Shown here: positions 1 to 64,000 of the stretch, one piece after another | Layout of the letters: each line of letters begins with the position of its first letter | Numbering within the stretch: position 1 is the stretch's first letter | NCBI GenBank assembly: GCA_944326425.1 | Contig: CALVDX010000001.1 | Location: 62,001 to 126,000 of the forward strand | Direction of reading: 5' to 3' | DNA length: 64,000 nucleotides | From: Candidatus Gastranaerophilales bacterium | GTDB taxonomy: Bacteria; Cyanobacteriota; Vampirovibrionia; Gastranaerophilales; Gastranaerophilaceae | Notes under the pieces: generated by a model | Told to the model about the DNA's origin: nothing | Databases searched by the model: none | What the model saw: the letters and a program-made list of their open reading frames with translations, nothing else | Made by a program: the position numbers and the translations under genes

Positions 1-676
1 AACTGGAAAATGTTAAGTAATCTTTTTTCGGTATTTCAAAAATTCCGATTTTTTTGTTGTTTAAAATCATTTCATTAAATGCTGCGCTTATGTAATAAAT
101 TCCCTGAGTGTTTACGTTTTTTTCTATAACAGCAAAAGCCGCATTAACAAAGTCTTTACCGTGTTTAAAGTAGCAGCAGCCGGTAGAGGCAATATTAGAA
201 ATCGGTCTTTTTTCGCTTGTTTGTACTACAAAACCGTTTTCATCAAGAAGTACAGAGCTGTATTTCGGATGAATAGCGTTTATGGTGACTATTCCGCCGT
301 CAAGATTTCTTGTACGGAAGTCTTTGAGGGCAGGTGCAATATCAGTTTTAATTAACTGGCTTCCGTTCAGGATTAACAGTTCATCATCATTATTTATCTC
401 GTCGATTGCAAACAGTGCCGAACATACCGCCCCTTTGGTATCTCCGGCAACTTCTATAATCTTGCTTTGCGGACAGAGGATTTTTAAAGTATCTCCCAGA
501 TAATACTTATCCTGGTCCTCTTTTCTTATTATGCTGATAATATTGTCTCCGATATTTTTAAGAGATTCTATTGTTCTTTGAATAATAGGCTTGTTTTGAA
601 TTTCAATTAAATATTTAGGGTATCCTTTTTCACTAAAATCACTGGCGGAGCCTGCCATTAAAATGATTATATTCAT
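1..676 (-). CDS. sugar nucleotidyltransferase, capsule/LPS type (partial, C-terminus outside window)
   Basis: The gene reads from ATG at 676-674 and stays open to the window edge (about 225 residues seen). The start overlaps the HAD stop as TAATG behind a GGAGGGG ribosome site, so the two are translationally coupled. The N-terminus MNIIILMAGSASDFSEKGY, then YPKYLIEIQNKP, and later GDTKGAVCSALFAID and LLILNGSQ follow the plan of nucleotidyltransferases in polysaccharide loci, which make NDP-sugars. The usual GxGxRF phosphate loop reads GSASDF, and the Asp expected in the NxDQ-like motif is Ser. It may therefore be divergent or catalytically altered. The family is fairly clear; the substrate is unknown. 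Confidence 0.7.
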   Translation of the reverse strand, partial: MNIIILMAGSASDFSEKGYPKYLIEIQNKPIIQRTIESLKNIGDNIISIIRKEDQDKYYLGDTLKILCPQSKIIEVAGDTKGAVCSALFAIDEINNDDELLILNGSQLIKTDIAPALKDFRTRNLDGGIVTINAIHPKYSSVLLDENGFVVQTSEKRPISNIASTGCCYFKHGKDFVNAAFAVIEKNVNTQGIYYISAAFNEMILNNKKIGIFEIPKKDYLTFSS

Positions 677-1374
677 TATCTTACCCCTCCTGTACTAATT
701 CCTGCGGGAATTTTTATATCTTGCGGGGGATTATTTACGCTAAGCCCGCTTTCTTCTATTTCTTTAATTCTGTTTTTAATATTTTGATAAGTAACATCAT
801 TTACTGTTTCAACTTTTAAAAGGTGAGCGCCGCTCGCAAGAGCTGCTTTTACACCGTTAGGATTATCTTCAACAACGAGGCACTCCTCAGGGCGCAGCCC
901 GAATCTTTTTATTGCTGTTTGATAAATTTCGGGATCCGGTTTTGATTTTGTAACGTCCTGGTTAGAGAGTGTGAAATCCAGATATTTTTGTAAATCAGCT
1001 TTTTCCATCATCATGTCGATAGTTACTCTTACGGAGTTAGAAGCAAGAGCAAGTCCGTATCCTTCATTTTTAAGTTTGGAAAGTGCGTATTGATGGCAAA
1101 ACATTGGTTTACATTTCATATAAACGTGTTCCATTGTGTAAATTTGTTTCATGTGGTTTATAAATTTATGCAATCCCTGTGGCAGCCCCTTTTCAATAGA
1201 CAGCATTTCAAGTTTCTTTTTTGTCGGGAGTCCGTCAAAAGTTACAAGGTGGTCATATCTTGAAATTTTGAACCCGAATAATTCAAGAGCCTGGTTTAAT
1301 GCCTCGTAATGCCAGTCTTTTGCATCAATAAGGACACCGTCCATATCAAAAATTATTGCTTTAATCTTTGTCAT
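676..1374 (-). CDS. HAD-superfamily phosphatase (beta-phosphoglucomutase-like)
   Basis: This 232-residue protein has the HAD motif I FDMDGVLIDA, motif II region LASNS, the KPDPE loop and the motif IV acidic pair VVEDNPNG, with a helical cap between. A longer reading from 1395 is possible, but AAGGAG sits 7 nt before the ATG at 1374, which I take as the start. It overlaps the upstream GDPD-like gene by 14 bp and is coupled to the nucleotidyltransferase downstream. Members dephosphorylate or isomerise small sugar phosphates in the cytoplasm. In this operon a sugar-phosphate step in surface glycan synthesis is the natural inference. Confidence 0.8.
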   Translation of the reverse strand: MTKIKAIIFDMDGVLIDAKDWHYEALNQALELFGFKISRYDHLVTFDGLPTKKKLEMLSIEKGLPQGLHKFINHMKQIYTMEHVYMKCKPMFCHQYALSKLKNEGYGLALASNSVRVTIDMMMEKADLQKYLDFTLSNQDVTKSKPDPEIYQTAIKRFGLRPEECLVVEDNPNGVKAALASGAHLLKVETVNDVTYQNIKNRIKEIEESGLSVNNPPQDIKIPAGISTGGVR

Positions 1375-1990
1375 TAAAAAACTCCTTTGCTTCATTAGGA
1401 TAATCTGTACAGACCATTATTCCGGGGACATTTTTATATCTGCCCCAAATCTTTTTGTATTCCCGTTTATGTAAGTCCGGTGAAACAATGCAGACTTGTT
1501 TGTTTTTGTTGAGAATTTCAGTAATTTTTTCTTCACCGAACCAGTCAGAATTGAAAGAATCCAGCCAAACTCCTTTTGCTCTTTCAAACAGTACAGGATT
1601 AGGTACAATGTCACTAATGCCGGTAAATACATTCAGCCCGAGCTTGTGCTGATAAACCATTTCCGGAATACTCATGTCAAACGTGAAATAGTTTGTATGA
1701 TTGTATTTTTCAAGCAGCCTTTTTATTTCATCTGCAAGTCCGTCGGCTTTAATATTTAGTGCAATCGGCAGGTTTCTTCCATTGAGCAGCTTAAGAAGTT
1801 CTTCAAAAGTCATTTCCCCGCCCTCCGGCATATTATGGGAAATAACTATTTCGCCTGTTACATCTCTTAAGTCTGTTTCTATGCCGAATCCGTTGTCAAA
1901 AGCCCGCTCAAAAGCGCGCTTTGAATTCTTTTCCTCTTCCTTTATCCACCATCCTCTATGTGCCAGGATTGTTATTAAGTCGTTTCCCAT
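1361..1990 (-). CDS. GDPD/PI-PLC-like phosphodiesterase family protein
   Basis: This 209-residue TIM-barrel-type protein opens with LAHRGWW, then IETDLRD and VISHN. These correspond to the HRG, ExD and HxN motifs that hold the metal and catalytic histidines in glycerophosphodiester phosphodiesterases. It is shorter than typical GDPD enzymes (about 240-300 residues) and has no signal peptide, so it is probably cytoplasmic. It begins 3 nt after the stop of the recombinase-like gene, in one transcript with HAD and nucleotidyltransferase genes. Such small GDPD-like proteins occur in capsule loci; the substrate here is unknown. Confidence 0.7.
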   Translation of the reverse strand: MGNDLITILAHRGWWIKEEEKNSKRAFERAFDNGFGIETDLRDVTGEIVISHNMPEGGEMTFEELLKLLNGRNLPIALNIKADGLADEIKRLLEKYNHTNYFTFDMSIPEMVYQHKLGLNVFTGISDIVPNPVLFERAKGVWLDSFNSDWFGEEKITEILNKNKQVCIVSPDLHKREYKKIWGRYKNVPGIMVCTDYPNEAKEFFNDKD

Positions 1991-1992
1991 CT

Positions 1993-2523
1993 CTATAATA
2001 CTACCCCTTCTCTGCAGCGTAAATTCATGTTTTCCTGAACACCGATAAATTTTAAAGTTAAGTTAACTGTCGTCTGGTTAAATAACCATTGAAGATAAGA
2101 TAAATCTTTGTATTTCTGGTAATGGTGGTAAGCAAAAGTTTTCCGCCAGGATGCAACTGATATACAGTCCGGAAGTCCCAATTCTTTACAGATGTTTTTA
2201 AAAGTATTAAGTACACTCCAACGGTCTAGTTTTCCGCCGTTTTTTGATTGAAATAAAAGCTCGTTATTTTTTTTGTCTGCTGTAAATTGTAAAATTAATG
2301 TTTTAAGTTCATCATTGAGCGGCACGGATTTGTTTTTATCCAGAAGCAGGTATTCTTTATTTTTAACATCTCCGACTTTTAGATTGAGCAAATCATTAAG
2401 TGCCATCCCTGTATTTATGGCTAATGTAAACAGCAATAAATCTCTAATTAGCCCTTTTCTATTATATAAATCTTTTATTACATTTATATTTTGAATATCT
2501 GATATCGGAACGCTAGTCGTCAT
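1993..2523 (-). CDS. catalytically dead tyrosine-recombinase paralogue, first gene of glycan operon
   Basis: This 176-residue protein aligns end to end with the intact recombinase at 2783-3322 (shared RKTF-YHHY-KYKD block). It has lost the active site: Arg I is Ala41 (GMALND against GLRISD), the His of HxxR is Ala124 (only Arg127 remains), the second His is Gln150 (FNQTT against FNHST), and the nucleophilic Tyr is Phe159 (LKFIG against LRYIG). The frame is intact over 530 bp with a GAGG-type ribosome site. Retention therefore suggests a selected non-catalytic role such as DNA binding, recombination directionality or transcription control. It leads the operon and starts 46 bp from the left inverted repeat. 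Confidence 0.85.
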   Translation of the reverse strand: MTTSVPISDIQNINVIKDLYNRKGLIRDLLLFTLAINTGMALNDLLNLKVGDVKNKEYLLLDKNKSVPLNDELKTLILQFTADKKNNELLFQSKNGGKLDRWSVLNTFKNICKELGLPDCISVASWRKTFAYHHYQKYKDLSYLQWLFNQTTVNLTLKFIGVQENMNLRCREGVVL

Positions 2524-2568
2524 TACACGCCTCTAAAAATACCTGATTTTATCATTACTCGCAAAATG

Positions 2569-2598
2569 TTCAATACATTTTTAGTATTTTGTATTGAA
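2569..2598. repeat. left inverted repeat / recombinase crossover site (IRL)
   Basis: This 30-bp sequence is repeated perfectly in inverted orientation at 2747-2776. It is built as arm TTCAATACATT, 8-bp asymmetric core TTTAGTAT, and arm TTTGTATTGAA. The two arms are reverse complements at 10 of 11 positions. An 11-8-11 layout is the classic shape of a tyrosine-recombinase core site (compare lox and FRT). It lies 46 bp upstream of the recombinase-like first gene of the operon. Confidence 0.85.
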
Positions 2599-2746
2599 TA
2601 TTATCTTTTCTTAAGGTTAGCACGAACATATTATTATGAAAAGCTTTTTTAAGTATTGTTAAATATGTAATTATAAAAATTTTATATATTGGATTTTATT
2701 TGTTAATTTGAAGCTAATAAGCAAGTCTTGCCCGTACATTTACCCC
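2599..2746. other. putative invertible segment (148 bp promoter switch)
   Basis: This AT-rich, non-coding segment is bounded by the perfect 30-bp inverted repeats, with an intact tyrosine recombinase on one side and a minus-strand operon on the other. In the orientation shown it carries candidate minus-strand promoters pointing at the operon. Inversion would turn them toward the 3' end of the recombinase gene, antisense to it. This is the layout of phase-variable promoter switches; inversion itself is inferred, not observed. Confidence 0.75.
2633..2662 (-). promoter_or_regulatory. candidate promoter inside invertible segment
   Basis: On the minus strand TTAACA (2662-2657) is followed after 18 bp by CATAAT (2638-2633), each one mismatch from the sigma70 consensus. 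It points at the recombinase-like gene and glycan operon. A second candidate (TTAACA, 16 bp, TAAAAT) lies farther upstream in the same segment. The DNA is very AT-rich, so chance matches are likely and the exact promoter is uncertain. Confidence 0.4.
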
Positions 2747-2776
2747 TTCAATACAAAATACTAAAAATGTATTGAA
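2747..2776. repeat. right inverted repeat / recombinase crossover site (IRR)
   Basis: This is the exact reverse complement of 2569-2598, with arms and 8-bp core in opposite orientation. Recombination between the two would therefore invert, not delete, the DNA between them. It begins 6 bp beyond the stop codon of the active recombinase gene, so enzyme and site are tightly linked. Confidence 0.85.
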
Positions 2777-2782
2777 TTTGAA

Positions 2783-3322
2783 TTACAAAATAAAATTAGT
2801 GTAACATTTATCAATCATGTCTTGTTCTATTCCGATGTATCTTAGAGTAACTTCAGGTGTAGAATGATTAAATAATTTTTGAAGCATTGCTACGTCTTTA
2901 TATTTTTTATAGTGGTGGTAACCAAAAGTTTTTCGCATTGTATGTGTGCCGAATTTATCATCAAGTCCTGCTTCTTTGCAGGCCTCTTTTACGATGTAAT
3001 ATGCGGCGACTCTATCCAGTCTGTTATGGAATTTTGTCATAAATAATGGGGCGTCGGATTCTTTATCTTTTGTATAATCATCCAGCATGGGTCTCAGCTT
3101 TGAATTAATTATGAGCTTTTTAAATTTTCTGGTTTTCTTTTCTGTAATTTCAATATAGTTTTTCTTTTGTACATCTTTTACATCGAGGGCTAAGATGTCG
3201 GAAATCCTTAATCCGCAGTTTATGCCGATTGTAAAGAACAAAAGATTTCTTGAATTTTTACTAAGAATTTTTTCAACTTTTCTAAGGTCTTTAATTTTTC
3301 TTATTGGTTCTACTGTAGACAT
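2783..3322 (-). CDS. tyrosine recombinase, catalytic domain only (putative invertase)
   Basis: This 179-residue protein has the full active site: Arg39 in GLRISD, a lysine in the EKKTRK beta-hairpin (about 62-63), His127 and Arg130 in HTMR, His153 in NHST, and nucleophile Tyr162 in LRYIG. It lacks the N-terminal SAM-like core-binding domain of XerC/D (about 300 residues), so it is a minimal enzyme. AAAGGAT precedes the ATG. Its 3' end abuts the right 30-bp inverted repeat, and I infer that it flips the 148-bp segment. The dead paralogue on the other side of the switch arose from the same ancestor. Confidence 0.9.
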   Translation of the reverse strand: MSTVEPIRKIKDLRKVEKILSKNSRNLLFFTIGINCGLRISDILALDVKDVQKKNYIEITEKKTRKFKKLIINSKLRPMLDDYTKDKESDAPLFMTKFHNRLDRVAAYYIVKEACKEAGLDDKFGTHTMRKTFGYHHYKKYKDVAMLQKLFNHSTPEVTLRYIGIEQDMIDKCYTNFIL

Positions 3323-3429
3323 TTTTTTGTATCCTTTCTTTTTATTGCGGGTACAAATATAAGTCAGGAAAATTTTTGGATTTGTCTTTTGTAGAATTTT
3401 TTGCGCGGGGCGGCATTTGTATTCTAAAA

Positions 3430-3606
3430 TTATACGGTGGCAAGTTCTTTGATATTAGTCCTGGGCAGGTTCCCAAACATTTTTTTATATTCTCTGCTGA
3501 ATTGTGTATTGCTTTCATATCCGGCTGTTGCTGCGTCATATTTACCTGATAACATAAGTCCTTTGGTGCAGATATGCCGTACAGCATATTTTTGTTCCCT
3601 GCAACG
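3430..3606 (-). pseudogene. remnant of an AraC-family regulator, C-terminal helix-turn-helix end
   Basis: A minus-strand frame from 3606 to the TAA at 3430-3432 encodes about 58 residues with the C-terminal AraC signature: YDAATAGYESNTQFSREYKK, then MFGNLPR. This is the second helix-turn-helix and the following FG..P motif. Upstream the frame is closed by TAG at 3609-3607, and traces of the rest lie in other frames, so the gene is broken by stops and probably frameshifts. The surrounding 3323-3817 holds no other convincing gene. Confidence 0.7.
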
Positions 3607-3817
3607 CTATGATACGGCTTTGTTTGTAAAAAAAACGAGAAAGACTGTAGGCTGGTTTTTCGGTACAATTCTTGCTCCTGGAATAGTAGCAGGATAATTT
3701 CAGGGGCCGGAAATATGTTTTAAGATTATGTCTCTTATTTCAGTGTATTTTGAAATCATTTTTCCAGACATATCTAAACTAAACGTGTTTGTATAGTTGA
3801 CGGTAATATTGTATTGG

Positions 3818-4555
3818 TTATGGCAAATCTTTCATTATGTCGATTGATTTATAACCGGTTTGCTTTCCCAATTTATCAAAATCCAATATTTCCGATGCAT
3901 ATTTTGTGTTTTTTGTAATTCTGTAACTTCCGTCATTATATATATTTTTGAAGGTTTGGGCTTCATAATAATAATCATAATCTATATAAGTAACTTCACC
4001 GTTTTTATACTTAATTTCTTCGTGTGTGATTTTGCCGTTAACGTTAAAATCTTTACGGCGTATTAAAATAGGATCTTTAGGGTTATTAACTTTTATAAAA
4101 TATTGGCTCAATTTTAAGCCGTTATTATCATAAACAGTTGTATGATGTAATTTCCCTTTTGAGTCAAAGCAGTCTGCGTTAATTCTCATTTCATGGCTTA
4201 CCGGATCAAATATCCGTTCAAATATTTCTGTAGAGCCGTCTTTTGTGTTTTTTACTTCAACTCTTTTTGAGAACTTCTCATTTTCTAAAAACATTTTGAG
4301 GGCTTTTTTCTGTGTACTTGCTTCAATCGGACGAGTCACCTGCATTATGTTTGCAATATTTGCTTTTACTTCTTTTACATAGCTTTGTTTTTTTAGTGAA
4401 AGTTTAGAGTTTATAAAAGCTTTTAGTTTCTGAAAAAATTTTGGTTTAATGTGCATTGGTATGATGCCTGTCATAGCAGGAGAAGTAGTTGTTTTTTCCT
4501 TTTTTACCGGAGTATAAAAAACCGGTGCCGTAGTTTGTATGTTTTGTATTCTCAT
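3818..4555 (-). CDS. orphan protein with repeated beta-strand (YD/MORN-like) C-terminal half
   Basis: I do not recognise this 245-residue protein. It starts MRIQNIQTTAPVFYTPVKK, a lead like those of other orphan proteins in the window. It then has a basic lysine-rich stretch (residues about 35-65) and a C-terminal half of repeated short units such as VYDNNGLKL, DFNVNGKIT, IKYKNGEVT and IYNDGSYR, resembling YD or MORN-variant strands. There is no clear signal peptide or membrane helix. It is a single gene, probably lineage-specific; function unknown. Confidence 0.55.
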   Translation of the reverse strand: MRIQNIQTTAPVFYTPVKKEKTTTSPAMTGIIPMHIKPKFFQKLKAFINSKLSLKKQSYVKEVKANIANIMQVTRPIEASTQKKALKMFLENEKFSKRVEVKNTKDGSTEIFERIFDPVSHEMRINADCFDSKGKLHHTTVYDNNGLKLSQYFIKVNNPKDPILIRRKDFNVNGKITHEEIKYKNGEVTYIDYDYYYEAQTFKNIYNDGSYRITKNTKYASEILDFDKLGKQTGYKSIDIMKDLP

Positions 4556-4649
4556 ATTCTCATACTCCTATCTTTTTAGGCATTTTAAAACTGAAAAATA
4601 AAAAAAATTGCTTAGATTTATTAAAATATTAATTTTTATAAGTATGTTT

Positions 4650-6185
4650 TTAGTGGGATTGTTTTGATTTACCAGCTTTGTGGAAAATTTTCCATCTAAA
4701 AGATTTGTAAGTTTTTTCCATTTCCTGCCAGTTTATTTCTACCTGATAGTTGTGTTTGTGTCTTTCGGATTCCCATTCTTTTATGTAGTCTATGCAGGCA
4801 TGATCTATAAAATGAAGTTTATCAACGCAAAGTATTATTTTTTTATCTTCAGGTAATTGCTCTAAGGTTTCAATCAGTATGGGAAGTTGTATAAAAGTGA
4901 TATTACCGTATAATTTTGCTGTGATGGTGTCCCCGTTTTCTTCGGTCTCTATGTTTATTTTAAGTACTTTGTAAGCACTTTTGATAATTGCGCATATAAA
5001 ACCAATAATAATTCCTTCAAAGAGATTTGTTAAAAGTATAGCAATTAGTGTTATCAGGTAAATAGCAAATTCGCCTTTGCTTAGTTTAAGTATATATTTT
5101 GCCGCATTTATGTCAACCAGTTTATATCCGGTGTAAACGAGTATTGCCGCGAGTGCAGATATTGGAATATAGTTTAATATCCCCGGGAAAAAACTAACAA
5201 ATAAAAGAATCCAGACTCCGTGAAGCATCGCCGAAAACCTGGTTTGCGCGTTTGCGTTAATGTTTGCGGCACTTCTTACAATAACTCCTGTTATCGGCAG
5301 CCCTCCGACAATTCCGGCAATAGAGTTTCCAACACCCTGGGCAATAATTTCTTTGTTGTAATCGGTTTTTGATTTAGGGGTCATCTTATCAATCGCGGTT
5401 GATGTTAAAAGCGTTTCTGCACTTGCAATGAAGGTTATTGTTATTGCCGCAATAATTATTTTAAAGTCAAATGAGTGTTTTAAAAGAGAGATATCAAGAA
5501 AGTTTATATTTCTCCAGAAATCATTTCCTATTTTTATATACTCAATATTAAAATTAAAAACGTTTGCAGTTAGCGCGGCTATAATTACTGCTATCAAGGC
5601 TGCCGGAATAGCCTTTAGCCTTTTAAGCGGCAGCGATTCCCAAATTATAACAACCGATATAGTTATTATCCCTATAAGGCAGGCAAGGTGGTGAACAGAG
5701 CCGTTAAGCGGCAGAACGGAATTATAGAATACACTCCACAGGTCGGATATATTACCCCAGAAAGTGTTTTGCGGTGTACTGTCTAGCATTATATGCAGTT
5801 GTGAGAGAAAAATAGAAATCCCGATGCCGGCTAACATACCTTGAATTATTGCTGGAGAAATGGCACGGAAGAATTTTCCCCACGATAGCAGACCGAAAAT
5901 TATTTGTATAATCCCGACCAGAAAAATAATCAAGAAAAGTTTATCAATTCCCATCGTGCCGATAATATCAACAACAATGAGGATTAATCCTGCGGCAGGT
6001 CCTGAAACCTGCAGGGAATTCCCAGATAAAGCGCCTACAATGATACCGCCGACGATACCGGATATAAGTCCGCAGTATACGGGGAGTCCGCAGGCAATGG
6101 AAATACCTATTGCAAGGGGGAGTGCAACAAGGAAAACAATTACGGACGCAAGCGTGTCCTTTTTTATTGAATCAATGTTTATCAT
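4650..6185 (-). CDS. SulP-family anion transporter with C-terminal STAS domain
   Basis: This 511-residue inner-membrane protein has about 11-12 hydrophobic helices, starting with SVIVFLVALPLAIGISIACG, and the SulP features VSGPAAGLILIV and NSIAGIVGGLPITGVIVRSA. A STAS-like domain follows (about 430-500, LPEDKKIILCVDKLHFID). AGGAGGAG sits before the ATG at 6185, so I reject the longer start at 6239. SulP proteins move sulfate, bicarbonate or dicarboxylates with Na+ or H+. The substrate cannot be read here; a BicA-like bicarbonate role is possible. It is monocistronic. Confidence 0.85.
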   Translation of the reverse strand: MINIDSIKKDTLASVIVFLVALPLAIGISIACGLPVYCGLISGIVGGIIVGALSGNSLQVSGPAAGLILIVVDIIGTMGIDKLFLIIFLVGIIQIIFGLLSWGKFFRAISPAIIQGMLAGIGISIFLSQLHIMLDSTPQNTFWGNISDLWSVFYNSVLPLNGSVHHLACLIGIITISVVIIWESLPLKRLKAIPAALIAVIIAALTANVFNFNIEYIKIGNDFWRNINFLDISLLKHSFDFKIIIAAITITFIASAETLLTSTAIDKMTPKSKTDYNKEIIAQGVGNSIAGIVGGLPITGVIVRSAANINANAQTRFSAMLHGVWILLFVSFFPGILNYIPISALAAILVYTGYKLVDINAAKYILKLSKGEFAIYLITLIAILLTNLFEGIIIGFICAIIKSAYKVLKINIETEENGDTITAKLYGNITFIQLPILIETLEQLPEDKKIILCVDKLHFIDHACIDYIKEWESERHKHNYQVEINWQEMEKTYKSFRWKIFHKAGKSKQSH

Positions 6186-6309
6186 TGCTCCTCCTGTGTG
6201 TGTTGAATAATCAATGTTTCGGCTATTTAAGTGTAGCATATAAACCTGAAAGCGTCAATATTTCTGATGTCCTATTTGGTTTGTAAACAGTGTAATTCTT
6301 TTTATTTTA

Positions 6310-6318
6310 TGCTATTGT
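6310..6318 (+). promoter_or_regulatory. candidate extended -10, leaderless start of NUDIX gene
   Basis: TGC followed by TATTGT ends 6 nt before the ATG at 6325, and no Shine-Dalgarno is visible. The mRNA may begin at or next to the start codon. The hexamer matches the consensus at only 4 of 6 positions. Confidence 0.35.
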
Positions 6319-6324
6319 GCAAGT

Positions 6325-6855
6325 ATGTTATTTAAATATTGTCCTATTTGCGGAAATAAATTAATTGATAAACAGGCTGGCGATGACGGATTAATTCCTT
6401 TTTGCGAACAATGTAATCGTTTTTGGTTTAATTTGTTTCCAGTTTGTGTAATAGCACTGGTTGCGAATACGCGTAATGAGGTATTACTGTTAAAACAGTC
6501 ATATTTATCAACTGAATACTCTACTTTTGTTGCCGGCTATATGCAGGAGGGTGAAAGTGCAGAAAATTCAATAAAAAGAGAAATAAAAGAAGAAGTCGGT
6601 TTAGAGATTTCTGCTTTGCATTACGTTACGACCCGCTGGTTTCATTTAAAACAAATATTGATGATTGGTTTTATTGCAAAAACATGTAATGATAATCTTG
6701 TGTTATCGCAGGAAGTAGATTCGGCAGAGTGGGTTCCGCTTGAAAAGGTTCCTGAAAAAATTTATCCTGATTATCCTGATAACGTTGCGTACGCCTTGTA
6801 TAGAGAGTATTTGAAAAGTTATAATACAGAAAATGAAGTGGTGATAGCAAATTAA
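6325..6855 (+). CDS. NUDIX hydrolase with N-terminal zinc ribbon (NudC-like)
   Basis: This 176-residue protein has a CPICG...CEQC four-cysteine zinc ribbon (residues 6-30) and then a NUDIX fold. Its box, GYMQEGESAENSIKREIKEE plus VGL, matches Gx5Ex7REUxEExGU. The order zinc ribbon then NUDIX, and the Gln after the box (SQEVDSAEW), resemble NudC NAD(H) pyrophosphatase/decapping enzymes, though the N-terminal NudC domain is absent. It hydrolyses a nucleoside diphosphate-linked compound in the cytosol; the exact substrate is open. It stands alone on the plus strand. Confidence 0.75.
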   Translation: MLFKYCPICGNKLIDKQAGDDGLIPFCEQCNRFWFNLFPVCVIALVANTRNEVLLLKQSYLSTEYSTFVAGYMQEGESAENSIKREIKEEVGLEISALHYVTTRWFHLKQILMIGFIAKTCNDNLVLSQEVDSAEWVPLEKVPEKIYPDYPDNVAYALYREYLKSYNTENEVVIAN

Positions 6856-6936
6856 GGGAAATATTTACTTGTAAAAATAATAGGCTTTGTTATTTGCACA
6901 AGCCGGGAAATAGTCGGGAAAAACTCTTTTCCCCTC

Positions 6937-6960
6937 AAAAAAGGGCTTATTCCTAAGCCC
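6937..6960 (-). terminator. rho-independent terminator (minus)
   Basis: On the minus strand a 7-bp stem GGGCTTA/TAAGCCC with a GGAA loop is followed by six T. It lies just beyond the duplicated tRNA-Arg 3' end at 6976-6994, copying the tRNA-then-terminator arrangement at 7184-7296. Confidence 0.75.
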
Positions 6961-6975
6961 CTTCTATATTTCTTT

Positions 6976-6994
6976 AAACCGCGCTTGGAGGGAT
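6976..6994. repeat. 19-bp direct repeat of tRNA-Arg 3' end (copy 1)
   Basis: AAACCGCGCTTGGAGGGAT here is identical to 7219-7237, which is the acceptor/T-arm 3' end of the tRNA-Arg gene plus flanking bases. The copies are 243 bp apart in direct orientation. A tRNA 3'-end repeat is typical of an integrase attachment site or of a repeat element inserted next to a tRNA. Confidence 0.8.
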
Positions 6995-7183
6995 GCTCTT
7001 GCTCGGCGGCGATAAACGAGTCTGTGGGCAAAGTCTCCCGCTTTGCCCTCCGCTCTCTCTTGCCCGCTTTGCGTTAAACGGGTTCGCATACGCTTTTACC
7101 CTCTGCAAAGTGGGCGTTCTGCCGCCTCGCGCTCGAACTTTTGCAGGCTGCCGCCTGCTGGGTTCTCATCCCTGTTTCCAGAT
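6995..7183. other. GC-rich structured island between tRNA-end repeats
   Basis: This stretch of about 190 bp is clearly richer in GC than its surroundings. It carries perfect hairpins such as GGGCAAAG/CTTTGCCC (7026-7048) and GCAGGC/GCCTGC (7143-7158), plus weaker ones. Open frames across it are antisense to the tRNA and look spurious. It could be a structured RNA, a REP-like repeat or a relic between attachment sites; I cannot assign it. Confidence 0.5.
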
Positions 7184-7214
7184 AAAAAAAAGAGATAACA
7201 AAGTTATCTCTTTT
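7184..7214 (-). terminator. terminator of tRNA-Arg
   Basis: A perfect 12-bp stem (7188-7199 with 7203-7214, AAA loop) is followed on the minus strand by a T run. It lies 9 bp after the tRNA 3' end. Confidence 0.85.
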
Positions 7215-7222
7215 CTAAAAAC

Positions 7223-7296
<74 letters not shown>

Positions 7297-7785
7297 CTAT
7301 CACTTTCAACAAATACTAATATATCAATAACATAATACTTTTTCAAGCATGTTTTTAAATACTTTATAGAAACTTTACTGCAGTTTTTTTACAGCACTAT
7401 ACTGCAGTATATAGTACTGTAAGTTTTATAATTCAGCAATACCAATGTTTTTACCACATTTAATTGAAATTTTGTAATATTTCTTTACAATTGATTACTA
7501 AATGGCAATTTCTTTTAAGAGAAAAACTTTATATATATGTAAGGAAAATGGTTTTTAAAAGTTATGGGAATTAATCAATGAAAGGTAAATATAATTACAT
7601 AATAAGACTATAAATTTTCTTTTTATACTCTCTCTCTTAATATCCTCGTGTTTATTTAATGTTTGCCATTCTCTCTTTGGCAAACTTTTCTTTTGTATAA
7701 TGGGCTTTGGACCGATAATCTTTGTATAAAAATTCCCGGATTTTTTATTTTACCGTAATTTTGACGCACTTATGACGCAGTAAAA
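7297..7785. other. 490-bp intergenic region, no gene seen
   Basis: AT-rich. It contains an imperfect palindrome centred on CTGCAG (7390-7421: TACAG-ACTATA on the left, TATATAGT-CTGTA on the right), which could be an operator or hairpin. It also has a plus-strand terminator at 7661-7690. Only tiny frames (such as an 11-codon ATG frame near 7578) occur, so an unrecognised small RNA or peptide transcript is possible but unsupported. Confidence 0.5.
7661..7690 (+). terminator. plus-strand terminator-like hairpin in gene-free region
   Basis: A perfect 8-bp stem GTTTGCCA/TGGCAAAC is followed by TTTTCTTTT on the plus strand. No plus-strand gene precedes it, so it may end an unannotated small RNA. 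Confidence 0.55.
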
Positions 7786-8718
7786 TTAAATATTTAAATT
7801 CTCCATAGTTTCTTCTAAATATACTTTGGTTGTATTAAGAGCCTTTGAATATAGTTTGTCATTATTCCAAAAATCAGGACTGGATATATATTGTTTAACA
7901 ATTTTTCGGGCATAAGAACCTACTGCAATACCGTGATAGTTAACACCGCAAAGTTTTGCAAGTTTTAAGGTTTTTGTATTTGTACCGCCTGACAGAACAA
8001 TATAAACCGGTAAGTTTTCGTTTTGAATAATTTCAGCCATTGCAACAGCTTGAAGCGTTGTTTTATAGCTGTCATCGCTTCCGCTCATCGGGATGCCGTC
8101 CGCTTGAATAATTGTTGTGTAGGGAGCTCTGTTTTGTATCAATCGTTTTATGCGTGCAATTACCTGTTTGTTGCCGAGGTTTAATCTGTCTATACAAATT
8201 GACAGCATTCCGTCATAAAGACTATTGATAATATTCCACTTATTGTCTGTTTCTTCTTCATTCTCAGTTGTTGCGTGGAGTTCAATACAGTCTATACCGT
8301 ATGGCAAAAGCTTTGGCAGTACCTGTTTTAAATCAATATCTTTTGATACTAAATCTATCGCATTAACTGGACAGATTTTAGCGCATTTCCCGCAGCCAAG
8401 ACATCGTTCTTCCGTAATTTTTGCGGGATTGAGCGTAATAGCATCGTTAAAACAAATCTTTGCACACTTTCCACAATTTATGCATTTTGAATTGATATTA
8501 GCTTTAAGTACGTGCGGATCGCCTTTTATACCGACACTTACGCATTTATATTTTGCTGCCGTTGCCGCGTCAACAACTTCCGGCTTTGCAGAAAGGTCAA
8601 AAACTTCACATCCTGCATCTGAATATAACTTAACAAGTCTGCGGACTTCTTCAACGGATTCATTTCCGGCACCGCAAACTAATTTGAAAAAACGTCTATT
8701 TTCAAGAAGTTCTTTCAC
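7786..8718 (-). CDS. LdpA-like iron-sulfur protein (cyanobacterial light-dependent period family)
   Basis: This 310-residue protein starts at GTG, 3 nt after the accC stop. It opens FFKLVCGAGNESVEEVRRLV, followed by AGCEVFDLSAKPEVVDAA, then two 4Fe-4S CxxCxxCxxxC motifs (C79/82/85/89 and C106/109/112/116). A C-terminal domain of about 180 residues looks like a TIM-type fold. The order and the KL(I/V)CGA lead match LdpA, which in Synechococcus senses redox state for the circadian clock. No Kai gene or photosystem is in the window, so a clock role is unlikely here. A general redox or Fe-S role is inferred. Confidence 0.7.
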   Translation of the reverse strand: MKELLENRRFFKLVCGAGNESVEEVRRLVKLYSDAGCEVFDLSAKPEVVDAATAAKYKCVSVGIKGDPHVLKANINSKCINCGKCAKICFNDAITLNPAKITEERCLGCGKCAKICPVNAIDLVSKDIDLKQVLPKLLPYGIDCIELHATTENEEETDNKWNIINSLYDGMLSICIDRLNLGNKQVIARIKRLIQNRAPYTTIIQADGIPMSGSDDSYKTTLQAVAMAEIIQNENLPVYIVLSGGTNTKTLKLAKLCGVNYHGIAVGSYARKIVKQYISSPDFWNNDKLYSKALNTTKVYLEETMENLNI

Positions 8719-8721
8719 GTT

Positions 8722-10074
8722 TTACTTTTTGCCTTTGCGTTTATAAAAATCTTCAATAAATCCTGTGTTGAAGTTTCCGCTGATAAAGACATCATCCTCA
8801 ATAATTTCCTGATGGAAAGGAATGGTTGTATCGATACCTGTTACGACATATTCTTTTAAGGCCTGATACATTCTGCGGCGTGCTTCATTACGGGTGTGTC
8901 CCCAACAGATAAGTTTGCCGATCATACTGTCATAATATGGCGGTATTGAGTATCCCGGGTAAACATGGGAATCTACTCTTACACCAAAACCTCCCGGTGC
9001 AAAGTAACCGTCAATTTTTCCGGGGCAGGGCATAAAATCTTTATCCGGATTTTCTGCATTAATTCTGCACTCAATTGCGTGACCGTAAAGCCTTACTTGA
9101 TCCTGTGTAAAACTCAGCTTTTCTCCGGCCGCAACAAGTAACTGTTCGCGCACAATATCAATTTGGGAAATCATTTCAGTAACACAGTGCTCAACTTGAA
9201 CACGGGTATTCATTTCCATAAAATACCATTTACCATCATGGTCAAGCAGAAACTCACAAGTCCCTGCACCCTCGTAATTAATAGCTTTTGCTGCTCTTAC
9301 AGCAGCTTCACCCATTTGTTTGCGTGTTTTTTCATCTATAGCCGGAGAAGGTGCTTCTTCAAGAAGTTTTTGGTGTCTCCTTTGTATTGAACAGTCACGT
9401 TCTCCGAGGTGTATAACGTTTCCGTAGCTGTCGCCGATAATCTGAACTTCTATATGGCGCGGATTTTCAAGATATTTTTCAGCATAAATATCCGGATTGC
9501 CGAAGAACTTTTGCGCTTCTTGCTGACAAAGATTCATATTATCTTCAAGTTCTTCATCGCTCCTTACAATACGCATTCCCTTGCCGCCGCCGCCTGCGGT
9601 TGCTTTAAGTATAATCGGGTAGCCTGCTTTTTTAGCAAAAGCTTTCAACTCTTCAACAGAATGGATAATGCCGGTACCCGGAGTAACAGGAACATCATTT
9701 TCAACCATTGTTTTTCTTGCTGTTGCTTTATCTCCCATTTTACGCATACTTTCAGCACTGGGCCCTATGAATTTAATTCCATGCTGGGTACAAATATCAA
9801 CAAAATCAGCCCTTTCAGACATAAATCCATATCCCGGGTGAATAGCATCAGCACCTGTCATCATAGCTGTAGAAATAATTGCCGGAATATTAAGATAACT
9901 TTCAGAGCTTGGAGCCGGTCCTATACAGTATGCATCAGTTGCAAGCCTTACGTGAAGAGAATTTGCATCGGCCTGAGAATATACTGCAACAGTAGGTATC
10001 CCCAGTTCTCTACACGATCTTATAACTCTTACTGCAATTTCACCGCGGTTTGCGATTAAAACTTTTTTAAACAT
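8722..10074 (-). CDS. accC: biotin carboxylase subunit of acetyl-CoA carboxylase
   Basis: At 450 residues this is the usual length. It begins MFKKVLIANRGEIAVRVIRS and carries the ATP-grasp glycine-rich loop KATAGGGGKGMRIV, the ERDCSIQRRHQKLLEEAPSP segment and the MNTRVQVEHCVTE catalytic motif. It carboxylates the biotin on AccB using ATP and bicarbonate, the first step of fatty acid synthesis in the cytosol. TAAGGAG precedes the ATG. It follows accB by 59 bp containing a small hairpin and is followed by the LdpA-like gene. Confidence 0.97.
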   Translation of the reverse strand: MFKKVLIANRGEIAVRVIRSCRELGIPTVAVYSQADANSLHVRLATDAYCIGPAPSSESYLNIPAIISTAMMTGADAIHPGYGFMSERADFVDICTQHGIKFIGPSAESMRKMGDKATARKTMVENDVPVTPGTGIIHSVEELKAFAKKAGYPIILKATAGGGGKGMRIVRSDEELEDNMNLCQQEAQKFFGNPDIYAEKYLENPRHIEVQIIGDSYGNVIHLGERDCSIQRRHQKLLEEAPSPAIDEKTRKQMGEAAVRAAKAINYEGAGTCEFLLDHDGKWYFMEMNTRVQVEHCVTEMISQIDIVREQLLVAAGEKLSFTQDQVRLYGHAIECRINAENPDKDFMPCPGKIDGYFAPGGFGVRVDSHVYPGYSIPPYYDSMIGKLICWGHTRNEARRRMYQALKEYVVTGIDTTIPFHQEIIEDDVFISGNFNTGFIEDFYKRKGKK

Positions 10075-10098
10075 TTATACTCCTTAGTGCAAAAATCA

Positions 10099-10115
10099 GG
10101 GGCATATATTGCCCC
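10099..10115 (-). promoter_or_regulatory. intercistronic hairpin between accB and accC
   Basis: On the minus strand a 6-bp GC stem GGGGCA/TGCCCC with a 5-nt loop is followed by TGATTTTT. It may act as a leaky terminator or RNA stabiliser that sets the AccB to AccC ratio. Confidence 0.45.
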
Positions 10116-10133
10116 CGGTTTTATTTCTGTCAA

Positions 10134-10586
10134 CTATTCTACATACATTAAAACTTGTCCGTATTCAACGGGTTCGCCGTTCTTCACACAAATTTCAGTT
10201 ACTTTACCTGATACTTCGGACTCAATTTCGTTCATAAGTTTCATTGCTTCAATTATGCAAACGGTATCTCCTTTAGAAATTGTTTTTCCAACCTCTACAA
10301 ACGGGGCTGCATCCGGTGCAGACGCCGCGTAGAAGGTGCCTACCATCGGTGAAGTTATTGGTGTACCGCTTGCTTTGCAGTCGCATTTTGCAGGCGCTTC
10401 TGCTGCAGGCATAACCGGCGGGCAGGCAGGTGCTGCCTGAACGGCTGCAATCGGTTGAACGGCAACTTCCTTAACTTCTTTTCTTAAACTTATAGCTTGT
10501 TCTCCGTCCTCAAGAACAATTTCGGTCAAGCCTTCTTTAGAAAGGATTTTTGCTAATTCTTTAATATATGCTATATCAAATTCCAT
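10134..10586 (-). CDS. accB: biotin carboxyl carrier protein
   Basis: This 150-residue protein has N-terminal [20 protein letters not shown], an Ala/Pro linker and a C-terminal biotinyl domain with EAMKLMNE (biotinylated Lys). It carries carboxybiotin from AccC to the carboxyltransferase. GAGGAAT before the ATG at 10586 fixes the start; a longer frame to 10670 would overlap efp. The linker is unusual in holding a cysteine cluster (ACPP...KCDCK) near residues 75-95. The order efp-accB-accC is conserved in cyanobacteria and many Firmicutes. Confidence 0.95.
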
Positions 10587-10605
10587 TTTTATTCCTCGCA
10601 ACCAT

Positions 10606-11163
10606 CTAACATCTGTCAAGATATTCATTTGTTCTGGTATCGACTCTGATGATATCACCGTTGTTAACAAAGAAAGGAACGTTTACAACTGCTCCGGTTT
10701 CTGTTTTTGCCGGCTTAGTACCGCCTTGTGCTGTATTTCCTTTTTCTGCCGGCGGAGTATCAATAACTTCCAATTCAACGTGTGCAGGAAGGTCAACACC
10801 GAGTATCCTTGAATCGTGCATTAAAACCTGTACGATTAAATTTTCTTTAAGGTATTTAACACCGTCTCCAATCTGATCTTCTGTTAATTGTACCTGTTCA
10901 TAAGATTCGTTATCCATCATAACGTATTCTTTGCCCTCTTTGTAAAGGTATTGCATTTCGCGTCGGTCGAGCATTGCCTTTGCAACTTTTTCACCGGCTC
11001 TGAATGTTTTTTCTATTACGTTTCCTGATTCTACATTTTTAAGCTTTGTACGTACAAATGCGGCGCCCTTGCCGGGTTTTACGTGTAAGAATTCTACAAC
11101 AGTCCATAAACCGTTATCTAAATCAAGGGTTAAACCGTTTTTTAAATCATTTACAGAAATCAT
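10606..11163 (-). CDS. efp: translation elongation factor P
   Basis: The normal length (185 residues) and the domain I loop [15 protein letters not shown] identify EF-P. The lysine in PGKG is the residue that is modified in many bacteria. EF-P rescues ribosomes stalled at polyproline. There is an unusual insert rich in Pro/Lys/Gly ([20 protein letters not shown]) between domains II and III. It is first in the operon with accB-accC-ldpA. Confidence 0.95.
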
Positions 11164-11345
11164 ACTAACTCCTATATTCTAATATTACTTTTATTATTTT
11201 ACTTTAGATATTAACACAAACATGTATTTTTTCAAACCGCACCTTATTTTCTTAGGGGAAAACGGTATTTTATCTATGTGTTTCGGTCTTATTACTGGGT
11301 TTTATCCTCTTTTCTCCTGTTAATTTTTTGTAATATAATTTTTAT

Positions 11346-12362
11346 ATGAGGTTTGCAAAACAGAAAATAGCGTTTATTTTAATACCCGTGTTGTATCTCG
11401 TGCTATTTTGCATATTGTGCGGGAATTTTAAACAGGATTTTTCAGCTGTCCAGAATCACGCTTATCCCGTTATAAATCTTTTATACATTATATTTTCTGA
11501 TATTGTGTTATCGATATTGATTCTTGTTTTTACATCAAATCTTTATTCCAATATAGCAGGCGGCTTATGGTTTGTTTTGTGTACGGTTTTATATATGCCG
11601 TTTAATTTGAAATTCGGTTTGTTTTGTGATGCGGCGCCGCTTGTTGAGTCTATGCTTGTAACTTATGTGGCTGCTCTTCTTGTGAAATATATACTTAAAA
11701 AATCTAACAAAAGGCTTGTTAACGCGATAGTTGGTGCTTATTTTTCAAAAAAAACGGGTAATAAAATGCTTTCGGGGGTAATTGCCGAGTGCGAGCCTGT
11801 AAAAATGCCGGTTACTATTTTAGAGTGCTCCGTTAATAATGTAGAATCAATTATAGCGAATAATTCACCAAAGGAAGTTTTCAGCAAGATAAATTTTGTA
11901 CTTGATGCGGTGATAAATAAAATTATTGAGAATGAAGGCCGAGTTGATAAGTTTATAGGCACCCGTATTTACGCATACTGGGATAAAAAGGACAGCGCAT
12001 ATCTTGCAGTAAAGGCAGCTATGGAGGCATTGGAATTCCTTGATGCTTCAGCCGGCGAAAAAGATATAAAGCTTAGTATCGGAATCCATCATGACGAAGT
12101 TCTTACAGGTTTATTAGGAACTCCTAAAGTAATGAACTATTCAATTGTATCATCAGCAATAGAAGTTGTGGATACAATTGTAGCAACTTGTTTTATTTAT
12201 AATAAACGGCTTTTGATATCCAGAGAGGTTTACAAACAGGGGTGGCGCAGGCTTTTGGCAATAAAAGCAGCTACTATTAATATAAGAGGAGCTGCTATGT
12301 ATACAGATTTATACGAACCTGTTGAAGTAAAGTCCGGAAAGGCGGGACGTAGCCGTGCTTAA
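11346..12362 (+). CDS. membrane protein with degenerate class III adenylate/guanylate cyclase domain
   Basis: This 338-residue protein has about four N-terminal membrane helices (residues 8-27, 40-63, 70-88, 100-118) and then a cyclase homology domain (about 150-310). It keeps the frame VTIL, EGRVDKFIG, KLSIGIH and TGLLGTPKVMNYSIVSSAIE. The two metal-binding aspartates are lost: FADI reads ECSV (Ser162), and DKFIGD reads DKFIGT (Thr206). It is therefore probably a pseudo-cyclase acting as a nucleotide or protein sensor. It overlaps the next gene by 8 bp, so the two may be co-translated. Confidence 0.65.
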   Translation: MRFAKQKIAFILIPVLYLVLFCILCGNFKQDFSAVQNHAYPVINLLYIIFSDIVLSILILVFTSNLYSNIAGGLWFVLCTVLYMPFNLKFGLFCDAAPLVESMLVTYVAALLVKYILKKSNKRLVNAIVGAYFSKKTGNKMLSGVIAECEPVKMPVTILECSVNNVESIIANNSPKEVFSKINFVLDAVINKIIENEGRVDKFIGTRIYAYWDKKDSAYLAVKAAMEALEFLDASAGEKDIKLSIGIHHDEVLTGLLGTPKVMNYSIVSSAIEVVDTIVATCFIYNKRLLISREVYKQGWRRLLAIKAATINIRGAAMYTDLYEPVEVKSGKAGRSRA

Positions 12363-13944
12363 TATCGATTACCTTACGCTGCGGGCTTTTTTAAATGAAA
12401 ATATGGATTTTCTGGTGAATGCCCGTATTCAAAAAATACGCCAGAGTACGCCGCGGGATCTGGTTATTGTTCTTCGCAACAATGGTCAAAGCCGTAAATT
12501 ATATATAAACATTTCCCCCGATATTTATCATATTTGTTTTATGTCTGAATCTACGGAGAAAAAGAGACATCTGATTTATCCTAAAAATCCTCCTATGTTT
12601 TGCATGCTGCTAAGGAAATATCTTGATAATGCAAAGATTACTGCTGTTAATCAACCTTATTATGAACGGATAATAGAATTTGAACTTGAGGCAAAAACTG
12701 ATTTTGACGCAAACAAAAAATATATTTTAGCTGTAGAACTAATGGGAAAACATTCAAACATTGTTCTTTATACAAAAGAAAATTCTCTTATTGTTGGCTG
12801 TGCACATAATGTAGGAGAGAACAAAAGTAAAATTCGTGAGATGTACGGCGGGATACCTTATGTTTATCCTCCGTCCGCTCAGGGGAAGAAGGATTTTCTG
12901 CGATATTTTGGTCCGGTAAATTATGATACTATGCCGGAGGATTTTTTAGGTATATCAAAATCATTTGCAGATCTATGCCGCGGCAAGAGTGCGGAAGAAA
13001 TAAAAGACTGTCTTGAATTAAAAAATATTAAACCTGCATTTGGTAATAATGTTTATTCAATATTTGGCAATCTTTTACAGGGAGAAAAAGAATTTACAAA
13101 CAGTGTTAATGAGATGATTGATCGGTACTACGCAGAAGAACAGTGCGAAAGACAGGTTAAAGTCCTAAAAAATGCTTTGTCCGCAATTATTCTGGCACGG
13201 TATAAAAAGGTTAAAAATTCGCTTTCAAAAATTAAAACACTCAGAAGCCGCAGGGATAATACGGAGAAGTACAAATCATACGGCGAACTTTTAACAGCTT
13301 ACGCTTATATGAATAAGAATTATGTTAAGGAAGTTATTCTGCCTGATTATAATACAGGAGAAGATATAACAATACCGCTGGATGAAACTTTAACTATGAT
13401 AGATAATGCAAAGTGGTATTTTAAACTTTACACAAAATCAAAAAGAACACGGGAAAAGACTGAAAGTTTGATGAGTGCTCTTGAAACAGGCAAAGAATAT
13501 CTTGAAGGGGTAATTTACAGCATTGAAAAGGCAGAAAATATTGAAATACTAGAGGAAATTAAAGAAGAACTTCAGCCGGAGGATACAAAAGAAAAGAATA
13601 TTCGTACTGAAGCAGTACAGTTTAATATTTGCGGGTATACCGTTTTTGTCGGCAGGAATAACCGCCAAAATGATTATATAATTTCAAAACTGGCAAAAGA
13701 GGATGATATCTGGTTTCATATTAAAGGTCATGCCGGCTCGCATGTTCTCTTAAAGAATATTGATAAAACTGATCCGTCCGAAAATGTGATTTTTGAATGT
13801 TGTAAGCTTGCAAAAAAATATTCGTCAGTTCCAGAGAATGAAAAAGCCGGTGTAATTTATACAAAAAGAAAGTATATAAGAAAGCCGCCCGGAGCTAATC
13901 CCGGGTATGTTACTTATAAAAACGAAAAAGAAATATACATTTAA
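12355..13944 (+). CDS. rqcH: RqcH (NFACT / Rqc2-like) ribosome quality control protein
   Basis: This 529-residue protein (GTG start) has NFACT-N, helical middle and coiled-coil parts and the C-terminal NFACT-R motif LAKEDDIWFHIKGHAGSHVL. RqcH binds stalled 50S subunits and recruits tRNA-Ala to add C-terminal alanine tails that mark nascent chains for decay. The DR dipeptide needed for tailing in B. subtilis (after GxGxDR in the N-domain) is ER here (QPYYERII, E104-R105), a conservative change. It is often mis-named fibronectin-binding protein A. Confidence 0.9.
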   Translation: MLNIDYLTLRAFLNENMDFLVNARIQKIRQSTPRDLVIVLRNNGQSRKLYINISPDIYHICFMSESTEKKRHLIYPKNPPMFCMLLRKYLDNAKITAVNQPYYERIIEFELEAKTDFDANKKYILAVELMGKHSNIVLYTKENSLIVGCAHNVGENKSKIREMYGGIPYVYPPSAQGKKDFLRYFGPVNYDTMPEDFLGISKSFADLCRGKSAEEIKDCLELKNIKPAFGNNVYSIFGNLLQGEKEFTNSVNEMIDRYYAEEQCERQVKVLKNALSAIILARYKKVKNSLSKIKTLRSRRDNTEKYKSYGELLTAYAYMNKNYVKEVILPDYNTGEDITIPLDETLTMIDNAKWYFKLYTKSKRTREKTESLMSALETGKEYLEGVIYSIEKAENIEILEEIKEELQPEDTKEKNIRTEAVQFNICGYTVFVGRNNRQNDYIISKLAKEDDIWFHIKGHAGSHVLLKNIDKTDPSENVIFECCKLAKKYSSVPENEKAGVIYTKRKYIRKPPGANPGYVTYKNEKEIYI

Positions 13945-14039
13945 CGGGATTTATGCATGTTTAAAAAAATTAATAAAAATTTAATACACAGATTGATATG
14001 TTTAATTTATAATATATACCGGAAAGACTTGGTAATGAG

Positions 14040-15662
14040 ATGAAATACTCACGGTATTCAGTAATAGTTATAGGCAGCGGTATTGCCGGCATGTATTCTG
14101 CATTAAAGTTAACCGAGCATACAAATATGCCGGATGGTATACTTTTGATGTCAAAATATAAACTGGGCGACGGCAATTCTAAGTTTGCGCAGGGCGGGAT
14201 TGTCGGAGTGCTTCGTGAAAATTCTGTTGATTCTTGTGTATCGCATATTAATGATACTCTTAAGGCCGGAGCCGGATTAAGTGATATTAATGCTGTCAAA
14301 TTTATTTCCGAAAGTTCGGATGAAGTTATTCATGACCTTATGGGATATGGTATTGAGTTTGATAAAGATAAAAAAGGTGCCCTGAGTTTTACTTTAGAAG
14401 CGGCGCACAGCGTCCGCAGGATTCTCCATGCAGGGGGTGATGCAACCGGCAGAAAAATTGATGAAGGGTTATGCAAGGCTGTTTTAGAAAATGATGATAT
14501 AACTATATATGAAGATACGCTTGCTGTTGAATTGCTAATCAGCAAAGAAGGAGAGTGCCGCGGAGTTATAGCGTATAATACAGTATCTGATGAGTATGAA
14601 GTAATTTATTCTGCTCATACGATTCTTGCAACCGGCGGCACTGGGCAATTGTATAAGTATACGACCAATCCGGCCGGCGCAACCGGAGACGGGCTTGTTC
14701 TTGCGTATAATGCCGGTGCGGAACTCAGAGATTTAGAATTTATCCAGTTTCACCCGACGTCGCTGGCGGTAGATAACGGCGAAAACAGATTTTTAATTTC
14801 GGAAGCTGTCCGTGGTGAAGGTGCCAAGTTAATAGATAAATCAGGCAATGAGTTTATGGCAAAGTATCATGATAAACGCGAGCTTGCGCCGAGAGATATT
14901 GTTACAAGAGCTATAAATTCCGAAATGTATAAAAAACACTTAGACAAAGTTTATTTACAGACTTCTTGCATTGACAGGGCTACGATATTAAATCGTTTTC
15001 CTACAATAGCCGGAGTTTGCAGAAAAAACGGTATAGATATTACAAAATCTCCAATTCCTGTATCTCCTGCTGCTCACTATTCCATGGGCGGTGTGAAAAC
15101 TGATTTGAACGGCTGCACGACAATTAAAGGGCTTTATGCTATAGGGGAGGTTTCTTCTACCGGACTTCACGGGGCAAACAGACTGGCAAGCAACTCTTTG
15201 TTAGAATGTGTAGTCTGTGCCTGGTCGCTTGCCGATTATCTTTCATTTGTAAATCTTGTGGCGCCGCGTAAAATTGACGGAACAATTAAAGAAATAATTG
15301 AAGGATATGAACAAAATATTGATGATGTAATTTACGATACGGATAATTTAAAATCAGAGCTTCAGCAATTAATGTGGGATAATGTTGGTATAGTTCGTTC
15401 AGAAGAAGGTTTAAGTGAAGCGTTGAATAAAATAAAATTTTTAAAATCAACCTTCAGGACAACAAAGCGCTGCTTAAATACAGATGAATACGAGTATAGA
15501 AGCATGCTTGAAGCTGCAGAATTAATTACAACAGCAGCACTTAACAGACGGGAATCAAGGGGGGCGCATTACAGGAAAGATTACCCTGATACGGCTGAAT
15601 GCGGCGAACACAGTATTATAAGAAAAGGAGATGTTCAGGTTGCTTACCAGATTTTACATTGA
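14040..15662 (+). CDS. nadB: L-aspartate oxidase
   Basis: This 540-residue flavoprotein has the FAD Rossmann motif VIGSGIAGMYSALKL, the second FAD motif ATGGTGQLY, FIQFHPTSL, RDIVTRAI and the C-terminal GANRLASNSLLECVV. It oxidises aspartate to iminoaspartate, the first step of de novo NAD synthesis. It overlaps nadC, so both are co-transcribed. NadA is not in the window. The ribosome site is weak (GGTAATGAG). Confidence 0.93.
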   Translation: MKYSRYSVIVIGSGIAGMYSALKLTEHTNMPDGILLMSKYKLGDGNSKFAQGGIVGVLRENSVDSCVSHINDTLKAGAGLSDINAVKFISESSDEVIHDLMGYGIEFDKDKKGALSFTLEAAHSVRRILHAGGDATGRKIDEGLCKAVLENDDITIYEDTLAVELLISKEGECRGVIAYNTVSDEYEVIYSAHTILATGGTGQLYKYTTNPAGATGDGLVLAYNAGAELRDLEFIQFHPTSLAVDNGENRFLISEAVRGEGAKLIDKSGNEFMAKYHDKRELAPRDIVTRAINSEMYKKHLDKVYLQTSCIDRATILNRFPTIAGVCRKNGIDITKSPIPVSPAAHYSMGGVKTDLNGCTTIKGLYAIGEVSSTGLHGANRLASNSLLECVVCAWSLADYLSFVNLVAPRKIDGTIKEIIEGYEQNIDDVIYDTDNLKSELQQLMWDNVGIVRSEEGLSEALNKIKFLKSTFRTTKRCLNTDEYEYRSMLEAAELITTAALNRRESRGAHYRKDYPDTAECGEHSIIRKGDVQVAYQILH

Positions 15663-16473
15663 AGAACATGTTAAAAATGCCCTTCAGGAGGATTTAACTT
15701 TTGGGGATATCACAACAGATTATCTTACAGATGAAGAAGATATTATGTCTTGTGAACTTAATACCAGAACGGACGGAATTTTTTGCGGCCGCGAGGTTTT
15801 TGAAACGGTTTTCAGGCTGCTCTCTGATAAAGTTAAGGTAACATTTTATGTTAAAGATGGTGATGAAATAAAGAGGGGACAAAAACTTGCAGATATAACC
15901 GGTCCTGCAAGATATGTATTAACAGGTGAAAGAACGGCATTAAACTATATTCAGCGTATGAGCGGAATAGCAACAGAAACAAATAAGTATAAAAGGGCTA
16001 TTGGTGAATATAAAGCAAAGATAGTTGATACCAGGAAAAACACTCCGGGTTTTCGTGCCTTCGAGAAGTATTCGGTAAAAGCAGGCGGCGGCAGTTTACA
16101 CCGGTTTAATTTGTCAGATTGTGCAATGATTAAAGATAATCATATAAAATATGCAGGTTCTTTAACTAATGCTGTTAACAGATTAAAACAAAATATTTCG
16201 CATGCTCATAAAATTGAAGTTGAGTGTGATACACTTGCACAGGTAAAAGAAGCACTGGACTGTAAAGTAGATATAATAATGCTTGATAATATGTCTTTGA
16301 CGGAAATGCGGGAAGCTGTAAAACTTATTAACGGAAAGGCTGTTGTTGAAGCAAGCGGAAATGTAAATTTAAATACTGTTTGTGATATAGCATCTACAGG
16401 AGTTGATATAATATCATCGAGTGCCATTGTTGCAAAAGCCCCGACTTTGGATTTGGGACTGGACGCTGTATAA
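15631..16473 (+). CDS. nadC: nicotinate-nucleotide pyrophosphorylase (quinolinate phosphoribosyltransferase)
   Basis: This 280-residue enzyme has ALQEDLTFGDIT, the VDTRKNTPGFRAFEKYSVKA motif, GGGSLHRFNLSDCAMIKDNH and EVECDTLAQ. It converts quinolinate plus PRPP to nicotinate mononucleotide. The start is uncertain: ATG at 15631 directly abuts AAGGAG, which is too close. The in-frame TTG at 15640 has good spacing and would give MLTRFYIEEH. Confidence 0.93.
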   Translation: MFRLLTRFYIEEHVKNALQEDLTFGDITTDYLTDEEDIMSCELNTRTDGIFCGREVFETVFRLLSDKVKVTFYVKDGDEIKRGQKLADITGPARYVLTGERTALNYIQRMSGIATETNKYKRAIGEYKAKIVDTRKNTPGFRAFEKYSVKAGGGSLHRFNLSDCAMIKDNHIKYAGSLTNAVNRLKQNISHAHKIEVECDTLAQVKEALDCKVDIIMLDNMSLTEMREAVKLINGKAVVEASGNVNLNTVCDIASTGVDIISSSAIVAKAPTLDLGLDAV

Positions 16474-16479
16474 AGTTTG

Positions 16480-16508
16480 TGTACATAGCCGGTAAAGTAT
16501 GCTATACT
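16480..16508 (+). promoter_or_regulatory. candidate promoter of fliLMN operon
   Basis: TGTACA, 17 bp, then TATACT preceded by TGC (extended -10) lies between nadC and fliL. A second -10-like TATAAT occurs near 16543. No sigma28-type box is evident. Confidence 0.4.
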
Positions 16509-16581
16509 CTAAATAGTGGTAGCTTGGATGTTAAAATTCCTGTATAATTTATATTGGATAGTGATTGGAGAAAAGTAGTAT

Positions 16582-17193
16582 ATGTCTAATGAAGAGAATG
16601 CAAAAGATTTTGCGAAAAGTCAGGGTAATAAAAATCAAAGCGGCAGTTCTTTGGTCCTCAATATTGTATCAATGCTTATTATCGGTGCATTAATAGTTCT
16701 TGCTAATTATTTTTTATTTAGTTCATTTGCGGATAAAATAATTTCAAAAGTTAATACCGAACAGTTAGAGACGGAAGAAGAAGTTACCGATGAGATAGAG
16801 CGAGGAATCATTGTTGATTTGGGCGATTTTATTCTTAACCTTGCGGATGATAGCGCCAGAAAGTATTTGAAAGTCAATGTTGCGGTAGAAGTTTCTAAAA
16901 AAGAATCGGATACCCCTGCAGAAACGGCTCAGCCGAGCGGCGGGCATGGCGGACATGGTTCGGCTCCTGCTCCGGTTGACCCGATGGAGGCTATACAAAA
17001 AGAAATGAACCAATTTAAACCGGCAATAAGAGATGCGGTAATTACTAATTTAACAAGCAAAACTTCTACCGAACTTTCAACGACTGCGGGTAAAGAACTT
17101 GCTAAAGAACAAATAGCGGATGAAATTAATTCAATATTTGCAGGCGAAAGAGAAGTATTAAGAGTATCGTTCGGACAATTTATAATTCAATAA
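16582..17193 (+). CDS. fliL: flagellar basal body protein FliL
   Basis: This 203-residue protein has one N-terminal membrane helix (LVLNIVSMLIIGALIVLANY) and a periplasmic FliL domain with VDLGDFILNLADDSARKYLKV and a conserved C-terminus ending LRVSFGQFIIQ. FliL surrounds the stator near the motor and helps torque. A Gly/His/Pro-rich insert (GGHGGHGSAPAPVDP) at about residues 120-135 is unusual and might bind metal. It leads fliL-fliM-fliN, with gaps of about 10-20 bp. Confidence 0.88.
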   Translation: MSNEENAKDFAKSQGNKNQSGSSLVLNIVSMLIIGALIVLANYFLFSSFADKIISKVNTEQLETEEEVTDEIERGIIVDLGDFILNLADDSARKYLKVNVAVEVSKKESDTPAETAQPSGGHGGHGSAPAPVDPMEAIQKEMNQFKPAIRDAVITNLTSKTSTELSTTAGKELAKEQIADEINSIFAGEREVLRVSFGQFIIQ

Positions 17194-17210
17194 ATTAAAT
17201 AAGGCGGATA

Positions 17211-18215
17211 ATGGCAAAACATATTGATGGAGATATAGATAAGAATAACGCATCGCTGGCACAGGATATCAATGACCTGGAAACAATGGTTCAGGATTCC
17301 TCTTTCCGCAGTTATAAACTCTACAACTTCAGACGTCCGGATAAGTTCTCAAAGGATAATTTAAAAGCGTTAAGGGATATTCACAGAGAGTTTTCCAAAC
17401 AAATTTCTCTTATTTTGACCGGCTATTTACGGATGAAAATAGATATTGAGACGGTTTCTGTTGACCAGCTTACTTATGAGGAATTTGTCCGTTCTATGCC
17501 GTCGCCGATTACTGTCGGTATATTTGAATTTGAACCCCTTCCCGGGCAGATTTTATTGGGGATCAGCTTTGAAGTAATGTTTTCAATAGTAGATAGAATG
17601 CTCGGCGGAAACGGTACATTTGAAGGTAAAAACAAAGAATTAACCGATGTGGAAAAGGCACTTGCAAAAAAAATAATAAATGTAATTATAAATACGCTAA
17701 AAGATGCATGGAATACAATTATTCCGGTTAATTGCAAGTTTATAAGTCTTGATGACGGTTATCAGTCAGTTCAGGTAGCAACTTCGGGTGAAATTGTGGC
17801 GCTTTTGACTTTTGAAGTTCAAATTGGCGGCAAGCATTACGGATTATTCAGCTTATGCCTTGCTTACTCAGTACTGGAATCTGTCCTCGGACACCTGTCA
17901 GCGCAGCATATATTTCAGGTCAAAGGGCTTGTAGCCACTAATGATGAGCGCCAAAAAATGATTACAAAATTAAATACCTCTCCTGTGGATGTCAGAGTCC
18001 AGTTTGGAAGCTGTGATATAACAATGGAGGATTTTTTACAGTTGACGGAAGGGGATATTATTAAACTGGATAATAAAGTCACAGATGATTTAATTGTGCA
18101 GGTAAACGGTAAAAAGAAGTTTTTTGCCCGTCCAGGAACTATCAAAAATAACATTTGTGTTAAAATAACAGATGTTTATGATGAAATGCAGGAATTGTTA
18201 AGAAAGTACGTATAA
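17211..18215 (+). CDS. fliM: flagellar motor switch protein FliM
   Basis: This 334-residue protein has the FliM middle domain with the MLGGNGTF (GGxG) motif and a C-terminal SpoA (surface presentation of antigens) domain ending in VNGKKKFFARPG. FliM forms the C-ring and, in chemotactic bacteria, binds CheY-P through an N-terminal LSQDEIDALL peptide. Here that region reads SLAQDINDLETMV, with only part of the peptide retained. CheY coupling may therefore be altered. Confidence 0.92.
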   Translation: MAKHIDGDIDKNNASLAQDINDLETMVQDSSFRSYKLYNFRRPDKFSKDNLKALRDIHREFSKQISLILTGYLRMKIDIETVSVDQLTYEEFVRSMPSPITVGIFEFEPLPGQILLGISFEVMFSIVDRMLGGNGTFEGKNKELTDVEKALAKKIINVIINTLKDAWNTIIPVNCKFISLDDGYQSVQVATSGEIVALLTFEVQIGGKHYGLFSLCLAYSVLESVLGHLSAQHIFQVKGLVATNDERQKMITKLNTSPVDVRVQFGSCDITMEDFLQLTEGDIIKLDNKVTDDLIVQVNGKKKFFARPGTIKNNICVKITDVYDEMQELLRKYV

Positions 18216-18225
18216 AGGAGTTTCA

Positions 18226-18801
18226 ATGCCAAATATAGATGATGAAAATTCTATGAATAATATACCGGAGGAGCCGGAGGCTGCTTCTGAAAATCCCGGT
18301 GCAGATTTTAATTTTGAAGATATGTCATCAGATGAAGCGCATACCGCAGCAGAGACTGGTGCGGATATTCCTCCGGAAGCTAATGTTAATACTGGTGAAA
18401 TCCCACATAATCAGGAACATCACAGTGAGTCGGTTGTAGACGGAACTGTAACGGCTCAGCCTGTAAAATTTGCTTCTTTTGAAGATTTGGATTCCGCTCA
18501 CGGGCTTGCAAACCAAAATCTTGGTATTTTGCTGGACGTTAAGCTTCAATTAACAGTTGAACTCGGAAAAACAGAACTCCCGATAAAAAAGGTTTTAGAA
18601 TTAACTAAAGGGTCAGTTGTTACTCTTGATAAAGTTGCAGGTGAACCTGTTGAATTATATGCGAACGGAAAACTGATAGCGCATGGTGAAGTTGTTGTAA
18701 TAGAAGATAATTTTGGCTTAAGGATTACACACATTACTCCGCCGGTAAAACGTATCGATACATTCTCGCACTTGCCGCATGAAACACTTCAACAACAGTA
18801 G
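18226..18801 (+). CDS. fliN: flagellar motor switch protein FliN
   Basis: At 191 residues it is longer than minimal FliN (about 137). An acidic, low-complexity N-terminal half is followed by the SpoA domain (LLDVKLQLTVELGKTELPIK, LTKGSVVTLDKVAGEPVELY, GEVVVIEDNFGLRIT). It builds the lower C-ring with FliM and engages export cargo. GGAG precedes the ATG. It lies 10 bp after fliM. Confidence 0.93.
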   Translation: MPNIDDENSMNNIPEEPEAASENPGADFNFEDMSSDEAHTAAETGADIPPEANVNTGEIPHNQEHHSESVVDGTVTAQPVKFASFEDLDSAHGLANQNLGILLDVKLQLTVELGKTELPIKKVLELTKGSVVTLDKVAGEPVELYANGKLIAHGEVVVIEDNFGLRITHITPPVKRIDTFSHLPHETLQQQ

Positions 18802-18815
18802 AAAAGGGGAAACAA

Positions 18816-19568
18816 TTGACAGTAAAAATAGCAATAACGGGTAAAAGCGGCAGCGGGAAAACGACTATAACTAAAGGTTTTTTAAGGGTTATTCAGGAGT
18901 ATTTCCCGGATAAGTCTGTTCTTTTATTTGATAATGACCTTACAAGCGAACTGGGACACACGTTCGGGCTTGATATCAGAAATACCATTTATGGTATAAG
19001 GAGCGGGAAGCACGAGTATAATACAGGTATTCCCCAGCACATGACAAAGCAGGAATATGTTGAATGGGCAATGGAGGATATTATTGTAAGTCTGTCCCCG
19101 AATGTTGATATAATAGTATCCTGGTTTGTCGGGTCAAAAGATTGCAGGTGTCCGATAACCGGTCAGATTAATGATGCCTGTCTTAAACTTTTTGAACGCT
19201 ATGATTTTATTATTTTTGATTGTGAATTTGATTTAAAATATTTAAACCAGCTTGTAGATACTGATATTGATTTGGCGCTTATTGTTGCTAATCCCGAACT
19301 TGATTCTTTAAATTTGGTGAAACGTATTGAGGAGTTTAGTGCAAAATATGCAGCCGGCGGCCAATTAGGGGTTGTGCTTAATAAAGTTGCAAACGCAAAT
19401 ATGCCTTCGGTTTATAAAATGGCAAAAGAGTTTGATATTGATATTTTAGGTGTAATTCCGTTTGATGAAAAAATTTCTGAAAATCCGATGGAGCGTAACT
19501 CGGAAAAAGTAGTAGATGCAATAAAACAGTTTTATTTCAGGCTGAATTTGCCGCAGGAGGGCGCGTGA
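18816..19568 (+). CDS. CooC/MinD-family P-loop ATPase with CxC metal motif
   Basis: This 250-residue protein uses a TTG start after AAAGGGG. It has the deviant Walker A GKSGSGKTT (residues 9-17), FDND at the switch I region, C110-R-C112 and the C-terminal MinD-type VLNKVANANM and IPFDEKISENP. The CxC pair sits where CooC-type nickel-insertion ATPases bind metal at their dimer interface. It occupies the place of an FlhG-type ATPase after fliN, but lacks obvious FlhG features (DQAxxLR N-terminal motif). Role unknown: metallocentre maturation or flagellar positioning. Confidence 0.65.
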   Translation: MTVKIAITGKSGSGKTTITKGFLRVIQEYFPDKSVLLFDNDLTSELGHTFGLDIRNTIYGIRSGKHEYNTGIPQHMTKQEYVEWAMEDIIVSLSPNVDIIVSWFVGSKDCRCPITGQINDACLKLFERYDFIIFDCEFDLKYLNQLVDTDIDLALIVANPELDSLNLVKRIEEFSAKYAAGGQLGVVLNKVANANMPSVYKMAKEFDIDILGVIPFDEKISENPMERNSEKVVDAIKQFYFRLNLPQEGA

Positions 19569-20380
19569 TTTTAGATGGCAAAGCTGTTTCTGCAAAAATT
19601 ATTGAAGATTTAAAAACGGAACTGGCAAGAAAGGGAACTACACCTCATCTGGCGGTAATTCTTGTCGGTGATGATCCTGCAAGCCGTGTTTATGTACGCA
19701 ATAAAAAGAAAAAAGCCGAGTATATCGGCATTAAGGCTGATATTTTTGAGTATCCTGCGGATGTTGAAGAAACTGTTATTCTTAAAAAAATTGATGAACT
19801 TAATGAAAATCCTGAGGTAACTGCAATACTTGTTCAAATGCCTCTACCTGAGCATATTTCAAAGGAAAAGGTTATTTGCAGAATTTCTCCTGAAAAAGAT
19901 GTGGATTGCTTTACACCGGAAAATGCCGGCCGGTTGGCAATTGGTATGGAGCCTTATTTTTATCCTGCGACACCTCAGGGGGTTTTAATGCTTCTGGATG
20001 CTTATGGTATTCCTATTGAGGGTAAGCATGCTGTTGTAATAGGACGTTCCAATATTGTCGGCAAACCGATGGCGCAAATGCTTTTAAGACGTAATGCAAC
20101 TGTCACAATGTGCCATTCTAAAACACAGAATCTCGAAGAAATAATAAAAACCGCAGATATTGTAGTGTCTGCGGTTGGAAAAAAAATTGTAAGATGTAAG
20201 ATGGTTAAAAATAAACCTGTAATAATTGACGTTGGAATATATAGGGATTCTAACGGCAATTTGACCGGAGATGTTGAGTATGCGGAGGTTGAACCGCTTG
20301 CCGGGTATATTACTCCGGTGCCGGGAGGAGTTGGTCCTATGACTATAGCCTCCCTTATGTTTAATATTGTTAAATCTTAG
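19565..20380 (+). CDS. folD: bifunctional methylene-THF dehydrogenase / methenyl-THF cyclohydrolase
   Basis: This 271-residue enzyme starts at GTG, overlapping the previous gene by 4 bp. It carries VGDDPASRVYVRNKKKKAEY (catalytic Tyr/Lys), ILVQMPLPEH, GRSNIVGKPMAQMLL and TPVPGGVGPMTIASLM. It interconverts 5,10-methylene-, methenyl- and 10-formyl-tetrahydrofolate with NADP. It closes the fliLMN-CooC run and meets the next gene tail to tail. Confidence 0.96.
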   Translation: MILDGKAVSAKIIEDLKTELARKGTTPHLAVILVGDDPASRVYVRNKKKKAEYIGIKADIFEYPADVEETVILKKIDELNENPEVTAILVQMPLPEHISKEKVICRISPEKDVDCFTPENAGRLAIGMEPYFYPATPQGVLMLLDAYGIPIEGKHAVVIGRSNIVGKPMAQMLLRRNATVTMCHSKTQNLEEIIKTADIVVSAVGKKIVRCKMVKNKPVIIDVGIYRDSNGNLTGDVEYAEVEPLAGYITPVPGGVGPMTIASLMFNIVKS

Positions 20381-20826
20381 CCTGCTAACAGACCGGTATC
20401 TTGAGCACTTGTTGAAACTGATTCGTTGTAGCTTTCAATCATAGCGCTTAATTCTTGAACCATTGCATCATAGGTTGTAACCATCAAATCGTATTCTGTG
20501 TCTAAATCAGAATATTCTTGCATTGCTTCAGCGTTGTAATTTGCTGCTTTTGCATCTGCGTAAGCTGAGAATGCGGCTTCGCTATGGCATCCGGTTTTAA
20601 CCGTGACGCCTTTGCAGGTAACACTTTTACCGTCTTCGCCGTAGTACCCTTGGTCGTAAGCAGAGTCGTAAGCGGCTAACCATTTTTCTTCAGCAGACTG
20701 TTGTGCGGCTAATTTAGAAGCATTTGCTTCTTGTTTAGAAGCCCAGAGTGTTTGTTGAAGTACTGCGAAGTTGTAATCAGCTTTGCAATTTAAAAGATTT
20801 GATAATAATGCTGCTGTGTTTGCCAT
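20377..20826 (-). CDS. small helical orphan protein
   Basis: I do not recognise this 149-residue acidic protein. It is Ala/Glu/Tyr-rich and mostly helical (MANTAALLSNLLNCK..., LQQTLWASKQEANASKLAAQ, DLDTEYDLMVTTYDAM), has a small Cys-containing loop (VTCKGVTVKTGC) and no signal peptide. GAGGAT precedes the ATG. It lies beside the flagellar operon; its size and helicity recall cargo of specialised export systems, but that is only a guess. Confidence 0.55.
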   Translation of the reverse strand: MANTAALLSNLLNCKADYNFAVLQQTLWASKQEANASKLAAQQSAEEKWLAAYDSAYDQGYYGEDGKSVTCKGVTVKTGCHSEAAFSAYADAKAANYNAEAMQEYSDLDTEYDLMVTTYDAMVQELSAMIESYNESVSTSAQDTGLLAG

Positions 20827-21036
20827 CTTTTTAATCCTCTTGGTTCATCTTACATATATATAAAGTATTTAAAAAATATAGAATTTCACAAAGGTATTTA
20901 TTTGTTACAATTCTTAACATAACTTTCTGAATACTGTAAAAATAACGGGTTTCAGCTAAAATGTAACAATTTATATACATATCAATGACAAGATTATATT
21001 ATTAAGGTATTATGGTTGTGGAGATGGGGTATAATT

Positions 21037-21516
21037 ATGTCTGATACTAAAAAACTTGAAATGATAAATCCGATTAAGAGCAGCTTTTCCAATGATCAGG
21101 ATATGTTTACTTCTTTGTCTACGTCTGCGCTTCTTGCAAAAAGTGCTGTACCTTATTCTCACCGGAGGGTTGCCGATAATTACGTTATTATTAAGCGTAT
21201 ATACAAGTTTCAGGCTGTTCAGAGCAGAATCACCAATGCTGAAATTGCATTATTGAAAAAGTATGATTTTAATACTCTTGAATATTCAACAATAAAACAA
21301 ATTAATGATGAATTAATGTATTTAAAAAAATGGTCAGCTTCAAATAACCCTGCCTTAAGGAAGGATGCGGATACGCTTATACAGATACGTGCAAAAGAAC
21401 TTAAATACATTGTTGCAAGCCGTTATTCCGGCATAACTAATGAAGTATACAGCGGGTATAAAGCATTAGAACGTTATTTTGAAGAAATAACAAAATTCTA
21501 TTCACGGGTTTGTTAA
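21037..21516 (+). CDS. small helical orphan protein
   Basis: I do not recognise this 159-residue protein (MSDTKKLEMINPIKSSF). It is basic and mainly helical, with no membrane span or signal peptide. I take the ATG at 21037, behind GGGG at good spacing, over an upstream ATG at 21016. It is followed 77 bp later by another orphan gene on the same strand. Confidence 0.55.
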   Translation: MSDTKKLEMINPIKSSFSNDQDMFTSLSTSALLAKSAVPYSHRRVADNYVIIKRIYKFQAVQSRITNAEIALLKKYDFNTLEYSTIKQINDELMYLKKWSASNNPALRKDADTLIQIRAKELKYIVASRYSGITNEVYSGYKALERYFEEITKFYSRVC

Positions 21517-21593
21517 CAAACGTAACAGTTTTTTTATACAGGAGCAAAAAATAACCTTGAGTTGTTTTATAGAGGCAGGAAGGTGAGAAAAGA

Positions 21594-22562
21594 ATGTCTC
21601 TAAGCGTAGCAAACATAAATTCAAATATACCCCGGGTGCCGGATAATGCTTTCGGTTCTTTGTACCCTACGCACAAAAAAGAAAAACTTGTTGATTCCGG
21701 TTTGTCAAGAAGCGAGCGTACAGGGGTTGCTGTTTCTTCCGGACTGGGGGTTGCCGCAGCGCTTGCAATCCTTGCTAAAACTGCGACATGGAAACATTTT
21801 TCGCTTAATCCTAAAAAAATAATGAATACAAGGATTAAGGATACTTATTTATATCAGGCTAAATTTGAAGAAAAAGAAATTATAACAATGGCTGCAGGTT
21901 CTATTGCGGGCGGGCTTGCAGGCGGGTTAATTATTGATGACCGCTCAAACAATAATAAAGCGGAGGTAAAATCAAAAGTCGGGGAAGCAATTATTCAGTT
22001 AGGAAATGCTTGCGTTCCGATTCTTACTGTAGGGCTTGGAGCAAGAACAGGAGATAAAATAGAAAAGAAAATTTTAGCGACGAATACGAGGAAGGGGTAT
22101 GATAAGGCTTTGAAGTGGTTTGCTAAATTGCCTAAAATCTCAATGATATTTGCGGGGCTTGCGGTAGGTATGGTTCTTGGCAATATATCAGCCAATTATT
22201 TAAAGAAAGAACTTTTGGATTCTAATGAACACAGAAAAATAAAACCGGCGGACATGTTTATGCACTGGGATGATTTGTGCGTAGCGGCTTCGTTTTTATC
22301 AGACGGACCTGTTGTACAGGGCTTTGCAAGACTTGTACCGCTTGCAATGTTGATGGCTGGATATCAAGTCGGATGTAAAGGGCTGGAACATCAGTATCTT
22401 CAACCTCGTCCTCATAAACTTGATGAAAAAGGAGAGACTCCAGAGAAGATTACCAATCAGCCGCAGGAAAAGAATTCTGTTGAAAGTAGCCAGCAGAATA
22501 TGAACACTGATATACAAGAGAGTGCGGCATCTAATGCGATTAAGGAAGACGTTACAAGATAA
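21594..22562 (+). CDS. orphan membrane protein
   Basis: This 322-residue protein has alternating Gly/Ala-rich hydrophobic segments (about residues 48-62, 96-112, 135-150, 181-200, 240-260) and a hydrophilic, Gln/Asn-rich tail of about 50 residues. The lead MSLSVANINSNIPRVPDNAF and the basic LYPTHKKEK resemble the leads of other orphan membrane proteins here. AGGAAGGTGAG gives a strong ribosome site. Probably a lineage-specific inner-membrane protein; function unknown. Confidence 0.6.
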   Translation: MSLSVANINSNIPRVPDNAFGSLYPTHKKEKLVDSGLSRSERTGVAVSSGLGVAAALAILAKTATWKHFSLNPKKIMNTRIKDTYLYQAKFEEKEIITMAAGSIAGGLAGGLIIDDRSNNNKAEVKSKVGEAIIQLGNACVPILTVGLGARTGDKIEKKILATNTRKGYDKALKWFAKLPKISMIFAGLAVGMVLGNISANYLKKELLDSNEHRKIKPADMFMHWDDLCVAASFLSDGPVVQGFARLVPLAMLMAGYQVGCKGLEHQYLQPRPHKLDEKGETPEKITNQPQEKNSVESSQQNMNTDIQESAASNAIKEDVTR

Positions 22563-22584
22563 AGAATTGAAAAAAATAATTAAC

Positions 22585-22953
22585 TTATTTTATTATATGT
22601 AGGAGTTTTAATAGATAACGTCCTGCTAAAATAATTGCGCCGGCGCTTACTATACCTGCTGTAACTTTACTTGTTATAATTTTTTTACATTTGTTCCAAA
22701 ATGTTTCATTGTTTTTTGGGGCTGTATCTTCATTGGGCGCAGCGGCATTGCCGGAAGTTGTTTCAAACATATCCCTGTCCAGCTGGTCCCGTATATAACT
22801 CCCGTCTACACGCGCAAAGCGGTTATCAGGTATGAATATATCCTGATTAGGATTAGGAATTACATTGCTGGATGTTCCGTTAATATAATCTTTGGGATTA
22901 TATTCAAGGATACCTTTTTTATAGAGATTTTCTAATGCACTAAATTCCGGCAT
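22585..22953 (-). CDS. small orphan protein with C-terminal membrane anchor
   Basis: This 122-residue protein has a soluble N-terminal part (MPEFSALENLYKKGILEYNP) and a C-terminal hydrophobic helix (VTAGIVSAGAIILAGRYLL) followed by a short tail, so it could be tail-anchored. AAGGTAAG precedes the ATG. It converges with the orphan membrane gene upstream. Function unknown. Confidence 0.5.
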   Translation of the reverse strand: MPEFSALENLYKKGILEYNPKDYINGTSSNVIPNPNQDIFIPDNRFARVDGSYIRDQLDRDMFETTSGNAAAPNEDTAPKNNETFWNKCKKIITSKVTAGIVSAGAIILAGRYLLKLLHIIK

Positions 22954-23009
22954 ACTAACTTACCTTTACACAGTTATACATTTATATAAAGTTATTTCCC
23001 TAAAAAAAA

Positions 23010-23038
23010 TTGCTAATAAACGGTCGTTTTGTTACAAT
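23010..23038 (+). promoter_or_regulatory. candidate promoter giving a leaderless mRNA
   Basis: TTGCTA, 17 bp, then TACAAT preceded by TGT (extended -10) ends 7 nt before the GTG at 23046. No Shine-Dalgarno is present, so transcription would start at or next to the start codon. Confidence 0.5.
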
Positions 23039-23045
23039 AATTTAA

Positions 23046-24650
23046 GTGAAATACTTAAATAATAAAATAATAATTCCGGTTATATGGCTCGTAGTTATTA
23101 GTATTTTTGTAATAACGTACGGCAAAACGGGTTCTCCGTATATTGACTGCGGGAGAGAAGCATATATTCCCTGGCAGATGTTAAAGGGGGGAGTTCTGTA
23201 TCGGGATATTTTTAATATATATGCTCCTGGTGCGTATTATTTTAATGCTTTGTTATATAAAATTTTTTCTCCCGGTTTGAATGTTCTATATATTGCGGGG
23301 TGTATAAATTATGCGTTGTTTCTGTCTCTGCTTTATTTAATATCGTGTTTTTTCTTATCAAAACAGCGCTCGGCTCTGTTAATACTGTTTACTATAGCTG
23401 TTACTTCTGTCTCGGGGAATGTTTTTAACTTCATATTTCCATATTCTTACGGGATGGTGTACGGGTTAACTGCTGTATTGGCCTCTTTGTATTTCCTCAT
23501 TAGAGGGAAAAAAAATTCTGATTATTATATTGCAGCGTTTTTAGGCGGAGCAGGGGCTGTATGTAAGTATGAATTTATCCTGTATGCCGTTCCGTTGATT
23601 TTGTTTTCAGCAATACATTTTAAGTCGGTATTAAATTCTTTTAAAGTAATTTTATTATATGCCTTTGTGCCGTTATTGTGCTTTTTGTGTTTAATTCTTC
23701 AGGGGCTCTCTTTCTTTGATATAAGTAAAGAGTTTTTCATATTAAAAGAGATGCTGCATTCAAAAACAATGTGGTATTTTTATAATATCACAGGCATTTC
23801 GTTTTCTCACAAACATATAACCCTTATTCTTTCTTCTGCATTAACCTTTTTGGGTTGTATGTTTTTAATCGGCGGGAAAAGTATTGCGGTTAAACTTGTC
23901 AGGTTAGCTGCGGGATTTGTCTGTGGTTATTTCTTATTTAAATTTTTTAGCTATACGTTTTTTGTATTTCTCCCTCCCTTTATATTATGTTTGTTTATTT
24001 ACAGGTATAGAAAAATTGATACAAGAACAAAAATACTAACAATTTCTGCGCTGTGCATCTCTGTAAAAGTATTTTTTTCAATGATGCTGTTTAGTTACGG
24101 GGTATATTTTTTAGGATTAATATTCTGTGCAGCTTGTGTATTAATCCCTGTAAAGTTCAGGAAAAAATATTTGACATCATTGTTTATATTTGTATGTTTT
24201 TTATCTTTTATGGCTGTTCAAACAATACAAATAAAGACAGGGAAAATTGATACTCCGCGCGGAGTTTTATATGCAGGAAAAATTCAATCAGAACCGTTTA
24301 TGCAAACTTATGAGTACTTGAAACAAAAAAGCAATCCTGATGATAAGATGCTGTGCCTGCCTGAGGAGCCGCTTATGAACTTTTTACTGGATAGAGATAC
24401 GGATAATTATCTTTACTCGGTTATTCCGATGTATGTTGAAGTTTTTGGAGAATATAACATAATTAACAGGATTGCAGAGTTGCCGCCGGAGTACATTGTT
24501 GTTTCTGATTGGGATAATAACTCGTATTACTTTCGTTTCTTTGGCAAGGATTATGCATTTGGTATTATGAACTTTATTAATAATAATTATGATAAAGTCT
24601 TTGAAACAAATTACGGTTTAAAACATATAGTTTACAGGAGGAGAAAATAA
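23046..24650 (+). CDS. polytopic membrane glycosyltransferase, GT-C fold (ArnT/PMT-like)
   Basis: This 534-residue protein (GTG start) has about 10-12 membrane helices in its first 400 residues. A first loop carries SPYIDCGREAYIPWQML, with the acidic pair typical of GT-C enzymes, and YRDIFNIYAPGAYY. A soluble C-terminal part follows. Such enzymes transfer sugars from polyprenyl phosphates on the outer face of the inner membrane. Acceptor unknown. It overlaps gloA, but co-function is not obvious. Confidence 0.6.
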   Translation: MKYLNNKIIIPVIWLVVISIFVITYGKTGSPYIDCGREAYIPWQMLKGGVLYRDIFNIYAPGAYYFNALLYKIFSPGLNVLYIAGCINYALFLSLLYLISCFFLSKQRSALLILFTIAVTSVSGNVFNFIFPYSYGMVYGLTAVLASLYFLIRGKKNSDYYIAAFLGGAGAVCKYEFILYAVPLILFSAIHFKSVLNSFKVILLYAFVPLLCFLCLILQGLSFFDISKEFFILKEMLHSKTMWYFYNITGISFSHKHITLILSSALTFLGCMFLIGGKSIAVKLVRLAAGFVCGYFLFKFFSYTFFVFLPPFILCLFIYRYRKIDTRTKILTISALCISVKVFFSMMLFSYGVYFLGLIFCAACVLIPVKFRKKYLTSLFIFVCFLSFMAVQTIQIKTGKIDTPRGVLYAGKIQSEPFMQTYEYLKQKSNPDDKMLCLPEEPLMNFLLDRDTDNYLYSVIPMYVEVFGEYNIINRIAELPPEYIVVSDWDNNSYYFRFFGKDYAFGIMNFINNNYDKVFETNYGLKHIVYRRRK

Positions 24651-25033
24651 TGAAATTTTTACACACAATGATAAGAGTAAAAAATCTTGAGGAGTCACTA
24701 AAATTTTACGGACAGTTGTTAGGTATGAAGGTGGTAAGGACAAAACGTCTTGATGACTGCACTCTTTATTTTCTGGAGGATGAAAACGGCTCTCAGATAG
24801 AGTTGACCTATAACGACGAAATTCCGGAAGCCGGTTATGCTAACGGTAATGCATTCGGGCACTTTGCTTTTGCTGTAGACTCCTTTGATAAATTTACGGA
24901 AAGATTACATTCTCTTGGATATGAGTATTTATATGAACCGTTTGATCTGGATGGAAAAGGGTCTATGATAGCCTTTATTAAAGATCCGGACGGGAACGAA
25001 GTGGAACTTGTCCAAAACGTTGTTTGGGATTAA
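24650..25033 (+). CDS. gloA: glyoxalase I (lactoylglutathione lyase family)
   Basis: This 127-residue vicinal oxygen chelate enzyme has the metal ligands expected of GloA: His5 in FLHTMIRV, Glu in SQIELTYN, His in FGHFAFAV and Glu in GNEVELVQ. It isomerises the methylglyoxal hemithioacetal to the lactoyl thioester. AGGAGGAG precedes the ATG, which overlaps the end of the glycosyltransferase. A strong terminator follows. Confidence 0.88.
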   Translation: MKFLHTMIRVKNLEESLKFYGQLLGMKVVRTKRLDDCTLYFLEDENGSQIELTYNDEIPEAGYANGNAFGHFAFAVDSFDKFTERLHSLGYEYLYEPFDLDGKGSMIAFIKDPDGNEVELVQNVVWD

Positions 25034-25037
25034 TGAT

Positions 25038-25066
25038 AAAAACAGACGCACCTTGCGTCTGTTTTT
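25038..25066. terminator. bidirectional terminator between gloA and dtd
   Basis: A perfect 13-bp stem (25038-25050 with 25054-25066) and CCT loop with A/T runs on both sides serves the convergent genes gloA (plus) and dtd (minus). Confidence 0.9.
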
Positions 25067-25501
25067 TTACCCCAGAATAAAAGTTACCGGACCATCGTTT
25101 ATAAGCGAGACCTCCATCATTGCGCCGAAAACACCGGTTTTTACTTCTTTTACGGAAGCTCTGAGTAATCCGGTAAAATACTCATACAGTTTATTTGCTT
25201 CATCCGGCTGGGCTGAATTGTCAAAACTCGGGCGTGTTCCCTTCTTACAGTTCCCGGCAAGTGTAAACTGCGACACAACCAGTATTGAGCCGTTAACATC
25301 ATTTATGGATAAGTTCATTTTATCATTTTCATCCGGGAAAATTCTTAGCTTTATTATTTTGTCCGCGTATTTTTCTATGATTTCTTTAGTATCGCCTTTT
25401 TCTATGCCGATAAGGATTAAGTATCCTTTTCCTATGCTTGAATATACTTCATTAGAAATACTTACAGACGCTTGTTTTACTCTTTGAAGAACAATTTTCA
25501 T
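25067..25501 (-). CDS. dtd: D-aminoacyl-tRNA deacylase
   Basis: This 144-residue protein has the Dtd signatures SQFTLAG and INDGPVTF (GPVT cross-subunit motif). It hydrolyses D-amino acids and glycine from mischarged tRNA. It overlaps the end of the Maf-type gene by 4 bp (ATGA) and ends at a shared terminator. Confidence 0.93.
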   Translation of the reverse strand: MKIVLQRVKQASVSISNEVYSSIGKGYLILIGIEKGDTKEIIEKYADKIIKLRIFPDENDKMNLSINDVNGSILVVSQFTLAGNCKKGTRPSFDNSAQPDEANKLYEYFTGLLRASVKEVKTGVFGAMMEVSLINDGPVTFILG

Positions 25502-27384
25502 TCTATTTCCCCTTTCAGCATTGTTATATCGTTGTCAATAATTTCATTAACAGCACTGATTTTTTCAAGGGCCTGATTTAAATATTCGCTCTGAAGTTCA
25601 GCGATTTTTAAAGCTGCCGGAAGATCAATATTTTCCGCTTTTTTCAAGAATGTTTCAAAAATCATCTGTTCTTTTTTCGTAATAAAGTCGTAAACCTGAT
25701 TTTCCTGACCGTACTCTATGGATAGCCATGTATAGTTGCTTATAATTTTTTTCAATGTTGTCAGCATATCTTTTGTCAAAGATTTGCCGCGTTTATATTC
25801 TGTTTTAAATCTTGATAAAAGTTTTTGGTTGGCATTAATTTTATTCACTGCAGTATTGAAACTGTTTTTAATTTCCTTTAATTGACTAATAATAAAATCG
25901 TTTTTATCAAATGTAAGAGATGAAAAGTCTTGTTTATTGACCGGTGTAGAATTTTCAAGCGCTTTATCTAACGGCATATTTTCAAATCCGTCTAACTGGG
26001 CACCTTTCATAGAAGTATTAATATACTTTTTCCCCGGATAGCGGGTTGTGTATTTTGAAATATTTGCGGCAAAAGTCGTGTAGACTGCTTCGGTCGGAAG
26101 AAGTTCGCCGGTTATACTTTTTATTGTTGTTATTTTACCCTTATATCTTGCTAAACGTCTTTGGGCAACGTTAATTGAACTTATGGCGGCAGCATAGCGC
26201 TCCATATCTTCTGCAATTACTTCGTATTGTTTTGTTTCGTCATTAAATACAAGTTTTAAATCTCCATATATGGAATCTTTGCTGTATAGCTGCTTGTCGA
26301 TATAAGCCAAATCTTGTCCTACAAGTATAATGGGGTTACATCCTAATATTCTTGCACTATTTAGTGCACAGTATGACACTGTGCCCTTTGAGTTGTACTC
26401 ATCAATATTTACCCCGGAAATTTTTGCCCAGATACTATTAGGCGGAAGGTTATTTGATATATGCAGGAAATGTTTTTTGGGCTGCATTTTCTGGAAGTTA
26501 ATATTTGTATAAGGTTCTAAAATCATATTAACATCAGAAATATCAAGTCCTCTTATTTGTGCGGTACAATTTCTGTCCTCTATTACGCATAAGAAATCCG
26601 GTTTAACACCAGCCTGTACAAGTGACTTGTAAGCCGGACCTACACAGATAATTATTGCATTATTCTGGTATTTTTTTAGTGTTTGAATGTTTTCATGTAA
26701 TGTAGGACCTGCAGAAACAACGACAGCGGGTATGTCCTTATAACAATCCCGGATATTGCACAGCGGAATTTGGTTTGCAATATATGGAATATTCTTAAGT
26801 ATAGAGGTTGTTACAGGATAATATTTATTCTTTGTATAGTTGCAGTCAAGTGTTATTCCGCCGATTAGGACGGCCAATTCTTTTTGTTCTTTTGCTATAT
26901 CATCTTCAAATATTTTTTTATAAGAAGGCAGACAGCTGACTGCAGGAAAATTATCATAACCCATATTATTTCTTAATATTTCGTTTAATGATTCTTTATC
27001 AGTTGTTACAAATACATTATTTTTTACAAGCTCATTTGAAAAATCAACAAATGTGAAAGCTGTTTTAAGTATATCGAGATTTGTTTCATAGAGTATAACA
27101 ATACCTTTAGAATTAATGGCTGTGTATTGGAACAGATATCCCAGACCGATGCCGTAAATTATGTTTATAGAGTTTAAAGATGTATCCATTGTTTCATATA
27201 TAGCTTTTGCTTCGCCAAGCGGGGAAGCTGCATTATGAAACAGGATGCCATTATAGGCTAAATTGTAGCCGTTTGTATTTTTTACTTCAATTTTTGCAGT
27301 TATATTGTGGTTTAAAATAATATCTTTTAAATATTTACTTTTTAAAGCATTAAGATTTTTTCCCAGGATAGTTTCTGTAGGCAT
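25498..27384 (-). CDS. DUF115/Maf-type motility-associated glycosyltransferase
   Basis: This 628-residue soluble protein has the DUF115 core: PAVVVSAGPTLHENIQTLKK, IIICVGPAYKSLVQAGVKPD and PIILVGQDLAYID, then a long helical C-terminal half. Maf proteins attach nonulosonic acids such as pseudaminic acid to flagellin. That fits a flagellated organism, although no flagellin is in the window. AGAGG precedes the ATG. It lies between rlmN and dtd in a tight minus-strand operon. Confidence 0.82.
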   Translation of the reverse strand: MPTETILGKNLNALKSKYLKDIILNHNITAKIEVKNTNGYNLAYNGILFHNAASPLGEAKAIYETMDTSLNSINIIYGIGLGYLFQYTAINSKGIVILYETNLDILKTAFTFVDFSNELVKNNVFVTTDKESLNEILRNNMGYDNFPAVSCLPSYKKIFEDDIAKEQKELAVLIGGITLDCNYTKNKYYPVTTSILKNIPYIANQIPLCNIRDCYKDIPAVVVSAGPTLHENIQTLKKYQNNAIIICVGPAYKSLVQAGVKPDFLCVIEDRNCTAQIRGLDISDVNMILEPYTNINFQKMQPKKHFLHISNNLPPNSIWAKISGVNIDEYNSKGTVSYCALNSARILGCNPIILVGQDLAYIDKQLYSKDSIYGDLKLVFNDETKQYEVIAEDMERYAAAISSINVAQRRLARYKGKITTIKSITGELLPTEAVYTTFAANISKYTTRYPGKKYINTSMKGAQLDGFENMPLDKALENSTPVNKQDFSSLTFDKNDFIISQLKEIKNSFNTAVNKINANQKLLSRFKTEYKRGKSLTKDMLTTLKKIISNYTWLSIEYGQENQVYDFITKKEQMIFETFLKKAENIDLPAALKIAELQSEYLNQALEKISAVNEIIDNDITMLKGEIE

Positions 27385-27394
27385 ATTTAACCTC

Positions 27395-28417
27395 TTACAT
27401 TTTAACTTTTCCGCTCAACTGTCCGCATGCGGCATCAATATCAGCCCCGCGCTCAAGCCTTACCGTAACTTTTTTGCCTGAATGTTCAAGTACGTACTTA
27501 AATTTCATAATGTCGTTTTTGAGCGGCTTTTTATAGCCAGTTTCTGTTACAGGATTGTATGGAATAAGGTTTATGTTGCATTTTATATCTTTTAAGAAAA
27601 AAGCCAGTTCTTTTGCTGCTTCAAAAGTATCATTAAGTTTATGGATTAAAATGTATTCAACAGTTACACGGTTGCCTGTTTTATTAACATAATTTATTAA
27701 AGCTTTTTTAAGTTCATCAATCGGGTATTTTTTTTCAATCGGCATAATTTGACATCTTAAAGCGTGGTTTGGAGCATGCAGAGATATCGCAAGTGTAGAC
27801 TGCATATTAAGTTCTGCAAGTTTGTTTATTTGCGGGATTATACCGCTTGTTGAGATTGTAATTCTTCTTGCCCCTATACGAAAATCATTATTAAAAATAT
27901 CAAGTGCTTTTAAGACGTTATCAAGGTTTAACAGCGGTTCACCCTGTCCCATAAAAACTATATTTGTTACCTTGAGTTTTGTGTCGCGCTGGATTGTTAA
28001 AACCTGTTCAAGGATTTCTTTGTAGTTAAGATTTCTTTTAAATCCCTGTTTCCCTGTTGCGCAGAAGGAACAATTTACGGCGCATCCTACCTGAGAACTG
28101 ACACAGGCTGTGAGGTTTGCTCTGTTATCAAATCTCATAAGCACTGTTTCAACCCGTTCGCCGTCAGGATATTCTATCAGGTATTTAATAGTACCGTCCG
28201 AACTAACCTGCTTTGAAACAACTTTTGTATCTGTTATGAGAAAATTATCTTTTAAAGTTTGTCTGAAGTCTTTGCCGAGATCCGTCATTTCATCAAAACT
28301 TGAAACCGATTTAGTGTAAATCCAGTTGTGAATTTGTTTTGCACGGTACTTAGACGCGCCGAAAGCGTTTGTTATATTTTCTATTTCTTCTAAAGATAAA
28401 CCTGATAGTACTTCCAT
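27395..28417 (-). CDS. rlmN: 23S rRNA/tRNA adenine-C2 methyltransferase (radical SAM)
   Basis: This 340-residue enzyme has CAVNCSFCATGKQGF (4Fe-4S radical SAM CxxxCxxC), GQGEPLLNLDNV, GIIPQINKLAE and ISLHAPNHALRCQIMPI. The C-terminal DIDAACGQL holds the second catalytic cysteine. It methylates A2503 of 23S rRNA and A37 of some tRNAs. It begins 3 nt after the YkgJ gene. Confidence 0.96.
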   Translation of the reverse strand: MEVLSGLSLEEIENITNAFGASKYRAKQIHNWIYTKSVSSFDEMTDLGKDFRQTLKDNFLITDTKVVSKQVSSDGTIKYLIEYPDGERVETVLMRFDNRANLTACVSSQVGCAVNCSFCATGKQGFKRNLNYKEILEQVLTIQRDTKLKVTNIVFMGQGEPLLNLDNVLKALDIFNNDFRIGARRITISTSGIIPQINKLAELNMQSTLAISLHAPNHALRCQIMPIEKKYPIDELKKALINYVNKTGNRVTVEYILIHKLNDTFEAAKELAFFLKDIKCNINLIPYNPVTETGYKKPLKNDIMKFKYVLEHSGKKVTVRLERGADIDAACGQLSGKVKM

Positions 28418-28420
28418 AGA

Positions 28421-29149
28421 TTAACTCAATTTATTTTTATAAAACTCAATTAAATCCATTTTAGCATGAATAAGCATAGCGAGTTTATTTGCGTCCTCTC
28501 TCCATTGATAATATCCGCAGGTAGAAGGAAGTATTTTTAGCGGATTATAGGGAAACTGGCGGCAAATATCCGGACGATTTTCATAATCTCCGCAGGTATT
28601 ATCATCTCTCAGTTTAGGACAGTAATAAAAATAGACCTTTTTATTTTCTGCAAGAGAATCCAGCAGCTCAAAATACTCCGGAAGCGCGGAACGAGCCTGG
28701 ATTTCTGTTGGATAAGGTACAAATACCGATGTAAACTGGATCGCAAATTTGTCTCCGCGATTAGCCATTTTTTTTAGGTCCTCAAAGGAATGTTCTGATA
28801 CTGCAAGTTTGCAGCAAGCGCCGCACTTTGAACAGCTGTACTCTTCTTTCTTTTTCATAATGCTTTTTTGCATGTTTTTAAGTGATTGTTTATAATCACT
28901 GTTTAAAAAAGCAATGAATTTGATTTGCCAATCTCTGTACGGGCATTTAGCCGGAAAAGTATCGAATATTGAAAAATTTAAAGGTTTGTCTTTGCAATTT
29001 ACAGTGCAGGAGTTGCATGAAACAGAAGGTTTCATCTTATCGGCTTCCATTCTTATACTTTCTGCAGCCTGTATAAAAATTTTTCTGTAATTTTCTTTAA
29101 GGTCATTATATTGGGCGTTGATTGCTTTGTTAAAACTAAACTCTTCCAT
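28421..29149 (-). CDS. YkgJ-family cysteine cluster protein
   Basis: This 242-residue protein has a central cluster CSKCGACCKLAVSEH and a later CGDYENRPDICRQFPYNP, the zinc/iron-chelating (CxxCxxCC...C) YkgJ plan. A second pair, CNSCTVNCKD, sits near the N-terminus. Function of the family is poorly known. I use the ATG at 29149 (MEEFSF); frames extend to 29185, but no ribosome site supports them, and a promoter ends 7 nt upstream of 29149. Confidence 0.75.
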   Translation of the reverse strand: MEEFSFNKAINAQYNDLKENYRKIFIQAAESIRMEADKMKPSVSCNSCTVNCKDKPLNFSIFDTFPAKCPYRDWQIKFIAFLNSDYKQSLKNMQKSIMKKKEEYSCSKCGACCKLAVSEHSFEDLKKMANRGDKFAIQFTSVFVPYPTEIQARSALPEYFELLDSLAENKKVYFYYCPKLRDDNTCGDYENRPDICRQFPYNPLKILPSTCGYYQWREDANKLAMLIHAKMDLIEFYKNKLS

Positions 29150-29156
29150 AGCTACC

Positions 29157-29185
29157 ATGCTACCATAAATTACCCGTGAGGGCAA
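29157..29185 (-). promoter_or_regulatory. candidate promoter, leaderless start of YkgJ gene
   Basis: TTGCCC (29185-29180), 17 bp, then TAGCAT (29162-29157) ends 7 nt before the ATG at 29149, with no Shine-Dalgarno. The -10 matches the consensus at 4 of 6 positions. Confidence 0.35.
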
Positions 29186-29238
29186 TGAAAGCGGGGAATG
29201 TTGTATTTATACTGTTGAGGAAAAACAGGAGGTGAGAT

Positions 29239-29733
29239 TTGATTAGTGAAAGAATTATTAACATCATCAATGAGCAGATTAACAGGGAATTTTATTCAGG
29301 GTATCTATATTTGTCAATCTCTGCTTATTTTAGGGAAATCGGTTTATTCGGTTTTGCACACAGAACAAAGGAGCAGGCGGCGGAGGAGATGGAACATGGA
29401 ATGAAACTGTTCGGATTTATAATTGACCGCAATGGAAAAGTAGAATTAAAACAAATTGCAACTCCGCAGTTTGAAATGGGCTCTCCTGTTGAAATATATC
29501 AGAAAATTTATGAGCACGAAAAAATGATAACGGAAGCAATAATGGATGTTGCAAGATTTGCGGAGGAAGAATGCGACCGGACAACACTTTCATTTATCGA
29601 CTGGTACATAAATGAACAAATCGAAGAAGAACGCAGTGCTCTTGATATAATAAAAAGACTAAAAGCCTTTGGCGACGATAGGGCGTCGCTCTTCCTTATG
29701 GATAATGAACTAAATCAGTATTCAAGGAATTAA
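29239..29733 (+). CDS. ftnA: non-haem bacterial ferritin
   Basis: This 164-residue four-helix protein has ferroxidase ligands in NEQINREFYSGYLYL, EEMEHG and FAEEECD, with Glu/Gln in WYINEQIEEE. It stores iron as ferrihydrite in a 24-mer and guards against oxidative damage. It starts at TTG with a full AGGAGGTGAGAT ribosome site. It converges with a small minus-strand gene 2 bp away. Confidence 0.93.
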   Translation: MISERIINIINEQINREFYSGYLYLSISAYFREIGLFGFAHRTKEQAAEEMEHGMKLFGFIIDRNGKVELKQIATPQFEMGSPVEIYQKIYEHEKMITEAIMDVARFAEEECDRTTLSFIDWYINEQIEEERSALDIIKRLKAFGDDRASLFLMDNELNQYSRN

Positions 29734-29734
29734 T

Positions 29735-29977
29735 TTACTGTTCAACAACTTCACGTTCTTTATAACGTGCACGTTTCGCATTAACTGCCGAACAGACCAT
29801 ATTCAGTTTTTGAGAGAGCATAAACATATTACGTTGAATGGTTGCAATGTCATTCATTGTCTCAAGCATTTTGTTCGGGTCAACCATTGATGTAACATTT
29901 GTGTGATTATCAACCTGTTCATTTGCGTACTTCTTAACCAATAGTTTGTCGATATAATCTCTTGCACCTATAGACAT
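29735..29977 (-). CDS. small helical orphan protein
   Basis: This 80-residue protein (MSIGARDYIDKLLVKKYANE) has a helix-rich C-terminal half (LETMNDIATIQRNMFMLSQK), no signal peptide and a basic tail. A GAGG-type site precedes the ATG. The size and helix pattern recall needle-type or chaperone-like helical hairpins, but no family was recognised. Confidence 0.5.
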   Translation of the reverse strand: MSIGARDYIDKLLVKKYANEQVDNHTNVTSMVDPNKMLETMNDIATIQRNMFMLSQKLNMVCSAVNAKRARYKEREVVEQ

Positions 29978-30013
29978 ACTTTTAATTCCTCTTTAAAATT
30001 CCCCTGTATATAT

Positions 30014-30046
30014 AAAAAGCAATTTTGAAAAACAAAATTGCTTTTT
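30014..30046. terminator. terminator after DAHP synthase (bidirectional)
   Basis: A perfect 14-bp stem (30014-30027 with 30033-30046) with A/T-rich ends. It ends the minus-strand DAHP synthase transcript before the small gene at 29735-29977. Confidence 0.85.
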
Positions 30047-30179
30047 GTTTACAAATTGTTAAGAATTATTTACAAAATATTTTGAGGGTTTTGTACCGCA
30101 TAGTCCTATAATCCTTTACTGACTATATACTGACAGGGAAAAATTACGAATTTATCCCCCTTTATTTACTCCTTACCCC

Positions 30180-31223
30180 CTAAATTGTGCAGAGGTGTTT
30201 GTTTGCATAATCAATTCTTCCTATAAGCTTGTTAAGGTTTGTCATAACCTCCCTAAATTGCGGAATAGAGAGACTTTGCGCCCCATCGGAGTATGCTTTG
30301 TCCGGATCGTGGTGAACTTCCATCATAATCCCGTGTGCACCGGCAACAAGCGCAGCTTTGCTCATCGGCTCTATTAAAAATCTTTTTCCTGTTCCATGTG
30401 ACGGGTCAACTATTATAGGAAGGTGAGAGAGTTTTCTTATTAACGGAACGGCTGCGATATCAAGAACATTTCTTGTATAGGTGGAATCAAAACCTTTTAT
30501 ACCGCGCTCGCAGAGAATTACCTGCTCATTCCCGTTTGCAAGGATGTGTTCTGCAGCAAGTAGAAATTCTCTTATGCTTGCTGCTCCGCCGCGTTTAAGC
30601 ATAACAGGTTTTCTACACTTGCCTACCGCTTTTAAAAGCTTAAAGTTCTGCATATTTCTTGCGCCTATCTGGATGATGTCTGCGTATTCCATAACAAGCG
30701 GCAAATCCAGTGTATCCATGACTTCTGTAACAACAAGAAGCCCTGTTTTTTCACGTGCTTCTGCAAGGTACTGAAGCCCTTTTTCCTCCATGCCCTGAAA
30801 ATCGTAGGGTGAAGTCCTTGGTTTGAACGCCCCGCCGCGGAGAACTTTTGCACCCATTTCTTTTGCCGCATAAGCCACTTCCAGAAGCCCGTCAATTTCA
30901 CGTTCGACGCTGCAGGGCCCTGCCATTATAACCGGACGCTCGTCTCCGCCTATTTTTAGTCCGTTAGGAAACTCTATTACCGTGTCTTCTTCTTTTGTTT
31001 CACGACTTGCAAGTTTAAACGGCTCCTGTATTATTTTTACTTCTTTTACACCGTCCAGTGACGATATTGACTGCGGCTGGATTAATCTTTTATCTCCCAG
31101 TGCCGCTATTACAGTGTATACTTCACCATGGTTAAGATTTATTCTGAAACCAAGATTTTCTAAATGCGTACATACCGATTTTATTTGTTGTTCGGTAGCA
31201 TTTTTTTCCATTATTATAATCAT
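30180..31223 (-). CDS. aroF: 3-deoxy-7-phosphoheptulonate (DAHP) synthase, type I-beta
   Basis: This 347-residue enzyme has an N-terminal ferredoxin-like regulatory domain (residues 1-70, [18 protein letters not shown]) and then a barrel with [53 protein letters not shown] and DPSHGTGKR. It condenses PEP and erythrose-4-phosphate, committing carbon to aromatic amino acids. The extra domain usually gives Tyr/Phe feedback. GAGG precedes the ATG. Confidence 0.95.
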
Positions 31224-31317
31224 TTTAAAACCTCATTTCTCCCTGATACATTATTAATAATAGTACAGAAATAAATGAGTAAAAGGGTAAAAGCAGATTT
31301 TGTTAAGAAATAATAAT

Positions 31318-31343
31318 ACCGGTCCGTTAGAAAACGGACCGGT
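31318..31343 (-). terminator. hairpin terminator after small membrane protein gene
   Basis: A perfect 11-bp GC-rich stem ACCGGTCCGTT/AACGGACCGGT lies 10 bp beyond the stop of the gene at 31353. The T run on the minus strand is interrupted (ATTATTATTT). Confidence 0.6.
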
Positions 31344-31352
31344 ACGGTTAAA

Positions 31353-31532
31353 TTATTCTCTATCCAGCGCTTTTTGGGCTTCGCTGTTAAGTTCACCTCT
31401 TGTTCCGCCTACAATTTGAACGGTTTTTTCCTGTTTAGCAGCATTCATAAAACCGCTGGTAATATTACTCCAATTGTTATAAACAAAGTAGCAGGCTCCT
31501 GCAAGGATAACGATAATAATTAATCTTAACAT
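31353..31532 (-). CDS. small single-pass membrane protein
   Basis: This 59-residue protein has an N-terminal hydrophobic helix (MLRLIIIVILAGACYFVYNN) and a short polar tail with VQIVGGTRGELNSEAQ. GGAG lies 7 nt before the ATG at 31532, so I reject the longer frame to 31571. Function unknown. Confidence 0.55.
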   Translation of the reverse strand: MLRLIIIVILAGACYFVYNNWSNITSGFMNAAKQEKTVQIVGGTRGELNSEAQKALDRE

Positions 31533-31630
31533 AAGCATTCTCCATTCTTCTCTACAATATAAATAGTACATTTATTTTTTGATTAGTGCAATAGTTTTTT
31601 GATATAATTAGAACAAATTGTGGAGAGCTA

Positions 31631-32932
31631 ATGAAAAAATTATTTGTATTACTTTTGCTGGTAATTACATTGTGCGGGTGTTCTGCTAATAATGACGATC
31701 GGGAACAGCTTACTGTCTGGACGCTTCAGATGGGTGATTTTTCAGAATACATGGAAAGGATTATTTCGGGCTATGAAAAGCAGCATCCGGAAGTTGATAT
31801 TGTGTGGGTTGATGTTCCGTTTTCTGAGGGTGAGAAACGGACACTGGCTGCAGTACTTGGAAATAATCCTCCTGATTTAATCAACCTTAATCCTGATTTT
31901 TCTGCCTTATTGGCGCAGAGAGGGGCTCTGGAACCTGTACCTGCCGGAAAATTAAACGCCTATAATCCGCAGATTGTTGAGTCTTTAAAGTATAATGGGG
32001 TACTATACTCTGTTCCTTGGTATGCAACATCCTCAGTAACTTTTGTAAATGATGAACTTATTAATAAAACAGATGTCGGCAGGGAAAAAGTAATTGAAAA
32101 AAGAGTATTAAAAAAGGTTTCGCGCCGCTATAAATGGGTTGTTGAAGAAGAAACTAAAATCCCGTATCCGTATCCTGTCTCGTATACCCAGATGAACAGA
32201 AATGCTCAAAGAATTAAAAATTTAACAGGCGCGTATATTTACACCCCAAATCTTGTTGATAACGATTCTATGCTTAGGATTTTAAATAAATACGGAATAA
32301 ATTCTCCGGAAGATGTAAAATCAAGTGAAAGTGTTCAACTTTTTGAACAATTTAGAAAAATTTATCAAGAGGGTTTTTTACCTAAAGAAACTATTTCTAT
32401 AACGCATAGAGAAGCTTTTGAACAGTATATGTCAGGTAAAAGTGTGTTTTTTCAGGCCGGTGCAAACTTTTTAAATATGTTAAAAGAAAATGCCCCCGGA
32501 GTTTATGCGGTGACAAGTGTTCGTCCTCAGCTTATAGGCAGTCTCGGGCAGTATGATTTTTCTCTGATGAACTTTGTCATTCCTGTTAAGGCAAAACATA
32601 AAGAACAAGCTCTGGATTTTGCGCTTTATCTTACAAATTCAAATCATCAGCTTGAGTTAGCCCAAATGACTAATATTATTGCAACTACAAATAAGGCATT
32701 GAATTCGGCCTTTTATAACGATTATTCTACACTTGAAGGTGAAGCACGTTCTGTTAGCGCTAAACAGTTGAGGAAGATAAAACCGGTAATGAGGCAGGTT
32801 AGAAATCAAAAAGAGTTAAATACACTCGTTAATACAGCTGTACAAAAAATTCTGACAGATAAGGATACTCCTGTACAAACAATTCTTAATAATCTGGCTG
32901 ATGATTGGGCACTGTTGATATATGACGAATAA
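31631..32932 (+). CDS. extracellular solute-binding lipoprotein (family 1)
   Basis: This 433-residue protein has a lipoprotein signal peptide with cleavage before Cys17 (LCGC lipobox). A family 1 binding-protein fold follows: WTLQMGDFSEYMERIISGYE, FSEGEKRTLAAVLGNNPPDL, LYSVPWYATSSVTFVNDELI and AKHKEQALDFALYLT. Such proteins deliver sugars or related solutes to ABC permeases. No permease genes lie beside it. Its 3' end overlaps the convergent GNAT gene by 47 bp. Confidence 0.88.
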   Translation: MKKLFVLLLLVITLCGCSANNDDREQLTVWTLQMGDFSEYMERIISGYEKQHPEVDIVWVDVPFSEGEKRTLAAVLGNNPPDLINLNPDFSALLAQRGALEPVPAGKLNAYNPQIVESLKYNGVLYSVPWYATSSVTFVNDELINKTDVGREKVIEKRVLKKVSRRYKWVVEEETKIPYPYPVSYTQMNRNAQRIKNLTGAYIYTPNLVDNDSMLRILNKYGINSPEDVKSSESVQLFEQFRKIYQEGFLPKETISITHREAFEQYMSGKSVFFQAGANFLNMLKENAPGVYAVTSVRPQLIGSLGQYDFSLMNFVIPVKAKHKEQALDFALYLTNSNHQLELAQMTNIIATTNKALNSAFYNDYSTLEGEARSVSAKQLRKIKPVMRQVRNQKELNTLVNTAVQKILTDKDTPVQTILNNLADDWALLIYDE

Positions 32933-33455
32933 AACTTTCTTTATTCAGTTTATAAATTAAATGGTACATTTCTTTGCCTTTTACATTTTTCGTGAAGCTG
33001 CCTGCGATACGAGCGTTTAATCTTTCTGCAACCTTTCGTGAGGCCGTGTTTTCCGGACGTATTTCTAATATTATTTCCTGTAGATTTAACCTGTAAAAAG
33101 CATATCTGATAAGGCTTTTTGCACATTCAAAAGCATATCCGTTATGCCAGAACTGCTTTTTCAATATGTAACTGATTTCATAATACTCATGATTGTTTAC
33201 ATTCGTTGGAGCAAGTGCAGTCAGCCCGGTAATATTGCCTGAGAGTTTCTCTTTAACTATAAAATATCCGAGGTTATATTTCTGGTAAAGCATTAAGTTT
33301 TTATCAATCCAGTTTTGTACATCTTCATCAGTAAATTGATATTCCCAGGCATACATTACGTTACTGTCCTGAAGTATATCTTTTAATTCTTTATAATCGT
33401 TTTGAGTTATGTATTTTATAATTAACCTGTCTGTTTCCAGAAATATTTTATCCAT
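32886..33455 (-). CDS. GNAT-family N-acetyltransferase (RimJ-like)
   Basis: This 189-residue protein has ETDRLIIKYI at the start and a GNAT core with ENTASRKVAERLNAR (acetyl-CoA binding) and YEISYILKKQFWHNGYAFEC. RimJ/RimL-like enzymes acetylate protein N-termini or small amines. The ATG at 33455 lacks a ribosome site and follows a -10-like box by 7 nt. The C-terminal tail overlaps the lipoprotein gene. Confidence 0.82.
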   Translation of the reverse strand: MDKIFLETDRLIIKYITQNDYKELKDILQDSNVMYAWEYQFTDEDVQNWIDKNLMLYQKYNLGYFIVKEKLSGNITGLTALAPTNVNNHEYYEISYILKKQFWHNGYAFECAKSLIRYAFYRLNLQEIILEIRPENTASRKVAERLNARIAGSFTKNVKGKEMYHLIYKLNKESFIRHISTVPNHQPDY

Positions 33456-33462
33456 AAAATTT

Positions 33463-33471
33463 ATATTACCA
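33463..33471 (-). promoter_or_regulatory. candidate extended -10, leaderless start of GNAT gene
   Basis: TGG followed by TAATAT ends 7 nt before the ATG at 33455; no Shine-Dalgarno and no good -35 are visible. Confidence 0.35.
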
Positions 33472-33570
33472 TAAACTTGTATGGCAGCTTTTCTTTACTA
33501 ACTCCCGTTGAAATATAATATTCAGCGTATATGATAATAAGTGTAGATTTTACACTAGGGAATTAAAGAT

Positions 33571-35364
33571 ATGGATAATAAAAAAATACGTAATATAGCG
33601 ATAATAGCGCACGTTGACCATGGGAAAACAACACTTGTTGACTGTATGCTTAAACAAGCAGGTGCCTTCAGAGCAAACCAGCACATGCAGGAACGTGTTC
33701 TTGATAGTAATGACCTTGAGCGTGAGCGCGGAATTACTATTTTGTCAAAAAATATTTCAATCAATTACAAAGATTACAAAATCAATGTAGTCGATACTCC
33801 GGGGCACGCAGATTTTGGCGGAGAGGTTGAGCGTGTATTAGGGATGGTTGACGGGGCTTTATTGATTGTTGATGCGGCGGAAGGACCTATGCCTCAGACT
33901 AGGTTTGTTTTATCAAAAGCTCTGGAATTAGGCATAAAAATTATTGTCGTTATTAACAAGATTGATAAACCGGCCGCAGACCCTGACAGGACTCTTGATA
34001 AAGTTTTTGACCTGTTTACAGAACTTACTGATAGAGAAGATTTGATTGACTTCCCTTATATTTACGCAAGCAGCTTGAACGGTTTTGCAATAAAGAACCT
34101 AAATGATGAAAGAAAAGATATTGTACCGTTACTGGATTGTATTATTGAAAATATTGCTCCTCCGGCGGGTGATGCCGCAAAACCTCTTCAATTCAGGGCA
34201 ACAACACTTGATTACAACGATTATGTAGGACGTATTGTTATTGGAAGAATTGCTAACGGGAAAATATCATCTCAGGAAACTGTAACTTTAGTGCACGCTG
34301 ACGGCAGTACGGAACGCGGTAAGATTACAAAACTGTTTGGTTTTAAAGATTTGGGCAGAGTTGAAATTGAAGAAGCTTATGCAGGTGATATTGTCGGAGT
34401 TGCAGGTTTCTCAGATATTCAGATAGGGGAAACTATTTGTGATTTGAATAATATTAATCCGCTCCCCTTGATAAAGGTCGATGAACCTACTTTGCAGATG
34501 AATTTTTCTGTAAATGACAGTCCGTTCGCCGGTGAAGAAGGCAAATTTGTAACGAGCCGCCAGATTCGTAAACGGCTTTATGACGAACTAGAAAAGAATG
34601 TTTCTATGCGCGTTGAAGATACTGATAGTACGGATATGTTTAAGGTTAGCGGAAGGGGTGAACTGCATTTAAGTATTCTTATTGAGACAATGCGGCGTGA
34701 AGGATTTGAGTTCCAGGTATCAAAACCCGAAGTTATATACAAAACTATAGACGGTGAAACCTACGAACCTTTTGAAAATCTAACTATAGATGTTCCTGAA
34801 GTCTATGCCGGCTCCTGTATTGAGCGTCTTGCAAAAAGGAAAGCAAACATGCTTGAAATGGGGAATGCAAGCAGCAGAACGCACATAAGATTTTCAATTC
34901 CTGCACGCGGCTTGATAGGTTTTAGGACTGAATTTATCAGGATGACCCGCGGCGAGGGAATAATGTACCATACATTTGATGAATACAAACCGTTTGCCGG
35001 TGATATTTCCAGACAAAGAAACGGAAGTCTTATTGCTCACGAACAGGGAGAAGCAGTGCCATACGCGCTTGCCCAGTTTGAGGATAGGGGAGTATTCTTT
35101 ATAACCCCAAAGACCAGAGTTTATCGCGGTATGATAGTAGGCGAGGGTAATAAACCGCAGGATATTGTGGTAAATGTTTGTAAAACCAAAAAACTTACCA
35201 ATATGCGGAGCGCCACAGCAGATGTAATGGTTACGCTGCAAGCCCACAGGGAATTATCGCTGGAGGATGCTCTTGAATATATCGGGGATGATGAACTGAT
35301 GGAAGTTACCCCGGAGAATATAAGACTTAGAAAAATGGATCTTGTAAAATTTAGAAATATATAA
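33571..35364 (+). CDS. typA: ribosome-associated GTPase BipA/TypA
   Basis: This 597-residue translational GTPase has AHVDHGKTT (G1), RERGITI (G2), VDTPGHADF (G3) and NKID (G4), EF-G-like domains, and the BipA C-terminal domain with GLIGFRTEF and [17 protein letters not shown]. It aids 50S assembly and growth under stress such as cold. AGGGA precedes the ATG. Confidence 0.97.
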
Positions 35365-35370
35365 TAAAAA

Positions 35371-35400
35371 AAACGGGGCTGTTAATTAAATAGCCCCTTT
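35371..35400. terminator. terminator between typA and convergent orphan operon
   Basis: GGGGCT/AGCCCC stem with an AT loop. The minus strand has a long T run after it (strong terminator for 35419-36627); the plus-strand T run is short. Confidence 0.75.
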
Positions 35401-35418
35401 GATATATATTACCCCAAT

Positions 35419-36006
35419 TTATTTCTTTCTTCTTATGTGGTTATTATAAAAATTAAATAAACCTCTGGAAATCAAAGCAAGAATGACGCCTGCAGCCGCC
35501 CCCAAAAAACCGGCTTCCAATTCTGAATCTTTTATTAGAGAATAAAAATCATCGACGTTCTCTTGTATTTGTTCCAGTTCTCTGGTTTTTGCCTGAGCCT
35601 GAGGCAGAATTTCCTGTGCTTCATTAATAAATTCGGTCATTTCTTGTATTTTTTTACTATATTCATTTATTTCATCCTGTTCCAGGCTTATTTTGGTTTC
35701 GTAGCGTTCAATATCGTCTTTATACTCCAGATATTCTGCGTATTTTTTCTTATAATCCTGATATCTTACCCATTGGTGCCCGAAATTATCCTTATAAATA
35801 CTTTGTGCTTTTATAACAGGTGACTGTTTTAAATTTGTGAGTTCTAATGTTGTTTCATTTTGCGGGGCATAGGTATCTTTTGATAATGAGCCTCCTGCCG
35901 CAATGGTTGATAAAAGTGAGAGCGAAAACAGTGCAGAGTATGCCGTATTAGCGGTTGGTTTCAACTTTGTAAAGTTTTTAATAGCTGCTGTCTGATGTAT
36001 TTTCAT
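35419..36006 (-). CDS. orphan membrane protein, paralogue 1 of tandem pair
   Basis: This 195-residue protein has an N-terminal hydrophobic stretch (ANTAYSALFSLSLLSTIAAG), then the block SPVIKAQSIYKDNFGHQWVR, a long coiled coil (about 85-160) and a C-terminal helix (AGFLGAAAGVILALISRGLF). It shares its whole plan with the neighbour at 36016, so the pair arose by duplication. Two membrane spans flank a coiled coil, as in membrane scaffold proteins. Function unknown. Confidence 0.6.
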   Translation of the reverse strand: MKIHQTAAIKNFTKLKPTANTAYSALFSLSLLSTIAAGGSLSKDTYAPQNETTLELTNLKQSPVIKAQSIYKDNFGHQWVRYQDYKKKYAEYLEYKDDIERYETKISLEQDEINEYSKKIQEMTEFINEAQEILPQAQAKTRELEQIQENVDDFYSLIKDSELEAGFLGAAAGVILALISRGLFNFYNNHIRRKK

Positions 36007-36015
36007 ATTTTGCCT

Positions 36016-36627
36016 TTATTTCCTCAAATAATTGTTCTTATCATCCATTTTGCTTAATTTCCTTATTGTACCGATTCCCAGAGTCAATGCGAAGGCAGGG
36101 AAAAAAAACATTAAAAAGTTTTCTTTTAACCTGTCCAGCTTTTCAATAATTTTATTTCCTGTAAAATCTATCATATATTGATAAGAACGTTGATTATCAA
36201 TCTCTGTTTCAATTTCTTCTTTTAGTTTGTTATAGGGTTCTTCCAGGTCGTATGCGTAGTCTTCAACCTTGTCATTCATATCGCAGATTTGGTCATAAGA
36301 GAGTTCAAGCTCCTCTTTTTTCGTTTCGGTCTCTAAAGTTTTTTCCTCAAGGTTCCGGTATTCAGAGTAGGGTACCCAATGGTTGCCCCACATGTCTGTA
36401 TAAACACTTTGAGCCTTAATAACACGATTGTAGTTCGGCTTAAAAGTACCCGGTTGTTCTGTATTTGACTCATTTGATTTAAAAAATGTATCTTGTATGA
36501 TGTTATTTCCTGCGGAAAGCAGTGTAAGGGTAAACAGAGCAGAATAAGCTGCTTTTGCTGCGTTGCTTGGAACTATTCCTTTGAAAGTCTTAACAGGCTG
36601 CTTCCCGTTGATTGCAGATACTTTCAT
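36016..36627 (-). CDS. orphan membrane protein, paralogue 2 of tandem pair
   Basis: This 203-residue protein begins MKVSAINGKQPVKTFKGIVP (FKG motif) and continues AYSALFTLTLLSAG, then NRVIKAQSVYTDMWGNHWVP, a coiled coil and a C-terminal helix (MFFFPAFALTLGIGTIRKL). The aligned blocks match the next gene (PVIKAQSIYKDNFGHQWVR), 9 bp downstream. AAGGAGT precedes the ATG. Lineage-specific; function unknown. Confidence 0.6.
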   Translation of the reverse strand: MKVSAINGKQPVKTFKGIVPSNAAKAAYSALFTLTLLSAGNNIIQDTFFKSNESNTEQPGTFKPNYNRVIKAQSVYTDMWGNHWVPYSEYRNLEEKTLETETKKEELELSYDQICDMNDKVEDYAYDLEEPYNKLKEEIETEIDNQRSYQYMIDFTGNKIIEKLDRLKENFLMFFFPAFALTLGIGTIRKLSKMDDKNNYLRK

Positions 36628-36705
36628 TAATATACTCCTTGAATGTTATCTTATGCCCCGTATATTCTTAATCGTATATTAAATATGATATATTGCAATA
36701 GAATG

Positions 36706-37401
36706 TTAAGAAATGTCAGGAAGAATACTCATCCAGTTTTTTAAATCCTGCATTAATAACTGCTCAAATCCCCGGCTGCGTACGGTTAGAGAGTGAATAT
36801 GTTTTACCGGTAAACCGCAGATGGAGTAATTTTGTTTTTTATTTGCCTTGTTTTTATAAAGTAAATAATTATCCCCATGTACAATTTTTAATGAGTCCGG
36901 AATATTGTAATAATTTTCTTTTTTACCGATAATTACACATCCCCAGTCTGAGAGAGTATCAATATCCGTTAAAGGCTTAAAATCGAGTTTTGCAAGTTGC
37001 GGAATTTCCGGTGTTGAAAGTTCATCTTCATCAACTCCGAAATCCGGCATATACGAAAGATTCATGCCGAGTAAACCTGTATCCGGTTTCTGTAAAATCC
37101 CGCTATTGATAATATTTGTACAAAAATTTTTGCACGGAACAATATCGTCATTGAGCAATCCGAATATTTCGTTTTTAATAATGCTTATTCCAACATTCCA
37201 GCTTTTGTTTACGTAAAGATTCTCTTCCTGATTGAATATTTTTACAGTTTCATTATTGTATTCAAAACTTTTTTTAGGATTGTTATTTATAATAATTATT
37301 TCGTCAACCGCACAATCACAAAGCAAAGTGCTAATACAAGCCTGCAGGATATCATCACGTCTGAGCAGTGTTGGTATAATAATTGAAATTTTATTTTGCA
37401 T
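36706..37401 (-). CDS. family 2 glycosyltransferase
   Basis: This 231-residue GT-A protein has ISIIIPTLLRRDDILQACIS, EIIIINNNPKKSF, VNKSWNVGISI and the nucleotide/metal site FGLLNDDIVP (NDD in place of DxD). It would transfer a sugar in the cytoplasm, probably to a surface glycan. It follows the mlaD-like gene by 9 bp, at the end of the Mla run. Confidence 0.75.
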   Translation of the reverse strand: MQNKISIIIPTLLRRDDILQACISTLLCDCAVDEIIIINNNPKKSFEYNNETVKIFNQEENLYVNKSWNVGISIIKNEIFGLLNDDIVPCKNFCTNIINSGILQKPDTGLLGMNLSYMPDFGVDEDELSTPEIPQLAKLDFKPLTDIDTLSDWGCVIIGKKENYYNIPDSLKIVHGDNYLLYKNKANKKQNYSICGLPVKHIHSLTVRSRGFEQLLMQDLKNWMSILPDIS

Positions 37402-37410
37402 TAAAAACCC

Positions 37411-38772
37411 TTAAAACATTAATCTGAATAACAAGAAGCGTTTATTTAATTTTTCCGAGAATTTTCTAAGGTTTGAAACAGATACGGAGGTATCATTAAT
37501 TATCTGCTCCAGATTTGTTTTGTCTCCTGCTTCAGAGCAGCTGTTAAGAGAATCAAGAGCAATATTAAGTTTTGCAAGCGCAAGATTTATATTATCAATA
37601 CTTGAGACTATCTTATCTTTAACCTGTTTATCGCTGGTCAGTGCGTTTACTGATTGGGATATTTCATTCAGGTTGTGCATAACAGCATTAAGGTCGCTGG
37701 CAAAAGCTTTGCTGTCAACGGAACTTAATATCGGAGAAACACTATTTGATAATTTTGTGACGGCTTCTGTCATGTCATACAATGCGGGTTTAAAGTTTTC
37801 ATCGCCTATTATACCGTTAATATTTACAGCGAGTTTATTGAAGTTTGCAGAAACATCTTCCATCATGTCCATAAGAATATCCAGATCTTTTTGAGAAGAT
37901 TCAATCAAAGATTCAGCCTTGCTGAGTGTTGATGTTGCCTGAGCCGTAAGCCCTTTGAAATTAGTTACTGATTGTTTCAAATCTGCAACCATGGCATCAT
38001 TGAAGATTTCATTAATAATTCTGTTAGTTTCAGTGAGTCCTTCAGCTGCTTCATATTGAAGTTCAAGAAAGTCTGCAATTCTCATTGGTTCAATAATTGT
38101 ATATGGCGAAGTTTCTGTAGGATACGGTATAGGTGCATTATCCCAGGGGAAGATTCTTAATTTTTTCTTCCCGTTAATAGTAACAATTTTACCGGTCATA
38201 AATTCTGGAAGTCTTAACCCCGGCAAATCTACTACATAACTGATTTTATAGGCATAAGGGGTTTTAATATTTTCTTTAAATTTTAAAGGAACTAATTGGG
38301 AAGTAATAATTTGTGATTTTTTTACCGCACCCACATCGTAGTATTTATCATCCAGTTTAATTTCTACCGGAACATTTGCCGGCAAAACTTCTTTGTTAAA
38401 TACCGGCAGAAAGAGGGTTCTGTGGCTTGGCGGGGTTATTTCAAGAAATTGTTCGCCGATAAGTCCGGATTGTTGAATAGATATTGCAGAGGCTCTCGGA
38501 ATTGAAATATCCGGATTAGTGATAACAAACTTCAATTTTACATAACTTTCCGAGCCGTCAACAACAGGAGTAATTTCTTCCACCTGTCCGACCCGAAACC
38601 CCATCATTTGAACTCCGGAGCCTGGGCGCATACCGTTAACATCTTTAAATCTGATTTCTATACGTTCGGCTGAGGAGAATGAACGTCCTTTAACCCAAAG
38701 AATGGTCATAAAAAATATGGTTAAAGCTATAAGTGCTAATATTCCTACTTTTACTGATGATGAAACCTTCAT
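37411..38772 (-). CDS. mlaD: MlaD-type MCE-domain lipid transport protein
   Basis: This 453-residue protein has an N-terminal membrane helix (VGILALIALTIFFMTILWVK), an MCE domain (about 36-115: RIEIRFKDVNGMRPGSGVQM, IQQSGLIGEQFLEI) and a long helical C-terminal region (about 230-440). It is longer than E. coli MlaD (183) and closer to cyanobacterial/plastid TGD2-like forms. It bridges the periplasm for phospholipid traffic with MlaE and MlaF, encoded upstream. Confidence 0.88.
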   Translation of the reverse strand: MKVSSSVKVGILALIALTIFFMTILWVKGRSFSSAERIEIRFKDVNGMRPGSGVQMMGFRVGQVEEITPVVDGSESYVKLKFVITNPDISIPRASAISIQQSGLIGEQFLEITPPSHRTLFLPVFNKEVLPANVPVEIKLDDKYYDVGAVKKSQIITSQLVPLKFKENIKTPYAYKISYVVDLPGLRLPEFMTGKIVTINGKKKLRIFPWDNAPIPYPTETSPYTIIEPMRIADFLELQYEAAEGLTETNRIINEIFNDAMVADLKQSVTNFKGLTAQATSTLSKAESLIESSQKDLDILMDMMEDVSANFNKLAVNINGIIGDENFKPALYDMTEAVTKLSNSVSPILSSVDSKAFASDLNAVMHNLNEISQSVNALTSDKQVKDKIVSSIDNINLALAKLNIALDSLNSCSEAGDKTNLEQIINDTSVSVSNLRKFSEKLNKRFLLFRLMF

Positions 38773-38809
38773 TCTGCCCTCATTCCTTTATAATTGTACC
38801 AAAAAACAG

Positions 38810-39529
38810 TTATTCTGCAAACATTTTCATTGGTCCGTCTAATGTTGCATTTACAAACTGTTTTGTATAAGGTGTTTCTTCTTTTTGCAGCTCCTCCGGA
38901 GTACCTGCAAATACTATTTTACCATTATATAACATTATTACTTTATCTGCCGTGCGTTTAATTGTGGACATCTGGTGTGTAACAACGATGGATGCAGCGT
39001 TTGTTTCGTTTTTTAATCGTACTATATAATCCTCAATAAGAGTTGATGATATCGGGTCAAGCCCTGCTGTTGGTTCGTCGTATAATATAATCTGCGGTTC
39101 TGTTACTATTGCACGTGCAAAGCTTACGCGTTTTTGCATTCCGCCTGAAAGTTCGGAGGGAAATTTGTCCTCTATACCGCTTAACCCGACGAGTTCAAGC
39201 TTTTCTTTTACAATTCGTTCTAAATCTTCGTGTGTATATTTTTTCCTTAAATCCTTTCTTTCTACAAGTGCAAAGGAAATATTATTAAAGACATTTAATG
39301 AGTCAAAAAGCGCAGAGTACTGGAACACCATTGCAATATCGCCGGTAGTGATAATTTCGCCGCTGTCCGGAGTAATAAGTCCGCTTATTAATTTTAGCAC
39401 TGTGCTTTTTCCGGATCCGCTAAAACCAACGATTGCTAATATTTCGCCGTCGTTAACACTAAATGATATATCATCGATTACTTTCTTATTGTCAAATTCT
39501 TTTATTAAATTTTTAACCTGTATACCCAT
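38810..39529 (-). CDS. mlaF: MlaF-type ABC transporter ATPase
   Basis: This 239-residue ATPase has Walker A GFSGSGKST, Q-loop MVFQYSALFDSL, signature LSGGMQKRV and Walker B IILYDEPTAGLDPISS with H-loop VTHQM. The YSALFDSL after the Q-loop is typical of MlaF. It powers lipid transport with the MlaE permease encoded 13 bp upstream. Confidence 0.93.
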   Translation of the reverse strand: MGIQVKNLIKEFDNKKVIDDISFSVNDGEILAIVGFSGSGKSTVLKLISGLITPDSGEIITTGDIAMVFQYSALFDSLNVFNNISFALVERKDLRKKYTHEDLERIVKEKLELVGLSGIEDKFPSELSGGMQKRVSFARAIVTEPQIILYDEPTAGLDPISSTLIEDYIVRLKNETNAASIVVTHQMSTIKRTADKVIMLYNGKIVFAGTPEELQKEETPYTKQFVNATLDGPMKMFAE

Positions 39530-39542
39530 TTTTTCACCTATA

Positions 39543-40346
39543 TTAAAAGAAAAATGCTATAGCAAAAATCATATCAATAAAAACAATTGCAATAAAGGAC
39601 CATACAACAGCTTTTGTTGTTGCGTCCCCTACTCCTTTTGCACCGCCGCTTGCGTAGTATCCGGAGGTGCAGCTTATAAGAGCAATTACAAATCCAAAAA
39701 CAGCTGCCTTAAAAATGCTTATATACATATCCCGAACATAAAGCCCGAACCATACGGAATCAAAAAATGCCCGGTAGGAAAGACCGCTTGACAGGTTAGA
39801 AGCTACGGCGCCGCCTATTATACCAAACAGTGTAGCAACAATAACAACAAGAGGCATCATTATTATCCCGGACAGGATTCTTGGTACGAATAAGTATCTT
39901 ACAGGGTCAACCTTAAGCACTTTCATTGCATCTATTTGATCAGTTACTTTCATTGTCGCAATTTCTGAGGCGAGTGACGAGCCTATCATGTAGATTATTG
40001 CGAATCCGGACATAATAACGGCTTCTTCTCTCACAAGCAGAAGAGAAACAAACATTCCTACATAGTTTCCGCCGCCTTGTTTAATCATTTCTCCTGCAAC
40101 CTGTGTTGCAACAATAATAGATGACATACCTACAATTGAAAGAGTTATAGGCAGAGAACTAACTCCGAAGCGGGCGCATTGATACATAAGCTCTTTCATA
40201 TCAATATCAAGTTTAATAATCCGCTTAAGAACACTCCCCATCATAATAACTATTTGTCCTAGTGTAGAAAAAAATACTGCTAAATACTCCTGAAGAACCT
40301 GCAGAAGTTTATAGCTGAAAGTATTCTTAAAATAAAAGCGCTCCAT
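39543..40346 (-). CDS. mlaE: MlaE-type ABC permease
   Basis: This 267-residue permease has five or so helices, MSSIIVATQVAGEMIKQGG, the EIATMKVTDQIDAMKVLKVD coupling segment and PVRYLFVPRILSGIIMMPL. It is the inner-membrane channel for retrograde or anterograde phospholipid transport. The ATG lacks a ribosome site; an extended -10 box ends 7 nt upstream. It is first in the mlaEFD operon. Confidence 0.93.
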   Translation of the reverse strand: MERFYFKNTFSYKLLQVLQEYLAVFFSTLGQIVIMMGSVLKRIIKLDIDMKELMYQCARFGVSSLPITLSIVGMSSIIVATQVAGEMIKQGGGNYVGMFVSLLLVREEAVIMSGFAIIYMIGSSLASEIATMKVTDQIDAMKVLKVDPVRYLFVPRILSGIIMMPLVVIVATLFGIIGGAVASNLSSGLSYRAFFDSVWFGLYVRDMYISIFKAAVFGFVIALISCTSGYYASGGAKGVGDATTKAVVWSFIAIVFIDMIFAIAFFF

Positions 40347-40353
40347 AATGAGT

Positions 40354-40362
40354 ATTATATCA
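40354..40362 (-). promoter_or_regulatory. extended -10, leaderless start of mlaE operon
   Basis: A perfect TGnTATAAT (40362-40354) ends 7 nt before the mlaE ATG at 40346, without Shine-Dalgarno. Transcription would begin at or next to the ATG. Confidence 0.55.
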
Positions 40363-40550
40363 AAAAAATAATTTTATCCTATACAAAATAGATTTTGCAT
40401 GATATTATAAAAACAGATGTAGTAGAAAAATTTTTTGATAAATATATGCGATGAAGTTGTTTAAAAAATTTTAAATAATATTTCGGTAGGTTATATGTAC
40501 CGAATAGTTGCGTATAGATAAAAAAGAATAGAAAAGGACAAGGTGCAGGT

Positions 40551-42068
40551 ATGATATTAACCATCACAGCTGCGATTGTATGTATAGTACTGCTGGCATT
40601 AGTAATAATTCAGCAGGTAAGGTACAACAATCTTTCGGCACTGGCTGAACAAAGCAAAGCAGACTTAGCCCAAAAGGAAGCACTTATACATAAAGAAGCC
40701 CTGATAAAAGCTAAAGAAGCGCTTCAGGCGGAGAGTGAACAGATTAAAGAGGATGAGAGGGAACGGAGAAGAGAACTTTCTGCTCTTGAAAATAAATTAA
40801 TTAAGCGTGAAGATTTTCTGGAAAATAAGATACAGGAAGTTACAGATAAAGAAATTGAGCTGGATAAGTTAAAAGACCAGATTATAGATAAAGAAGATAT
40901 TCTGGCAGAAATTATTCAGAAGCAGACTTCTGAGCTTGAACGTATAAGCGGACTTTCAACAGAAGAAGCAAAGAAAATGTTTCTTGAACAGCTAAAAACA
41001 GATTTAGCACAAGAGCAAATGCAGCTTATAAGGGAAAATGAAGCCAAAATAAGAGAGTCTGCGCTTGAAAAATCAAAGGAAATTCTTTCTACAACAATGC
41101 AAAGGTGTATGATTGAGCAGGTCGTAGAATCAACGGTTTCGGTTGTATCTCTTCCAAATGACGAAATGAAAGGCCGGATTATAGGGCGAGAAGGAAGAAA
41201 TATCAGAACTCTTGAAACACTTACAGGTGTTGATCTTATTATAGATGATACCCCTGAAGCTGTTGTTCTTTCATCTTTTGACCCTGTCCGCCGTGAGGTG
41301 GCCAAACTGGCGCTTGAAAAACTTATCCAGGACGGTCGTATTCACCCTGTCCGGATAGAGGAAATGGTAGAAAAAGCAAGAGAAGAAATTGATAAAAAAA
41401 TCATGGAAGAAGGGGAGAATGCTGCTCTTGATGTTGGTATAATCGGACTTAACAAAGAATTAATCAAAAATCTCGGCAGATTATACTACAGAACAAGTTA
41501 CGGGCAGAATGTTCTTAAACATTCTCTTGAAGTCGGGCATATTGCCGGCATGCTTGCAGCTGAACTTGGAGCTAATGTTTATGTAGCAAAACGCGCAGGA
41601 CTGCTTCATGACATAGGAAAGGCCGTTGATCAGACTCAGGAAGGTACACATATAGAACTTGGTGTGGAACTTGCCCAAAGATATGGTGAAAAGCCGGAAA
41701 TAATTCACGCAATAGAAGCGCATCATGACGGAGTTACCGCAAATACTGTTGAGGCTGTGCTTGTAAAACTTGCAGATGCTATTTCTGCATCAAGGCCGGG
41801 TGCAAGACGTGATACTCTGGAAATCTACATTAAGCGTTTGCAGAAAATTGAAGAAATTGTAAACAGCTATGAAGGTATTAAGCAGTCGTTTGCAGTGCAG
41901 GCCGGGCGTGAAGTACGTGTTATCGTCCAATCAGAAATGTTTGACGATCTTGCTTCCCAAAAACTTGCAAGAGATATTGCAAACAAAATTGAAAATGAGC
42001 TGGATTATCCCGGACAGATTAAGGTTACTGTAGTAAGAGAATTCAGAACAACGGAAATAGCAAAATAA
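40551..42068 (+). CDS. rny: ribonuclease Y
   Basis: This 505-residue protein has an N-terminal membrane helix, a long coiled coil (30-170), a KH domain ([20 protein letters not shown]) and an HD domain ([10 protein letters not shown]). It starts mRNA decay at the inner membrane. It is followed 4 bp later by the YmdB-like gene, a pairing also seen in Firmicutes. Confidence 0.96.
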
Positions 42069-42072
42069 AACA

Positions 42073-42918
42073 ATGTCAGACAATCAGTTTAAAGTATTAT
42101 TTTTTGGTGATATTACGGGCAGGCCGGGGCGCTTAGCCGTCCGTTCTTATCTGTCCTCAATAAAGCCGGAGGATAAGCCTGATTTTGTGATTGCAAATGT
42201 TGAAAATGCTTCTCATGGTTTCGGACTTACCAAAAAGAATTATGATGAACTATTGTCTTATGGTATAGATTGTTTCACATCCGGCAATCATATTTGGGAT
42301 AAAAAGGATATTTTTGAGTACATTGCCGATGATAAAGTTCTGGTTCGTCCGCTTAATTATCCTGAACAAACACCCGGTACCGGCTGCAGAATATTTGAGA
42401 AAAGCGGGAAAAAGATTGCAGTTCTTAATGTCCTCGGACAGGTTTTTATGCCGCCCGTTAATTCTCCTCTTGAGGTGTTAATTCAGAAAATTGAAGAGAT
42501 AAGAACTTGGGTTGACTATATTTTGGTTGATTTTCATGGAGAAGCGACTGCCGAAAAAATAGCTATAGGCAGGTATTTGAGCGAACACGGCATAACATTT
42601 TTTGCCGGAACACATACACACGTTCAGACAGCAGATGAAAAAATTGTTAACGGAATGGCATATATTACTGATGCCGGTTTTTGCGGAAGTATAAACAGTG
42701 TTATAGGAATGGATTATGAAACATCTATTAAACGCTTTTTAACAGCACTGCCCGTAAGGTATGAGGTAGCATCTGCCGATGAAATTCAGGTTAACGCTGT
42801 AGAGGTAGTATTTGATGCGGGCTTTGCTGTTTCAATCAAAAGAATCAATGTTTGTTACAAAAATGCGGGAGACGATATAGTTTTGCTCTCTGAGACTGGC
42901 GGTGTGTATGAAGGCTGA
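42073..42918 (+). CDS. ymdB: YmdB-family metallophosphoesterase
   Basis: This 281-residue protein (TIGR00282 type) has FFGDITGRPGRLAVRS, NVENASHGFG, SGNHIWD, DFHGEATAEK and AGTHTHVQTAD, which supply the di-metal site. YmdB hydrolyses 2',3'-cyclic nucleotides and modulates rny-linked regulation. It lies 4 bp after rny and overlaps the PHP gene. Confidence 0.93.
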   Translation: MSDNQFKVLFFGDITGRPGRLAVRSYLSSIKPEDKPDFVIANVENASHGFGLTKKNYDELLSYGIDCFTSGNHIWDKKDIFEYIADDKVLVRPLNYPEQTPGTGCRIFEKSGKKIAVLNVLGQVFMPPVNSPLEVLIQKIEEIRTWVDYILVDFHGEATAEKIAIGRYLSEHGITFFAGTHTHVQTADEKIVNGMAYITDAGFCGSINSVIGMDYETSIKRFLTALPVRYEVASADEIQVNAVEVVFDAGFAVSIKRINVCYKNAGDDIVLLSETGGVYEG

Positions 42919-43756
42919 TTTTCATATTCATACATACTATTCTGATGGTGTATTTTCTCCGGAGAAAATAGTAGATTTGGCTGTAGAGGCCGGTCTGGAG
43001 GCAATTGCGCTTACCGATCACGATAATGTTTTATCGTATGATGTGGCAAAACGTTATATAGATGAAAAGAATATAAACCTTAAAATTATACCGGGGATAG
43101 AGGTTAATACCCTGTATAAGGATTATGAAGTACATATTTTAGGGTATTTCCCGGATGTGACAACGCCGGACTTTATTTCTATGCTTAAGACACAGCAGCA
43201 TGCAAGGCTGAAACAGACGAAAGAAATAATAAGACTGCTTAATAAAAAAGTGGGAATAAAAATATCTCTTGAAGATATTAAGAAAATGGTAGCAGAAGGC
43301 GGAAGTATAGGCCGCCCGCATATCGCAAAAGCTATTACGAATGCCGGCGGTACAAGCGGGGTTATTGAAGCCTATAATAAGTATATTCATAAAGATTCCC
43401 CGGTCTACGTTGAGCGTAAAACCGTTTCTCCCTTCGATGCAGTAGAGGTTATTTATGACAGCGGCGGAGTTCCTGTGATTGCTCATCCGTATGATATTGA
43501 TATTGCAGAAAAACTTATAAAAGAACTTATGAATTATGGTTTAAGAGGAATAGAGGCTTATCACAGAAAGCACTCTCCAGCAATAGTAGAATATTTTTCA
43601 TCAATGGCAGAGGATTTGGGGCTCATTGTTACAGGCGGATCTGATTTTCATGCCCCGAATATTATGAACGGACAGATTATTCTTGGTAAGAATTTTGTTC
43701 CCGATTGGATTTGGGATACCCTGATTAATGAGAAGAAACGCCTTGATATGGCGTAA
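42908..43756 (+). CDS. PHP-domain phosphoesterase (RNase AM-like)
   Basis: This 282-residue protein starts MKADFHIHTYYSDGVFSP and has HDNVLSYDVA, PGIEVNT, HILGYF, HPYDIDI and GGSDFHA, the PHP metal ligands. It resembles the YciV/RNase AM clade that trims 5' ends of rRNA or acts on 3',5'-bisphosphates. I prefer the ATG at 42908 to the GTG at 42902. It overlaps the end of the upstream gene. Confidence 0.85.
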   Translation: MKADFHIHTYYSDGVFSPEKIVDLAVEAGLEAIALTDHDNVLSYDVAKRYIDEKNINLKIIPGIEVNTLYKDYEVHILGYFPDVTTPDFISMLKTQQHARLKQTKEIIRLLNKKVGIKISLEDIKKMVAEGGSIGRPHIAKAITNAGGTSGVIEAYNKYIHKDSPVYVERKTVSPFDAVEVIYDSGGVPVIAHPYDIDIAEKLIKELMNYGLRGIEAYHRKHSPAIVEYFSSMAEDLGLIVTGGSDFHAPNIMNGQIILGKNFVPDWIWDTLINEKKRLDMA

Positions 43757-43766
43757 GGAGATTATT

Positions 43767-44342
43767 ATGAAAAAAGGATTTACAATTGTAGAAATAAGTA
43801 TTCTTGCAGTAATTCTTATTATTGTAGGATGTTTAATAATACCGTTTTCAATAAATGATACAAAACAGGCATCGCATGTACTGGAATGGAGGGCTCTGCA
43901 GGATCGTTTGAACCATGCTTTTTCTGCGGCGGGTGCTTATGGCGCAAAGGATAATAAAGAATTGGAAGATTATATAATGAAATCTATTTCTGATTCCGAG
44001 TACAAAAAAATAGAACCTTATAAAATAAGGTATATGAATGGCCGCCCTGCTGCAGGTATAGGTAATTTTACCGGAGTATATGAAGTTGGTACGGATAATG
44101 TTATAGGTTTTAGGTGGGAAGAGACGTCCCAAAACGGAAAAAATGGTGTAATGTTTTACGATATCAATGGTAAAAAGGGTCCTAACAGGTGGGGAAAAGA
44201 TGTTTTTGGGGTAAATATTTATCCTGATCGTATAGAACCGCTTTGTGCAAAAAAATCCCATGAAGAAATAAAAGCAGATTGTTCTAAAGGCGGTACAGGC
44301 TGCTGCTGCTCATATTATTATCTTGTAGGGGGAAATTTTTAA
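43767..44342 (+). CDS. type IV pilin / pseudopilin-like protein
   Basis: This 191-residue protein has the prepilin leader MKKGFTIVEISILAVILIIV: cleavage before Phe with Glu at +5. The mature part ends in a Cys-rich tail (CSKGGTGCCCSYYY). Such subunits form type IV pili or type II secretion pseudopili. The real start is the ATG at 43767 behind AAGGAG; a longer frame starts at 43728. No other pilus genes are nearby. Confidence 0.8.
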   Translation: MKKGFTIVEISILAVILIIVGCLIIPFSINDTKQASHVLEWRALQDRLNHAFSAAGAYGAKDNKELEDYIMKSISDSEYKKIEPYKIRYMNGRPAAGIGNFTGVYEVGTDNVIGFRWEETSQNGKNGVMFYDINGKKGPNRWGKDVFGVNIYPDRIEPLCAKKSHEEIKADCSKGGTGCCCSYYYLVGGNF

Positions 44343-44939
44343 ATGATAAAAAAAGTTTGTGTCTTTGCGTCCTCATCATCTATATTGGATAAGTCATATT
44401 TTGCGGATGCAGAACGCCTTGGAGAATTACTGGCTAAATCAGGTTTTGATTTGGTATACGGCGGGAGCAACCTCGGATTAATGTGGGCTTCTGCTTCTGC
44501 AGCAAAAGAAAACGGTGCACGGGTCACCGGAGTAATGCCGGAAAAATTATATAAATTGTGCGTAAGCAAAGAAGAAGCCTGTGATGAGTTTTATGTGACA
44601 GAGGGTATGCGCGAGAGAAAAGCTAAGCTTGATAATTTATCTGAGGCTGTAGTTGCATTGCCGGGAGGCTTTGGTACACTGGAAGAACTTTCTGAAATGA
44701 TTGTACAAAAGCAGCTTGGATATAATAAAAAAGCAATAGTTCTTCTTAATACGAATGGTTTTTATACCAAATTAAATGAGTTTTTTGAAGTTATAATAGC
44801 TGAAAAATTTGCGAAAGAAAGAAGCAGAGAAATGTATTATATTGCAAATACTCCTGAGGACGCAGTGCAATATTTAGTGTCTTATGTTGAACCTGAAGCG
44901 GTTGAAAGCAAGCTTGATATTTATCAAATTAAAACTTAA
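44343..44939 (+). CDS. LOG-family nucleotide 5'-monophosphate phosphoribohydrolase
   Basis: This 198-residue protein has the LOG motifs VYGGSNLGLM, VALPGGFGTLEELSEM and QKQLGYNKKAIVLLN (PGGxGTxxE). It releases free base from a nucleoside 5'-monophosphate, including cytokinin-type nucleotides. It directly follows the pilin gene and converges with acpS. Confidence 0.93.
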   Translation: MIKKVCVFASSSSILDKSYFADAERLGELLAKSGFDLVYGGSNLGLMWASASAAKENGARVTGVMPEKLYKLCVSKEEACDEFYVTEGMRERKAKLDNLSEAVVALPGGFGTLEELSEMIVQKQLGYNKKAIVLLNTNGFYTKLNEFFEVIIAEKFAKERSREMYYIANTPEDAVQYLVSYVEPEAVESKLDIYQIKT

Positions 44940-45268
44940 TTTTCTATTATTGCAGCAGCAATTGCTTTTTCTTTTTCATGAGAAATACTGATATGTATAT
45001 TTTTATTAATACCCTGCGGAAGTTTTACATAAACAGCACCGGATTTATTTTTAAGAATTTCAATTGATTTATATGAAGAAATATTTATACCCGCTGCGGA
45101 AAGTGCTTTAAAAACGGCTTCCTTTGCGCAAAACCTTGCAGCAAAATGCGGAGCAGGATTTCTTTTTGATAAACAGTAATTAATTTCATTCTCTGTAAAG
45201 AGTCTGTTATAAAAGGCCTCCGGTTTATCTTTAAATCTTGAAATATCTTCAATATCTATTCCTATCAT
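44936..45268 (-). CDS. acpS: holo-[acyl-carrier-protein] synthase
   Basis: This 110-residue enzyme has GIDIEDISRF, FCAKEAVFKAL and ISISHEKEKAIA. It moves 4'-phosphopantetheine from CoA to ACP. It overlaps the convergent LOG gene by 4 bp. Confidence 0.95.
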   Translation of the reverse strand: MIGIDIEDISRFKDKPEAFYNRLFTENEINYCLSKRNPAPHFAARFCAKEAVFKALSAAGINISSYKSIEILKNKSGAVYVKLPQGINKNIHISISHEKEKAIAAAIIEN

Positions 45269-45365
45269 GATTTTATGATTTTACGATAAAAAAAATTTTT
45301 TTCCTACTTTATTCATAAATGTATTTATGGTATGATTTTATATAATAGCTAGGTGAGTAAGATTC

Positions 45366-47291
45366 TTGAATAAACAGTATTCAAAGAGAGTAATAAGTAT
45401 AATTTTGGGATTTTTGTTATTAGGCACACTCCCGGGGACTTGTGCTGAGGATTCAAGTGTTGTAGATACTTCCCAATTAAGTGAAACAAGTACAATAAAT
45501 ATCGGTACCCCTGTTCAACCGGTAGAATTTAATACTGTTTATATTAAAGACATAGAAATTTTAGGCTCTAATATTATCCGCCCTGAAAATATAAAAAATG
45601 TAATGCAGCTAAAAAAAGGCGATGTGTACGATGAAGAATTGCTGCAGCAGGATTTGTCCAAAATTTTTAATATGGGTTATTTTACGGATAACATGAAGGC
45701 TATTCCTATACGTTCTGCTGATGATACTGTTACTTTAAAAATTCTTCTGGAAGAAAATATTCCTGTAACTGATTTTACAATTGAAGGAAATACGGTTGTT
45801 TCAACAGAGGAATTAATGCCTTATTTACTTCCATTAAAAGGAAAACCCCAGAACATTACCACTATAAATGAAGCTATTGAAAAAATTAATGATAAATATT
45901 ACTCAAAGGGGTATATTCTCGCACGGATTGATTCTTTTTACGATGATCCGGACGGTGTTCTTAATTTAAGAATAAATGAAGGCCGTATTAATAAGATCAT
46001 GATTGTGGGGAATGAAAAAACAAAAGACTACGTTGTTGAACGTAATATTATGACAGAGCCGGGAACGGTATATAACGAAAATCTGGTAAAACAGGATCTT
46101 GTTAAATTATATTCAACTCAGTCATTTAAAGATGTTAACCGTCAGGTTGATGTAAGTGAAGAAAATCCGGATTTATATGATGTTACAATAGTTTTAAAAG
46201 AACAAAGAACAGCTTCCGTATCCGTAGGCGGCGGTTTGGATTCTGTAACCGGTGTGTTCGGTTCGCTTGGTATTGCAGATAATAACTTCAGAGGATTAAA
46301 TCAAAGGGTATCCTTATCAGGTATGATAGGTACCGGTGTTTTAATGAGCGATGCATCCATAAAAGATCACATGAATTTTCAGGCAGAATTAAGCTTTTTT
46401 GAACCATATTTTTTGAATGCTGATACCTCTTTAATGAGCCGTGTATTTTTCAGAGATTTGGGCAGCTATCAGGTTCCGCTGGCTATTGAACAGCGTCTGG
46501 GTGTTGAAGCAACTGCCTACCATCGTTTGAAATTTAATGAACATTTGCAAAGTACCTTTACTCTGGGGATAGAAAATATTAACTTAAAAGAGGGTGCTGC
46601 TGATACAATTGCTTCTATGTATGCTGCAAATAATATTCCTATATCAAGAAGGGCTGAAGAACTTGCTGATGGGGCATTCTTTAATATATCTCCCGGACTT
46701 ATATATGATTCCAGAGATACGAACATGAATCCCAGAAACGGGGTTTTGGCTTCGGTTAGATTTGATGAAGCACTTGGCTTGACTGATTTTGAAAAAACAA
46801 ACGGCAGACTTTCCGGTATGGTAAAGAAATATGTTCCTATATTCAAAAAGTCTGCATTATCATTTACTGCTAAAGGCGGTTTGAAAATTCACGGTGATGA
46901 AATGCCTGAAGTTATGGCGTATAAGCTGGGCGGCCCGTATTCAATCAGAGGTTTTAAAATTAACGGGGTTGGTACCGGTGAATCTTATATCATGGGTTCT
47001 GTTGAGTTAACTACTCCAATACCGTTTTTTGACAGGCTTAAGTTTAAGTTCTTTGATAATATAAGACTTGCATTCTTCGTTGATGCAGGTAAAATCTTTG
47101 ATCCTACTATTGCTTCAACTCTGTATGACAGGCCGTTGTATGCAATTACAGCCGGTGTAGGGTTAAAAGTTTATGTTCCCGGTGTTGGTCCAATGTCTAT
47201 TGATTATGGTATTCCTCTTACCAATTCCGGTGATTACGGCTCACCGAACGGATACTTTACGTTTGGTGTAGGCGATATGATGTACTACTAA
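45366..47291 (+). CDS. Omp85/BamA-family outer membrane protein
   Basis: This 641-residue protein has a signal peptide (MNKQYSKRVISIILGFLLLG), three POTRA-like domains (about 55-125, 130-205, 207-280; each with a G-N-x-(I/V) motif such as IEGNTVVSTEEL) and a C-terminal beta-barrel with GFKINGVGTGESYIMGSVEL and VGPMSIDYGIPL. It folds barrels into the outer membrane. It starts at TTG after AGGTGAG. Three POTRAs match cyanobacterial Omp85 rather than the five of E. coli BamA. Confidence 0.9.
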   Translation: MNKQYSKRVISIILGFLLLGTLPGTCAEDSSVVDTSQLSETSTINIGTPVQPVEFNTVYIKDIEILGSNIIRPENIKNVMQLKKGDVYDEELLQQDLSKIFNMGYFTDNMKAIPIRSADDTVTLKILLEENIPVTDFTIEGNTVVSTEELMPYLLPLKGKPQNITTINEAIEKINDKYYSKGYILARIDSFYDDPDGVLNLRINEGRINKIMIVGNEKTKDYVVERNIMTEPGTVYNENLVKQDLVKLYSTQSFKDVNRQVDVSEENPDLYDVTIVLKEQRTASVSVGGGLDSVTGVFGSLGIADNNFRGLNQRVSLSGMIGTGVLMSDASIKDHMNFQAELSFFEPYFLNADTSLMSRVFFRDLGSYQVPLAIEQRLGVEATAYHRLKFNEHLQSTFTLGIENINLKEGAADTIASMYAANNIPISRRAEELADGAFFNISPGLIYDSRDTNMNPRNGVLASVRFDEALGLTDFEKTNGRLSGMVKKYVPIFKKSALSFTAKGGLKIHGDEMPEVMAYKLGGPYSIRGFKINGVGTGESYIMGSVELTTPIPFFDRLKFKFFDNIRLAFFVDAGKIFDPTIASTLYDRPLYAITAGVGLKVYVPGVGPMSIDYGIPLTNSGDYGSPNGYFTFGVGDMMYY

Positions 47292-47308
47292 TTTAAGGAG
47301 GTCTATAT

Positions 47309-47758
47309 ATGAAGAAAGTAAAATTGTTTGTTGTAATGGCTGTATTATCATTACTTGCAGCACCGTGTTTTGCTGAAGGACTCGGGTATATTAATTATGA
47401 AAAAGTTATTGCTAATTATGATGCAGCCAAAACTATAGCAAAAGAACTTGATGCAAAGGGCATGGAATTACAGCAGTATTTGATGGACAAGGAAAAAGAA
47501 TTCAAGGCAATTGATACTCCTGTGAAAAAACAAGCGTTTAAAGATAAAATAGCAAACGAGTACAAAGCTAAAGAGGATGCATACATTAAGTATCGTGTAA
47601 CAAAGGAAAAAGAAGTATTTACAAAGATACAAAATGTTGCAAAAGTTATTATGTCGGAACAAAAACTGGATGCGGTTGTCGACATTAAAGCTGTATTCTG
47701 CGGCGGTGTAGATATTACAGATATTGTTATTGAAAGATTAAAAGGAATTAAAAACTAG
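47309..47758 (+). CDS. OmpH/Skp-family periplasmic chaperone
   Basis: This 149-residue protein has a signal peptide (VKLFVVMAVLSLLAAPCFAE), GLGYINYEKVIANYDAAKTI and a long helical middle. Skp holds unfolded outer membrane proteins for the Bam machine, encoded just upstream. AAGGAGG precedes the ATG. Confidence 0.88.
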   Translation: MKKVKLFVVMAVLSLLAAPCFAEGLGYINYEKVIANYDAAKTIAKELDAKGMELQQYLMDKEKEFKAIDTPVKKQAFKDKIANEYKAKEDAYIKYRVTKEKEVFTKIQNVAKVIMSEQKLDAVVDIKAVFCGGVDITDIVIERLKGIKN

Positions 47759-49065
47759 TGCGTGTAATAGATATTATAGAAGCAAAAAAGCAGGGGCGCG
47801 AGCATACAAAAGAAGAGATTGATTTTTTAATTGATTCTCTAATGGATGGTACAGCTGCGGATTATCAGGTTAGTGCCTGGCTTATGGCAGTTTATTTTCA
47901 AGGAATGACAGATGACGAAACGGCATATTTAACTGATGCTATGGTTCGTTCAGGTGAAGTTATTAATCTTGGGGAACTGGCAGGCTCTGTTATTGATAAG
48001 CATTCAACAGGCGGTGTCGGTGATAAAGTTACTATTACTTTAATTCCTCTCCTTGCTGCCTGCGGTGTTCCGGTTGCAAAGCTTTCAGGAAAAGGTCTCG
48101 GGCATACCGGCGGAACGATTGATAAACTGGAGTCTATTCCAGGTTTTAATACGGCACTTTCTATTCCTGATATGATAGCGCAGGTCAAAAAAATCGGGGT
48201 TGCAATCGGGGCGCAAACCCAAAAACTTACTCCTGCTGACGGTAAACTTTACGCACTAAGAGATGTTACAGCAACGGTTGACAGCAGACCGCTTATAGCT
48301 TCATCTGTTGTATCTAAAAAAATAGCCTCCGGAGCGGATAATATTATTTTAGATGTGAAATACGGGGCAGGTGCATTTATGAAAACCCCGGATGATGCTG
48401 TTAAACTCTCTGAGATTATGGTTAAAATAGGCAAAAAACTAAATAAAAACATAACGGCCGTAATTACTTCTATGGATGAACCTTTGGGACGTGCTGTTGG
48501 AAATTCGGTGGAAATAATTGAGGCTATTGAGTTTTTAAAGGGTAATATTACGGATGGTGATATAGCGGAGCTTACGTATGATTTTGCTGCTCTATCACTT
48601 GTGCAGCTTGGTAAATACCCTGATACAGAAAGCGCAAAGAAGTTTATAAAAGAGGTTATATCATCGGGTAAAGCGCTTGAAAAATTCAGGGAGTTAATAG
48701 TAACGCAGGGCGGAGATGCCGGCATTATAGATGATTATACAAAATTCCCTCCGGTAAAATATACTTATGAATTAAAGGCAGATAAAGACGGATATGTACA
48801 ACATATTGATGCCCTTAAGATTGCTTACGGGTGTAAACTTCTCGGTGCCGGCAGAGAAAAGAAGACGGATGAAATTGATTACGGCGTAGGTATTTTCCTT
48901 AACAAAAAGACGGGCGAAACTGTTAAAGCCGGTGATACTCTATGCACAATATATTCTAATGATGAAGCTAAAACACAAAGTGCTGTTAAGTATTGCAAAG
49001 AAGGAATTTTGTTATCTGATACCAAACCTGTGGTACATGATTTAATATATAAAATTATAAAATAA
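47758..49065 (+). CDS. pyrimidine-nucleoside (thymidine) phosphorylase
   Basis: This 435-residue enzyme has DKHSTGGVGDK, SGKGLGHTGGTIDKLESIPG, ALRDVTATVDS and the C-terminal biotinyl-like domain. It splits thymidine or uridine with phosphate for salvage. It starts at GTG overlapping the skp stop (TAGTG). Confidence 0.95.
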   Translation: MRVIDIIEAKKQGREHTKEEIDFLIDSLMDGTAADYQVSAWLMAVYFQGMTDDETAYLTDAMVRSGEVINLGELAGSVIDKHSTGGVGDKVTITLIPLLAACGVPVAKLSGKGLGHTGGTIDKLESIPGFNTALSIPDMIAQVKKIGVAIGAQTQKLTPADGKLYALRDVTATVDSRPLIASSVVSKKIASGADNIILDVKYGAGAFMKTPDDAVKLSEIMVKIGKKLNKNITAVITSMDEPLGRAVGNSVEIIEAIEFLKGNITDGDIAELTYDFAALSLVQLGKYPDTESAKKFIKEVISSGKALEKFRELIVTQGGDAGIIDDYTKFPPVKYTYELKADKDGYVQHIDALKIAYGCKLLGAGREKKTDEIDYGVGIFLNKKTGETVKAGDTLCTIYSNDEAKTQSAVKYCKEGILLSDTKPVVHDLIYKIIK

Positions 49066-49077
49066 AGGCAAATAGAT

Positions 49078-50547
49078 ATGTTTAGACAGAAGATGCAATA
49101 TATGATAAAGTCGGCACCATTAGAGGAACGTCAGGAGCTGGAAGATTTATTGAATGAGATGTCTGATGCCGGCTGGGATTTGTATGGAATGCATGAAGTT
49201 GAAAAAAAAGGCGGAATTTATTTTGATTGCATTTTTTCACGTCCCAGAGAGGACGAAGAACGACATGAATTTGATGATGTTGTAAAAATTAAAAGTTTTA
49301 AAAACCAGATGGAAAAAATGTTTGCATCTACTCTGTCTCCGTATGCAACGTGTAAAGAGCTGCAGGTGAAAATTAAAGAGCAAAAGGAGTTGATTGCCAA
49401 AATTAAATATCAACTGGATAATGATGCCTTTACCCTAAAAGAAAAAGAACTTTTGAATAAACAGCTTTCTGATGAGATGAACAGGCTGGATTTTCTTAAA
49501 TTATCTCTGATAAAAGAAATATCTCCGGATAATATGTATTCCTCACTTTCTCAGGATAAATTTGTTATAAATCTTTCTGAGGAATTAATAGAAACGGTTA
49601 TACAGGATACGGAAGAAAATCTGCTGGCAGAGACTGTTAAAATCCGCCAAAGACTGGCTGATACACTTGGATATGTAATACCTAATATAGTGTTTTCAAA
49701 TGAAGATCCTCTTGAAGCAAATGAATTCAGTATAGTGCTGCATGGAATAGAAGTTTTTAGAGCTTCCGTTTTTCCTGAGAAGGTTTGTATATTTAAAAAC
49801 GAGCTTGAGGGGTATAAGAAGAAAAAAAGTGATATTCATACAAAAGATGCTATTACAGGTAAAGATATTTTCTGGATTGATGAAGAAGTTGCAAGGGATT
49901 TCTGGGTTAATAAACTTACACCTGTACAGTATATTGGCCGTGCTTTAGAGTTTGTATCAGTAAAACAGGTTGATGAAATTCTTGATTATAATGCGGTTAA
50001 CAAGTATATGGAAATAGTTCAGGAAAATAATTCTTTTTTAATTAATAATATTTATCCTGATTATATGTCTGCAGCAGAAATTAAGTATATACTTTCATCT
50101 TTAATAAGAGAAAGGGTTTCTGTTAAAGATATAGTGTACTTGTTTGAAAAAATTAACGATTTTTCATCTGAAGCATCTAAGGACCATTTAATAGAAAAAA
50201 TAAGACTTTCACTTGCAAAACAAATATTAAAGGATATTACAAAAGCAGATGAACCGTTGAAAGTTATAGAACTTTCTTCAAAAACAATTGAACATTTTTA
50301 CGAAGCGTCATTGTGTGCAGAGGATGAAGGGGTTGTAAAAATGGATGGGGCTGATGTTGCAAAGCTGGTTAAAAAAATAAACAAATTGGCAAAAGATGCA
50401 GGAATTGATGAAATTATACTTCTTGCTCCTTACGAAATACGCCACATGACATTCCTGATTTTTGCGGAATTTATAAATAATATTCGTGTTCTTGCATTTG
50501 AAGAACTCGGTCAGGATATAGAAATAGAGACGATTGGTGAAGTTTAA
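49078..50547 (+). CDS. soluble protein with stand-alone FlhA/SctV cytoplasmic domain
   Basis: Residues about 185-489 follow the FlhA cytoplasmic domain block by block: KIRQRLADTLGYVIPNIVFS, IVLHGIEVFRASVFPEK, GKDIFWIDEE, ALEFVSVKQVDEIL, MSAAEIKYILSSLIRERVSV, IRLSLAKQIL, and a final LLAPYEIRHMTFLIFAEF, then EIETIGEV. The N-terminal part has no membrane helices: a small alpha/beta domain (1-55, GWDLYGMHEV, DUF4177-like) and a coiled coil (95-150). Real FlhA has about 325 membrane residues before this domain. It may act as a chaperone-docking decoy or cargo hub. AAAGG precedes the ATG. It follows the phosphorylase. Confidence 0.85.
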   Translation: MFRQKMQYMIKSAPLEERQELEDLLNEMSDAGWDLYGMHEVEKKGGIYFDCIFSRPREDEERHEFDDVVKIKSFKNQMEKMFASTLSPYATCKELQVKIKEQKELIAKIKYQLDNDAFTLKEKELLNKQLSDEMNRLDFLKLSLIKEISPDNMYSSLSQDKFVINLSEELIETVIQDTEENLLAETVKIRQRLADTLGYVIPNIVFSNEDPLEANEFSIVLHGIEVFRASVFPEKVCIFKNELEGYKKKKSDIHTKDAITGKDIFWIDEEVARDFWVNKLTPVQYIGRALEFVSVKQVDEILDYNAVNKYMEIVQENNSFLINNIYPDYMSAAEIKYILSSLIRERVSVKDIVYLFEKINDFSSEASKDHLIEKIRLSLAKQILKDITKADEPLKVIELSSKTIEHFYEASLCAEDEGVVKMDGADVAKLVKKINKLAKDAGIDEIILLAPYEIRHMTFLIFAEFINNIRVLAFEELGQDIEIETIGEV

Positions 50548-50628
50548 ATAAAAACGGAGTTATATTTCAAAATTTTGTTTGCCATTGAGGGTGCAATTGC
50601 TATTTGATAATATATATTTTGTCACAAA

Positions 50629-51852
50629 TTATATTAGAAGTTTGTTTAAATCGGCAATTTGCTTTGTCACATTTTCATCTGCGGGATTAAGTTTGTATGC
50701 TTTTTGTATGGCTTTGTTAGCCCTTTTCAAATTTTTCTTTTCTCCTGTTTTGATATAAAGGCGTTCTTCTGCGTATGAGTTGTATAAATAGGGAATATAA
50801 CTATTTGTAAGTTTTCCGAGTTTATTAAAAAATTTAGCTGACTGTACCATGTAATCTTTTTTGTAACTGATGTAAGCAAAACGTGTTAAACGCTGCACAG
50901 TATTTTCGGGGATATAAAAATCTTTTTCTTTTTTTGCGCGCGGAATAATAAAAGAAACTCTATCAGAGGATTTTTTAGGGATTAATACAGTACTGTTGTA
51001 AATGTTTTCCCTGCCTTCATAAATCCAATCGGGATTGACCATTGTAAGGTTTTCTTTAGCGCTTTTTATTCTGTTTTCCCCTAGAGGATGTGTTCCGTTG
51101 ATAACACTGCCGGATAAGGAGCTAATAAGGGTTAGAGCTTCCATTGCTTCGGAGGGTGAATAACCGGCTTTTATAAGTAAAATTATAGCTTCAGAGTCCG
51201 CCATATATTCCATCATTTGTAAATTATGTTTTAATCGGTTGTATGCAAAAATATTCCCGTCAGTTTGATTAAAAGCGGCGTATGCGGCGGCCGTTCGTCT
51301 TTGGTGTCCTAAAATTTGGTGAGACATTTCGTGTGCAAGTACAAATGCCAGAGCATCGTTGTTATTACCTAAGGAGTCATATAGTGCCGTATTGATATAT
51401 ATAAAGTTGCCATCCATAGTAGCCGCATTAACTTTATCAGGGGTTTTCCTTATGGATATCCGCCAGTTTGCATAATCAAGATTGTTTGCACGTATTAGTT
51501 TTTCTGCAATACGATAGACATTGTAATATTCAACGGATGATTTGCTTGCTAATTTAGGCTTTACTTTAGATTTATATATTTTTTCATCTTCTGCTAATTT
51601 TGTATTAAAATCTTTATCATTTATCTTTTTTTTATATGCAGGAAGAGTTATTAAGCCTGGATCTTTTAAATCTTCAATTGGTTTTATTGATATATCAATA
51701 GTATCAGCGTAATTGGATTTATATATGTTTATTGATTTATAGTAGGTATTGTTTTGTACATCTTTTATTTGATTATCAAGGAATGATGACCCAAAAGCAT
51801 TTGCCGGTAAAGACAAAATGAGTGTTAATAATAGAATAAAAAGCTTTTTCAT
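50629..51852 (-). CDS. secreted M48 metalloprotease with TPR-like tail
   Basis: This 407-residue protein has a signal peptide (MKKLFILLLTLILSLPANAF), the M48 zinc motif VLAHEMSHQILGHQRR (HExxH), a downstream YMADSEA Glu ligand and a C-terminal helical TPR-like region. This is the BepA plan, which surveys outer-membrane protein assembly in the periplasm. The family is clear; a BepA-like role is inferred. Confidence 0.88.
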   Translation of the reverse strand: MKKLFILLLTLILSLPANAFGSSFLDNQIKDVQNNTYYKSINIYKSNYADTIDISIKPIEDLKDPGLITLPAYKKKINDKDFNTKLAEDEKIYKSKVKPKLASKSSVEYYNVYRIAEKLIRANNLDYANWRISIRKTPDKVNAATMDGNFIYINTALYDSLGNNNDALAFVLAHEMSHQILGHQRRTAAAYAAFNQTDGNIFAYNRLKHNLQMMEYMADSEAIILLIKAGYSPSEAMEALTLISSLSGSVINGTHPLGENRIKSAKENLTMVNPDWIYEGRENIYNSTVLIPKKSSDRVSFIIPRAKKEKDFYIPENTVQRLTRFAYISYKKDYMVQSAKFFNKLGKLTNSYIPYLYNSYAEERLYIKTGEKKNLKRANKAIQKAYKLNPADENVTKQIADLNKLLI

Positions 51853-51935
51853 AATTCTTCCGCCTTTCCTGTATACGTTATAATATTTTATGTGAAAAAG
51901 AAGAATTATGCAATCTACTTAGTCTATTTTTTAAG

Positions 51936-51972
51936 AAAACGGACAAATTGATAATCAACTTGCCCGTTTTTC
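51936..51972 (-). terminator. terminator of HU gene
   Basis: A long stem (AAAACGGgCAAgTTGAT-type with two G-U pairs) follows hup on the minus strand and is bounded by a T-rich run. Confidence 0.75.
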
Positions 51973-52018
51973 TATAAATTTACTGCTTGTAAAGCCGACT
52001 CTACCCTACCCGGGAGTC

Positions 52019-52291
52019 TTACTTAACAAGTTCTTTGAAGTTTTTACCTGCAGAGAATGCCGGAACTGTTTTTGCAGGAATTTTAATAACTTGGCTTGTT
52101 CTCGGGTTGCGGCCGGTTCTTGCTGCTCTTTTACGGGCTTCAAAAGTACCAAAACCAACAAGAGTAACTTTTTTACCTTTAGAAACTGTTTTTTGAATAG
52201 TGTCAATCCAAGCTGATAAAACATCTGCGCTTGTTTTTTGTGACAATTTGGTTTTCTTAGAAATCTCTTTTACTAACTCTTCTTTGTTCAT
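52019..52291 (-). CDS. hup: HU-family DNA-binding protein
   Basis: This 90-residue protein has MNKEELVKEISKKTKLSQKT, VTLVGFGTFEARKRAARTGR and NPRTSQVIKIPAKTVPAFSAG, the HU beta-arm. It bends DNA and compacts the nucleoid. AGGAGG precedes the ATG at 52291, so longer frames are rejected. Confidence 0.96.
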   Translation of the reverse strand: MNKEELVKEISKKTKLSQKTSADVLSAWIDTIQKTVSKGKKVTLVGFGTFEARKRAARTGRNPRTSQVIKIPAKTVPAFSAGKNFKELVK

Positions 52292-52450
52292 AATAGCCTC
52301 CTTGAACAATTGTAATACATATAACACCAACCATTTGCATAATTGATATTCTTTATTATACACATATTTCCGGATTTGGCAAGTTTTTTTTCTTAGAAAA
52401 TACCGTGTCTACTAAAATATAGCCTATGTGGGGAGAAAGATTGATATAAC

Positions 52451-53326
52451 TTATTTATAGACGTCCGGATTTAGGCGTGCAAATTTAGTATTTGCGTAAA
52501 AATACTTCAAAATTTGATAACTATTGTACCCTATTTTGGCTAAATTATTTGCGCCATGCTGAGACATGCCCACCCCGTGCCCTTTCTTTTTAACATTTTC
52601 ATCGTATGAAGGTACTGAACGTGTAAAGTTTACGTCCATATTCCAAACTTCTTTTGCAGTAAGCGTTCTGCCGCCTGCTGAAGCAGAATAGTATGCAGGG
52701 ATAACTTTGTTATTACAAATAAGTACGATTCCTTTTGTTGCTTCTACAGCGTTGTTTGTTTGTGCTGTTTCTGCAGAGGCACCGTTATAGACCTGGTCTT
52801 GTTCAGTATCGTTCAAATCGTAGCCATATTTTGCCCGTTTACCCATGTTTGCTACTGCATAGCTGCGTGCCGCAATTGCCTGCGCTTTATGTGCATCAAA
52901 CTCCCAGCTGGAGGGCATTTCCGAGGGAACTACACCCATAAGATATTTCTCAAGTTCAATATCATTTATAACAGTAAGTCCGGCACCTGTATTTACTACC
53001 CTGAAAAATCCGCGGTACCATTTTCTTTTAACAGTTAAGAATCCGTCCGGCGCTGTTTTTATAACGATGTTATCTGTTGGCAGTTTTGTCCATTTTCCGG
53101 CCAGTTTTACTGTCAGATTTCTTCCGTCTGTGCGGAATTCATATCCTTTCATTTTACTCATTGAAAAAAGAAGTTTGTTTGTCCGGACATCAATAACATC
53201 GGCCTGTTGGGAAGCCCCGATATAAGCCCGGTTTGCGTCTGTTAAAAGCCCTATTTTTATTGCATGTGCCGGCATTGCAAAGAATAGAAATATAATTAAT
53301 GTAAAAAAAATCTTTATCAACTTCAT
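52451..53326 (-). CDS. SpoIID/LytB-domain protein (secreted)
   Basis: This 291-residue protein has a signal peptide (MKLIKIFFTLIIFLFFAMPAHA) and a SpoIID domain with GVVPSEMPSSWEFDAHKAQA (catalytic Glu in SEMP), AIAARSYA and the C-terminal GHGVGMSQHGAN. SpoIID is a lytic transglycosylase of denuded peptidoglycan. I start at the ATG at 53326; a promoter ends 7 nt before it. A larger relative lies at 61820. Confidence 0.88.
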   Translation of the reverse strand: MKLIKIFFTLIIFLFFAMPAHAIKIGLLTDANRAYIGASQQADVIDVRTNKLLFSMSKMKGYEFRTDGRNLTVKLAGKWTKLPTDNIVIKTAPDGFLTVKRKWYRGFFRVVNTGAGLTVINDIELEKYLMGVVPSEMPSSWEFDAHKAQAIAARSYAVANMGKRAKYGYDLNDTEQDQVYNGASAETAQTNNAVEATKGIVLICNNKVIPAYYSASAGGRTLTAKEVWNMDVNFTRSVPSYDENVKKKGHGVGMSQHGANNLAKIGYNSYQILKYFYANTKFARLNPDVYK

Positions 53327-53333
53327 ACTATAA

Positions 53334-53362
53334 ATTATACTCCGCGCGTTTTTGCCGGGCAA
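53334..53362 (-). promoter_or_regulatory. strong promoter giving leaderless SpoIID mRNA
   Basis: TTGCCC (53362-53357), exactly 17 bp, then a perfect TATAAT (53339-53334) ends 7 nt before the ATG at 53326. No Shine-Dalgarno is present, so the transcript should start at or next to the ATG. Confidence 0.65.
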
Positions 53363-53419
53363 GCGTAACAATATATAAATAGTATAAAAAACGGAGTTTT
53401 ATATCTTGTATACATAAGT

Positions 53420-54028
53420 TTATAAAAGAGGAGTTACAAGCTTAAGCAAATCGCTAAAAACCGCATCAATACTTTTAGCGGCATTTAAAACTTTAACTCT
53501 TTCGGGTTCCTGCTTTGCAATTTCAAGATATCCGTTTCTTACACGGTTAAAAAACTCCGTGCCGGAGGTTTCCATCCTGTCTTTTTCACTGCCGACTCTA
53601 GCCATAGAGGTTTCTATATCAACATCAAAAACTACCGTTAAATCCGGCTTAAGTCCGCCGGTTGCGAGATTGTTAAGGTAATTAATTTCGTTGAGGTTTA
53701 ATCCGCGCCCGTACCCCTGATACGCAACAGTTGAATCTGTATGACGGTCGCAAAGCACAATTTTACCTTCTAAAACTGCAGGTTTTACTATTTGTTCAAT
53801 ATGCTGCGCTCTGTCTGCAAGGAACAGGAATGACTCACAGCGAGGCGCAATTTCTTCGTCGTAGTTTAAGAGAATTTCCCGGAGTTTCTCTCCGAGTCCT
53901 TTTGCTCCGGGTTCACGGGAGATTAGTACTTCTCTTGATTGCCTTAAATAATCGGCAAGCAAATTAAGCTGTGTTGTTTTTCCGCAGCCGTCCGCGCCCT
54001 CAAATGTTATAAATAAACCTTTTTTCAT
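53420..54028 (-). CDS. tmk: thymidylate kinase
   Basis: This 202-residue kinase has FEGADGCGKTTQLNLLADYL (P-loop), SREPGAKGLGEKLRE, CDRHTDSTVAYQGYGRGL and MARVGSEKDRME (lid). It makes dTDP from dTMP. It overlaps the stop of the upstream decarboxylase gene by one base (TAATG). Confidence 0.96.
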   Translation of the reverse strand: MKKGLFITFEGADGCGKTTQLNLLADYLRQSREVLISREPGAKGLGEKLREILLNYDEEIAPRCESFLFLADRAQHIEQIVKPAVLEGKIVLCDRHTDSTVAYQGYGRGLNLNEINYLNNLATGGLKPDLTVVFDVDIETSMARVGSEKDRMETSGTEFFNRVRNGYLEIAKQEPERVKVLNAAKSIDAVFSDLLKLVTPLL

Positions 54029-55470
54029 TAACTCTCTTTAACAACCTCAATAAAATCGTAATCTTTGAGGTATGGCAGATGTTCTTCGCGAATAATTTCC
54101 CCCGGTAAAAGTATTGAAATTCCCGGCGGGCATTCTGCAATAACTTCTGCTGCAATTCTGCCTATTGAGTCGTGTTTTGATACGGTTTCTTTGGGAGAGA
54201 AGAACGCATCACGCGGACTCATTTTGATTTGCGGAACAACCAGCGGCATGTGTTTTCTGTTTTCTAAATAATACAAATCGGTATAATTTGTTTTAGAAAT
54301 TTTTTCCAGAGAATCCGCAAGGTATTTTACATCATTAAATGAGTTGCCCTGATTAACCAGAAGTAAAACACCGACATCTGAAGCTGATTCAACTTCTATG
54401 TTAAAGTCAACTTCCAGAATAGTTTCAAGCCTTTTGCCGGAAATTCCGTCCATTCTTACAAATACTTTTGTAACATCGGTTAAAAATCCAAAGTCCGGCT
54501 TTAACTGATGAATTTTATCCATTGAGTCTATACGTTTTCTCAAATATTTTGCATTCTTAATCATTCTGGCAATAAGTTTTTTGCCTTTCGGGCTTACAAG
54601 GTTTGCTCTTGCTGCATCAAGGCTTGCAAGCAGGAGCATAGACGGGCTGGTTGTGTGGAGAAGTTTAAGTGCTTTTGCAACTGCCTCAGGGTTAATCAGT
54701 GAATTTTTAGCAATATGCAGCATTGAACTCTGGCTCATGCTTCCGCCTGTTTTGTGGAGAGAATGAAGGACAGCATCCGCTCCGAGTTTGAGTGCTGTTT
54801 CAGGAAGCTGGTTACTGAAATTCCATAAACACCCATGTGCTTCGTCAACTATTAACGGTACTCCATGGCGTTTGCATATTGCAGAAATTGATTTTATATC
54901 TGATACAACACCTTCATAAGTCGGGTTTGTGATCCAGACCAGAGAAATGTCATTATTGTTGTTCAAGGCTTCTTCTATGTCCTGCGGCGAAATACTGCCC
55001 CAGATGGACCATCCGTCAACCTGTTTAGGTATTGCCCATACCGGTTCTGCGCCTGAAAGGATTAAACCGGTGAGGATAGAGCGGTGGCAGTTTCTGTTAA
55101 CAAGAACTTTATTTCCTTTTTTTGTGCAGCCTAAAGCCATCGCAAGATTGCCGACTGTTGAACCGTTTAGAAGGAAAAATGTTCTTTGCGCACCGAAGGC
55201 TTGCGCCGCTAATTCCTGTGCTTCTTTTATGGGACCAGTAGCCGGATGAAGCGTTCCCAGATTATCAAATTCATCAGTGGTATCAAGCGACAAAACTTTT
55301 GTTCCTGTCAGCTTTTTAAAATCATCGAAAATCGCATGGCCTTTTGTGTGTCCGGGAATATGGAACTGATAGGTCGGATTTTCCCACGCTTGCCTCAGCG
55401 CGTCAACAATCGGCGCCTTGACTTGTACTCTTGTTTTATCGTCTTTTTTAACCTTTAATAATTTTGCCAC
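54028..55470 (-). CDS. Orn/Lys/Arg decarboxylase-family PLP enzyme
   Basis: This 480-residue enzyme has FHIPGHTKGHAIFDDF, GSTVGNLAMALGCT, VDEAHGCLW and the PLP lysine in HSLHKTGGSMSQSSML, then a C-terminal domain with PPGISILLPGE. This fold type I family includes SpeA-like arginine decarboxylases and YaaO. A YaaO-tmk pair also occurs in Firmicutes. The substrate is probably arginine; this is not certain. Confidence 0.88.
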   Translation of the reverse strand: MAKLLKVKKDDKTRVQVKAPIVDALRQAWENPTYQFHIPGHTKGHAIFDDFKKLTGTKVLSLDTTDEFDNLGTLHPATGPIKEAQELAAQAFGAQRTFFLLNGSTVGNLAMALGCTKKGNKVLVNRNCHRSILTGLILSGAEPVWAIPKQVDGWSIWGSISPQDIEEALNNNNDISLVWITNPTYEGVVSDIKSISAICKRHGVPLIVDEAHGCLWNFSNQLPETALKLGADAVLHSLHKTGGSMSQSSMLHIAKNSLINPEAVAKALKLLHTTSPSMLLLASLDAARANLVSPKGKKLIARMIKNAKYLRKRIDSMDKIHQLKPDFGFLTDVTKVFVRMDGISGKRLETILEVDFNIEVESASDVGVLLLVNQGNSFNDVKYLADSLEKISKTNYTDLYYLENRKHMPLVVPQIKMSPRDAFFSPKETVSKHDSIGRIAAEVIAECPPGISILLPGEIIREEHLPYLKDYDFIEVVKES

Positions 55471-55700
55471 TGACCTTTTCCTGTTAAAACTTTTAGTATC
55501 AATATATTACAATAAAAAAATCGGAGGTACAAAAAATTGCTTTTTACGTAAAGATTTGTTAATTTTTATAAAATATTTTCATCGTATTTATTTCTTGTAA
55601 AGAATTATTAAATATATATTTTAAGAGGCTTGTGGGGATTTTTTGTGAGTGCTAAATTTAGTTTATAAAAGGAATGTATCTTATAGAAAGGGGTTAAAAT

Positions 55701-56108
55701 ATGAAAATTTCTCCGGTGTCTTATCAAAGTTATCAAAGAAAAAATCATTTACAAACATCAGTCACAGACGGCTGCAACTACCAGACAAGTTTACGCAAAA
55801 ATGCCGGTATTAAAAACTCATTACAAACGAAGCCTGTTTTTAAGGGCGACGGCGGTGCCATTAAAGGTATAGTTGGCGGCGGGCTTATTGGGGCGGCCGC
55901 AGCCGGGGCCATTATATTAGCAGGGGGACTTGCGGCACTTGCTGCTGCAGGTGTAACAACTGCTGCAGCACTCGGATGCGGTGCAGGATTAGGCGCTCAG
56001 ATTGGCGGTATTATAGGCGGTATAAAAGATGACAGCAGTATTGAAGATTTAGAAGATCAAATTGGCGATGCTATAAAAAAAGTTAAAGACAAGGTAGGCA
56101 TAAAATAA
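55701..56108 (+). CDS. glycine-zipper membrane protein with FKG N-terminal motif
   Basis: This 135-residue protein has a polar lead ending PVFKG, then a Gly/Ala-rich hydrophobic span of about 75 residues (IKGIVGGGLIGAAAAGAIIL, GGLAALAAAGVTTAAALGCG, AQIGGIIGGI) and a charged tail. Glycine-zipper spans pack tightly in membranes or form pores. AAAGGGG precedes the ATG. It lies 3 bp before an AAA+ ATPase, so the two look like one functional unit. Confidence 0.65.
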   Translation: MKISPVSYQSYQRKNHLQTSVTDGCNYQTSLRKNAGIKNSLQTKPVFKGDGGAIKGIVGGGLIGAAAAGAIILAGGLAALAAAGVTTAAALGCGAGLGAQIGGIIGGIKDDSSIEDLEDQIGDAIKKVKDKVGIK

Positions 56109-56111
56109 AGT

Positions 56112-57284
56112 ATGATAAAACCAATATCACAATACGATTTATCCAACAGAGTTTATCCGGGGTTTAAAAATAGTTCATCTGTATCTAATCAACTTAACGA
56201 AAGACCTCATTTCTTTTTTGATAAAAGGTTTGAAAAGATTAAAACGGATGATGATTTTAGAAAAGCCCAGCTTGATCAGGCAGAACGTTCAATTATTTTA
56301 TCGGCAGCTACAGCGTTTACATTAATTGCGTGTGCTGTTATGTTTCTTTTGGGCAGAGGAAAAGTCACTTCTAAAACCGGCGGGCAGGAATTCGCAGCAG
56401 CCTGTTTTAAGGGCTTTGAAACCTTGAAAGATAATCCTAAAATTCCTACTCTTGATACCTGTAAAAGTATAAATAAGGATTTACTCGAAATTCTAGAAAT
56501 GCAGGTAAGACAGGCTAAAGCGGGTGCCGATGTTGTTAAAGAATCGGGAGAAGCTGCTGCCTCTAACAGACTTCTGCTGTTTGGACCTGCAGGAGTCGGC
56601 AAGTCTTTTTTTGCAAAAATTTATGCCAAATCTCTTGATGCAGAGTATATGGAAGTTTTATATTCTGATTTTAATTCAAAATGGAGCGGGGAAAGTGTAG
56701 AGAATTTAAAGTATATTTTTGAAAAAATTGTTGATACTGCTGCCAGAAGGCCTGATAAAAAATATGTTGTAACGTTTAATGAAATAGATGCAATAGTTAT
56801 GCCTCCGGAAAATTTCTCCAGAGGCGGCGGGCATGTACTGTCAAAACTTGAGGACAGGTCGGTATTTTTAAATTACATGGAATTGTTAAAAGAGAAAACT
56901 CCAAATGTTACAGTAATAGGTACAACAAATATATCCCCTAAGAATAACGGTTTGGACAAAGCCGCAATGAGCCGTTTCTTGAATATTATAGAAGTTTCGT
57001 ATCCTGATAAGAACTGCCTTTATGAGGCAATGAAAATGAGTTTAAAATCCATAGAGGATAGTGAAAAATTTATAACGGACAATGCTAAAGAACTGCAGGA
57101 ACTGGCAGAAGCTATGGCAAAACGCAGGTTCTCTTTCCGAAATCTTGAAAATATTGTTAATCAGGCAAAGCAATACCATAAAATAGATATTATGGACGGC
57201 AGCAATAAAGGGTTTAAAATTGATTATTTGAAAAAAGGCGAAAAATCCATCAAGTTTTCAGACGGAGAACTTGATATGCCATAA
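56112..57284 (+). CDS. membrane-anchored AAA+ ATPase
   Basis: This 390-residue protein has a soluble lead (MIKPISQYDLSNRVYPGFKN), one membrane helix (about 61-80, IILSAATAFTLIACAVMFLL) and a cytoplasmic AAA+ domain: Walker A GPAGVGKS (158-165), Walker B region VVTFNEIDAI (Asn in place of the usual Asp before Glu), sensor 1 VIGTTN and MSRF arginine finger. It resembles FtsH/ClpX-like remodelers without a protease domain. No ribosome site; it is coupled to the zipper gene. Confidence 0.8.
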   Translation: MIKPISQYDLSNRVYPGFKNSSSVSNQLNERPHFFFDKRFEKIKTDDDFRKAQLDQAERSIILSAATAFTLIACAVMFLLGRGKVTSKTGGQEFAAACFKGFETLKDNPKIPTLDTCKSINKDLLEILEMQVRQAKAGADVVKESGEAAASNRLLLFGPAGVGKSFFAKIYAKSLDAEYMEVLYSDFNSKWSGESVENLKYIFEKIVDTAARRPDKKYVVTFNEIDAIVMPPENFSRGGGHVLSKLEDRSVFLNYMELLKEKTPNVTVIGTTNISPKNNGLDKAAMSRFLNIIEVSYPDKNCLYEAMKMSLKSIEDSEKFITDNAKELQELAEAMAKRRFSFRNLENIVNQAKQYHKIDIMDGSNKGFKIDYLKKGEKSIKFSDGELDMP

Positions 57285-57365
57285 TTTTGTCATGGTATTT
57301 TAAGCGGGTTGGAGAATAGAACAGCCGGGCAGTCATTCTGTTATATTTCTCTGTTTTTTCTTTCG

Positions 57366-57374
57366 TGTTATACT
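57366..57374 (+). promoter_or_regulatory. extended -10 promoter of parvulin operon
   Basis: TGT followed by TATACT lies 32 nt before the parvulin ATG, with no strong -35. It would start the ppiC-pepP-spoU-yhcH-cysS transcript. Confidence 0.45.
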
Positions 57375-57405
57375 TATATGGTATTTAAAATAAGGAGTGT
57401 TTTTT

Positions 57406-57684
57406 ATGAAAATCAGAGCAAGTCATATTTTGGTAGATACAGAGGATGAAGCAAAAAAATTAAAATCGGAAATAGATAACGGTGCGGATTTTGGTGAACT
57501 TGCGAAAAAATATTCAAAATGTCCTTCAGGTCAAAACGGCGGTGATTTAAGATATTTCGGCAAAGGAATGATGGTTAAACCATTTGAAGATGCCGCATTT
57601 GCTCTTAAAAAGGGTGAAGTATCAGACCCTGTTGAAACACAGTTTGGATGGCACCTGATTTATCTTACAGATATTACCGAGTAA
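57406..57684 (+). CDS. single-domain parvulin peptidyl-prolyl isomerase
   Basis: This 92-residue protein is a bare rotamase domain: [55 protein letters not shown] and GWHLIYL. It isomerises X-Pro bonds in the cytosol (no signal peptide). I start at the ATG at 57406, behind AAGGAG. Confidence 0.92.
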
Positions 57685-57692
57685 GGGTTTTG

Positions 57693-59246
57693 ATGGTTGT
57701 TGATTTAGAAAAATTAGGAGTTGACTATCTTTTAGTCAATTCTACAAACGAGTTTCTTGCAGAGTACCCTGACTTAAAAGAGAATGCACGTTATTCTCTT
57801 ACAAAGTTCAGCGGGTCTACAGGTGATGCTCTGGTTTGTGCTGACGGCAGGATTTATCTGTTTGTTGATGGCAGATATCATACGCAGGCAGAAAGAGAAA
57901 CCGGTGAAAACATTACTCTTATAAAACTCCAAACGGGGCAAAAGCAGGACGATGAAATCAGAAAACTAATTCCTGACGGGGCAGTCTTAGGTATTGTTGC
58001 CGAGAAAAACCCGCAGTCACGGGTTGATAATTTTAAGGGGATTAATATAAAACTTCTCAATCTTGACCCTGTTAATTTTTATACGGATATTAATTTCAAC
58101 AAAATTGAACTTTTGCCGTTAAATCTTTCCGGCAGGAGTTTTGAAGAAAAGACAGCCGGTATTCCGAGGCCGTTTTTTATATCCAATCAGGAGGAAGTTT
58201 CCTACCTTATAAACGGCAGGGATTTTTCTAAAAATTATTCGTCAAAAATTCAGGGCAAACTTTTGCTGACTGAGTACGAAAACGTACTTTTTACGAATAT
58301 GGACGCAGATAAAATTGCTGTAAACCTTGAAATTTTGCCGCTTGATAGGTGCGAAGAAATCCTAGGTGCAATTGATTATCCTGTTTATGTCGACAAATCC
58401 TCAACCAATGCAAAAGACTATGCGGCATTAAGGTATCCGAAACATAGAATTTCACCCGTTAGGGAAATGAAATCAATAAAAACGGCGGAAGAAATCGAGA
58501 GTTATAAAAGAGCGTTTAAATTGACGGATGAGGCGCTTTTAGCAACACGCGATTTCATAATGAAGGCTAAGGCAACTTCCGAGTATGAAATTGCCGAAGT
58601 ATTAGAAAAGAACTTCTTAAAAACCGGCGCCCGCTCTTTGAGTTTCAAATCTATAGTTGCAAAAGATAAAAACTCGGCGCTTGCGCATTATTCAAAGTGC
58701 GCAAAAGAAGAAATTGTAAAAGACGGCTCGCTTGTTCTTATTGACTGCGGTGCGTATTATGAAAACGGACTTGCTACAGATATTACGCGTGTGTTTTTTA
58801 AAGGTGAACCGGAGGATGAACACAGGCGGATTTATACTTTTGTGCTCAAAATGTTTTTAAATGCTTTCAATGCAAAGATTACAGACGGTCTATCAGGATA
58901 TGATATTGATAAAATTGCGCGTGATATGGTGAATAATAATCCGATTGCGGGATATACTTTCGGACACGGATTGGGGCACGGGCTAGGGATAAACGTTCAT
59001 GAAGCGCCGCCGAATTTGAGTACTTCCGATATTGCCAAAACTCCTTTAAAGAACGGAATGTGTTTTACAATAGAACCTGGACTTTATAATCCTGTGACTT
59101 TCGGCGTAAGGCTTGAAAATTCCTGTTACTTTTCGGATAATAAAATCCATTCTTTTTCAATGATGCCTTATGAGAAAAAACTGATTGATTTTGGTATGCT
59201 AACCAGTACGGAAAAAATGTGGCTGGAGGAGTTTCCGCTTGTATGA
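57693..59246 (+). CDS. pepP: Xaa-Pro aminopeptidase (M24B)
   Basis: This 517-residue peptidase has creatinase-like N-terminal halves and an M24 metal site: LVLIDCGAYYENGLATDITR (two Asp), FGHGLGHGLGINVHE (His), MCFTIEPGLY and GVRLENSCYF (Glu). It removes N-terminal residues before proline. AAGGG precedes the ATG at 57693. Confidence 0.93.
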   Translation: MVVDLEKLGVDYLLVNSTNEFLAEYPDLKENARYSLTKFSGSTGDALVCADGRIYLFVDGRYHTQAERETGENITLIKLQTGQKQDDEIRKLIPDGAVLGIVAEKNPQSRVDNFKGINIKLLNLDPVNFYTDINFNKIELLPLNLSGRSFEEKTAGIPRPFFISNQEEVSYLINGRDFSKNYSSKIQGKLLLTEYENVLFTNMDADKIAVNLEILPLDRCEEILGAIDYPVYVDKSSTNAKDYAALRYPKHRISPVREMKSIKTAEEIESYKRAFKLTDEALLATRDFIMKAKATSEYEIAEVLEKNFLKTGARSLSFKSIVAKDKNSALAHYSKCAKEEIVKDGSLVLIDCGAYYENGLATDITRVFFKGEPEDEHRRIYTFVLKMFLNAFNAKITDGLSGYDIDKIARDMVNNNPIAGYTFGHGLGHGLGINVHEAPPNLSTSDIAKTPLKNGMCFTIEPGLYNPVTFGVRLENSCYFSDNKIHSFSMMPYEKKLIDFGMLTSTEKMWLEEFPLV

Positions 59247-60004
59247 TTGAAATAACATCGCTCACAAATGAAACGGTAAAAGAGACAGCGAAACTTCATC
59301 AAAAAAAGTTTCGCGAAGAAACCGGACTGTTTCTGCTTGAAGGGAAAAAGCCTGTTGAGGAAGCAATATCTGCCGGAATTAAGTTAACAAAAATTTTTGT
59401 TGAAACTCCCGACGGTATCAGTAACCTTGAAAAATCCGGCGCGGAGATAATAAAAACAAATGAGGCTGTATTAAAAAAGATTTCTACAACCGATACCCCT
59501 CCTTCAATTGTTGCGGTGGGTGTACAAAAAAATGTTTCTGATGACTGGATTGACACTGCGCAAAGGATTGTTCTTTTAGAAGGAATAAAAGATGCCGGTA
59601 ATCTTGGAACAATTCTTCGTGCAGCATCAGCGTTCGGGATTGACGGGGTGATATTGTATAAAGATACGGTTGATATTTATAACCCCAAGTGTGTCCGCTC
59701 AAGTGTCGGAAATTTATGGAAAAATAACATTTCTGTTATTGATAATTTTAACAAATTGAAAGAACTGTTAAAAGGTTTTACAAAAATCGGAACACTTCCA
59801 AAATCTGATAATTCTGTTTATTTGAATGATTATGAGTTTTCGGGAAAATCGTGCGTATTTTTCGGCTCCGAGGCCGACGGGCTAAGCGGCGAATTGAAAG
59901 GAATAACGGATACGAATGTTACAATAGAAATGACGAATTCCGTAGAATCTCTTAACCTTAGTCTTTCAGCGGGTATAATTATGTACAAAATGAGGTTAAT
60001 ATGA
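59243..60004 (+). CDS. TrmH/SpoU-family RNA 2'-O-methyltransferase
   Basis: This 253-residue enzyme has an N-terminal L7Ae-like substrate domain and SpoU motifs GIKDAGNLGTILRAASAFGI, CVFFGSEADGLS and SLNLSLSAGIIMY, which form the knotted SAM site. It methylates rRNA or tRNA. It overlaps pepP by ATGA. Confidence 0.93.
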   Translation: MIEITSLTNETVKETAKLHQKKFREETGLFLLEGKKPVEEAISAGIKLTKIFVETPDGISNLEKSGAEIIKTNEAVLKKISTTDTPPSIVAVGVQKNVSDDWIDTAQRIVLLEGIKDAGNLGTILRAASAFGIDGVILYKDTVDIYNPKCVRSSVGNLWKNNISVIDNFNKLKELLKGFTKIGTLPKSDNSVYLNDYEFSGKSCVFFGSEADGLSGELKGITDTNVTIEMTNSVESLNLSLSAGIIMYKMRLI

Positions 60005-60453
60005 TAAAGGATTCACTTATAAATGCAGAGAAGTATTATAATTTATCGGAAGGGATGAAGAAAGCGTTTTTGTATATAAAAGAGAATGATTTGCATTCAA
60101 TGACTGACGGTAAATACCTGATAGACGGCGAAAAGCTTTATATAAATGTAAATACTTATACCACAAAGGATATCGCGGATTGGGAAGTTCATAAGAAATA
60201 CATTGATGTACAATATATAATATCAGGAGAGGAAAAAATCGGGATTTGTAATAAAGAAATCTGCACTGATAAAATTCCTTATGATAAAGAGCGTGATATT
60301 GAGTTTTTTGACGGTGACGGCGGGGATTTTATTACAATGAAAACGGGAGATTTTATGGTAATATTTCCCGATGAAATCCACAAACCGGGAATGAAGTTTA
60401 ATTCAAATTCCCGAATGAAAAAAGCAGTTATAAAATTGGCAGTTGATTACTAG
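60001..60453 (+). CDS. YhcH/YjgK/YiaL-family protein
   Basis: This 150-residue cupin-like protein has HKKYIDVQYIISGEEKIGIC, FDGDGGDFITMKTGDFMVIF and PDEIHKPGM with metal-binding His/Glu residues. Relatives include the EbgC beta-galactosidase subunit and sugar anomerases. It overlaps the methyltransferase gene by ATGA. Confidence 0.9.
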   Translation: MIKDSLINAEKYYNLSEGMKKAFLYIKENDLHSMTDGKYLIDGEKLYINVNTYTTKDIADWEVHKKYIDVQYIISGEEKIGICNKEICTDKIPYDKERDIEFFDGDGGDFITMKTGDFMVIFPDEIHKPGMKFNSNSRMKKAVIKLAVDY

Positions 60454-60461
60454 GAGAGAAA

Positions 60462-61835
60462 ATGAAACTTCATAATTCTTATACAAACAAATTAGAGGAA
60501 TTTAAGCCTATAGAAGGTAATAAAGTGAAAATGTACGTTTGCGGGCCAACGGTGTATGATAATGCGCACCTCGGGCATGCGAGATGCTATATTACATGGG
60601 ATGTTTTGTACAGGTATTTGAAGTTTAAGGGGTACGATGTAACCTATTGCCGCAACGTTACCGATGTCGATGATAAAATCCTTAAAAAAGCGGAAACGGA
60701 AGGCAAGACGCCGGAGGAAGTTTCAACATACTGGTACAACCGATTTACGGAGAGTATGAAGGCGCTCAATAACCTGCGCCCTGATATTGAACCATTTGCA
60801 ACAAAGACGCTCGGCGAAATGATAGGAATGGTAAAGGATTTGATAGCAAAGGGCTATGCGTATGAGACTAACGGCGATGTTTATTTCAGGGTTAAAAAGT
60901 TCCCAGAGTACGGCTATCTTTCAAAACAGCCGATTGATGCTTTAGAGAGCGGCGCGCGTGTTGAGGTTGGTGTACAAAAGGAAGACCCGCTTGATTTTGC
61001 ACTCTGGAAAAAGGATGAAAAATTCGGGTATAAATCACCGTGGGGAACCGGCCGTCCGGGTTGGCATATTGAATGCTCTGCAATGAGTCGTAAATATCTC
61101 GGGAAAACTATTGACATTCATGCTGGCGGTGCAGATCTGATTTTTCCGCACCATGAAAATGAAATTGCGCAGTCAGAATGCGCGAACGGGTGTAAATTTG
61201 TAAACTACTGGCTGCATAATGGGTTTGTAACTATTAATAAAGAAAAAATGTCAAAGTCGCTCGGCAATTTTTTAACTATTGATGATTTACTCAAAAACTA
61301 CGACAGCAATACAATAAGATTCTTTATTCTTACAAACCACTACAGAATGCCGGTAGAATTTTCTGATGAGGCTTTACAGTCGGCGGCTGCCGGCGTTAAA
61401 AGAATGCTTAATGCAAAATGCACACCTGTTGATGAAAACCTTGATATTACAAAGTTTGATGAGTACAAAGAATTTGTTGACGCAATGGATGATGATTTAA
61501 ATACATCTAAGGCGCTTGCCGTATTGTTTGAACTGACAAATAAAGCAAACAAGGATGAAGAAGGCGCATTTACGGTTCTTTATAAACTAGCGTCAACCCT
61601 CGGTTTTACGTTTGAAAAACAAAAACTTTCGGAGGACGAGTTACAAAATGTAATCAAGTCGCTTAATGCAGATCTCGGAACAAATTACAAAAATATGGAT
61701 GATGTAATAGCGGAGAGAAAAAAGGCACGGGCAGAAAAGAATTGGGCCGTTGCCGATAATATTCGCGTGGGGCTGGATAAGTTAGGAATAGTTTTGAAGG
61801 ATGGAAAAGAGGGGACGATTTGGGAGCTAAAATAA
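60462..61835 (+). CDS. cysS: cysteinyl-tRNA synthetase
   Basis: This 457-residue class I synthetase has the HIGH motif in CGPTVYDNAHLGHARCYITW, the zinc ligands (C-P, GWHIECSAMS, HHENEIAQSE) and KMSKSLGN. It charges tRNA-Cys. GGAGAG precedes the ATG. The next gene starts inside its end. Confidence 0.97.
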   Translation: MKLHNSYTNKLEEFKPIEGNKVKMYVCGPTVYDNAHLGHARCYITWDVLYRYLKFKGYDVTYCRNVTDVDDKILKKAETEGKTPEEVSTYWYNRFTESMKALNNLRPDIEPFATKTLGEMIGMVKDLIAKGYAYETNGDVYFRVKKFPEYGYLSKQPIDALESGARVEVGVQKEDPLDFALWKKDEKFGYKSPWGTGRPGWHIECSAMSRKYLGKTIDIHAGGADLIFPHHENEIAQSECANGCKFVNYWLHNGFVTINKEKMSKSLGNFLTIDDLLKNYDSNTIRFFILTNHYRMPVEFSDEALQSAAAGVKRMLNAKCTPVDENLDITKFDEYKEFVDAMDDDLNTSKALAVLFELTNKANKDEEGAFTVLYKLASTLGFTFEKQKLSEDELQNVIKSLNADLGTNYKNMDDVIAERKKARAEKNWAVADNIRVGLDKLGIVLKDGKEGTIWELK

Positions 61836-63460
61836 TCAAAGCTTTACTTTGTATAACGCTGTTTTTCTTGATACCTGCGGCGTTTGCTGATGATATTGTG
61901 CGGGTAGGAATTACAGATAATAATTTCCAATCAGTAAAACACTCGGATGTTGTAGTGTATGCAACAGATGAGTATATGATTTGCGATAAAGCGACAAAAC
62001 AGGTTATTGCAAAGATCCCGGCATCAAAACCTGTACGTGTAACCCATGAGGAGGATTCTTTTCTTGTAAATATTGATAATGAAAAAACTCTCGGGCTGCA
62101 ATCGTTTGTTGTTGTGTCTGAAAACGGGTTAATCGGTATAGAAGGGTTAAAACGCAAAGGAAAACCTGCAATTTATCATGGTGCAATGGAGTTTTGCCGG
62201 ACAAAACAGAACGACGGTTTTTATATAATTAACCTTATTGAAATGCAGGATTATTTAAAAGGGGTTGTTCCTAACGAAATGCCTGTAAGGTTTGGATTGG
62301 AGGCGCTTAAGGCTCAAACTATTGCTGCCAGAAACTATGTTCTTGCCCCGCGATGCAAGGCTTATGATGAATTTGATGTTGTAGATAGTGTTGCAAGCCA
62401 GGTTTATTTCGGTGCAAACACGGAGGAAGAGATCACAAATCAGGCAGTGGATGAGACCGAAGGTCAGGTTGCATCTTATAAGGGGGACCTGATACTTGCG
62501 TTGTATAGTTCTACGGCGGGCGGGTATACGGAGAGTTATTCAAACGCGTTCTCCGATAAGTATCAGTTCCCTGCAGAACATAAACCGTATCTTGTAGCAA
62601 AGCCCGATATGCTTTCGTTTGTTCCTATGACAAAAGAGGAAAATGCAAGAGCTTTTTATACTTCTATCCCGTCTGCGTATGATATGGATTCTCCATATTT
62701 TAGATGGAAAAGAACATGGACGCTTCAAGATTTTGAAACTGATATTAATATTAACCTGAAATCATTGGCTCAAACAGGATTTATAACCCCGCCGCCGCAG
62801 GATAATTTTATATACAAAGTGAAAGATATAAAAGTCCTTAAGCGGGGCGAGTCCGGAAAAATTATGGAGATAGAAATTGATACGGAGCGCGGTAATTATA
62901 TAGTAAGAAAAGAACTTATTATAAGACGTCTTTTCTTAAACCACGGTAAAGCGCTGCCTAGTGCTAACTTTGTACTCGATATTGAACGCGATGAGGCAGG
63001 AAATATAACAAATATAACAGCAATCGGCGGAGGTTTCGGACACGGGGTCGGCATGAGCCAGTATGGTGCAGGGTTTATGGGAAGTAAACTTAATAAAAAC
63101 TATATGGAAATCCTTAAGCACTATTATACGGATATTGTTATCGGTACGCAGCCGGTAGTTGTTAAATCAAAACCTGTAAAGCAGAAGTTTTACACCGCAG
63201 ATAAAAAGGGAATTATTCTTATAGATAATTATCACGGAGTAAAAATACTTCCTGTAAGGATTAACGGTTTACTTTTGGAAATAGGGCTCAGCGGCGGATT
63301 TTTGCAGAAAAATTTTGAGTATGATATTTCAAAATATCTTCAAGAAGGAGAGAACGAAGTAATATATTATCCGCCGGACAGAGGAAGCTCCGGAAAGGAA
63401 ATAAAAGTCCTTATAGATTTAAGCCGGAATGAGGAAAATAATGACGGAAAGCAAGAGTGA
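61820..63460 (+). CDS. large SpoIID/LytB-domain protein (secreted)
   Basis: This 546-residue protein has a TTG start inside cysS behind GAGGGG, a signal peptide (IIKALLCITLFFLIPAAFA) and a SpoIID domain with GVVPNEMPVRFGLEALKAQT (catalytic Glu in NEMP), IAARNYV and FGHGVGMSQYGAGF. A C-terminal extension of about 120 residues is unrecognised. It is bigger than the 291-residue relative at 52451 and overlaps murJ by 20 bp. Confidence 0.88.
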   Translation: MGAKIIKALLCITLFFLIPAAFADDIVRVGITDNNFQSVKHSDVVVYATDEYMICDKATKQVIAKIPASKPVRVTHEEDSFLVNIDNEKTLGLQSFVVVSENGLIGIEGLKRKGKPAIYHGAMEFCRTKQNDGFYIINLIEMQDYLKGVVPNEMPVRFGLEALKAQTIAARNYVLAPRCKAYDEFDVVDSVASQVYFGANTEEEITNQAVDETEGQVASYKGDLILALYSSTAGGYTESYSNAFSDKYQFPAEHKPYLVAKPDMLSFVPMTKEENARAFYTSIPSAYDMDSPYFRWKRTWTLQDFETDININLKSLAQTGFITPPPQDNFIYKVKDIKVLKRGESGKIMEIEIDTERGNYIVRKELIIRRLFLNHGKALPSANFVLDIERDEAGNITNITAIGGGFGHGVGMSQYGAGFMGSKLNKNYMEILKHYYTDIVIGTQPVVVKSKPVKQKFYTADKKGIILIDNYHGVKILPVRINGLLLEIGLSGGFLQKNFEYDISKYLQEGENEVIYYPPDRGSSGKEIKVLIDLSRNEENNDGKQE

Positions 63461-64000
63461 AACAAACGGTATTTTAAGAGCTGCGTGGCTTATTGCAGTT
63501 ATTACGATTTTATCTAAGTTTATCGGCTTTTTACGGGATATGGTGCTGGCCGGTCATTATGGGGCCTCGACAGTTTCTGATGCTTATTTTTATGCAAACC
63601 AGATACCTTCGCTTGCAATTATTCTGCTCGGCGGTGTCGGAGGGCCGTTTCACAGTGCGACAGTTTCTGTTTTTTCCAAAATGATTCCTAATCTCAATAC
63701 TAAGCCGCCGGTGGAGGTTAATAAACTATATTCAACATTTTTTACGGGGACTTTTATTCTTTTTGGTTTATTTTCGGTTCTCTGCTACTTCTTTGCACCG
63801 CAGATTATGAGTTTTATCATATCTAACGGGAGTGAAGAACTCATAACTCTTGCAACGGAACACTTTAAAATAATGTCACCGGTCATACTTTTTGGCGGAA
63901 TAATCGGAATTTATTACGGTTTGCTTGTTTGTTATAAACAGTTTACTCTTCCAAATATGTCGCCTGTTGTTCTTAGTCTTGTAATAATAATTGCTGTTCT
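63441..64000 (+). CDS. murJ: lipid II flippase MurJ (partial, C-terminus outside window)
   Basis: The frame opens at ATG 63441 behind GAGG, inside the SpoIID gene, and stays open to the window edge (186 residues). The lead ILRAAWLIAVITILSKFIGF, then LRDMVLAGHYGASTVSDAYF and further helices match MurJ/MviN, which flips lipid II for peptidoglycan synthesis. Overlap with a peptidoglycan-cleaving SpoIID gene suits a shared cell-wall role. Confidence 0.9.
   Translation, partial: MTESKSETNGILRAAWLIAVITILSKFIGFLRDMVLAGHYGASTVSDAYFYANQIPSLAIILLGGVGGPFHSATVSVFSKMIPNLNTKPPVEVNKLYSTFFTGTFILFGLFSVLCYFFAPQIMSFIISNGSEELITLATEHFKIMSPVILFGGIIGIYYGLLVCYKQFTLPNMSPVVLSLVIIIAV

Follow-up and report, generated by a model that had tools for sequence, protein, structure and literature searches.

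A probable invertible promoter between an active tyrosine recombinase and an operon headed by its catalytically dead paralogue in the Gastranaerophilales

The 64,000-nucleotide stretch of DNA analysed here (the window) belongs to a 2.0-Mb Candidatus Gastranaerophilales MAG, from a gut relative of cyanobacteria. Near its start, two inverted repeats enclose a short segment, with the gene of a minimal tyrosine recombinase, P0001, on one side and an operon headed by a second recombinase-family protein, P0002, on the other (Table 1). An earlier note on this DNA had described the repeats as perfect over 30 bp around 148 bp of non-coding sequence, and so they are: the arms are complementary at every position, the pair occurs only here in the genome, and no ORF of at least 70 aa lies between them. 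The pair cannot be put down to chance, because at like spacing the window's next-longest perfect inverted repeat measures 12 bp and the longest perfect inverted repeat in 20 Markov shuffles of the window is 15 bp. Taken singly, either arm is nearly palindromic (CAATACA-N12-TGTATTG), the shape expected of a tyrosine-recombinase core site.

Table 1. Features of the switch locus and the adjoining operon, in window coordinates.
Feature	Position	Strand	Remarks
Sugar-nucleotide transferase	1-676	-	PF00483
HAD-family phosphatase	676-1395	-	PF13419
Glycerophosphodiester-phosphodiesterase-like protein (by eye: HRG, ExD motifs)	1361-1990	-	Without Pfam or NCBIfam match; 81% identical in next species
P0002, catalytically dead recombinase paralogue, 176 aa, first operon gene	1993-2523	-	PF00589, E 2.6e-13
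Inverted repeat (putative recombination site), operon side	2569-2598		30/30 complementary to 2747-2776
Putative invertible segment	2599-2746		148 bp, non-coding; counterparts seen inverted at related loci (five pairs)
Candidate promoter ATGTTCGTGCTAACCT, extended -10, hexamer 2614-2619	2614-2629	-	De novo motif score; faces operon (predicted ON)
Inverted repeat (putative recombination site), recombinase side	2747-2776		Near-palindromic
P0001, active minimal tyrosine recombinase, 179 aa, catalytic domain only	2783-3322	-	PF00589, E 5.7e-24; R39, H127, R130, H153, Y162

The P0001 ORF ends 6 bp from the nearer arm, and its active site is complete (RHRHY plus a Lys hairpin, EKKT); the earlier description of an intact recombinase at this distance stands, with all five tested catalytic residues present. 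Of 99 genomes sampled from the class, 95 have homologues under a loose threshold, one that also takes in distant XerC-like proteins, while close relatives come chiefly from the window's own family, with some in Halanaerobium and a few others. P0001 strongly matches the phage integrase family phrog_216. It scores under the NCBI cut-offs of two tyrosine-type DNA-invertase models, NF007371 (33.2 vs 222 bits) and NF007370 (23.6 vs 221 bits), which we take to represent invertases of the FimB/FimE kind, and because these scores are far below the curated cut-offs we did not file it with those DNA invertases. Close relatives outside Cyanobacteriota include four from Halanaerobium (Halanaerobiales; L150-L153), three of which have Asn in place of the first catalytic His; a scan of the surroundings of these four found no site pair. 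Several recombinase genes of the family (L036, L037, L039, L054, L107 and others) lie within ~130 bp of contig ends, as would be expected if the coexistence of both orientations interrupts assembly.

Comparison of the segment DNA with relatives gave no convincing homologous copy, so other loci of this recombinase family, gathered by searching around relatives of both P0001 and P0002, were used to compare orientation. This yielded 64 loci at which a site pair lies close to a recombinase-family gene, nearly all in the window's bacterial family and nearly always with the next gene on the same strand. Five pairs of these related loci hold the segment in opposite orientations; the window locus itself is known from one assembly and in one orientation. 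In four of the pairs (L122 vs L123/L124, L067 vs L143, L060 vs L065 and L225 vs L230), alignment shows collinear flanks and inversion of the inter-repeat segment alone, the inverted segments being 90-98% identical; the fifth, L088 vs L199, was read from sequence. Mismatches within the sites show that outer half-sites remain with the flanks and inner half-sites move with the segment, which in L088/L199 places the crossover within 6 bp, TAGCCA. Inversion at the related loci and the position of the crossover are thus supported by comparison of assembled genomes. Neither homologous recombination in the flanks nor misassembly would be expected to give this mark of half-site exchange repeatedly.

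The repeats are kept together with the recombinase across the family, and similar recombinases have similar sites: the similarity of adjacent active recombinases correlates with that of the sites (Mantel r 0.52, p 5e-4, 46 non-redundant loci), where, as for all Mantel tests reported here, shared ancestry is partly left in and relatedness among the sequences makes the p-value approximate. This covariation supports the neighbouring recombinase as the enzyme acting on the sites. Of the two outcomes that the earlier note named as refuting, an inverted form missing from all reads and related genomes and repeats not conserved with the recombinase, neither holds.

De novo discovery on the segment ends returned tTnTTTgTGnTAntAT, an extended -10 element, with an LLR of 252, where dinucleotide shuffles give 79-86. 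The motif is present in 48 of 55 segments, where 5.0 were expected from shuffling; the same segments served for training and testing of the matrix, with the shuffles as the control. In 46 of the 55 it lies at exactly one end, in 43 cases with 8-31 bp between it and the repeat, and it faces the operon (ON) in 21 and the recombinase (OFF) in 25, a division that would be expected of assemblies sampling both states. The motif and its two directions are therefore supported across the family, and the promoter in the segment appears to aim at the operon in one orientation only. At the window locus the motif scores 12.4 towards the operon against 5.2 the other way and lies 15 bp from the repeat, with a -10 hexamer, TAACCT, that is a weak match; the window was apparently assembled in the ON state. 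A generic E. coli sigma-70 matrix gave no overall excess on the segments, its position counts carry a modest signal at most, and a general upstream-motif count shows a weak strand bias. An Rfam search returned nothing near the locus except a tRNA.

Other repeats were seen in the window and in these genomes. A second pair in the same genome (G000 contig C6:93963-94121; L119:9963-10122), 21 bp and perfect, has arms 110 bp apart that contain the same CAATACAT half-site as the window arms around a different core. It is bordered by an ABC permease gene and a divergent gene, with no recombinase in the stretch read, and a scan of it for the promoter motif was negative; P0001 may flip it in trans. In the next species, a similar but imperfect pair (L233:1367-1526; G004 contig C21, near 111394), 83% identical over 30 bp and 100 bp apart, lies between two divergent genes that by eye encode GT8-like glycosyltransferases, and flipping could toggle between the two. 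Within the window, a 26-bp near-perfect direct repeat (6969-6994 and 7212-7237), one copy of which overlaps the end of a tRNA gene (7223-7296, minus strand), resembles an attachment-site duplication.

The earlier note had placed a glycan-type operon 46 bp from the other repeat. An operon does begin there, at a gap of 45 bp, but its first ORF is P0002, a dead recombinase paralogue that the note overlooked, and the glycan-type genes come after it. Leftwards from the switch, and read from locus L080 beyond the edge of the window, P0002 is followed by the glycerophosphodiester-phosphodiesterase-like protein, the HAD phosphatase, two nucleotidyltransferases, an acyltransferase, WavE-like proteins, a GT8 glycosyltransferase, a radical-SAM fusion and an ABC exporter. 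A tally of 89 genes lying downstream of this inverton and others is led by the glycosyltransferase, nucleotidyltransferase and sugar epimerase families, and because of these gene families the output of the switch is likely to be surface glycan synthesis. With an outward promoter motif at one segment end and surface-glycan genes downstream, the likeness to capsule-switching invertible promoters drawn in the earlier note was well founded. At two loci from different genera, L060 (4919-5633) and L090, the next gene encodes a small HTH (LuxR/sigma-like) protein, not a glycan enzyme or a dead recombinase.

P0002 is 36% identical to P0001 and has lost four of the five catalytic residues: its catalytic positions read A-A-R-Q-F, with R, H, H and Y replaced by A, A, Q and F, and its Lys hairpin is five residues shorter. 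Its AlphaFold2 model (pLDDT 88.6) has the fold of a tyrosine-recombinase catalytic domain, with XerA, Tn1549 Int, XerH and Cre as best PDB matches. Dead paralogues, with residues checked, occur in ~36 of 383 family genomes and ~15 genera, and all fall into a single clade (42 rows, support 100/100), four members of which retain the second His and the Tyr but have other catalytic residues lost. dN/dS in the clade is 0.04-0.11, for pairs unsaturated at silent sites, which indicates purifying selection; conservation of P0002 together with catalytic loss is supported by these comparisons. The members also share conserved motifs of their own (SVASWRKTF, LQWLFNQ, ENMNLRYREG). A dead-type gene comes directly after 26 of the 64 invertons, and by an automatic rule 15 of these 26 also have an active recombinase directly upstream; the window, where the sequence used for this count truncates the recombinase, is a further case. 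Similarity among the dead proteins tracks similarity of the sites (r 0.36, p 2e-4, 23 loci), also where both partners are present (r 0.26, p 0.012, 14 loci), and is uncorrelated with that of the active partners (r 0.00).

We consider the locus very likely to be a site-specific invertible promoter, a judgement that concerns the promoter and not the role of P0002, and we infer that the window segment inverts as its counterparts do. Weighing against the promoter are the weak -10 match in the window, the missing overall excess under the generic sigma-70 matrix and the second repeat pair without the motif. P0001 would bind the two near-palindromic repeats, and strand exchange inside a short central core would flip the 148-bp segment. 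In the ON orientation, as assembled, the promoter would be aimed at the operon, and the surface-glycan genes would be expressed with P0002 first; in the OFF orientation it would be aimed back into the recombinase gene, which it would read antisense. P0002 would thus be produced in the ON state only, and with DNA and partner binding retained it would join the active recombinase on the sites, where it would slow or bias inversion. The switch would thereby regulate itself.

Cre and Flp active-site mutants that lack catalysis still bind and pair (synapse) their sites (PMC4381057). These mutants do what is proposed for P0002, site binding and pairing without catalysis, but they were made in the laboratory, whereas P0002 is a natural paralogue. 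On the strength of the retained fold, the tracking of site similarity and the mutant precedent, the dead clade is suggested to recognise the switch still, while being unable to flip the segment and made only when the switch is ON. That the P0002 clade consists of natural dead-recombinase regulators of inversion, which occupy the sites with the active enzyme in the ON state and lock or bias the switch, is a tentative proposal, plausible but somewhat short of probable. Counting against it, the automatic search found no repeat pair for about one third of the dead paralogues, and many lack an active recombinase as neighbour, neither of which would follow from a strict partner model.

A lock or bias factor is our first choice for P0002, and a regulator of transcription our second. 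On that second reading the switch is real and P0002, exapted as a DNA- or RNA-binding protein, acts in regulation or antitermination of the operon, as proposed for UpxY/UpxZ, putative transcriptional regulators with which seven B. fragilis micro-capsule polysaccharide loci begin (PMC3090145). P0002 likewise heads its operon, and the motifs peculiar to the dead clade, the occurrence of its members without a neighbouring active recombinase and their lack of covariation with active partners would all suit such a role. However, the link between dead-paralogue similarity and recombination-site sequence and the recombinase fold kept in the P0002 model speak against it, and Pfam and NCBIfam show no relation of P0002 to a known transcription regulator. 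We regard this reading as possible but on the unlikely side.

It is very unlikely that the repeats are transcription terminators or regulator operators and that the segment at the window locus never flips. Near-palindromic arms could form a hairpin or bind a dimer, and the locus is known in one orientation, but related genomes hold counterpart segments in inverted form, with their half-sites exchanged, the promoter motif faces either way, and the sites covary with the recombinase. Still less credible, and largely refuted, is the view of P0002 as a functionless, decaying remnant of a duplicated recombinase: its catalytic residues are gone and the position of the first Arg is free to vary (A, N, D, K, T, G, M), yet full-length ORFs are kept in one clade across ~15 genera, at low dN/dS and in a regular position after invertons. 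Least probable of all is a small mobile element that is bounded by the repeats and either carries the recombinase or is served by it, as the short segment and the annotation of P0001 relatives as phage integrases (phrog_216) might suggest, since the repeats do not enclose the recombinase, two species share the layout and the next genes, and the segments invert in place.

The preferred reading, an invertible promoter that may be locked or biased by P0002, has partial counterparts elsewhere. In B. fragilis, the invertible promoter of the large capsule is served by a dedicated tyrosine recombinase, Tsr19 (PMC3090145), and the window locus likewise combines an invertible promoter, a dedicated tyrosine recombinase and surface polysaccharide genes, the likeness of Tsr19 and P0001 being one of locus arrangement rather than of compared sequences. 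The phylum differs, and the operon head here is a dead recombinase paralogue instead of UpxY/UpxZ. E. coli fimS is 314 bp long with 9-bp repeats and is acted on by FimB and FimE, both active and with different bias (PMC8777976). It too pairs small tyrosine recombinases with a promoter inside the invertible segment and switches a surface structure ON and OFF, whereas the locus described here has a 148-bp segment, 30-bp repeats, and one active and one dead protein. Akkermansia muciniphila is a further gut commensal with an invertible element adjoining a capsule locus, cps1, at which both orientations are present; its repeat motif, CGGATT..AATCCG, is different, and the words recombinase and integrase are absent from that paper (PMC13343947).

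The earlier note knew of no such switch described in this lineage, and a literature search with partial coverage agrees, returning no paper that joins the lineage to phase variation, invertible promoters or invertons. Among the titles and abstracts covered, again in part, no natural dead or paralogous tyrosine recombinase was found in a DNA inversion system, and we know of no described inversion system with a dead-recombinase regulator.

A family of largely uncultured gut bacteria within the cyanobacterial phylum thus appears to place surface-sugar operons under invertible promoters, a trait that would bear on escape from phages and on life in the host. Furthermore, the presence of a conserved dead paralogue among the genes under its control suggests that such a switch senses its own state and controls it. 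If P0002 does act as a lock, this would be phase variation with a built-in memory.

Follow-up and report, generated by a model that had tools for sequence, protein, structure and literature searches.

In the DNA examined here (hereafter the window), a stretch of 64,000 nucleotides from the Gastranaerophilales, uncultured gut relatives of cyanobacteria, two 30-bp sites enclose a 148-bp putative promoter segment that is in all likelihood inverted by the adjacent recombinase, resulting in ON/OFF phase variation of a surface polysaccharide. The pair of sites and the enclosed segment very probably constitute an invertible promoter that is phase-variable and lies ahead of glycan genes, because related loci carry equivalent pairs and relatives show the segment in opposite orientations. 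Comparison with these relatives supports the anatomy of the sites, their association with a recombinase family, inversion in the relatives, a promoter-like motif, and the presence of downstream glycan genes. The features of the window, as predicted from its sequence, are as follows.

1..676, minus strand: operon gene 4, a nucleotidyl transferase that runs off the window start
676..1395, minus strand: operon gene 3, a HAD phosphatase (beta-phosphoglucomutase-like)
1361..1990, minus strand: operon gene 2, no Pfam or NCBIfam match
1993..2523, minus strand: pseudo-recombinase, first gene of the putatively switched operon (176 aa, 36% identical to the active recombinase)
2569..2598, plus strand: predicted distal (operon-proximal) recombination site (30 bp, arms TTCAATACA / TGTATTGAA)
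2581..2586, plus strand: predicted overlap of the distal site, 6 bp, TTAGTA (no mismatch across the central 6 bp in any of 25 pairs; natural inversions)
2599..2746, no strand: 148-bp intervening segment, predicted to be invertible (equivalent segment inverted in relatives)
2611..2635, minus strand: weak candidate extended -10 promoter reading into the operon (would be ON; motif model with the window included)
2747..2776, minus strand: predicted recombinase-proximal recombination site, exact inverted copy of the distal site
2759..2764, minus strand: predicted overlap of the proximal site, 6 bp (plus-strand sequence TACTAA; same pair comparison)
2783..3322, minus strand: tyrosine recombinase, predicted invertase (179 aa, catalytic domain only; PF00589, 5.7e-24)

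The site pair and the adjacent recombinase

The 30-mer TTCAATACATTTTTAGTATTTTGTATTGAA lies at 2569-2598 on the plus strand and its exact reverse complement at 2747-2776, between two minus-strand genes that encode the recombinase (2783-3322) and a paralogue of it (1993-2523); the pair is situated just 3' of the recombinase gene. No third copy was found in the window when up to 3 mismatches were allowed (expectation from 100 shuffles, 0), and these are the only two exact copies of the 30-mer, and likewise of the 18-bp site centre, in the 2.0-Mb genome. The two inverted copies described in an earlier note on this DNA are thus real. A scan of the genome for further sites of the form TTCAATACA-N12-TGTATTGAA returned a next best match with 2 mismatches and six more with 3 (the reversed-pattern control gave 1), and the many unlinked copies without a recombinase that the earlier note had named as evidence against its reading were not found. 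The exact site was also not found in IMG/VR. The claim that the arms match at 10 of 11 positions had to be corrected to 9, the count obtained when TTCAATACATT is set against the reverse complement of TTTGTATTGAA. Facing inverted repeats around a short intergenic segment beside a recombinase form the arrangement that is characteristic of invertons.

The window recombinase carries the complete catalytic set R-K-H-R-H-Y and is assigned to the tyrosine recombinases (PF00589). Its nearest solved relatives by sequence and fold are the XerC/XerD/XerH group, and its family matches the phage integrase PHROG 216. Membership in the FimB/FimE or Xer families was considered and is ruled out by curated cut-offs: the FimB/FimE NCBIfam models (NF007371 and NF007370) gave 33.2 and 23.6 bits where 222 and 221 are required, and the XerC/XerD equivalog models gave 63.8 and 60.4 bits where the cut-offs are 335.15 and 329.6. 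Halanaerobium too has recombinases of this family (L129-L132). Those of L130 and L131 are followed by polysaccharide-type genes, and the sequence 3' of the recombinase yielded no facing pair in any of the four loci.

A second candidate structure was noted in the same genome as the window (L008 1501-1651; G000 C26), where two palindromes with an inverted 12-bp core in common span about 127 bp upstream of a gene for a 1213-aa protein, with no recombinase near. These may represent a trans-acting switch or a terminator, one arm resembling a terminator stem; the homologue in G006 lacks the palindromes.

Equivalent pairs in related loci

Recombinase loci were drawn from 59 genomes, plus 41 named loci, and pairs were counted at recombinases that are at least 58% identical and have at least 300 bp of 3' sequence (n=40), those with less 3' sequence being left out. 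A facing pair lies just 3' of the recombinase in 30 of these 40 loci (union of three pair searches), a count that takes in both of the near-identical loci L101 and L102. By the criteria used, no pair was found in the remaining 10 (L042, L046, L049, L050, L054, L057, L072, L118, L119, and L124), among which the L072 recombinase is a broken copy. A strict rule that combines the dyad with an identical 6-bp core recovers a pair in 20 of the 40 loci, while none of 20 shuffled sets yielded more than 1. Among more distant recombinases, one of the three pair searches found a pair in 3 of 34 (L061, L079, and L093). In L040, L043, L053, L100, and L104, a third site is present 3' of the recombinase; it precedes the second by about 125-165 bp in the same orientation, and three-site switches may exist in these loci.

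A predicted six-base core

The central region of dif-type (Xer) sites is 6 bp, while the overlap of lox and FRT is 8 bp. When 25 pairs, related loci included, were centred by dyad alone, 0 of 150 positions from -3 to +3 were mismatched between paired sites, whereas -9 to +9 as a whole (18 positions) held 29 mismatches; 0 of 20000 permutations were as low at the core. The result is weaker after removal of related loci (16 pairs with 13 differences; 70 of 20000 permutations as low). Paired copies disagree at position -4 in 6 of the 25 pairs and at +4 in 2, which is not the pattern of an 8-bp overlap of the lox/FRT type. Since the 25 pairs had been found by similarity, the test was repeated on 136 pairs for which dyad strength was the sole criterion of choice; these are mostly chance pairs, among which identical 6-mers peak at the exact centre (15, versus 0-8 at other offsets). 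Moreover, both sites of L043 and both sites of L111 have a core in common (TAGCCA and TATCTA, respectively) despite differing arms. The conserved arm begins at position 7 from the centre, positions 7-10 are complementary in 44-48 of the 50 sites, and ACA-N12-TGT is present in the window site and most related sites.

Strand exchange is consequently better placed in the central 6 bp, TTAGTA, and the core is probably 6 bp, not 8, because paired sites never differ there. The 11-8-11 layout of the earlier note is thereby upheld save for the width of its core: inverted half-sites around an asymmetric core, as in lox/FRT-type sites, are seen in the window and in the related loci, and the 8-bp exchange window gives way to one of 6 bp. 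With the 6-bp core as a rule, such switches could be found from single assemblies even where the arms differ. Separately, outer arms differ between paired sites more than inner arms do (52 versus 15 of 225 each in the 25 pairs).

Natural inversions in relatives

L101 and L102 share 98.9% identity over 8 kb, and a 189-bp stretch that spans the sites is in opposite orientations in the two, with the rearrangement confined to the stretch between the sites. Differences in the outer arm at -11, -8, and -6 are fixed in place and the inner flanks are swapped, which places the exchange inside position -5. Similarly, the segment of L058 (same contig as L123) is inverted relative to that of L122 (98% over 186 bp); there, an outer difference at -4 stays and an inner difference from +12 swaps, as read at one of the two sites. 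Further inverted pairs are L104 and L115 (80%) and L101 versus L106, L107, and L108 (76-78%), such that both orientations, as in invertons, are found between relatives. The suggestion of the earlier note that opposite core orientation predicts inversion, not excision, fits these inverted segments between near-identical relatives. Crossover elsewhere in the repeat, which would speak against the predicted site, is excluded on the outer side in two natural inversions of relatives. Mixed orientation might have shown as contigs ending more often 3' of the recombinase than 5' of it; this indicator was dropped, since ends on the 5' side looked about equally frequent by eye.

A candidate promoter within the segment and the downstream operon

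A motif learned from 25 segments scored 99.1, while none of 12 shuffled sets exceeded 68.5; when the window and L039 were withheld from training, it was TGTTTGTGTTATTATATT, an extended -10-like element. Across 29 segments it points toward the operon in 12 and away from it in 17, as a two-way switch would give. The held-out (leave-one-out) score of the L039 promoter was matched by 0 of 500 shuffles and that of the window promoter by 66 of 500, and because the latter score is weak, assignment of the window to the ON orientation is only a guess. A promoter-like motif appears to be common to the related segments; it is strong across the family and weak in the window. No clear promoter direction in the segments came from a generic E. 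coli sigma-70 matrix.

From 2523 leftwards, the operon encodes the paralogue, the protein without a Pfam match (1361-1990; we take it to resemble a glycerophosphodiester phosphodiesterase), the HAD phosphatase, two nucleotidyl transferases, and then an acyltransferase, a WavE/radical SAM protein, and others; glycan genes continue on the same strand past the window start to about contig position C1:49728. When 28 first downstream genes were scanned, sugar-transfer families dominated, with matches (families overlapping) to family-2 glycosyltransferases in 8, sugar transferases in 4, and Stealth, LicD, and GT8 in 2 each; 4 of the 28 are recombinase-like (PF00589). Outside the window, the acyltransferase gene of this operon contains, within its 3' end, a 12-base C run (L077 4075-4086; G000 C1:60074-60085), at which slippage could provide a second mechanism of phase variation.

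A pseudo-recombinase at the head of the operon

The paralogue at 1993-2523 is, judging from its sequence, a member of the tyrosine recombinase fold that lacks the catalytic set: at the R-K-H-R-H-Y positions it has A, a gap, A, R, Q, and F. It is one of seven such paralogues that form a single tree branch (support 100/99). Both catalytic histidines are absent in all seven, the first arginine is absent in 6, and tyrosine is replaced by phenylalanine in 5. An AlphaFold2 model (mean pLDDT 86) matches XerA and XerH. Between the window and L039 (G004), synonymous sites of the pseudo-recombinase gene are saturated and pN is 0.126, so the protein is kept by purifying selection. In L074 (G006), a site pair lies upstream of a pseudo-recombinase gene, and an active recombinase was not found in the 12-kb stretch taken.

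The pseudo-recombinase may be a modulator that binds the sites of the active enzyme and either adjusts the switch or locks it, and its conservation at the head of the operon raises the testable idea of feedback on inversion. More specifically, we tentatively propose a family of phase switches in Gastranaerophilales, partly spread by Mu-like transposable phages, in which the pseudo-recombinase, made once the promoter is ON, would bind the sites and hold the ON state or slow the return from it; we regard this full scheme as possible and rather doubtful. If it is true, a dead enzyme serves as the memory of an inversion switch.

Proposed mechanism and alternative explanations

In the proposed mechanism, recombinase monomers would occupy the half-sites, which on either side run outwards from position 7, and strands would be exchanged across the central 6 bp. 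The 148-bp segment would then invert, because the cores face each other, and a promoter within it would be connected to or disconnected from the glycan operon, whose start is at 2523. We infer that the adjacent recombinase acts on the window sites, that inversion continues in the window strain, and that a glycan phenotype results; a recombinase acting in trans is also conceivable.

The inverted repeats invite other explanations. The sites could be operators at which recombinase-like proteins, above all the degenerate one, act as repressors, the DNA no longer inverting in the window strain. A pseudo-recombinase that is under purifying selection and adjoins the sites would suit such a role, as would the L074 pair. 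However, the adjacent recombinase is catalytically complete, relatives are inverted at the same place, and an operator has no need of a non-palindromic 6-bp core that is identical in both copies, such that we consider this unlikely. We give still less credence to the sites being the end of a mobile element, used for integration and excision and not for inversion: the core orientation is opposite, relatives are rearranged between the sites only, and the window genome has no match to the Mu-like phage protein gpG, even though the recombinase family matches a phage integrase (PHROG 216) and 16 of 98 items have the module behind Mu-like phage head genes. That the repeats do not recombine and merely form the hairpin of a transcription terminator or attenuator is scarcely credible, since the strong RNA fold of the region (z -4.75) is what any 30-bp inverted pair would give, a terminator scan found none at the repeats, and inversions are present in relatives. 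An invertible promoter acted on by the adjacent recombinase is therefore preferred.

Relation to known systems

FimB and FimE are enterobacterial tyrosine-type invertases of about 180-200 aa that consist of the catalytic domain only and act on a promoter segment between inverted sites. The window system is alike in its catalytic-domain-only recombinase and in a promoter segment predicted to be inverted between two inverted sites; it differs in that sequence similarity is weak and glycan genes, not fimbriae, would be controlled. With XerC/XerD/XerH and dif it has in common a 6-bp central region between half-sites, in addition to these being the nearest solved relatives, but here there is no N-terminal core-binding domain and two facing sites lie beside the gene. 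The G segment of Mu is inverted by a serine invertase and switches tail fibres; it too is an inversion switch on a transposable phage, whereas the enzyme here is a tyrosine recombinase and the genes are for host-surface glycans or secreted proteins. The closest design is that of Bacteroides fragilis BF2766/Tsr19, a tyrosine recombinase with its own invertible promoter directly downstream, serving an exopolysaccharide operon, that acts on a distant promoter too (PMC4747536). The two are alike in a recombinase gene followed by an invertible promoter, a predicted one in the window, of an extracellular polysaccharide operon; they differ in phylum and in the pseudo-recombinase and phage link, which are found on modules of the window type and not in the portion of the B. 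fragilis account considered here.

The design is thus already known, and what is new is the lineage, the six-base core, the pseudo-recombinase, and the phage link, the last two of which the earlier note did not foresee. A literature search found no published phase variation in Gastranaerophilales (Jiang et al. 2019 may have detected it earlier), no invertible promoter in Melainabacteria, and no inverton in Cyanobacteria; for Melainabacteria and phase variation it returned flagellin work only. Judged by title and the start of the abstract, literature on Gastranaerophilales recombinases was off topic, and none matched a catalytically inactive tyrosine recombinase in phase variation. A search for Mu-like prophages with invertible phase-variable polysaccharide returned Campylobacter outbreak genomes only. 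Cyanobacteria and Melainabacteria are absent from the portion considered of the main text of a survey of inversions across bacteria (PMC5903667). An ON/OFF switch of surface glycans that can be read from sequence could be scored directly in metagenomes, making effects of host, diet, and phage on orientation testable.

Association with Mu-like phages

The recombinase follows a Mu-like gpG within 900 bp in 16 of the 98 recombinase items examined, of which 5 are bacterial and 11 are in 10 viral contigs (80 of 316 viral relatives were kept and 76 distinct ones examined). Neighbours of these gpG-linked recombinases include Portal_Mu, Phage_Mu_F, D12 methylase, and Phage_tail_S, and the downstream pair is present in the viral items L179, L183, L186, L187, and L191. 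A gpG match was not found in the window genome, and a search of 6 genomes for Mu gpT gave none. G031 has a short Mu remnant only, beside host genes, and in G024 the same pseudo-recombinase operon comes after Mu-like genes. Copies in Mu-like phages point to phage transfer of phase-variable surface operons from host to host. In L183, L187, L188, L191, L043, and L053, the module adjoins Mu-like phage genes and the apparent cargo consists of glycan genes or genes for large secreted proteins.

Follow-up and report, generated by a model that had tools for sequence, protein, structure and literature searches.

An LdpA homologue in a non-photosynthetic Gastranaerophilales bacterium and the predicted ferredoxin-bearing barrel of its family

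LdpA has been described as a light and redox input of the cyanobacterial circadian clock that acts by an unknown mechanism, and in Synechococcus elongatus it modulates the abundance of CikA according to the redox state of plastoquinone (PMC13421787). A gene for a homologue is found in a stretch of 64,000 nucleotides from Candidatus Gastranaerophilales (contig CALVDX010000001.1, positions 62,001 to 126,000; this whole stretch is hereafter the window), a relative of Cyanobacteria that appears not to be photosynthetic. The locus raises the question of what such a protein does in this bacterium, and of whether its place behind accC has a meaning.

The ldpA gene and its product

The reading frame runs on the minus strand from a GTG start at 8718 to a stop codon at 7786-7788, and ldpA is present in one copy in the whole genome (2.0 Mb, 40 contigs, 99.99% complete). 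The gene and its two cysteine motifs are located as follows.

7786..8718, minus strand: ldpA homologue, 310 amino acids, GTG start (Pfam LdpA_C, E 1.5e-20; AlphaFold pLDDT 95.9, pTM 0.92)
8452..8484, minus strand: cysteine motif I, C79, C82, C85 and C89 (sequence and conservation)
8371..8403, minus strand: cysteine motif II, C106, C109, C112 and C116 (sequence and conservation)

The product scored above the cut-offs of both Pfam models of the family, LdpA_C (PF12617; E 1.5e-20, 74.1 bits, cut-off 22.2) and LdpA_Fe-S-bd (PF25160; E 5e-9, 36.2 bits, cut-off 27.6). Its closest named genomes, with 78-91% identity, are those of Candidatus Gastranaerophilales, and beyond this order the matches in the scan of named genomes were limited to the ferredoxin region. 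The KLVCGA segment (KLxCGA in the family) occupies residues 12-17 and is followed in order by the two CxxCxxCxxxC motifs at residues 79-89 and 106-116. The gene is thus confirmed as that of a genuine LdpA homologue, in a bacterium related to Cyanobacteria but not photosynthetic, and it was correctly named in the preliminary description of this DNA.

The NCBIfam model CircClkLdpA (NF045992) also matched (E 2.6e-43). Its score of 148.5 bits is far under the equivalog cut-off of 450, so that the protein is to be regarded as a homologue and not as a certified functional equivalent of CircClkLdpA. The LdpAs of non-photosynthetic families scored 132-180 bits, and a 352-residue LdpA from a KaiC-bearing genome scored 484.6 bits. 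The same cut-off shuts out genuine cyanobacterial members as well, because two further cyanobacterial LdpAs reached 322.6 and 414.7 bits. The Gastranaerophilales protein is about 25-32% identical to cyanobacterial LdpAs. With LdpA of S. elongatus PCC 7942, the clock-input Fe-S protein, it shares the profile-defined family, the two cysteine motifs and the putative pocket residues described below; unlike that protein, it is encoded in a genome without kaiABC or photosystem I genes.

Clock genes, distribution and descent

Within the window, no clock or photosystem gene had been seen beside ldpA, and this observation holds for the whole Gastranaerophilales genome, in which the profiles of KaiC (TIGR02655), KaiB (PF07689), KaiA (PF07688) and PsaA/PsaB (PF00223) found no match. 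The KaiABC clock that the definition of CircClkLdpA includes is thus missing with all three of its components. In a comparison of 54 genomes, PsaA/B and KaiC above the cut-off occurred in exactly the same 25, and none of the 29 genomes without PsaA/B had KaiC above the model cut-off. These 29 gave only partial or weak matches (KaiC-like in G013 and G044, KaiB-like in G013 and G096). The weak matches of the relatives to the KaiC model were rejected as KaiC, since they are partial and far below the cut-off, and they are probably other RecA-type ATPases. The missing clock genes show that LdpA is independent of Kai, not what its function is. One nearly complete cyanobacterium (G245) has KaiB and KaiC and no detectable LdpA; clock and LdpA therefore separate in that direction too.

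A search with the Pfam model found LdpA_C in 286 of the 292 genomes sampled from the cyanobacterial phylum, photosynthetic or not, while S. elongatus was the only one of 14 control genomes above the cut-off. Three of the six misses were recovered, G160 and G277 in a second search with a looser threshold and G165 with a full-length profile; a loss of LdpA in these three was rejected, the misses being due to the limited sensitivity of the Pfam model search. LdpA was still missing after the sensitive searches from G126 (a Gastranaerophilales family), from the cyanobacterium G245 and from G050 (64% complete). The homologue in this non-photosynthetic relative is thus no isolated case but one member of a family that spans the phylum. 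One Gastranaerophilales genome (G152) has two LdpA copies (L078 and L087), and the second falls in another sub-branch.

In the literature LdpA has been called exclusive to Cyanobacteria (PMC5520375), which is correct only when the phylum is taken to include its non-photosynthetic classes. Homologues of RpaA, RpaB and NblS in Melainabacteria were reported by Di Rienzi et al., in whose text LdpA is unmentioned (PMC3787301), and in the open-licence papers searched LdpA was nowhere named alongside Melainabacteria, Vampirovibrionia or a TIM barrel.

In an unrooted maximum likelihood tree of 80 sequences, the Gastranaerophilales LdpAs formed one group (95/93) and 21 photosynthetic LdpAs formed another (100/99); the remaining non-photosynthetic families fell outside the latter. 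The LdpAs of a small-genome cyanobacterial genus (g96; L104 in G223 and L267 in G165), in which KaiB, KaiC and PsaA/B are present, grouped with those of the non-photosynthetic G035 and G047, and a single clade of photosynthetic LdpAs was rejected (AU p 0.0004). This placement suggests that LdpA of g96 was replaced by transfer. Because one cyanobacterial genus would thus have taken its LdpA from another lineage, the descent of LdpA appears not to be purely vertical. The last common ancestor of the phylum probably already had LdpA; ancestral presence is the simplest reading, and transfers do occur. Since LdpA is found throughout the phylum, photosynthetic or not, a role independent of light and of the clock is well supported, and the older, light-independent role proposed in the preliminary description is the simplest reading of this distribution.

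Predicted structure and putative ligand pocket

An AlphaFold2 model of the Gastranaerophilales LdpA was built on an alignment of 78 natural homologues (pLDDT 95.9, pTM 0.92). The AlphaFold model of a cyanobacterial LdpA of 352 residues (pLDDT 92.4, pTM 0.92) has the identical order of elements. The predicted strands, at residues 10-14, 39-43, 57-63, 144-148, 171-176, 202-207, 239-243 and 263-266, alternate with helices, and both this pattern of eight strands and helices and the fold matches agree with a TIM barrel of the phosphate-binding type. LdpA is predicted with high confidence to be a single (beta/alpha)8 barrel in which a bacterial 2[4Fe-4S] ferredoxin occupies the loop leading from strand 3 to helix 3, and the models place this loop on the ligand-binding side of barrels of this kind. 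The parts of the protein are encoded as follows.

8521..8718, minus strand: residues 1-66, the opening part of the barrel with strands 1-3 and KLVCGA, which shares homology with the beginning of Ycf23/DUF561
8338..8520, minus strand: residues 67-127, the ferredoxin-like insert in the loop between strand 3 and helix 3; starts with the conserved D67-x-H69
7789..8337, minus strand: remainder of the barrel, residues 128-310, with strands 4-8 and a C-terminal helix; equals Pfam LdpA_C

The plan first read from the sequence, an N-terminal KLVCGA domain, two 4Fe-4S clusters and a C-terminal domain, needs partial revision. KLVCGA and the two cluster motifs are present as described; because both AlphaFold models show an interrupted (beta/alpha)8 fold, the N- and C-terminal "domains" are two parts of one barrel split by the ferredoxin.

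The best PDB matches of both models were barrels with phosphate ligands (VIA Z about 16). TrpA, ribulose-phosphate 3-epimerase, hexulose-phosphate synthase and KDPG aldolase resemble LdpA in fold over about 190-220 residues at this score, but their identity to it is only about 10% and they have no ferredoxin insert. The likeness is one of fold, and similarity to enzyme barrels is no proof of catalysis. Residues 74-125 match 2[4Fe-4S] bacterial ferredoxins and polyferredoxins in sequence; those ferredoxins stand alone or form a terminal domain, whereas in LdpA the ferredoxin is a loop within the barrel.

Invariant in 78 LdpA sequences are K12, D41, S61, C85, C89, C106, C109, C112, E146, H148, G244 and R271. 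Two conserved loops follow the last strands.

7978..7992, minus strand: S243-G-G-T-N247 after strand 7, putative phosphate-binding-type loop, near-invariant in 78 sequences
7906..7920, minus strand: G267-S-Y-A-R271 after strand 8, putative phosphate-binding-type loop, R271 invariant (conservation in 78 sequences)

The invariant or nearly invariant strand-end residues (K12, D41, S61, E146, H148, Q205, D207, R271 and the SGGTN and GSYAR loops) are inferred to line a pocket, in which the ligand would probably be phosphorylated. All eight cluster cysteines are kept in most LdpA members. Five Gastranaerophilales seemed to have lost C116; this was an alignment artefact, as the fourth cysteine is present with shorter spacing. 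In the LdpAs of one family (f6; L110, L112, L114, L118 and L121), H, R or N replaces the second cysteine of motif I, and for this reason the cluster of motif I may differ or be lost there.

With high confidence, the LdpA barrel is a paralogue of Ycf23/DUF561 (PF04481). Profile-profile comparison aligned the two families along the barrel with an E value of 1.6e-17 with the ferredoxin insert and of 8.6e-20 once the ferredoxin columns were taken out; the reversed control gave 0.12. In many LdpAs the initial 60 residues are matched by the DUF561/Ycf23 model, and on the Gastranaerophilales protein PF04481 covers only the first 70 residues with 12.2 bits, below the cut-off of 21.6. LdpA is thus homologous to Ycf23/DUF561 on profile grounds, yet a separate family. 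Five polar strand-end residues are invariant or nearly so in both (K12/K49, D41/D78, S61/S100, E146/E119 and Q205/Q185 in LdpA/Ycf23), and D207 of LdpA corresponds to the likewise acidic E187. Ycf23 lacks the ferredoxin insert, while LdpA has in addition H148, R271, the D67-x-H69 motif and the two clusters. A Ycf23/DUF561 homologue is also encoded in the Gastranaerophilales genome (L246:5183-6031); in four relatives (G003, G020, G140 and G152) LdpA is kept and no DUF561 protein was seen. We know of no enzyme activity, ligand or substrate of either LdpA or Ycf23.

The reading that we prefer, with a probability of roughly two in three (0.68), takes LdpA for an ancestral Fe-S barrel protein, either a redox-linked enzyme of metabolism or a binder of a ligand, which the Kai clock recruited later. 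The pocket at the mouth of the barrel would bind a probably phosphorylated ligand beside the two predicted [4Fe-4S] clusters, and the clusters would pass electrons to or from this ligand, or gate it by redox state. The clock input in S. elongatus would then be a later recruitment of LdpA, and the position of ldpA after accC a recent rearrangement in one genus. The original job was probably metabolic and not timekeeping, because LdpA is found without photosynthesis or clock and an enzyme-type barrel with a ferredoxin is predicted. If LdpA is such an ancestral barrel with a pocket, its way of reading redox state can be asked about in concrete terms, as a matter of which ligand and which reaction, and a circadian input would have grown from an older metabolic protein. 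More tentatively, at somewhat under even odds, LdpA could be an unrecognised class of Fe-S barrel oxidoreductase, in which a ferredoxin was inserted in a Ycf23-like barrel before the photosynthetic and non-photosynthetic classes split, which retains its enzymatic function in anaerobic gut bacteria, and whose redox state was later co-opted as an input by the Kai clock.

The main rival is a non-catalytic redox sensor, in which the barrel serves as a scaffold, oxidation of the clusters alters partner binding, and another target is addressed in bacteria without a clock. The modulation of CikA abundance in S. elongatus (PMC13421787) and the retention of all eight cysteines in most LdpAs fit such a sensor, but a pure scaffold need not share the strand-end K, D, S, E and Q with the cluster-free paralogue Ycf23, and no conserved protein partner was seen in Gastranaerophilales. 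We regard it as possible, on the unlikely side.

Gene neighbourhood

Two neighbours of ldpA come into question as partners. A gene for an R3H/SpoIIIAA-like ATPase lies directly 3' of ldpA, in the same orientation, in 35 of the 44 loci outside Gastranaerophilales, representing 19 of 23 families. The spacing is 3-353 bp, and the pair occurs in photosynthetic and non-photosynthetic loci (35 among L065-L144, for example L067:4447-6057 and L132:4051-5970). In some GC-rich loci the ATPase gene was masked by antisense ORFs and was located by tblastn. The ATPase combines SpoIIIAA-like (AAA) and R3H domains and presumably resembles the plastid-encoded Ycf45. Both this domain content and the recurrence of the pair would suit an LdpA that acts with the ATPase, e.g. 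as the redox-responsive part of a complex acting on nucleic acids; in Gastranaerophilales, however, the pair is split, and in the window's genome the ATPase gene is on another contig (G000:C6:31223-32788), which leaves such a partnership improbable. On the other side of ldpA, the NdhN gene precedes it in six photosynthetic loci and a gene for an Orn/Lys/Arg decarboxylase in ten non-photosynthetic loci.

In the window, ldpA is preceded by three genes on the same strand.

10606..11163, minus strand: efp, first gene of the cluster (translation; order conserved in six relatives)
10134..10670, minus strand: accB, biotin carboxyl carrier protein (PF00364, E 3.6e-24); the start given in the ORF list probably lies too far upstream
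8722..10074, minus strand: accC, biotin carboxylase (TIGR00514, 725 bits)

The order is efp-accB-accC-ldpA and the accC stop lies 3 bp before the ldpA start, so that the earlier observation of ldpA directly following accC is accurate. From this adjacency it had been suggested that LdpA might tie fatty acid synthesis, by way of acetyl-CoA carboxylase, to the redox state. The short gap and the order, which the window shares with six relatives, speak for it; the arrangement is nevertheless confined to this one genus, as accC adjoins ldpA in two of 80 other loci, both from the window's genus and already counted among the six relatives, and in none of the remaining 78. Within the genus, AccC is 96-98% and LdpA 78-91% identical, and the two proteins therefore do not evolve together. 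Since the adjacency is genus-specific and the deeply conserved neighbour is the R3H ATPase gene, accC was ruled out as a partner of LdpA, and the coupling itself is very improbable. Relative to the preliminary description, the wider, phylum-wide context of LdpA is new and the functional link to accC is wrong. That the Gastranaerophilales LdpA is the decaying residue of a clock input since lost, as the absence of Kai genes and the score far below the clock-protein cut-off might suggest, is scarcely credible for a single intact reading frame with all cysteines and pocket residues retained, in a family kept by nearly every small-genome relative sampled.

A terminator-like hairpin lies between accB and accC (10097-10117), and the count of such sites is close to the chance expectation; the hairpin may partly separate the expression of accC-ldpA from that of efp-accB. 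Further along, 11346-12362 on the plus strand encodes a membrane protein in which Pfam weakly matches a class III adenylate/guanylate cyclase domain (8.5e-5).

Follow-up and report, generated by a model that had tools for sequence, protein, structure and literature searches.

A soluble paralog of the FlhA cytoplasmic domain, conserved in Candidatus Gastranaerophilales and related to the FlhA protein of another, non-flagellar-filament type III system

Across type III systems, FlhA and SctV rank among the best-conserved components, and to our knowledge their cytoplasmic ring is known only attached to the export gate. A gene at 49078-50547 of a 64,000-nucleotide stretch of a Candidatus Gastranaerophilales genome (contig CALVDX010000001.1, positions 62,001 to 126,000; hereafter the window) encodes this ring-forming part of FlhA with the membrane half missing, which raises the question of what such a protein is, where it came from, and which process it serves. 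In the open-access literature that we searched, no soluble FlhA paralog is described.

Domain content of the 489-residue protein

The gene, its parts and its upstream neighbours are as follows.

45366..47291, + strand: bamA-like Omp85 gene, first of a putative operon
47309..47758, + strand: skp/ompH-like gene
47758..49065, + strand: pyrimidine-nucleoside phosphorylase gene, 12 bp upstream of the FlhA-C paralog
49078..50547, + strand: soluble FlhA-C paralog gene (489 aa, ATG start), identified by profile, sequence and fold matches
49078..49248, + strand: N-terminal beta-alpha-beta-beta domain, residues 1-57 (AlphaFold model, pLDDT mostly 70-90)
49282..49521, + strand: helix 69-82 and helical hairpin 88-148, running into the position of the FlhA linker (residues 59-69 are of low confidence)
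49522..50544, + strand: FlhA cytoplasmic domain, residues 149-489, with D1 to D4 all present

The preliminary description of this locus had claimed a match to the whole FlhA cytosolic domain, including its C-terminal end, and both profile searches and structure prediction bear this out. The Pfam FHIPEP profile matches residues 144-481 along profile positions 321-656 of 657 (E=1.1e-47; 163 bits, where the cut-off is 29), while the NCBIfam FlhA profile matches residues 147-489 (E=1e-41, 143 bits). The best solved relative by sequence is B. subtilis FlhA-C (3mix, E=1.7e-20), and the AlphaFold model (mean pLDDT 74) matches FlhA-C 6ch2 in Foldseek over 339 columns (E=3.6e-20), such that the protein has the same four-domain fold as the flagellar FlhA-C of Salmonella and B. 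subtilis, at full length and with the C-terminal end. The SctV ring of injectisomes (MxiA, CdsV, SsaV, YscV) also has this fold, but the score of our protein against the NCBIfam SctV profile is lower than against FlhA (6e-25, 88 bits versus 143) and it has no membrane anchor.

The membrane export-gate half is absent, as is apparent from the profile match starting only at position 321 of 657 and from the lack of any hydrophobic segment. The Kyte-Doolittle mean over 19 residues reaches a maximum of 1.2, compared to about 2.9 in full-length FlhAs, a value at which a membrane helix is not expected. In its place, residues 1-148 are predicted to form a beta-alpha-beta-beta unit (residues 6-56), a short helix and the helical hairpin, and hydropathy and the AlphaFold model thus agree with the earlier claim that a small alpha/beta domain plus coiled coil replaces the membrane half of the gate. 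The protein is an FlhA cytoplasmic domain without membrane segments whose N-terminus has been replaced.

The first domain of the new N-terminal part gives no significant Foldseek match, and it was not found in other proteins of 20 genomes searched. A weak resemblance to DUF4177 occurs in 17 of 31 members, with a best E of 0.0022 that lies below any firm threshold, and the window protein itself has no listed DUF4177 match. FliJ binds the FlhA linker, which prompted the idea of a FliJ-like N-terminal hairpin; no FliJ match was found for this part in a Pfam scan, the Foldseek list or the VIA list, and the hairpin's VIA matches (Z up to 10) fall on unrelated helical hairpins.

Two other origins of the gene were considered and rejected. 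A truncated flhA with its membrane part nearby is ruled out by the full-length flhA elsewhere in the same genome (C2:119025-121010), by the presence of the gene in 372 of 383 genomes of the order, and by purifying selection. A phage origin was suggested by phrog_12657, which matches residues 160-487 at 6.7e-16, yet tblastn against phage records found nothing. This viral family of unknown function spans 579 positions and matches the FlhA-C part.

Conservation and descent from FlhA2

The preliminary description had proposed surveying relatives for the gene. Among the 383 Candidatus Gastranaerophilales genomes, drawn from 52 genera, we detected it at a presence threshold of E<1e-50 in 372, about 97% of the sample; the 11 genomes without it are mostly less complete ones. 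Relatives with named records are Candidatus Gastranaerophilales or Melainabacteria, and the gene was absent from the class-level relatives tested. When 31 members are aligned, they match end to end with a mean column identity of 69%, and invariant positions occur in the N-terminal part too. Between close pairs dN/dS is approximately 0.02-0.05 in both halves, a rough value given that dS is saturated, and the gene is under strong purifying selection. It is also retained irrespective of flagellin, being found in all 21 flagellin-positive genomes of the order and in 26 of 27 flagellin-less genomes tested, and the latter makes a flagellar role unlikely.

Many genomes of the order encode two full-length FlhAs, a flagellar one scoring about 870 bits and a second, FlhA2, scoring about 720 bits and falling below the NCBIfam cut-offs of FlhA and SctV alike. 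The flagellar FlhA occurs with flagellins, FliG and FliS, and FlhA2 with a second FliF. FlhA2 is a full gate protein with a membrane half, encoded in a cluster of an FlgC-like rod protein, an SLT transglycosylase, FliE, FliF2, an unnamed protein, FliH, FlhA2 and FliI, the content of which varies, as some genomes do not have all members at the locus (FliI, for example, is there only sometimes). The only similarity seen for the unnamed protein is a very weak one, between its C-terminal part and FliG_N (E=0.027). A second cluster contains FliO, FliP, FliQ, FliR and a SpoA protein (FliN/SctQ-like). Flagellin-less genomes keep FlhA2, FliF2, FliP2 and two rod-type proteins and lack flagellin, FliS and FliG_C. 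We refer to this filament-less system as T3SS-2; example loci are L075:648-8925 and L144:4122-8337.

Earlier genome papers assigned genes of this type either to the flagellum or to an incomplete version of it (PMC3787301, PMC4040986). Di Rienzi et al. 2013 listed two flhA genes among 13 "flagellum-related" genes common to four genomes, one of them in the run flgG-flgG-flgC-fliF-fliH-flhA-fliI-flgE, and noted that MEL.A1 has no filament, cap, or L and P rings (PMC3787301), while Soo et al. 2014 described the flagellar set as incomplete in most of the order (PMC4040986). The second flhA of the Di Rienzi list may be the present gene.

The genome containing the window has a flagellar system with FlhA, FliG, FliS and flagellins. 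Its FliO/P/Q/R and SpoA genes are on contig C15 and its rod genes on C1; the part from FliE to FlhA2 was sought in this assembly and not found, and the flanks of the missing part are at contig ends, on C30 and C7. With the other T3SS-2 genes present and the flanks at contig ends, we rejected the idea that this genome lacks T3SS-2; a gap in the assembly is likelier than a loss of these genes. Elsewhere, G168 has one flagellin match and no flagellar FlhA, FliS or FliG, possibly a relic or a re-used flagellin. Possible giant flagellins were also seen, as Flagellin_N matches within very long frames:

G152:C28:23102-23512: Flagellin_N match in a frame of 3249 aa
G202:C16:36986-37396: Flagellin_N match in a frame of 2238 aa
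G146:C16:11447-11854: Flagellin_N match in a frame of 2085 aa

A tree of the FlhA-C region, to be read with caution for its long branches and uneven composition, places all 37 soluble sequences in one clade (UFBoot 100) within the FlhA2 clade (100). Alternative placements were compared by SH and KH tests on site likelihoods. Forcing the soluble group together with the order's flagellar FlhA is 42 lnL worse (SH p=0.0006, KH p=0.0006), and placing it outside all full-length FlhAs is 30 lnL worse (SH p=0.002); a position as sister to the order's FlhA2 or to all FlhA2 differs by 0.5 lnL, which is indistinguishable, and the split may predate or postdate the divergence from class f3. Sites shared by the soluble proteins and FlhA2 against flagellar FlhA number 15 versus 0, a count left aside as proof because some are ancestral states. 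Origin from flagellar FlhA, including that of the protein's own lineage, is rejected, and the soluble paralog descends from the FlhA2 clade of T3SS-2. FlhA2 (L131, L073, L075) is accordingly its closest full-length relative by phylogeny, with the linker residues P351 and M354 in common.

The sister group of the soluble clade (support 98) is made up of FlhA-C proteins from L122 and L123. These proteins, and one from L124, belong to the same order and likewise have FlhA-C without the normal FlhA membrane half, but differ in being limited to some genera and in carrying a hydrophobic, probably membrane-spanning segment. They begin with the N-terminal domain of the unnamed T3SS-2 protein whose gene lies between fliF2 and fliH (E=1.6e-12, 5.8e-16 and 1.5e-59 for L122, L123 and L124, respectively):

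L122:3374-5149: fusion of this domain to FlhA-C, hydrophobic segment between
L123:4042-5823: fusion of this domain to FlhA-C, hydrophobic segment between
L124:4893-6977: fusion of this domain to FlhA-C, hydrophobic segment between

At L059 and L062, a free copy of the same domain is encoded 2.6-2.9 kb downstream of the soluble gene.

Residues of the chaperone cleft and the ring

We compared 44 soluble sequences with 25 flagellar FlhAs, numbering residues as in E. coli FlhA (692 residues, the same length as the Salmonella protein). The chaperone-binding dimple of Salmonella FlhA includes D456, F459 and T490 (PMC8166844, PMC5932034), where D456 hydrogen-bonds a tyrosine of the chaperone (PMC5932034). 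F459 is invariant in the flagellar proteins and is T or S in all 44 soluble sequences; T490, likewise invariant, is mostly K or R. D456 is kept in 40 of 44. FlhA2 also deviates from flagellar FlhA, at 459 and 461, and SctV similarly lacks the conserved flagellar chaperone cleft (PMC5932034). The GYXLI motif, a switch in FlhA (PMC9431611), is altered in the soluble proteins, with G368 replaced by S in 91%, Y369 by E in 84% and R370 by E in 98%, while FlhA2 retains G368. In contrast to flagellar FlhA, then, the soluble protein is without the membrane half, F459, T490 and GYXLI, and has an extra N-terminal domain.

The ring-forming parts have changed less. Consensus identity to FlhA2 is highest in D1a (0.42) and D3 (0.43) and lowest in D2 (0.14) and D4 (0.21), and D1 and D3 are the domains touched by the linker of the neighbouring subunit in the FlhA ring (PMC8166844). 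R391 is invariant in the soluble proteins, and at the hydrophobic linker residue W354 both FlhA2 and 39 of the 44 soluble proteins have M. Taken at the level of sequence, this pattern fits a retained ring core with altered ligands.

Gene neighbourhood and candidate roles

In the window the gene sits with Omp85 and Skp genes rather than flagellar ones, as the preliminary description had observed, and this setting is real; it holds, however, for only part of the order. Of 44 loci examined, 34 have both bamA and skp upstream of the gene and 27 have a pyrimidine-nucleoside phosphorylase, with one pair of loci having no phosphorylase at all. The co-directional order bamA-skp-phosphorylase-FlhA-C recurs in many genera, with gaps mostly of -35 to +19 bp. 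In different genera, the slot between skp and FlhA-C is filled by PYNP (window:47758-49065) or by an unrelated PNP_UDP_1 protein (L058:7221-7991), and at L072 the phosphorylase is downstream of the FlhA-C gene. In the deeper branches L066-L071, L074 and L076, the gene is in other contexts or alone; the operon is therefore secondary to the history of the gene and an unsure guide to its function. No T3SS-2 genes lie beside the paralog in the window, nor in most relatives.

Our preferred but tentative reading is that the gene encodes a cytosolic FlhA-C paralog whose ring works off the gate, as an accessory platform or regulator of T3SS-2. By this account, FlhA2 of a filament-less, flagellum-derived T3SS-2 was duplicated, and the duplicate would have lost the membrane export-gate half and acquired the small alpha/beta domain and helical hairpin. 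D1, D3 and the linker may still support a ring of the FlhA-C type, made of this protein only or of a mixture with FlhA2, and such a ring could serve T3SS-2 at a distance from the membrane gate, as a regulator or an accessory platform for sorting. The protein would make no use of the cleft in which flagellar FlhA binds chaperones; other ligands would instead be bound by the diverged D2 and D4 and the new N-terminal domain. A link to T3SS-2 is suggested by the origin of the gene, by sister proteins fused to a T3SS-2 component, and by near-complete co-occurrence, although the last is weakly informative, as T3SS-2 is present in nearly the whole order. Class-level relatives (f3) and G254 have T3SS-2 without the gene, so T3SS-2 does not need it. 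Unlike FlhA2, the soluble protein is encoded outside the T3SS-2 operon and its D2 and D4 have diverged; divergence of the linker and GYXLI means that ring formation could have been lost, and the neighbouring genes, which point to envelope biogenesis and nucleoside salvage, count against a T3SS-2 role. The more specific proposal of an order-wide off-gate FlhA-C ring in a FliG-less type III system, acting as a hub in the cytosol and equipped with a new N-terminal domain while FlhA2 stays bound to the gate, is possible but more speculative. A soluble FlhA-C in so large a share of the sampled genomes would allow the working of the ring off the gate to be tested, and the finding highlights a second type III system, one without a filament, in these uncultured gut commensals.

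The main rival is exaptation, an option that the preliminary description had also named, in which the FlhA-C fold was recruited outside secretion, for instance to envelope assembly with BamA and Skp or to regulating nucleoside metabolism, and has ceased to work with type III systems of any kind. The tightly spaced bamA-skp-phosphorylase-FlhA-C arrangement speaks for it, as do the altered D2, D4, chaperone cleft and GYXLI and the distance of the gene from any type III gene in the lineage of the window. We nevertheless regard exaptation as the less likely of the two: deep-branching genera and families have the gene alone or in other contexts, the sister proteins bear a T3SS-2 domain, and no genome of the order was found that clearly has the gene without T3SS-2. 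The assembly of G224 is without FlhA and FliF but keeps FliP2 and rod genes. Far less credible is the suggestion of the preliminary description that a soluble ring docks flagellar export chaperones or regulates flagellar export. It gains something from the flagellar system of the window's own genome and from the conservation of D456, but conflicts with retention of the gene in genomes without flagellin, FliS and FliG, with the changes at F459 and T490, and with descent from outside flagellar FlhA. Also improbable is a regulator that acts on a type III system at the transcriptional or post-transcriptional level, in which FlhA-C would sense substrates or the state of assembly. The HTH-bearing soluble FlhA-C of G004 described below counts in favour of such a role, but the N-terminal domain here is no helix-turn-helix, being predicted as beta-alpha-beta-beta plus hairpin, with no significant fold match for the first domain.

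That protein (L117:4315-5556, on G004:C80), elsewhere in the phylum, is an independent soluble FlhA-C with an N-terminal HTH_17 domain (excisionase-type, E=1.4e-11), and its gene is divergent from a fliP, fliR and flhB cluster. More partial or rearranged FlhA-C proteins are found in the phylum at L118, L119, L120, L121, L125, L126 and L127, and G026 alone has ten FHIPEP matches.
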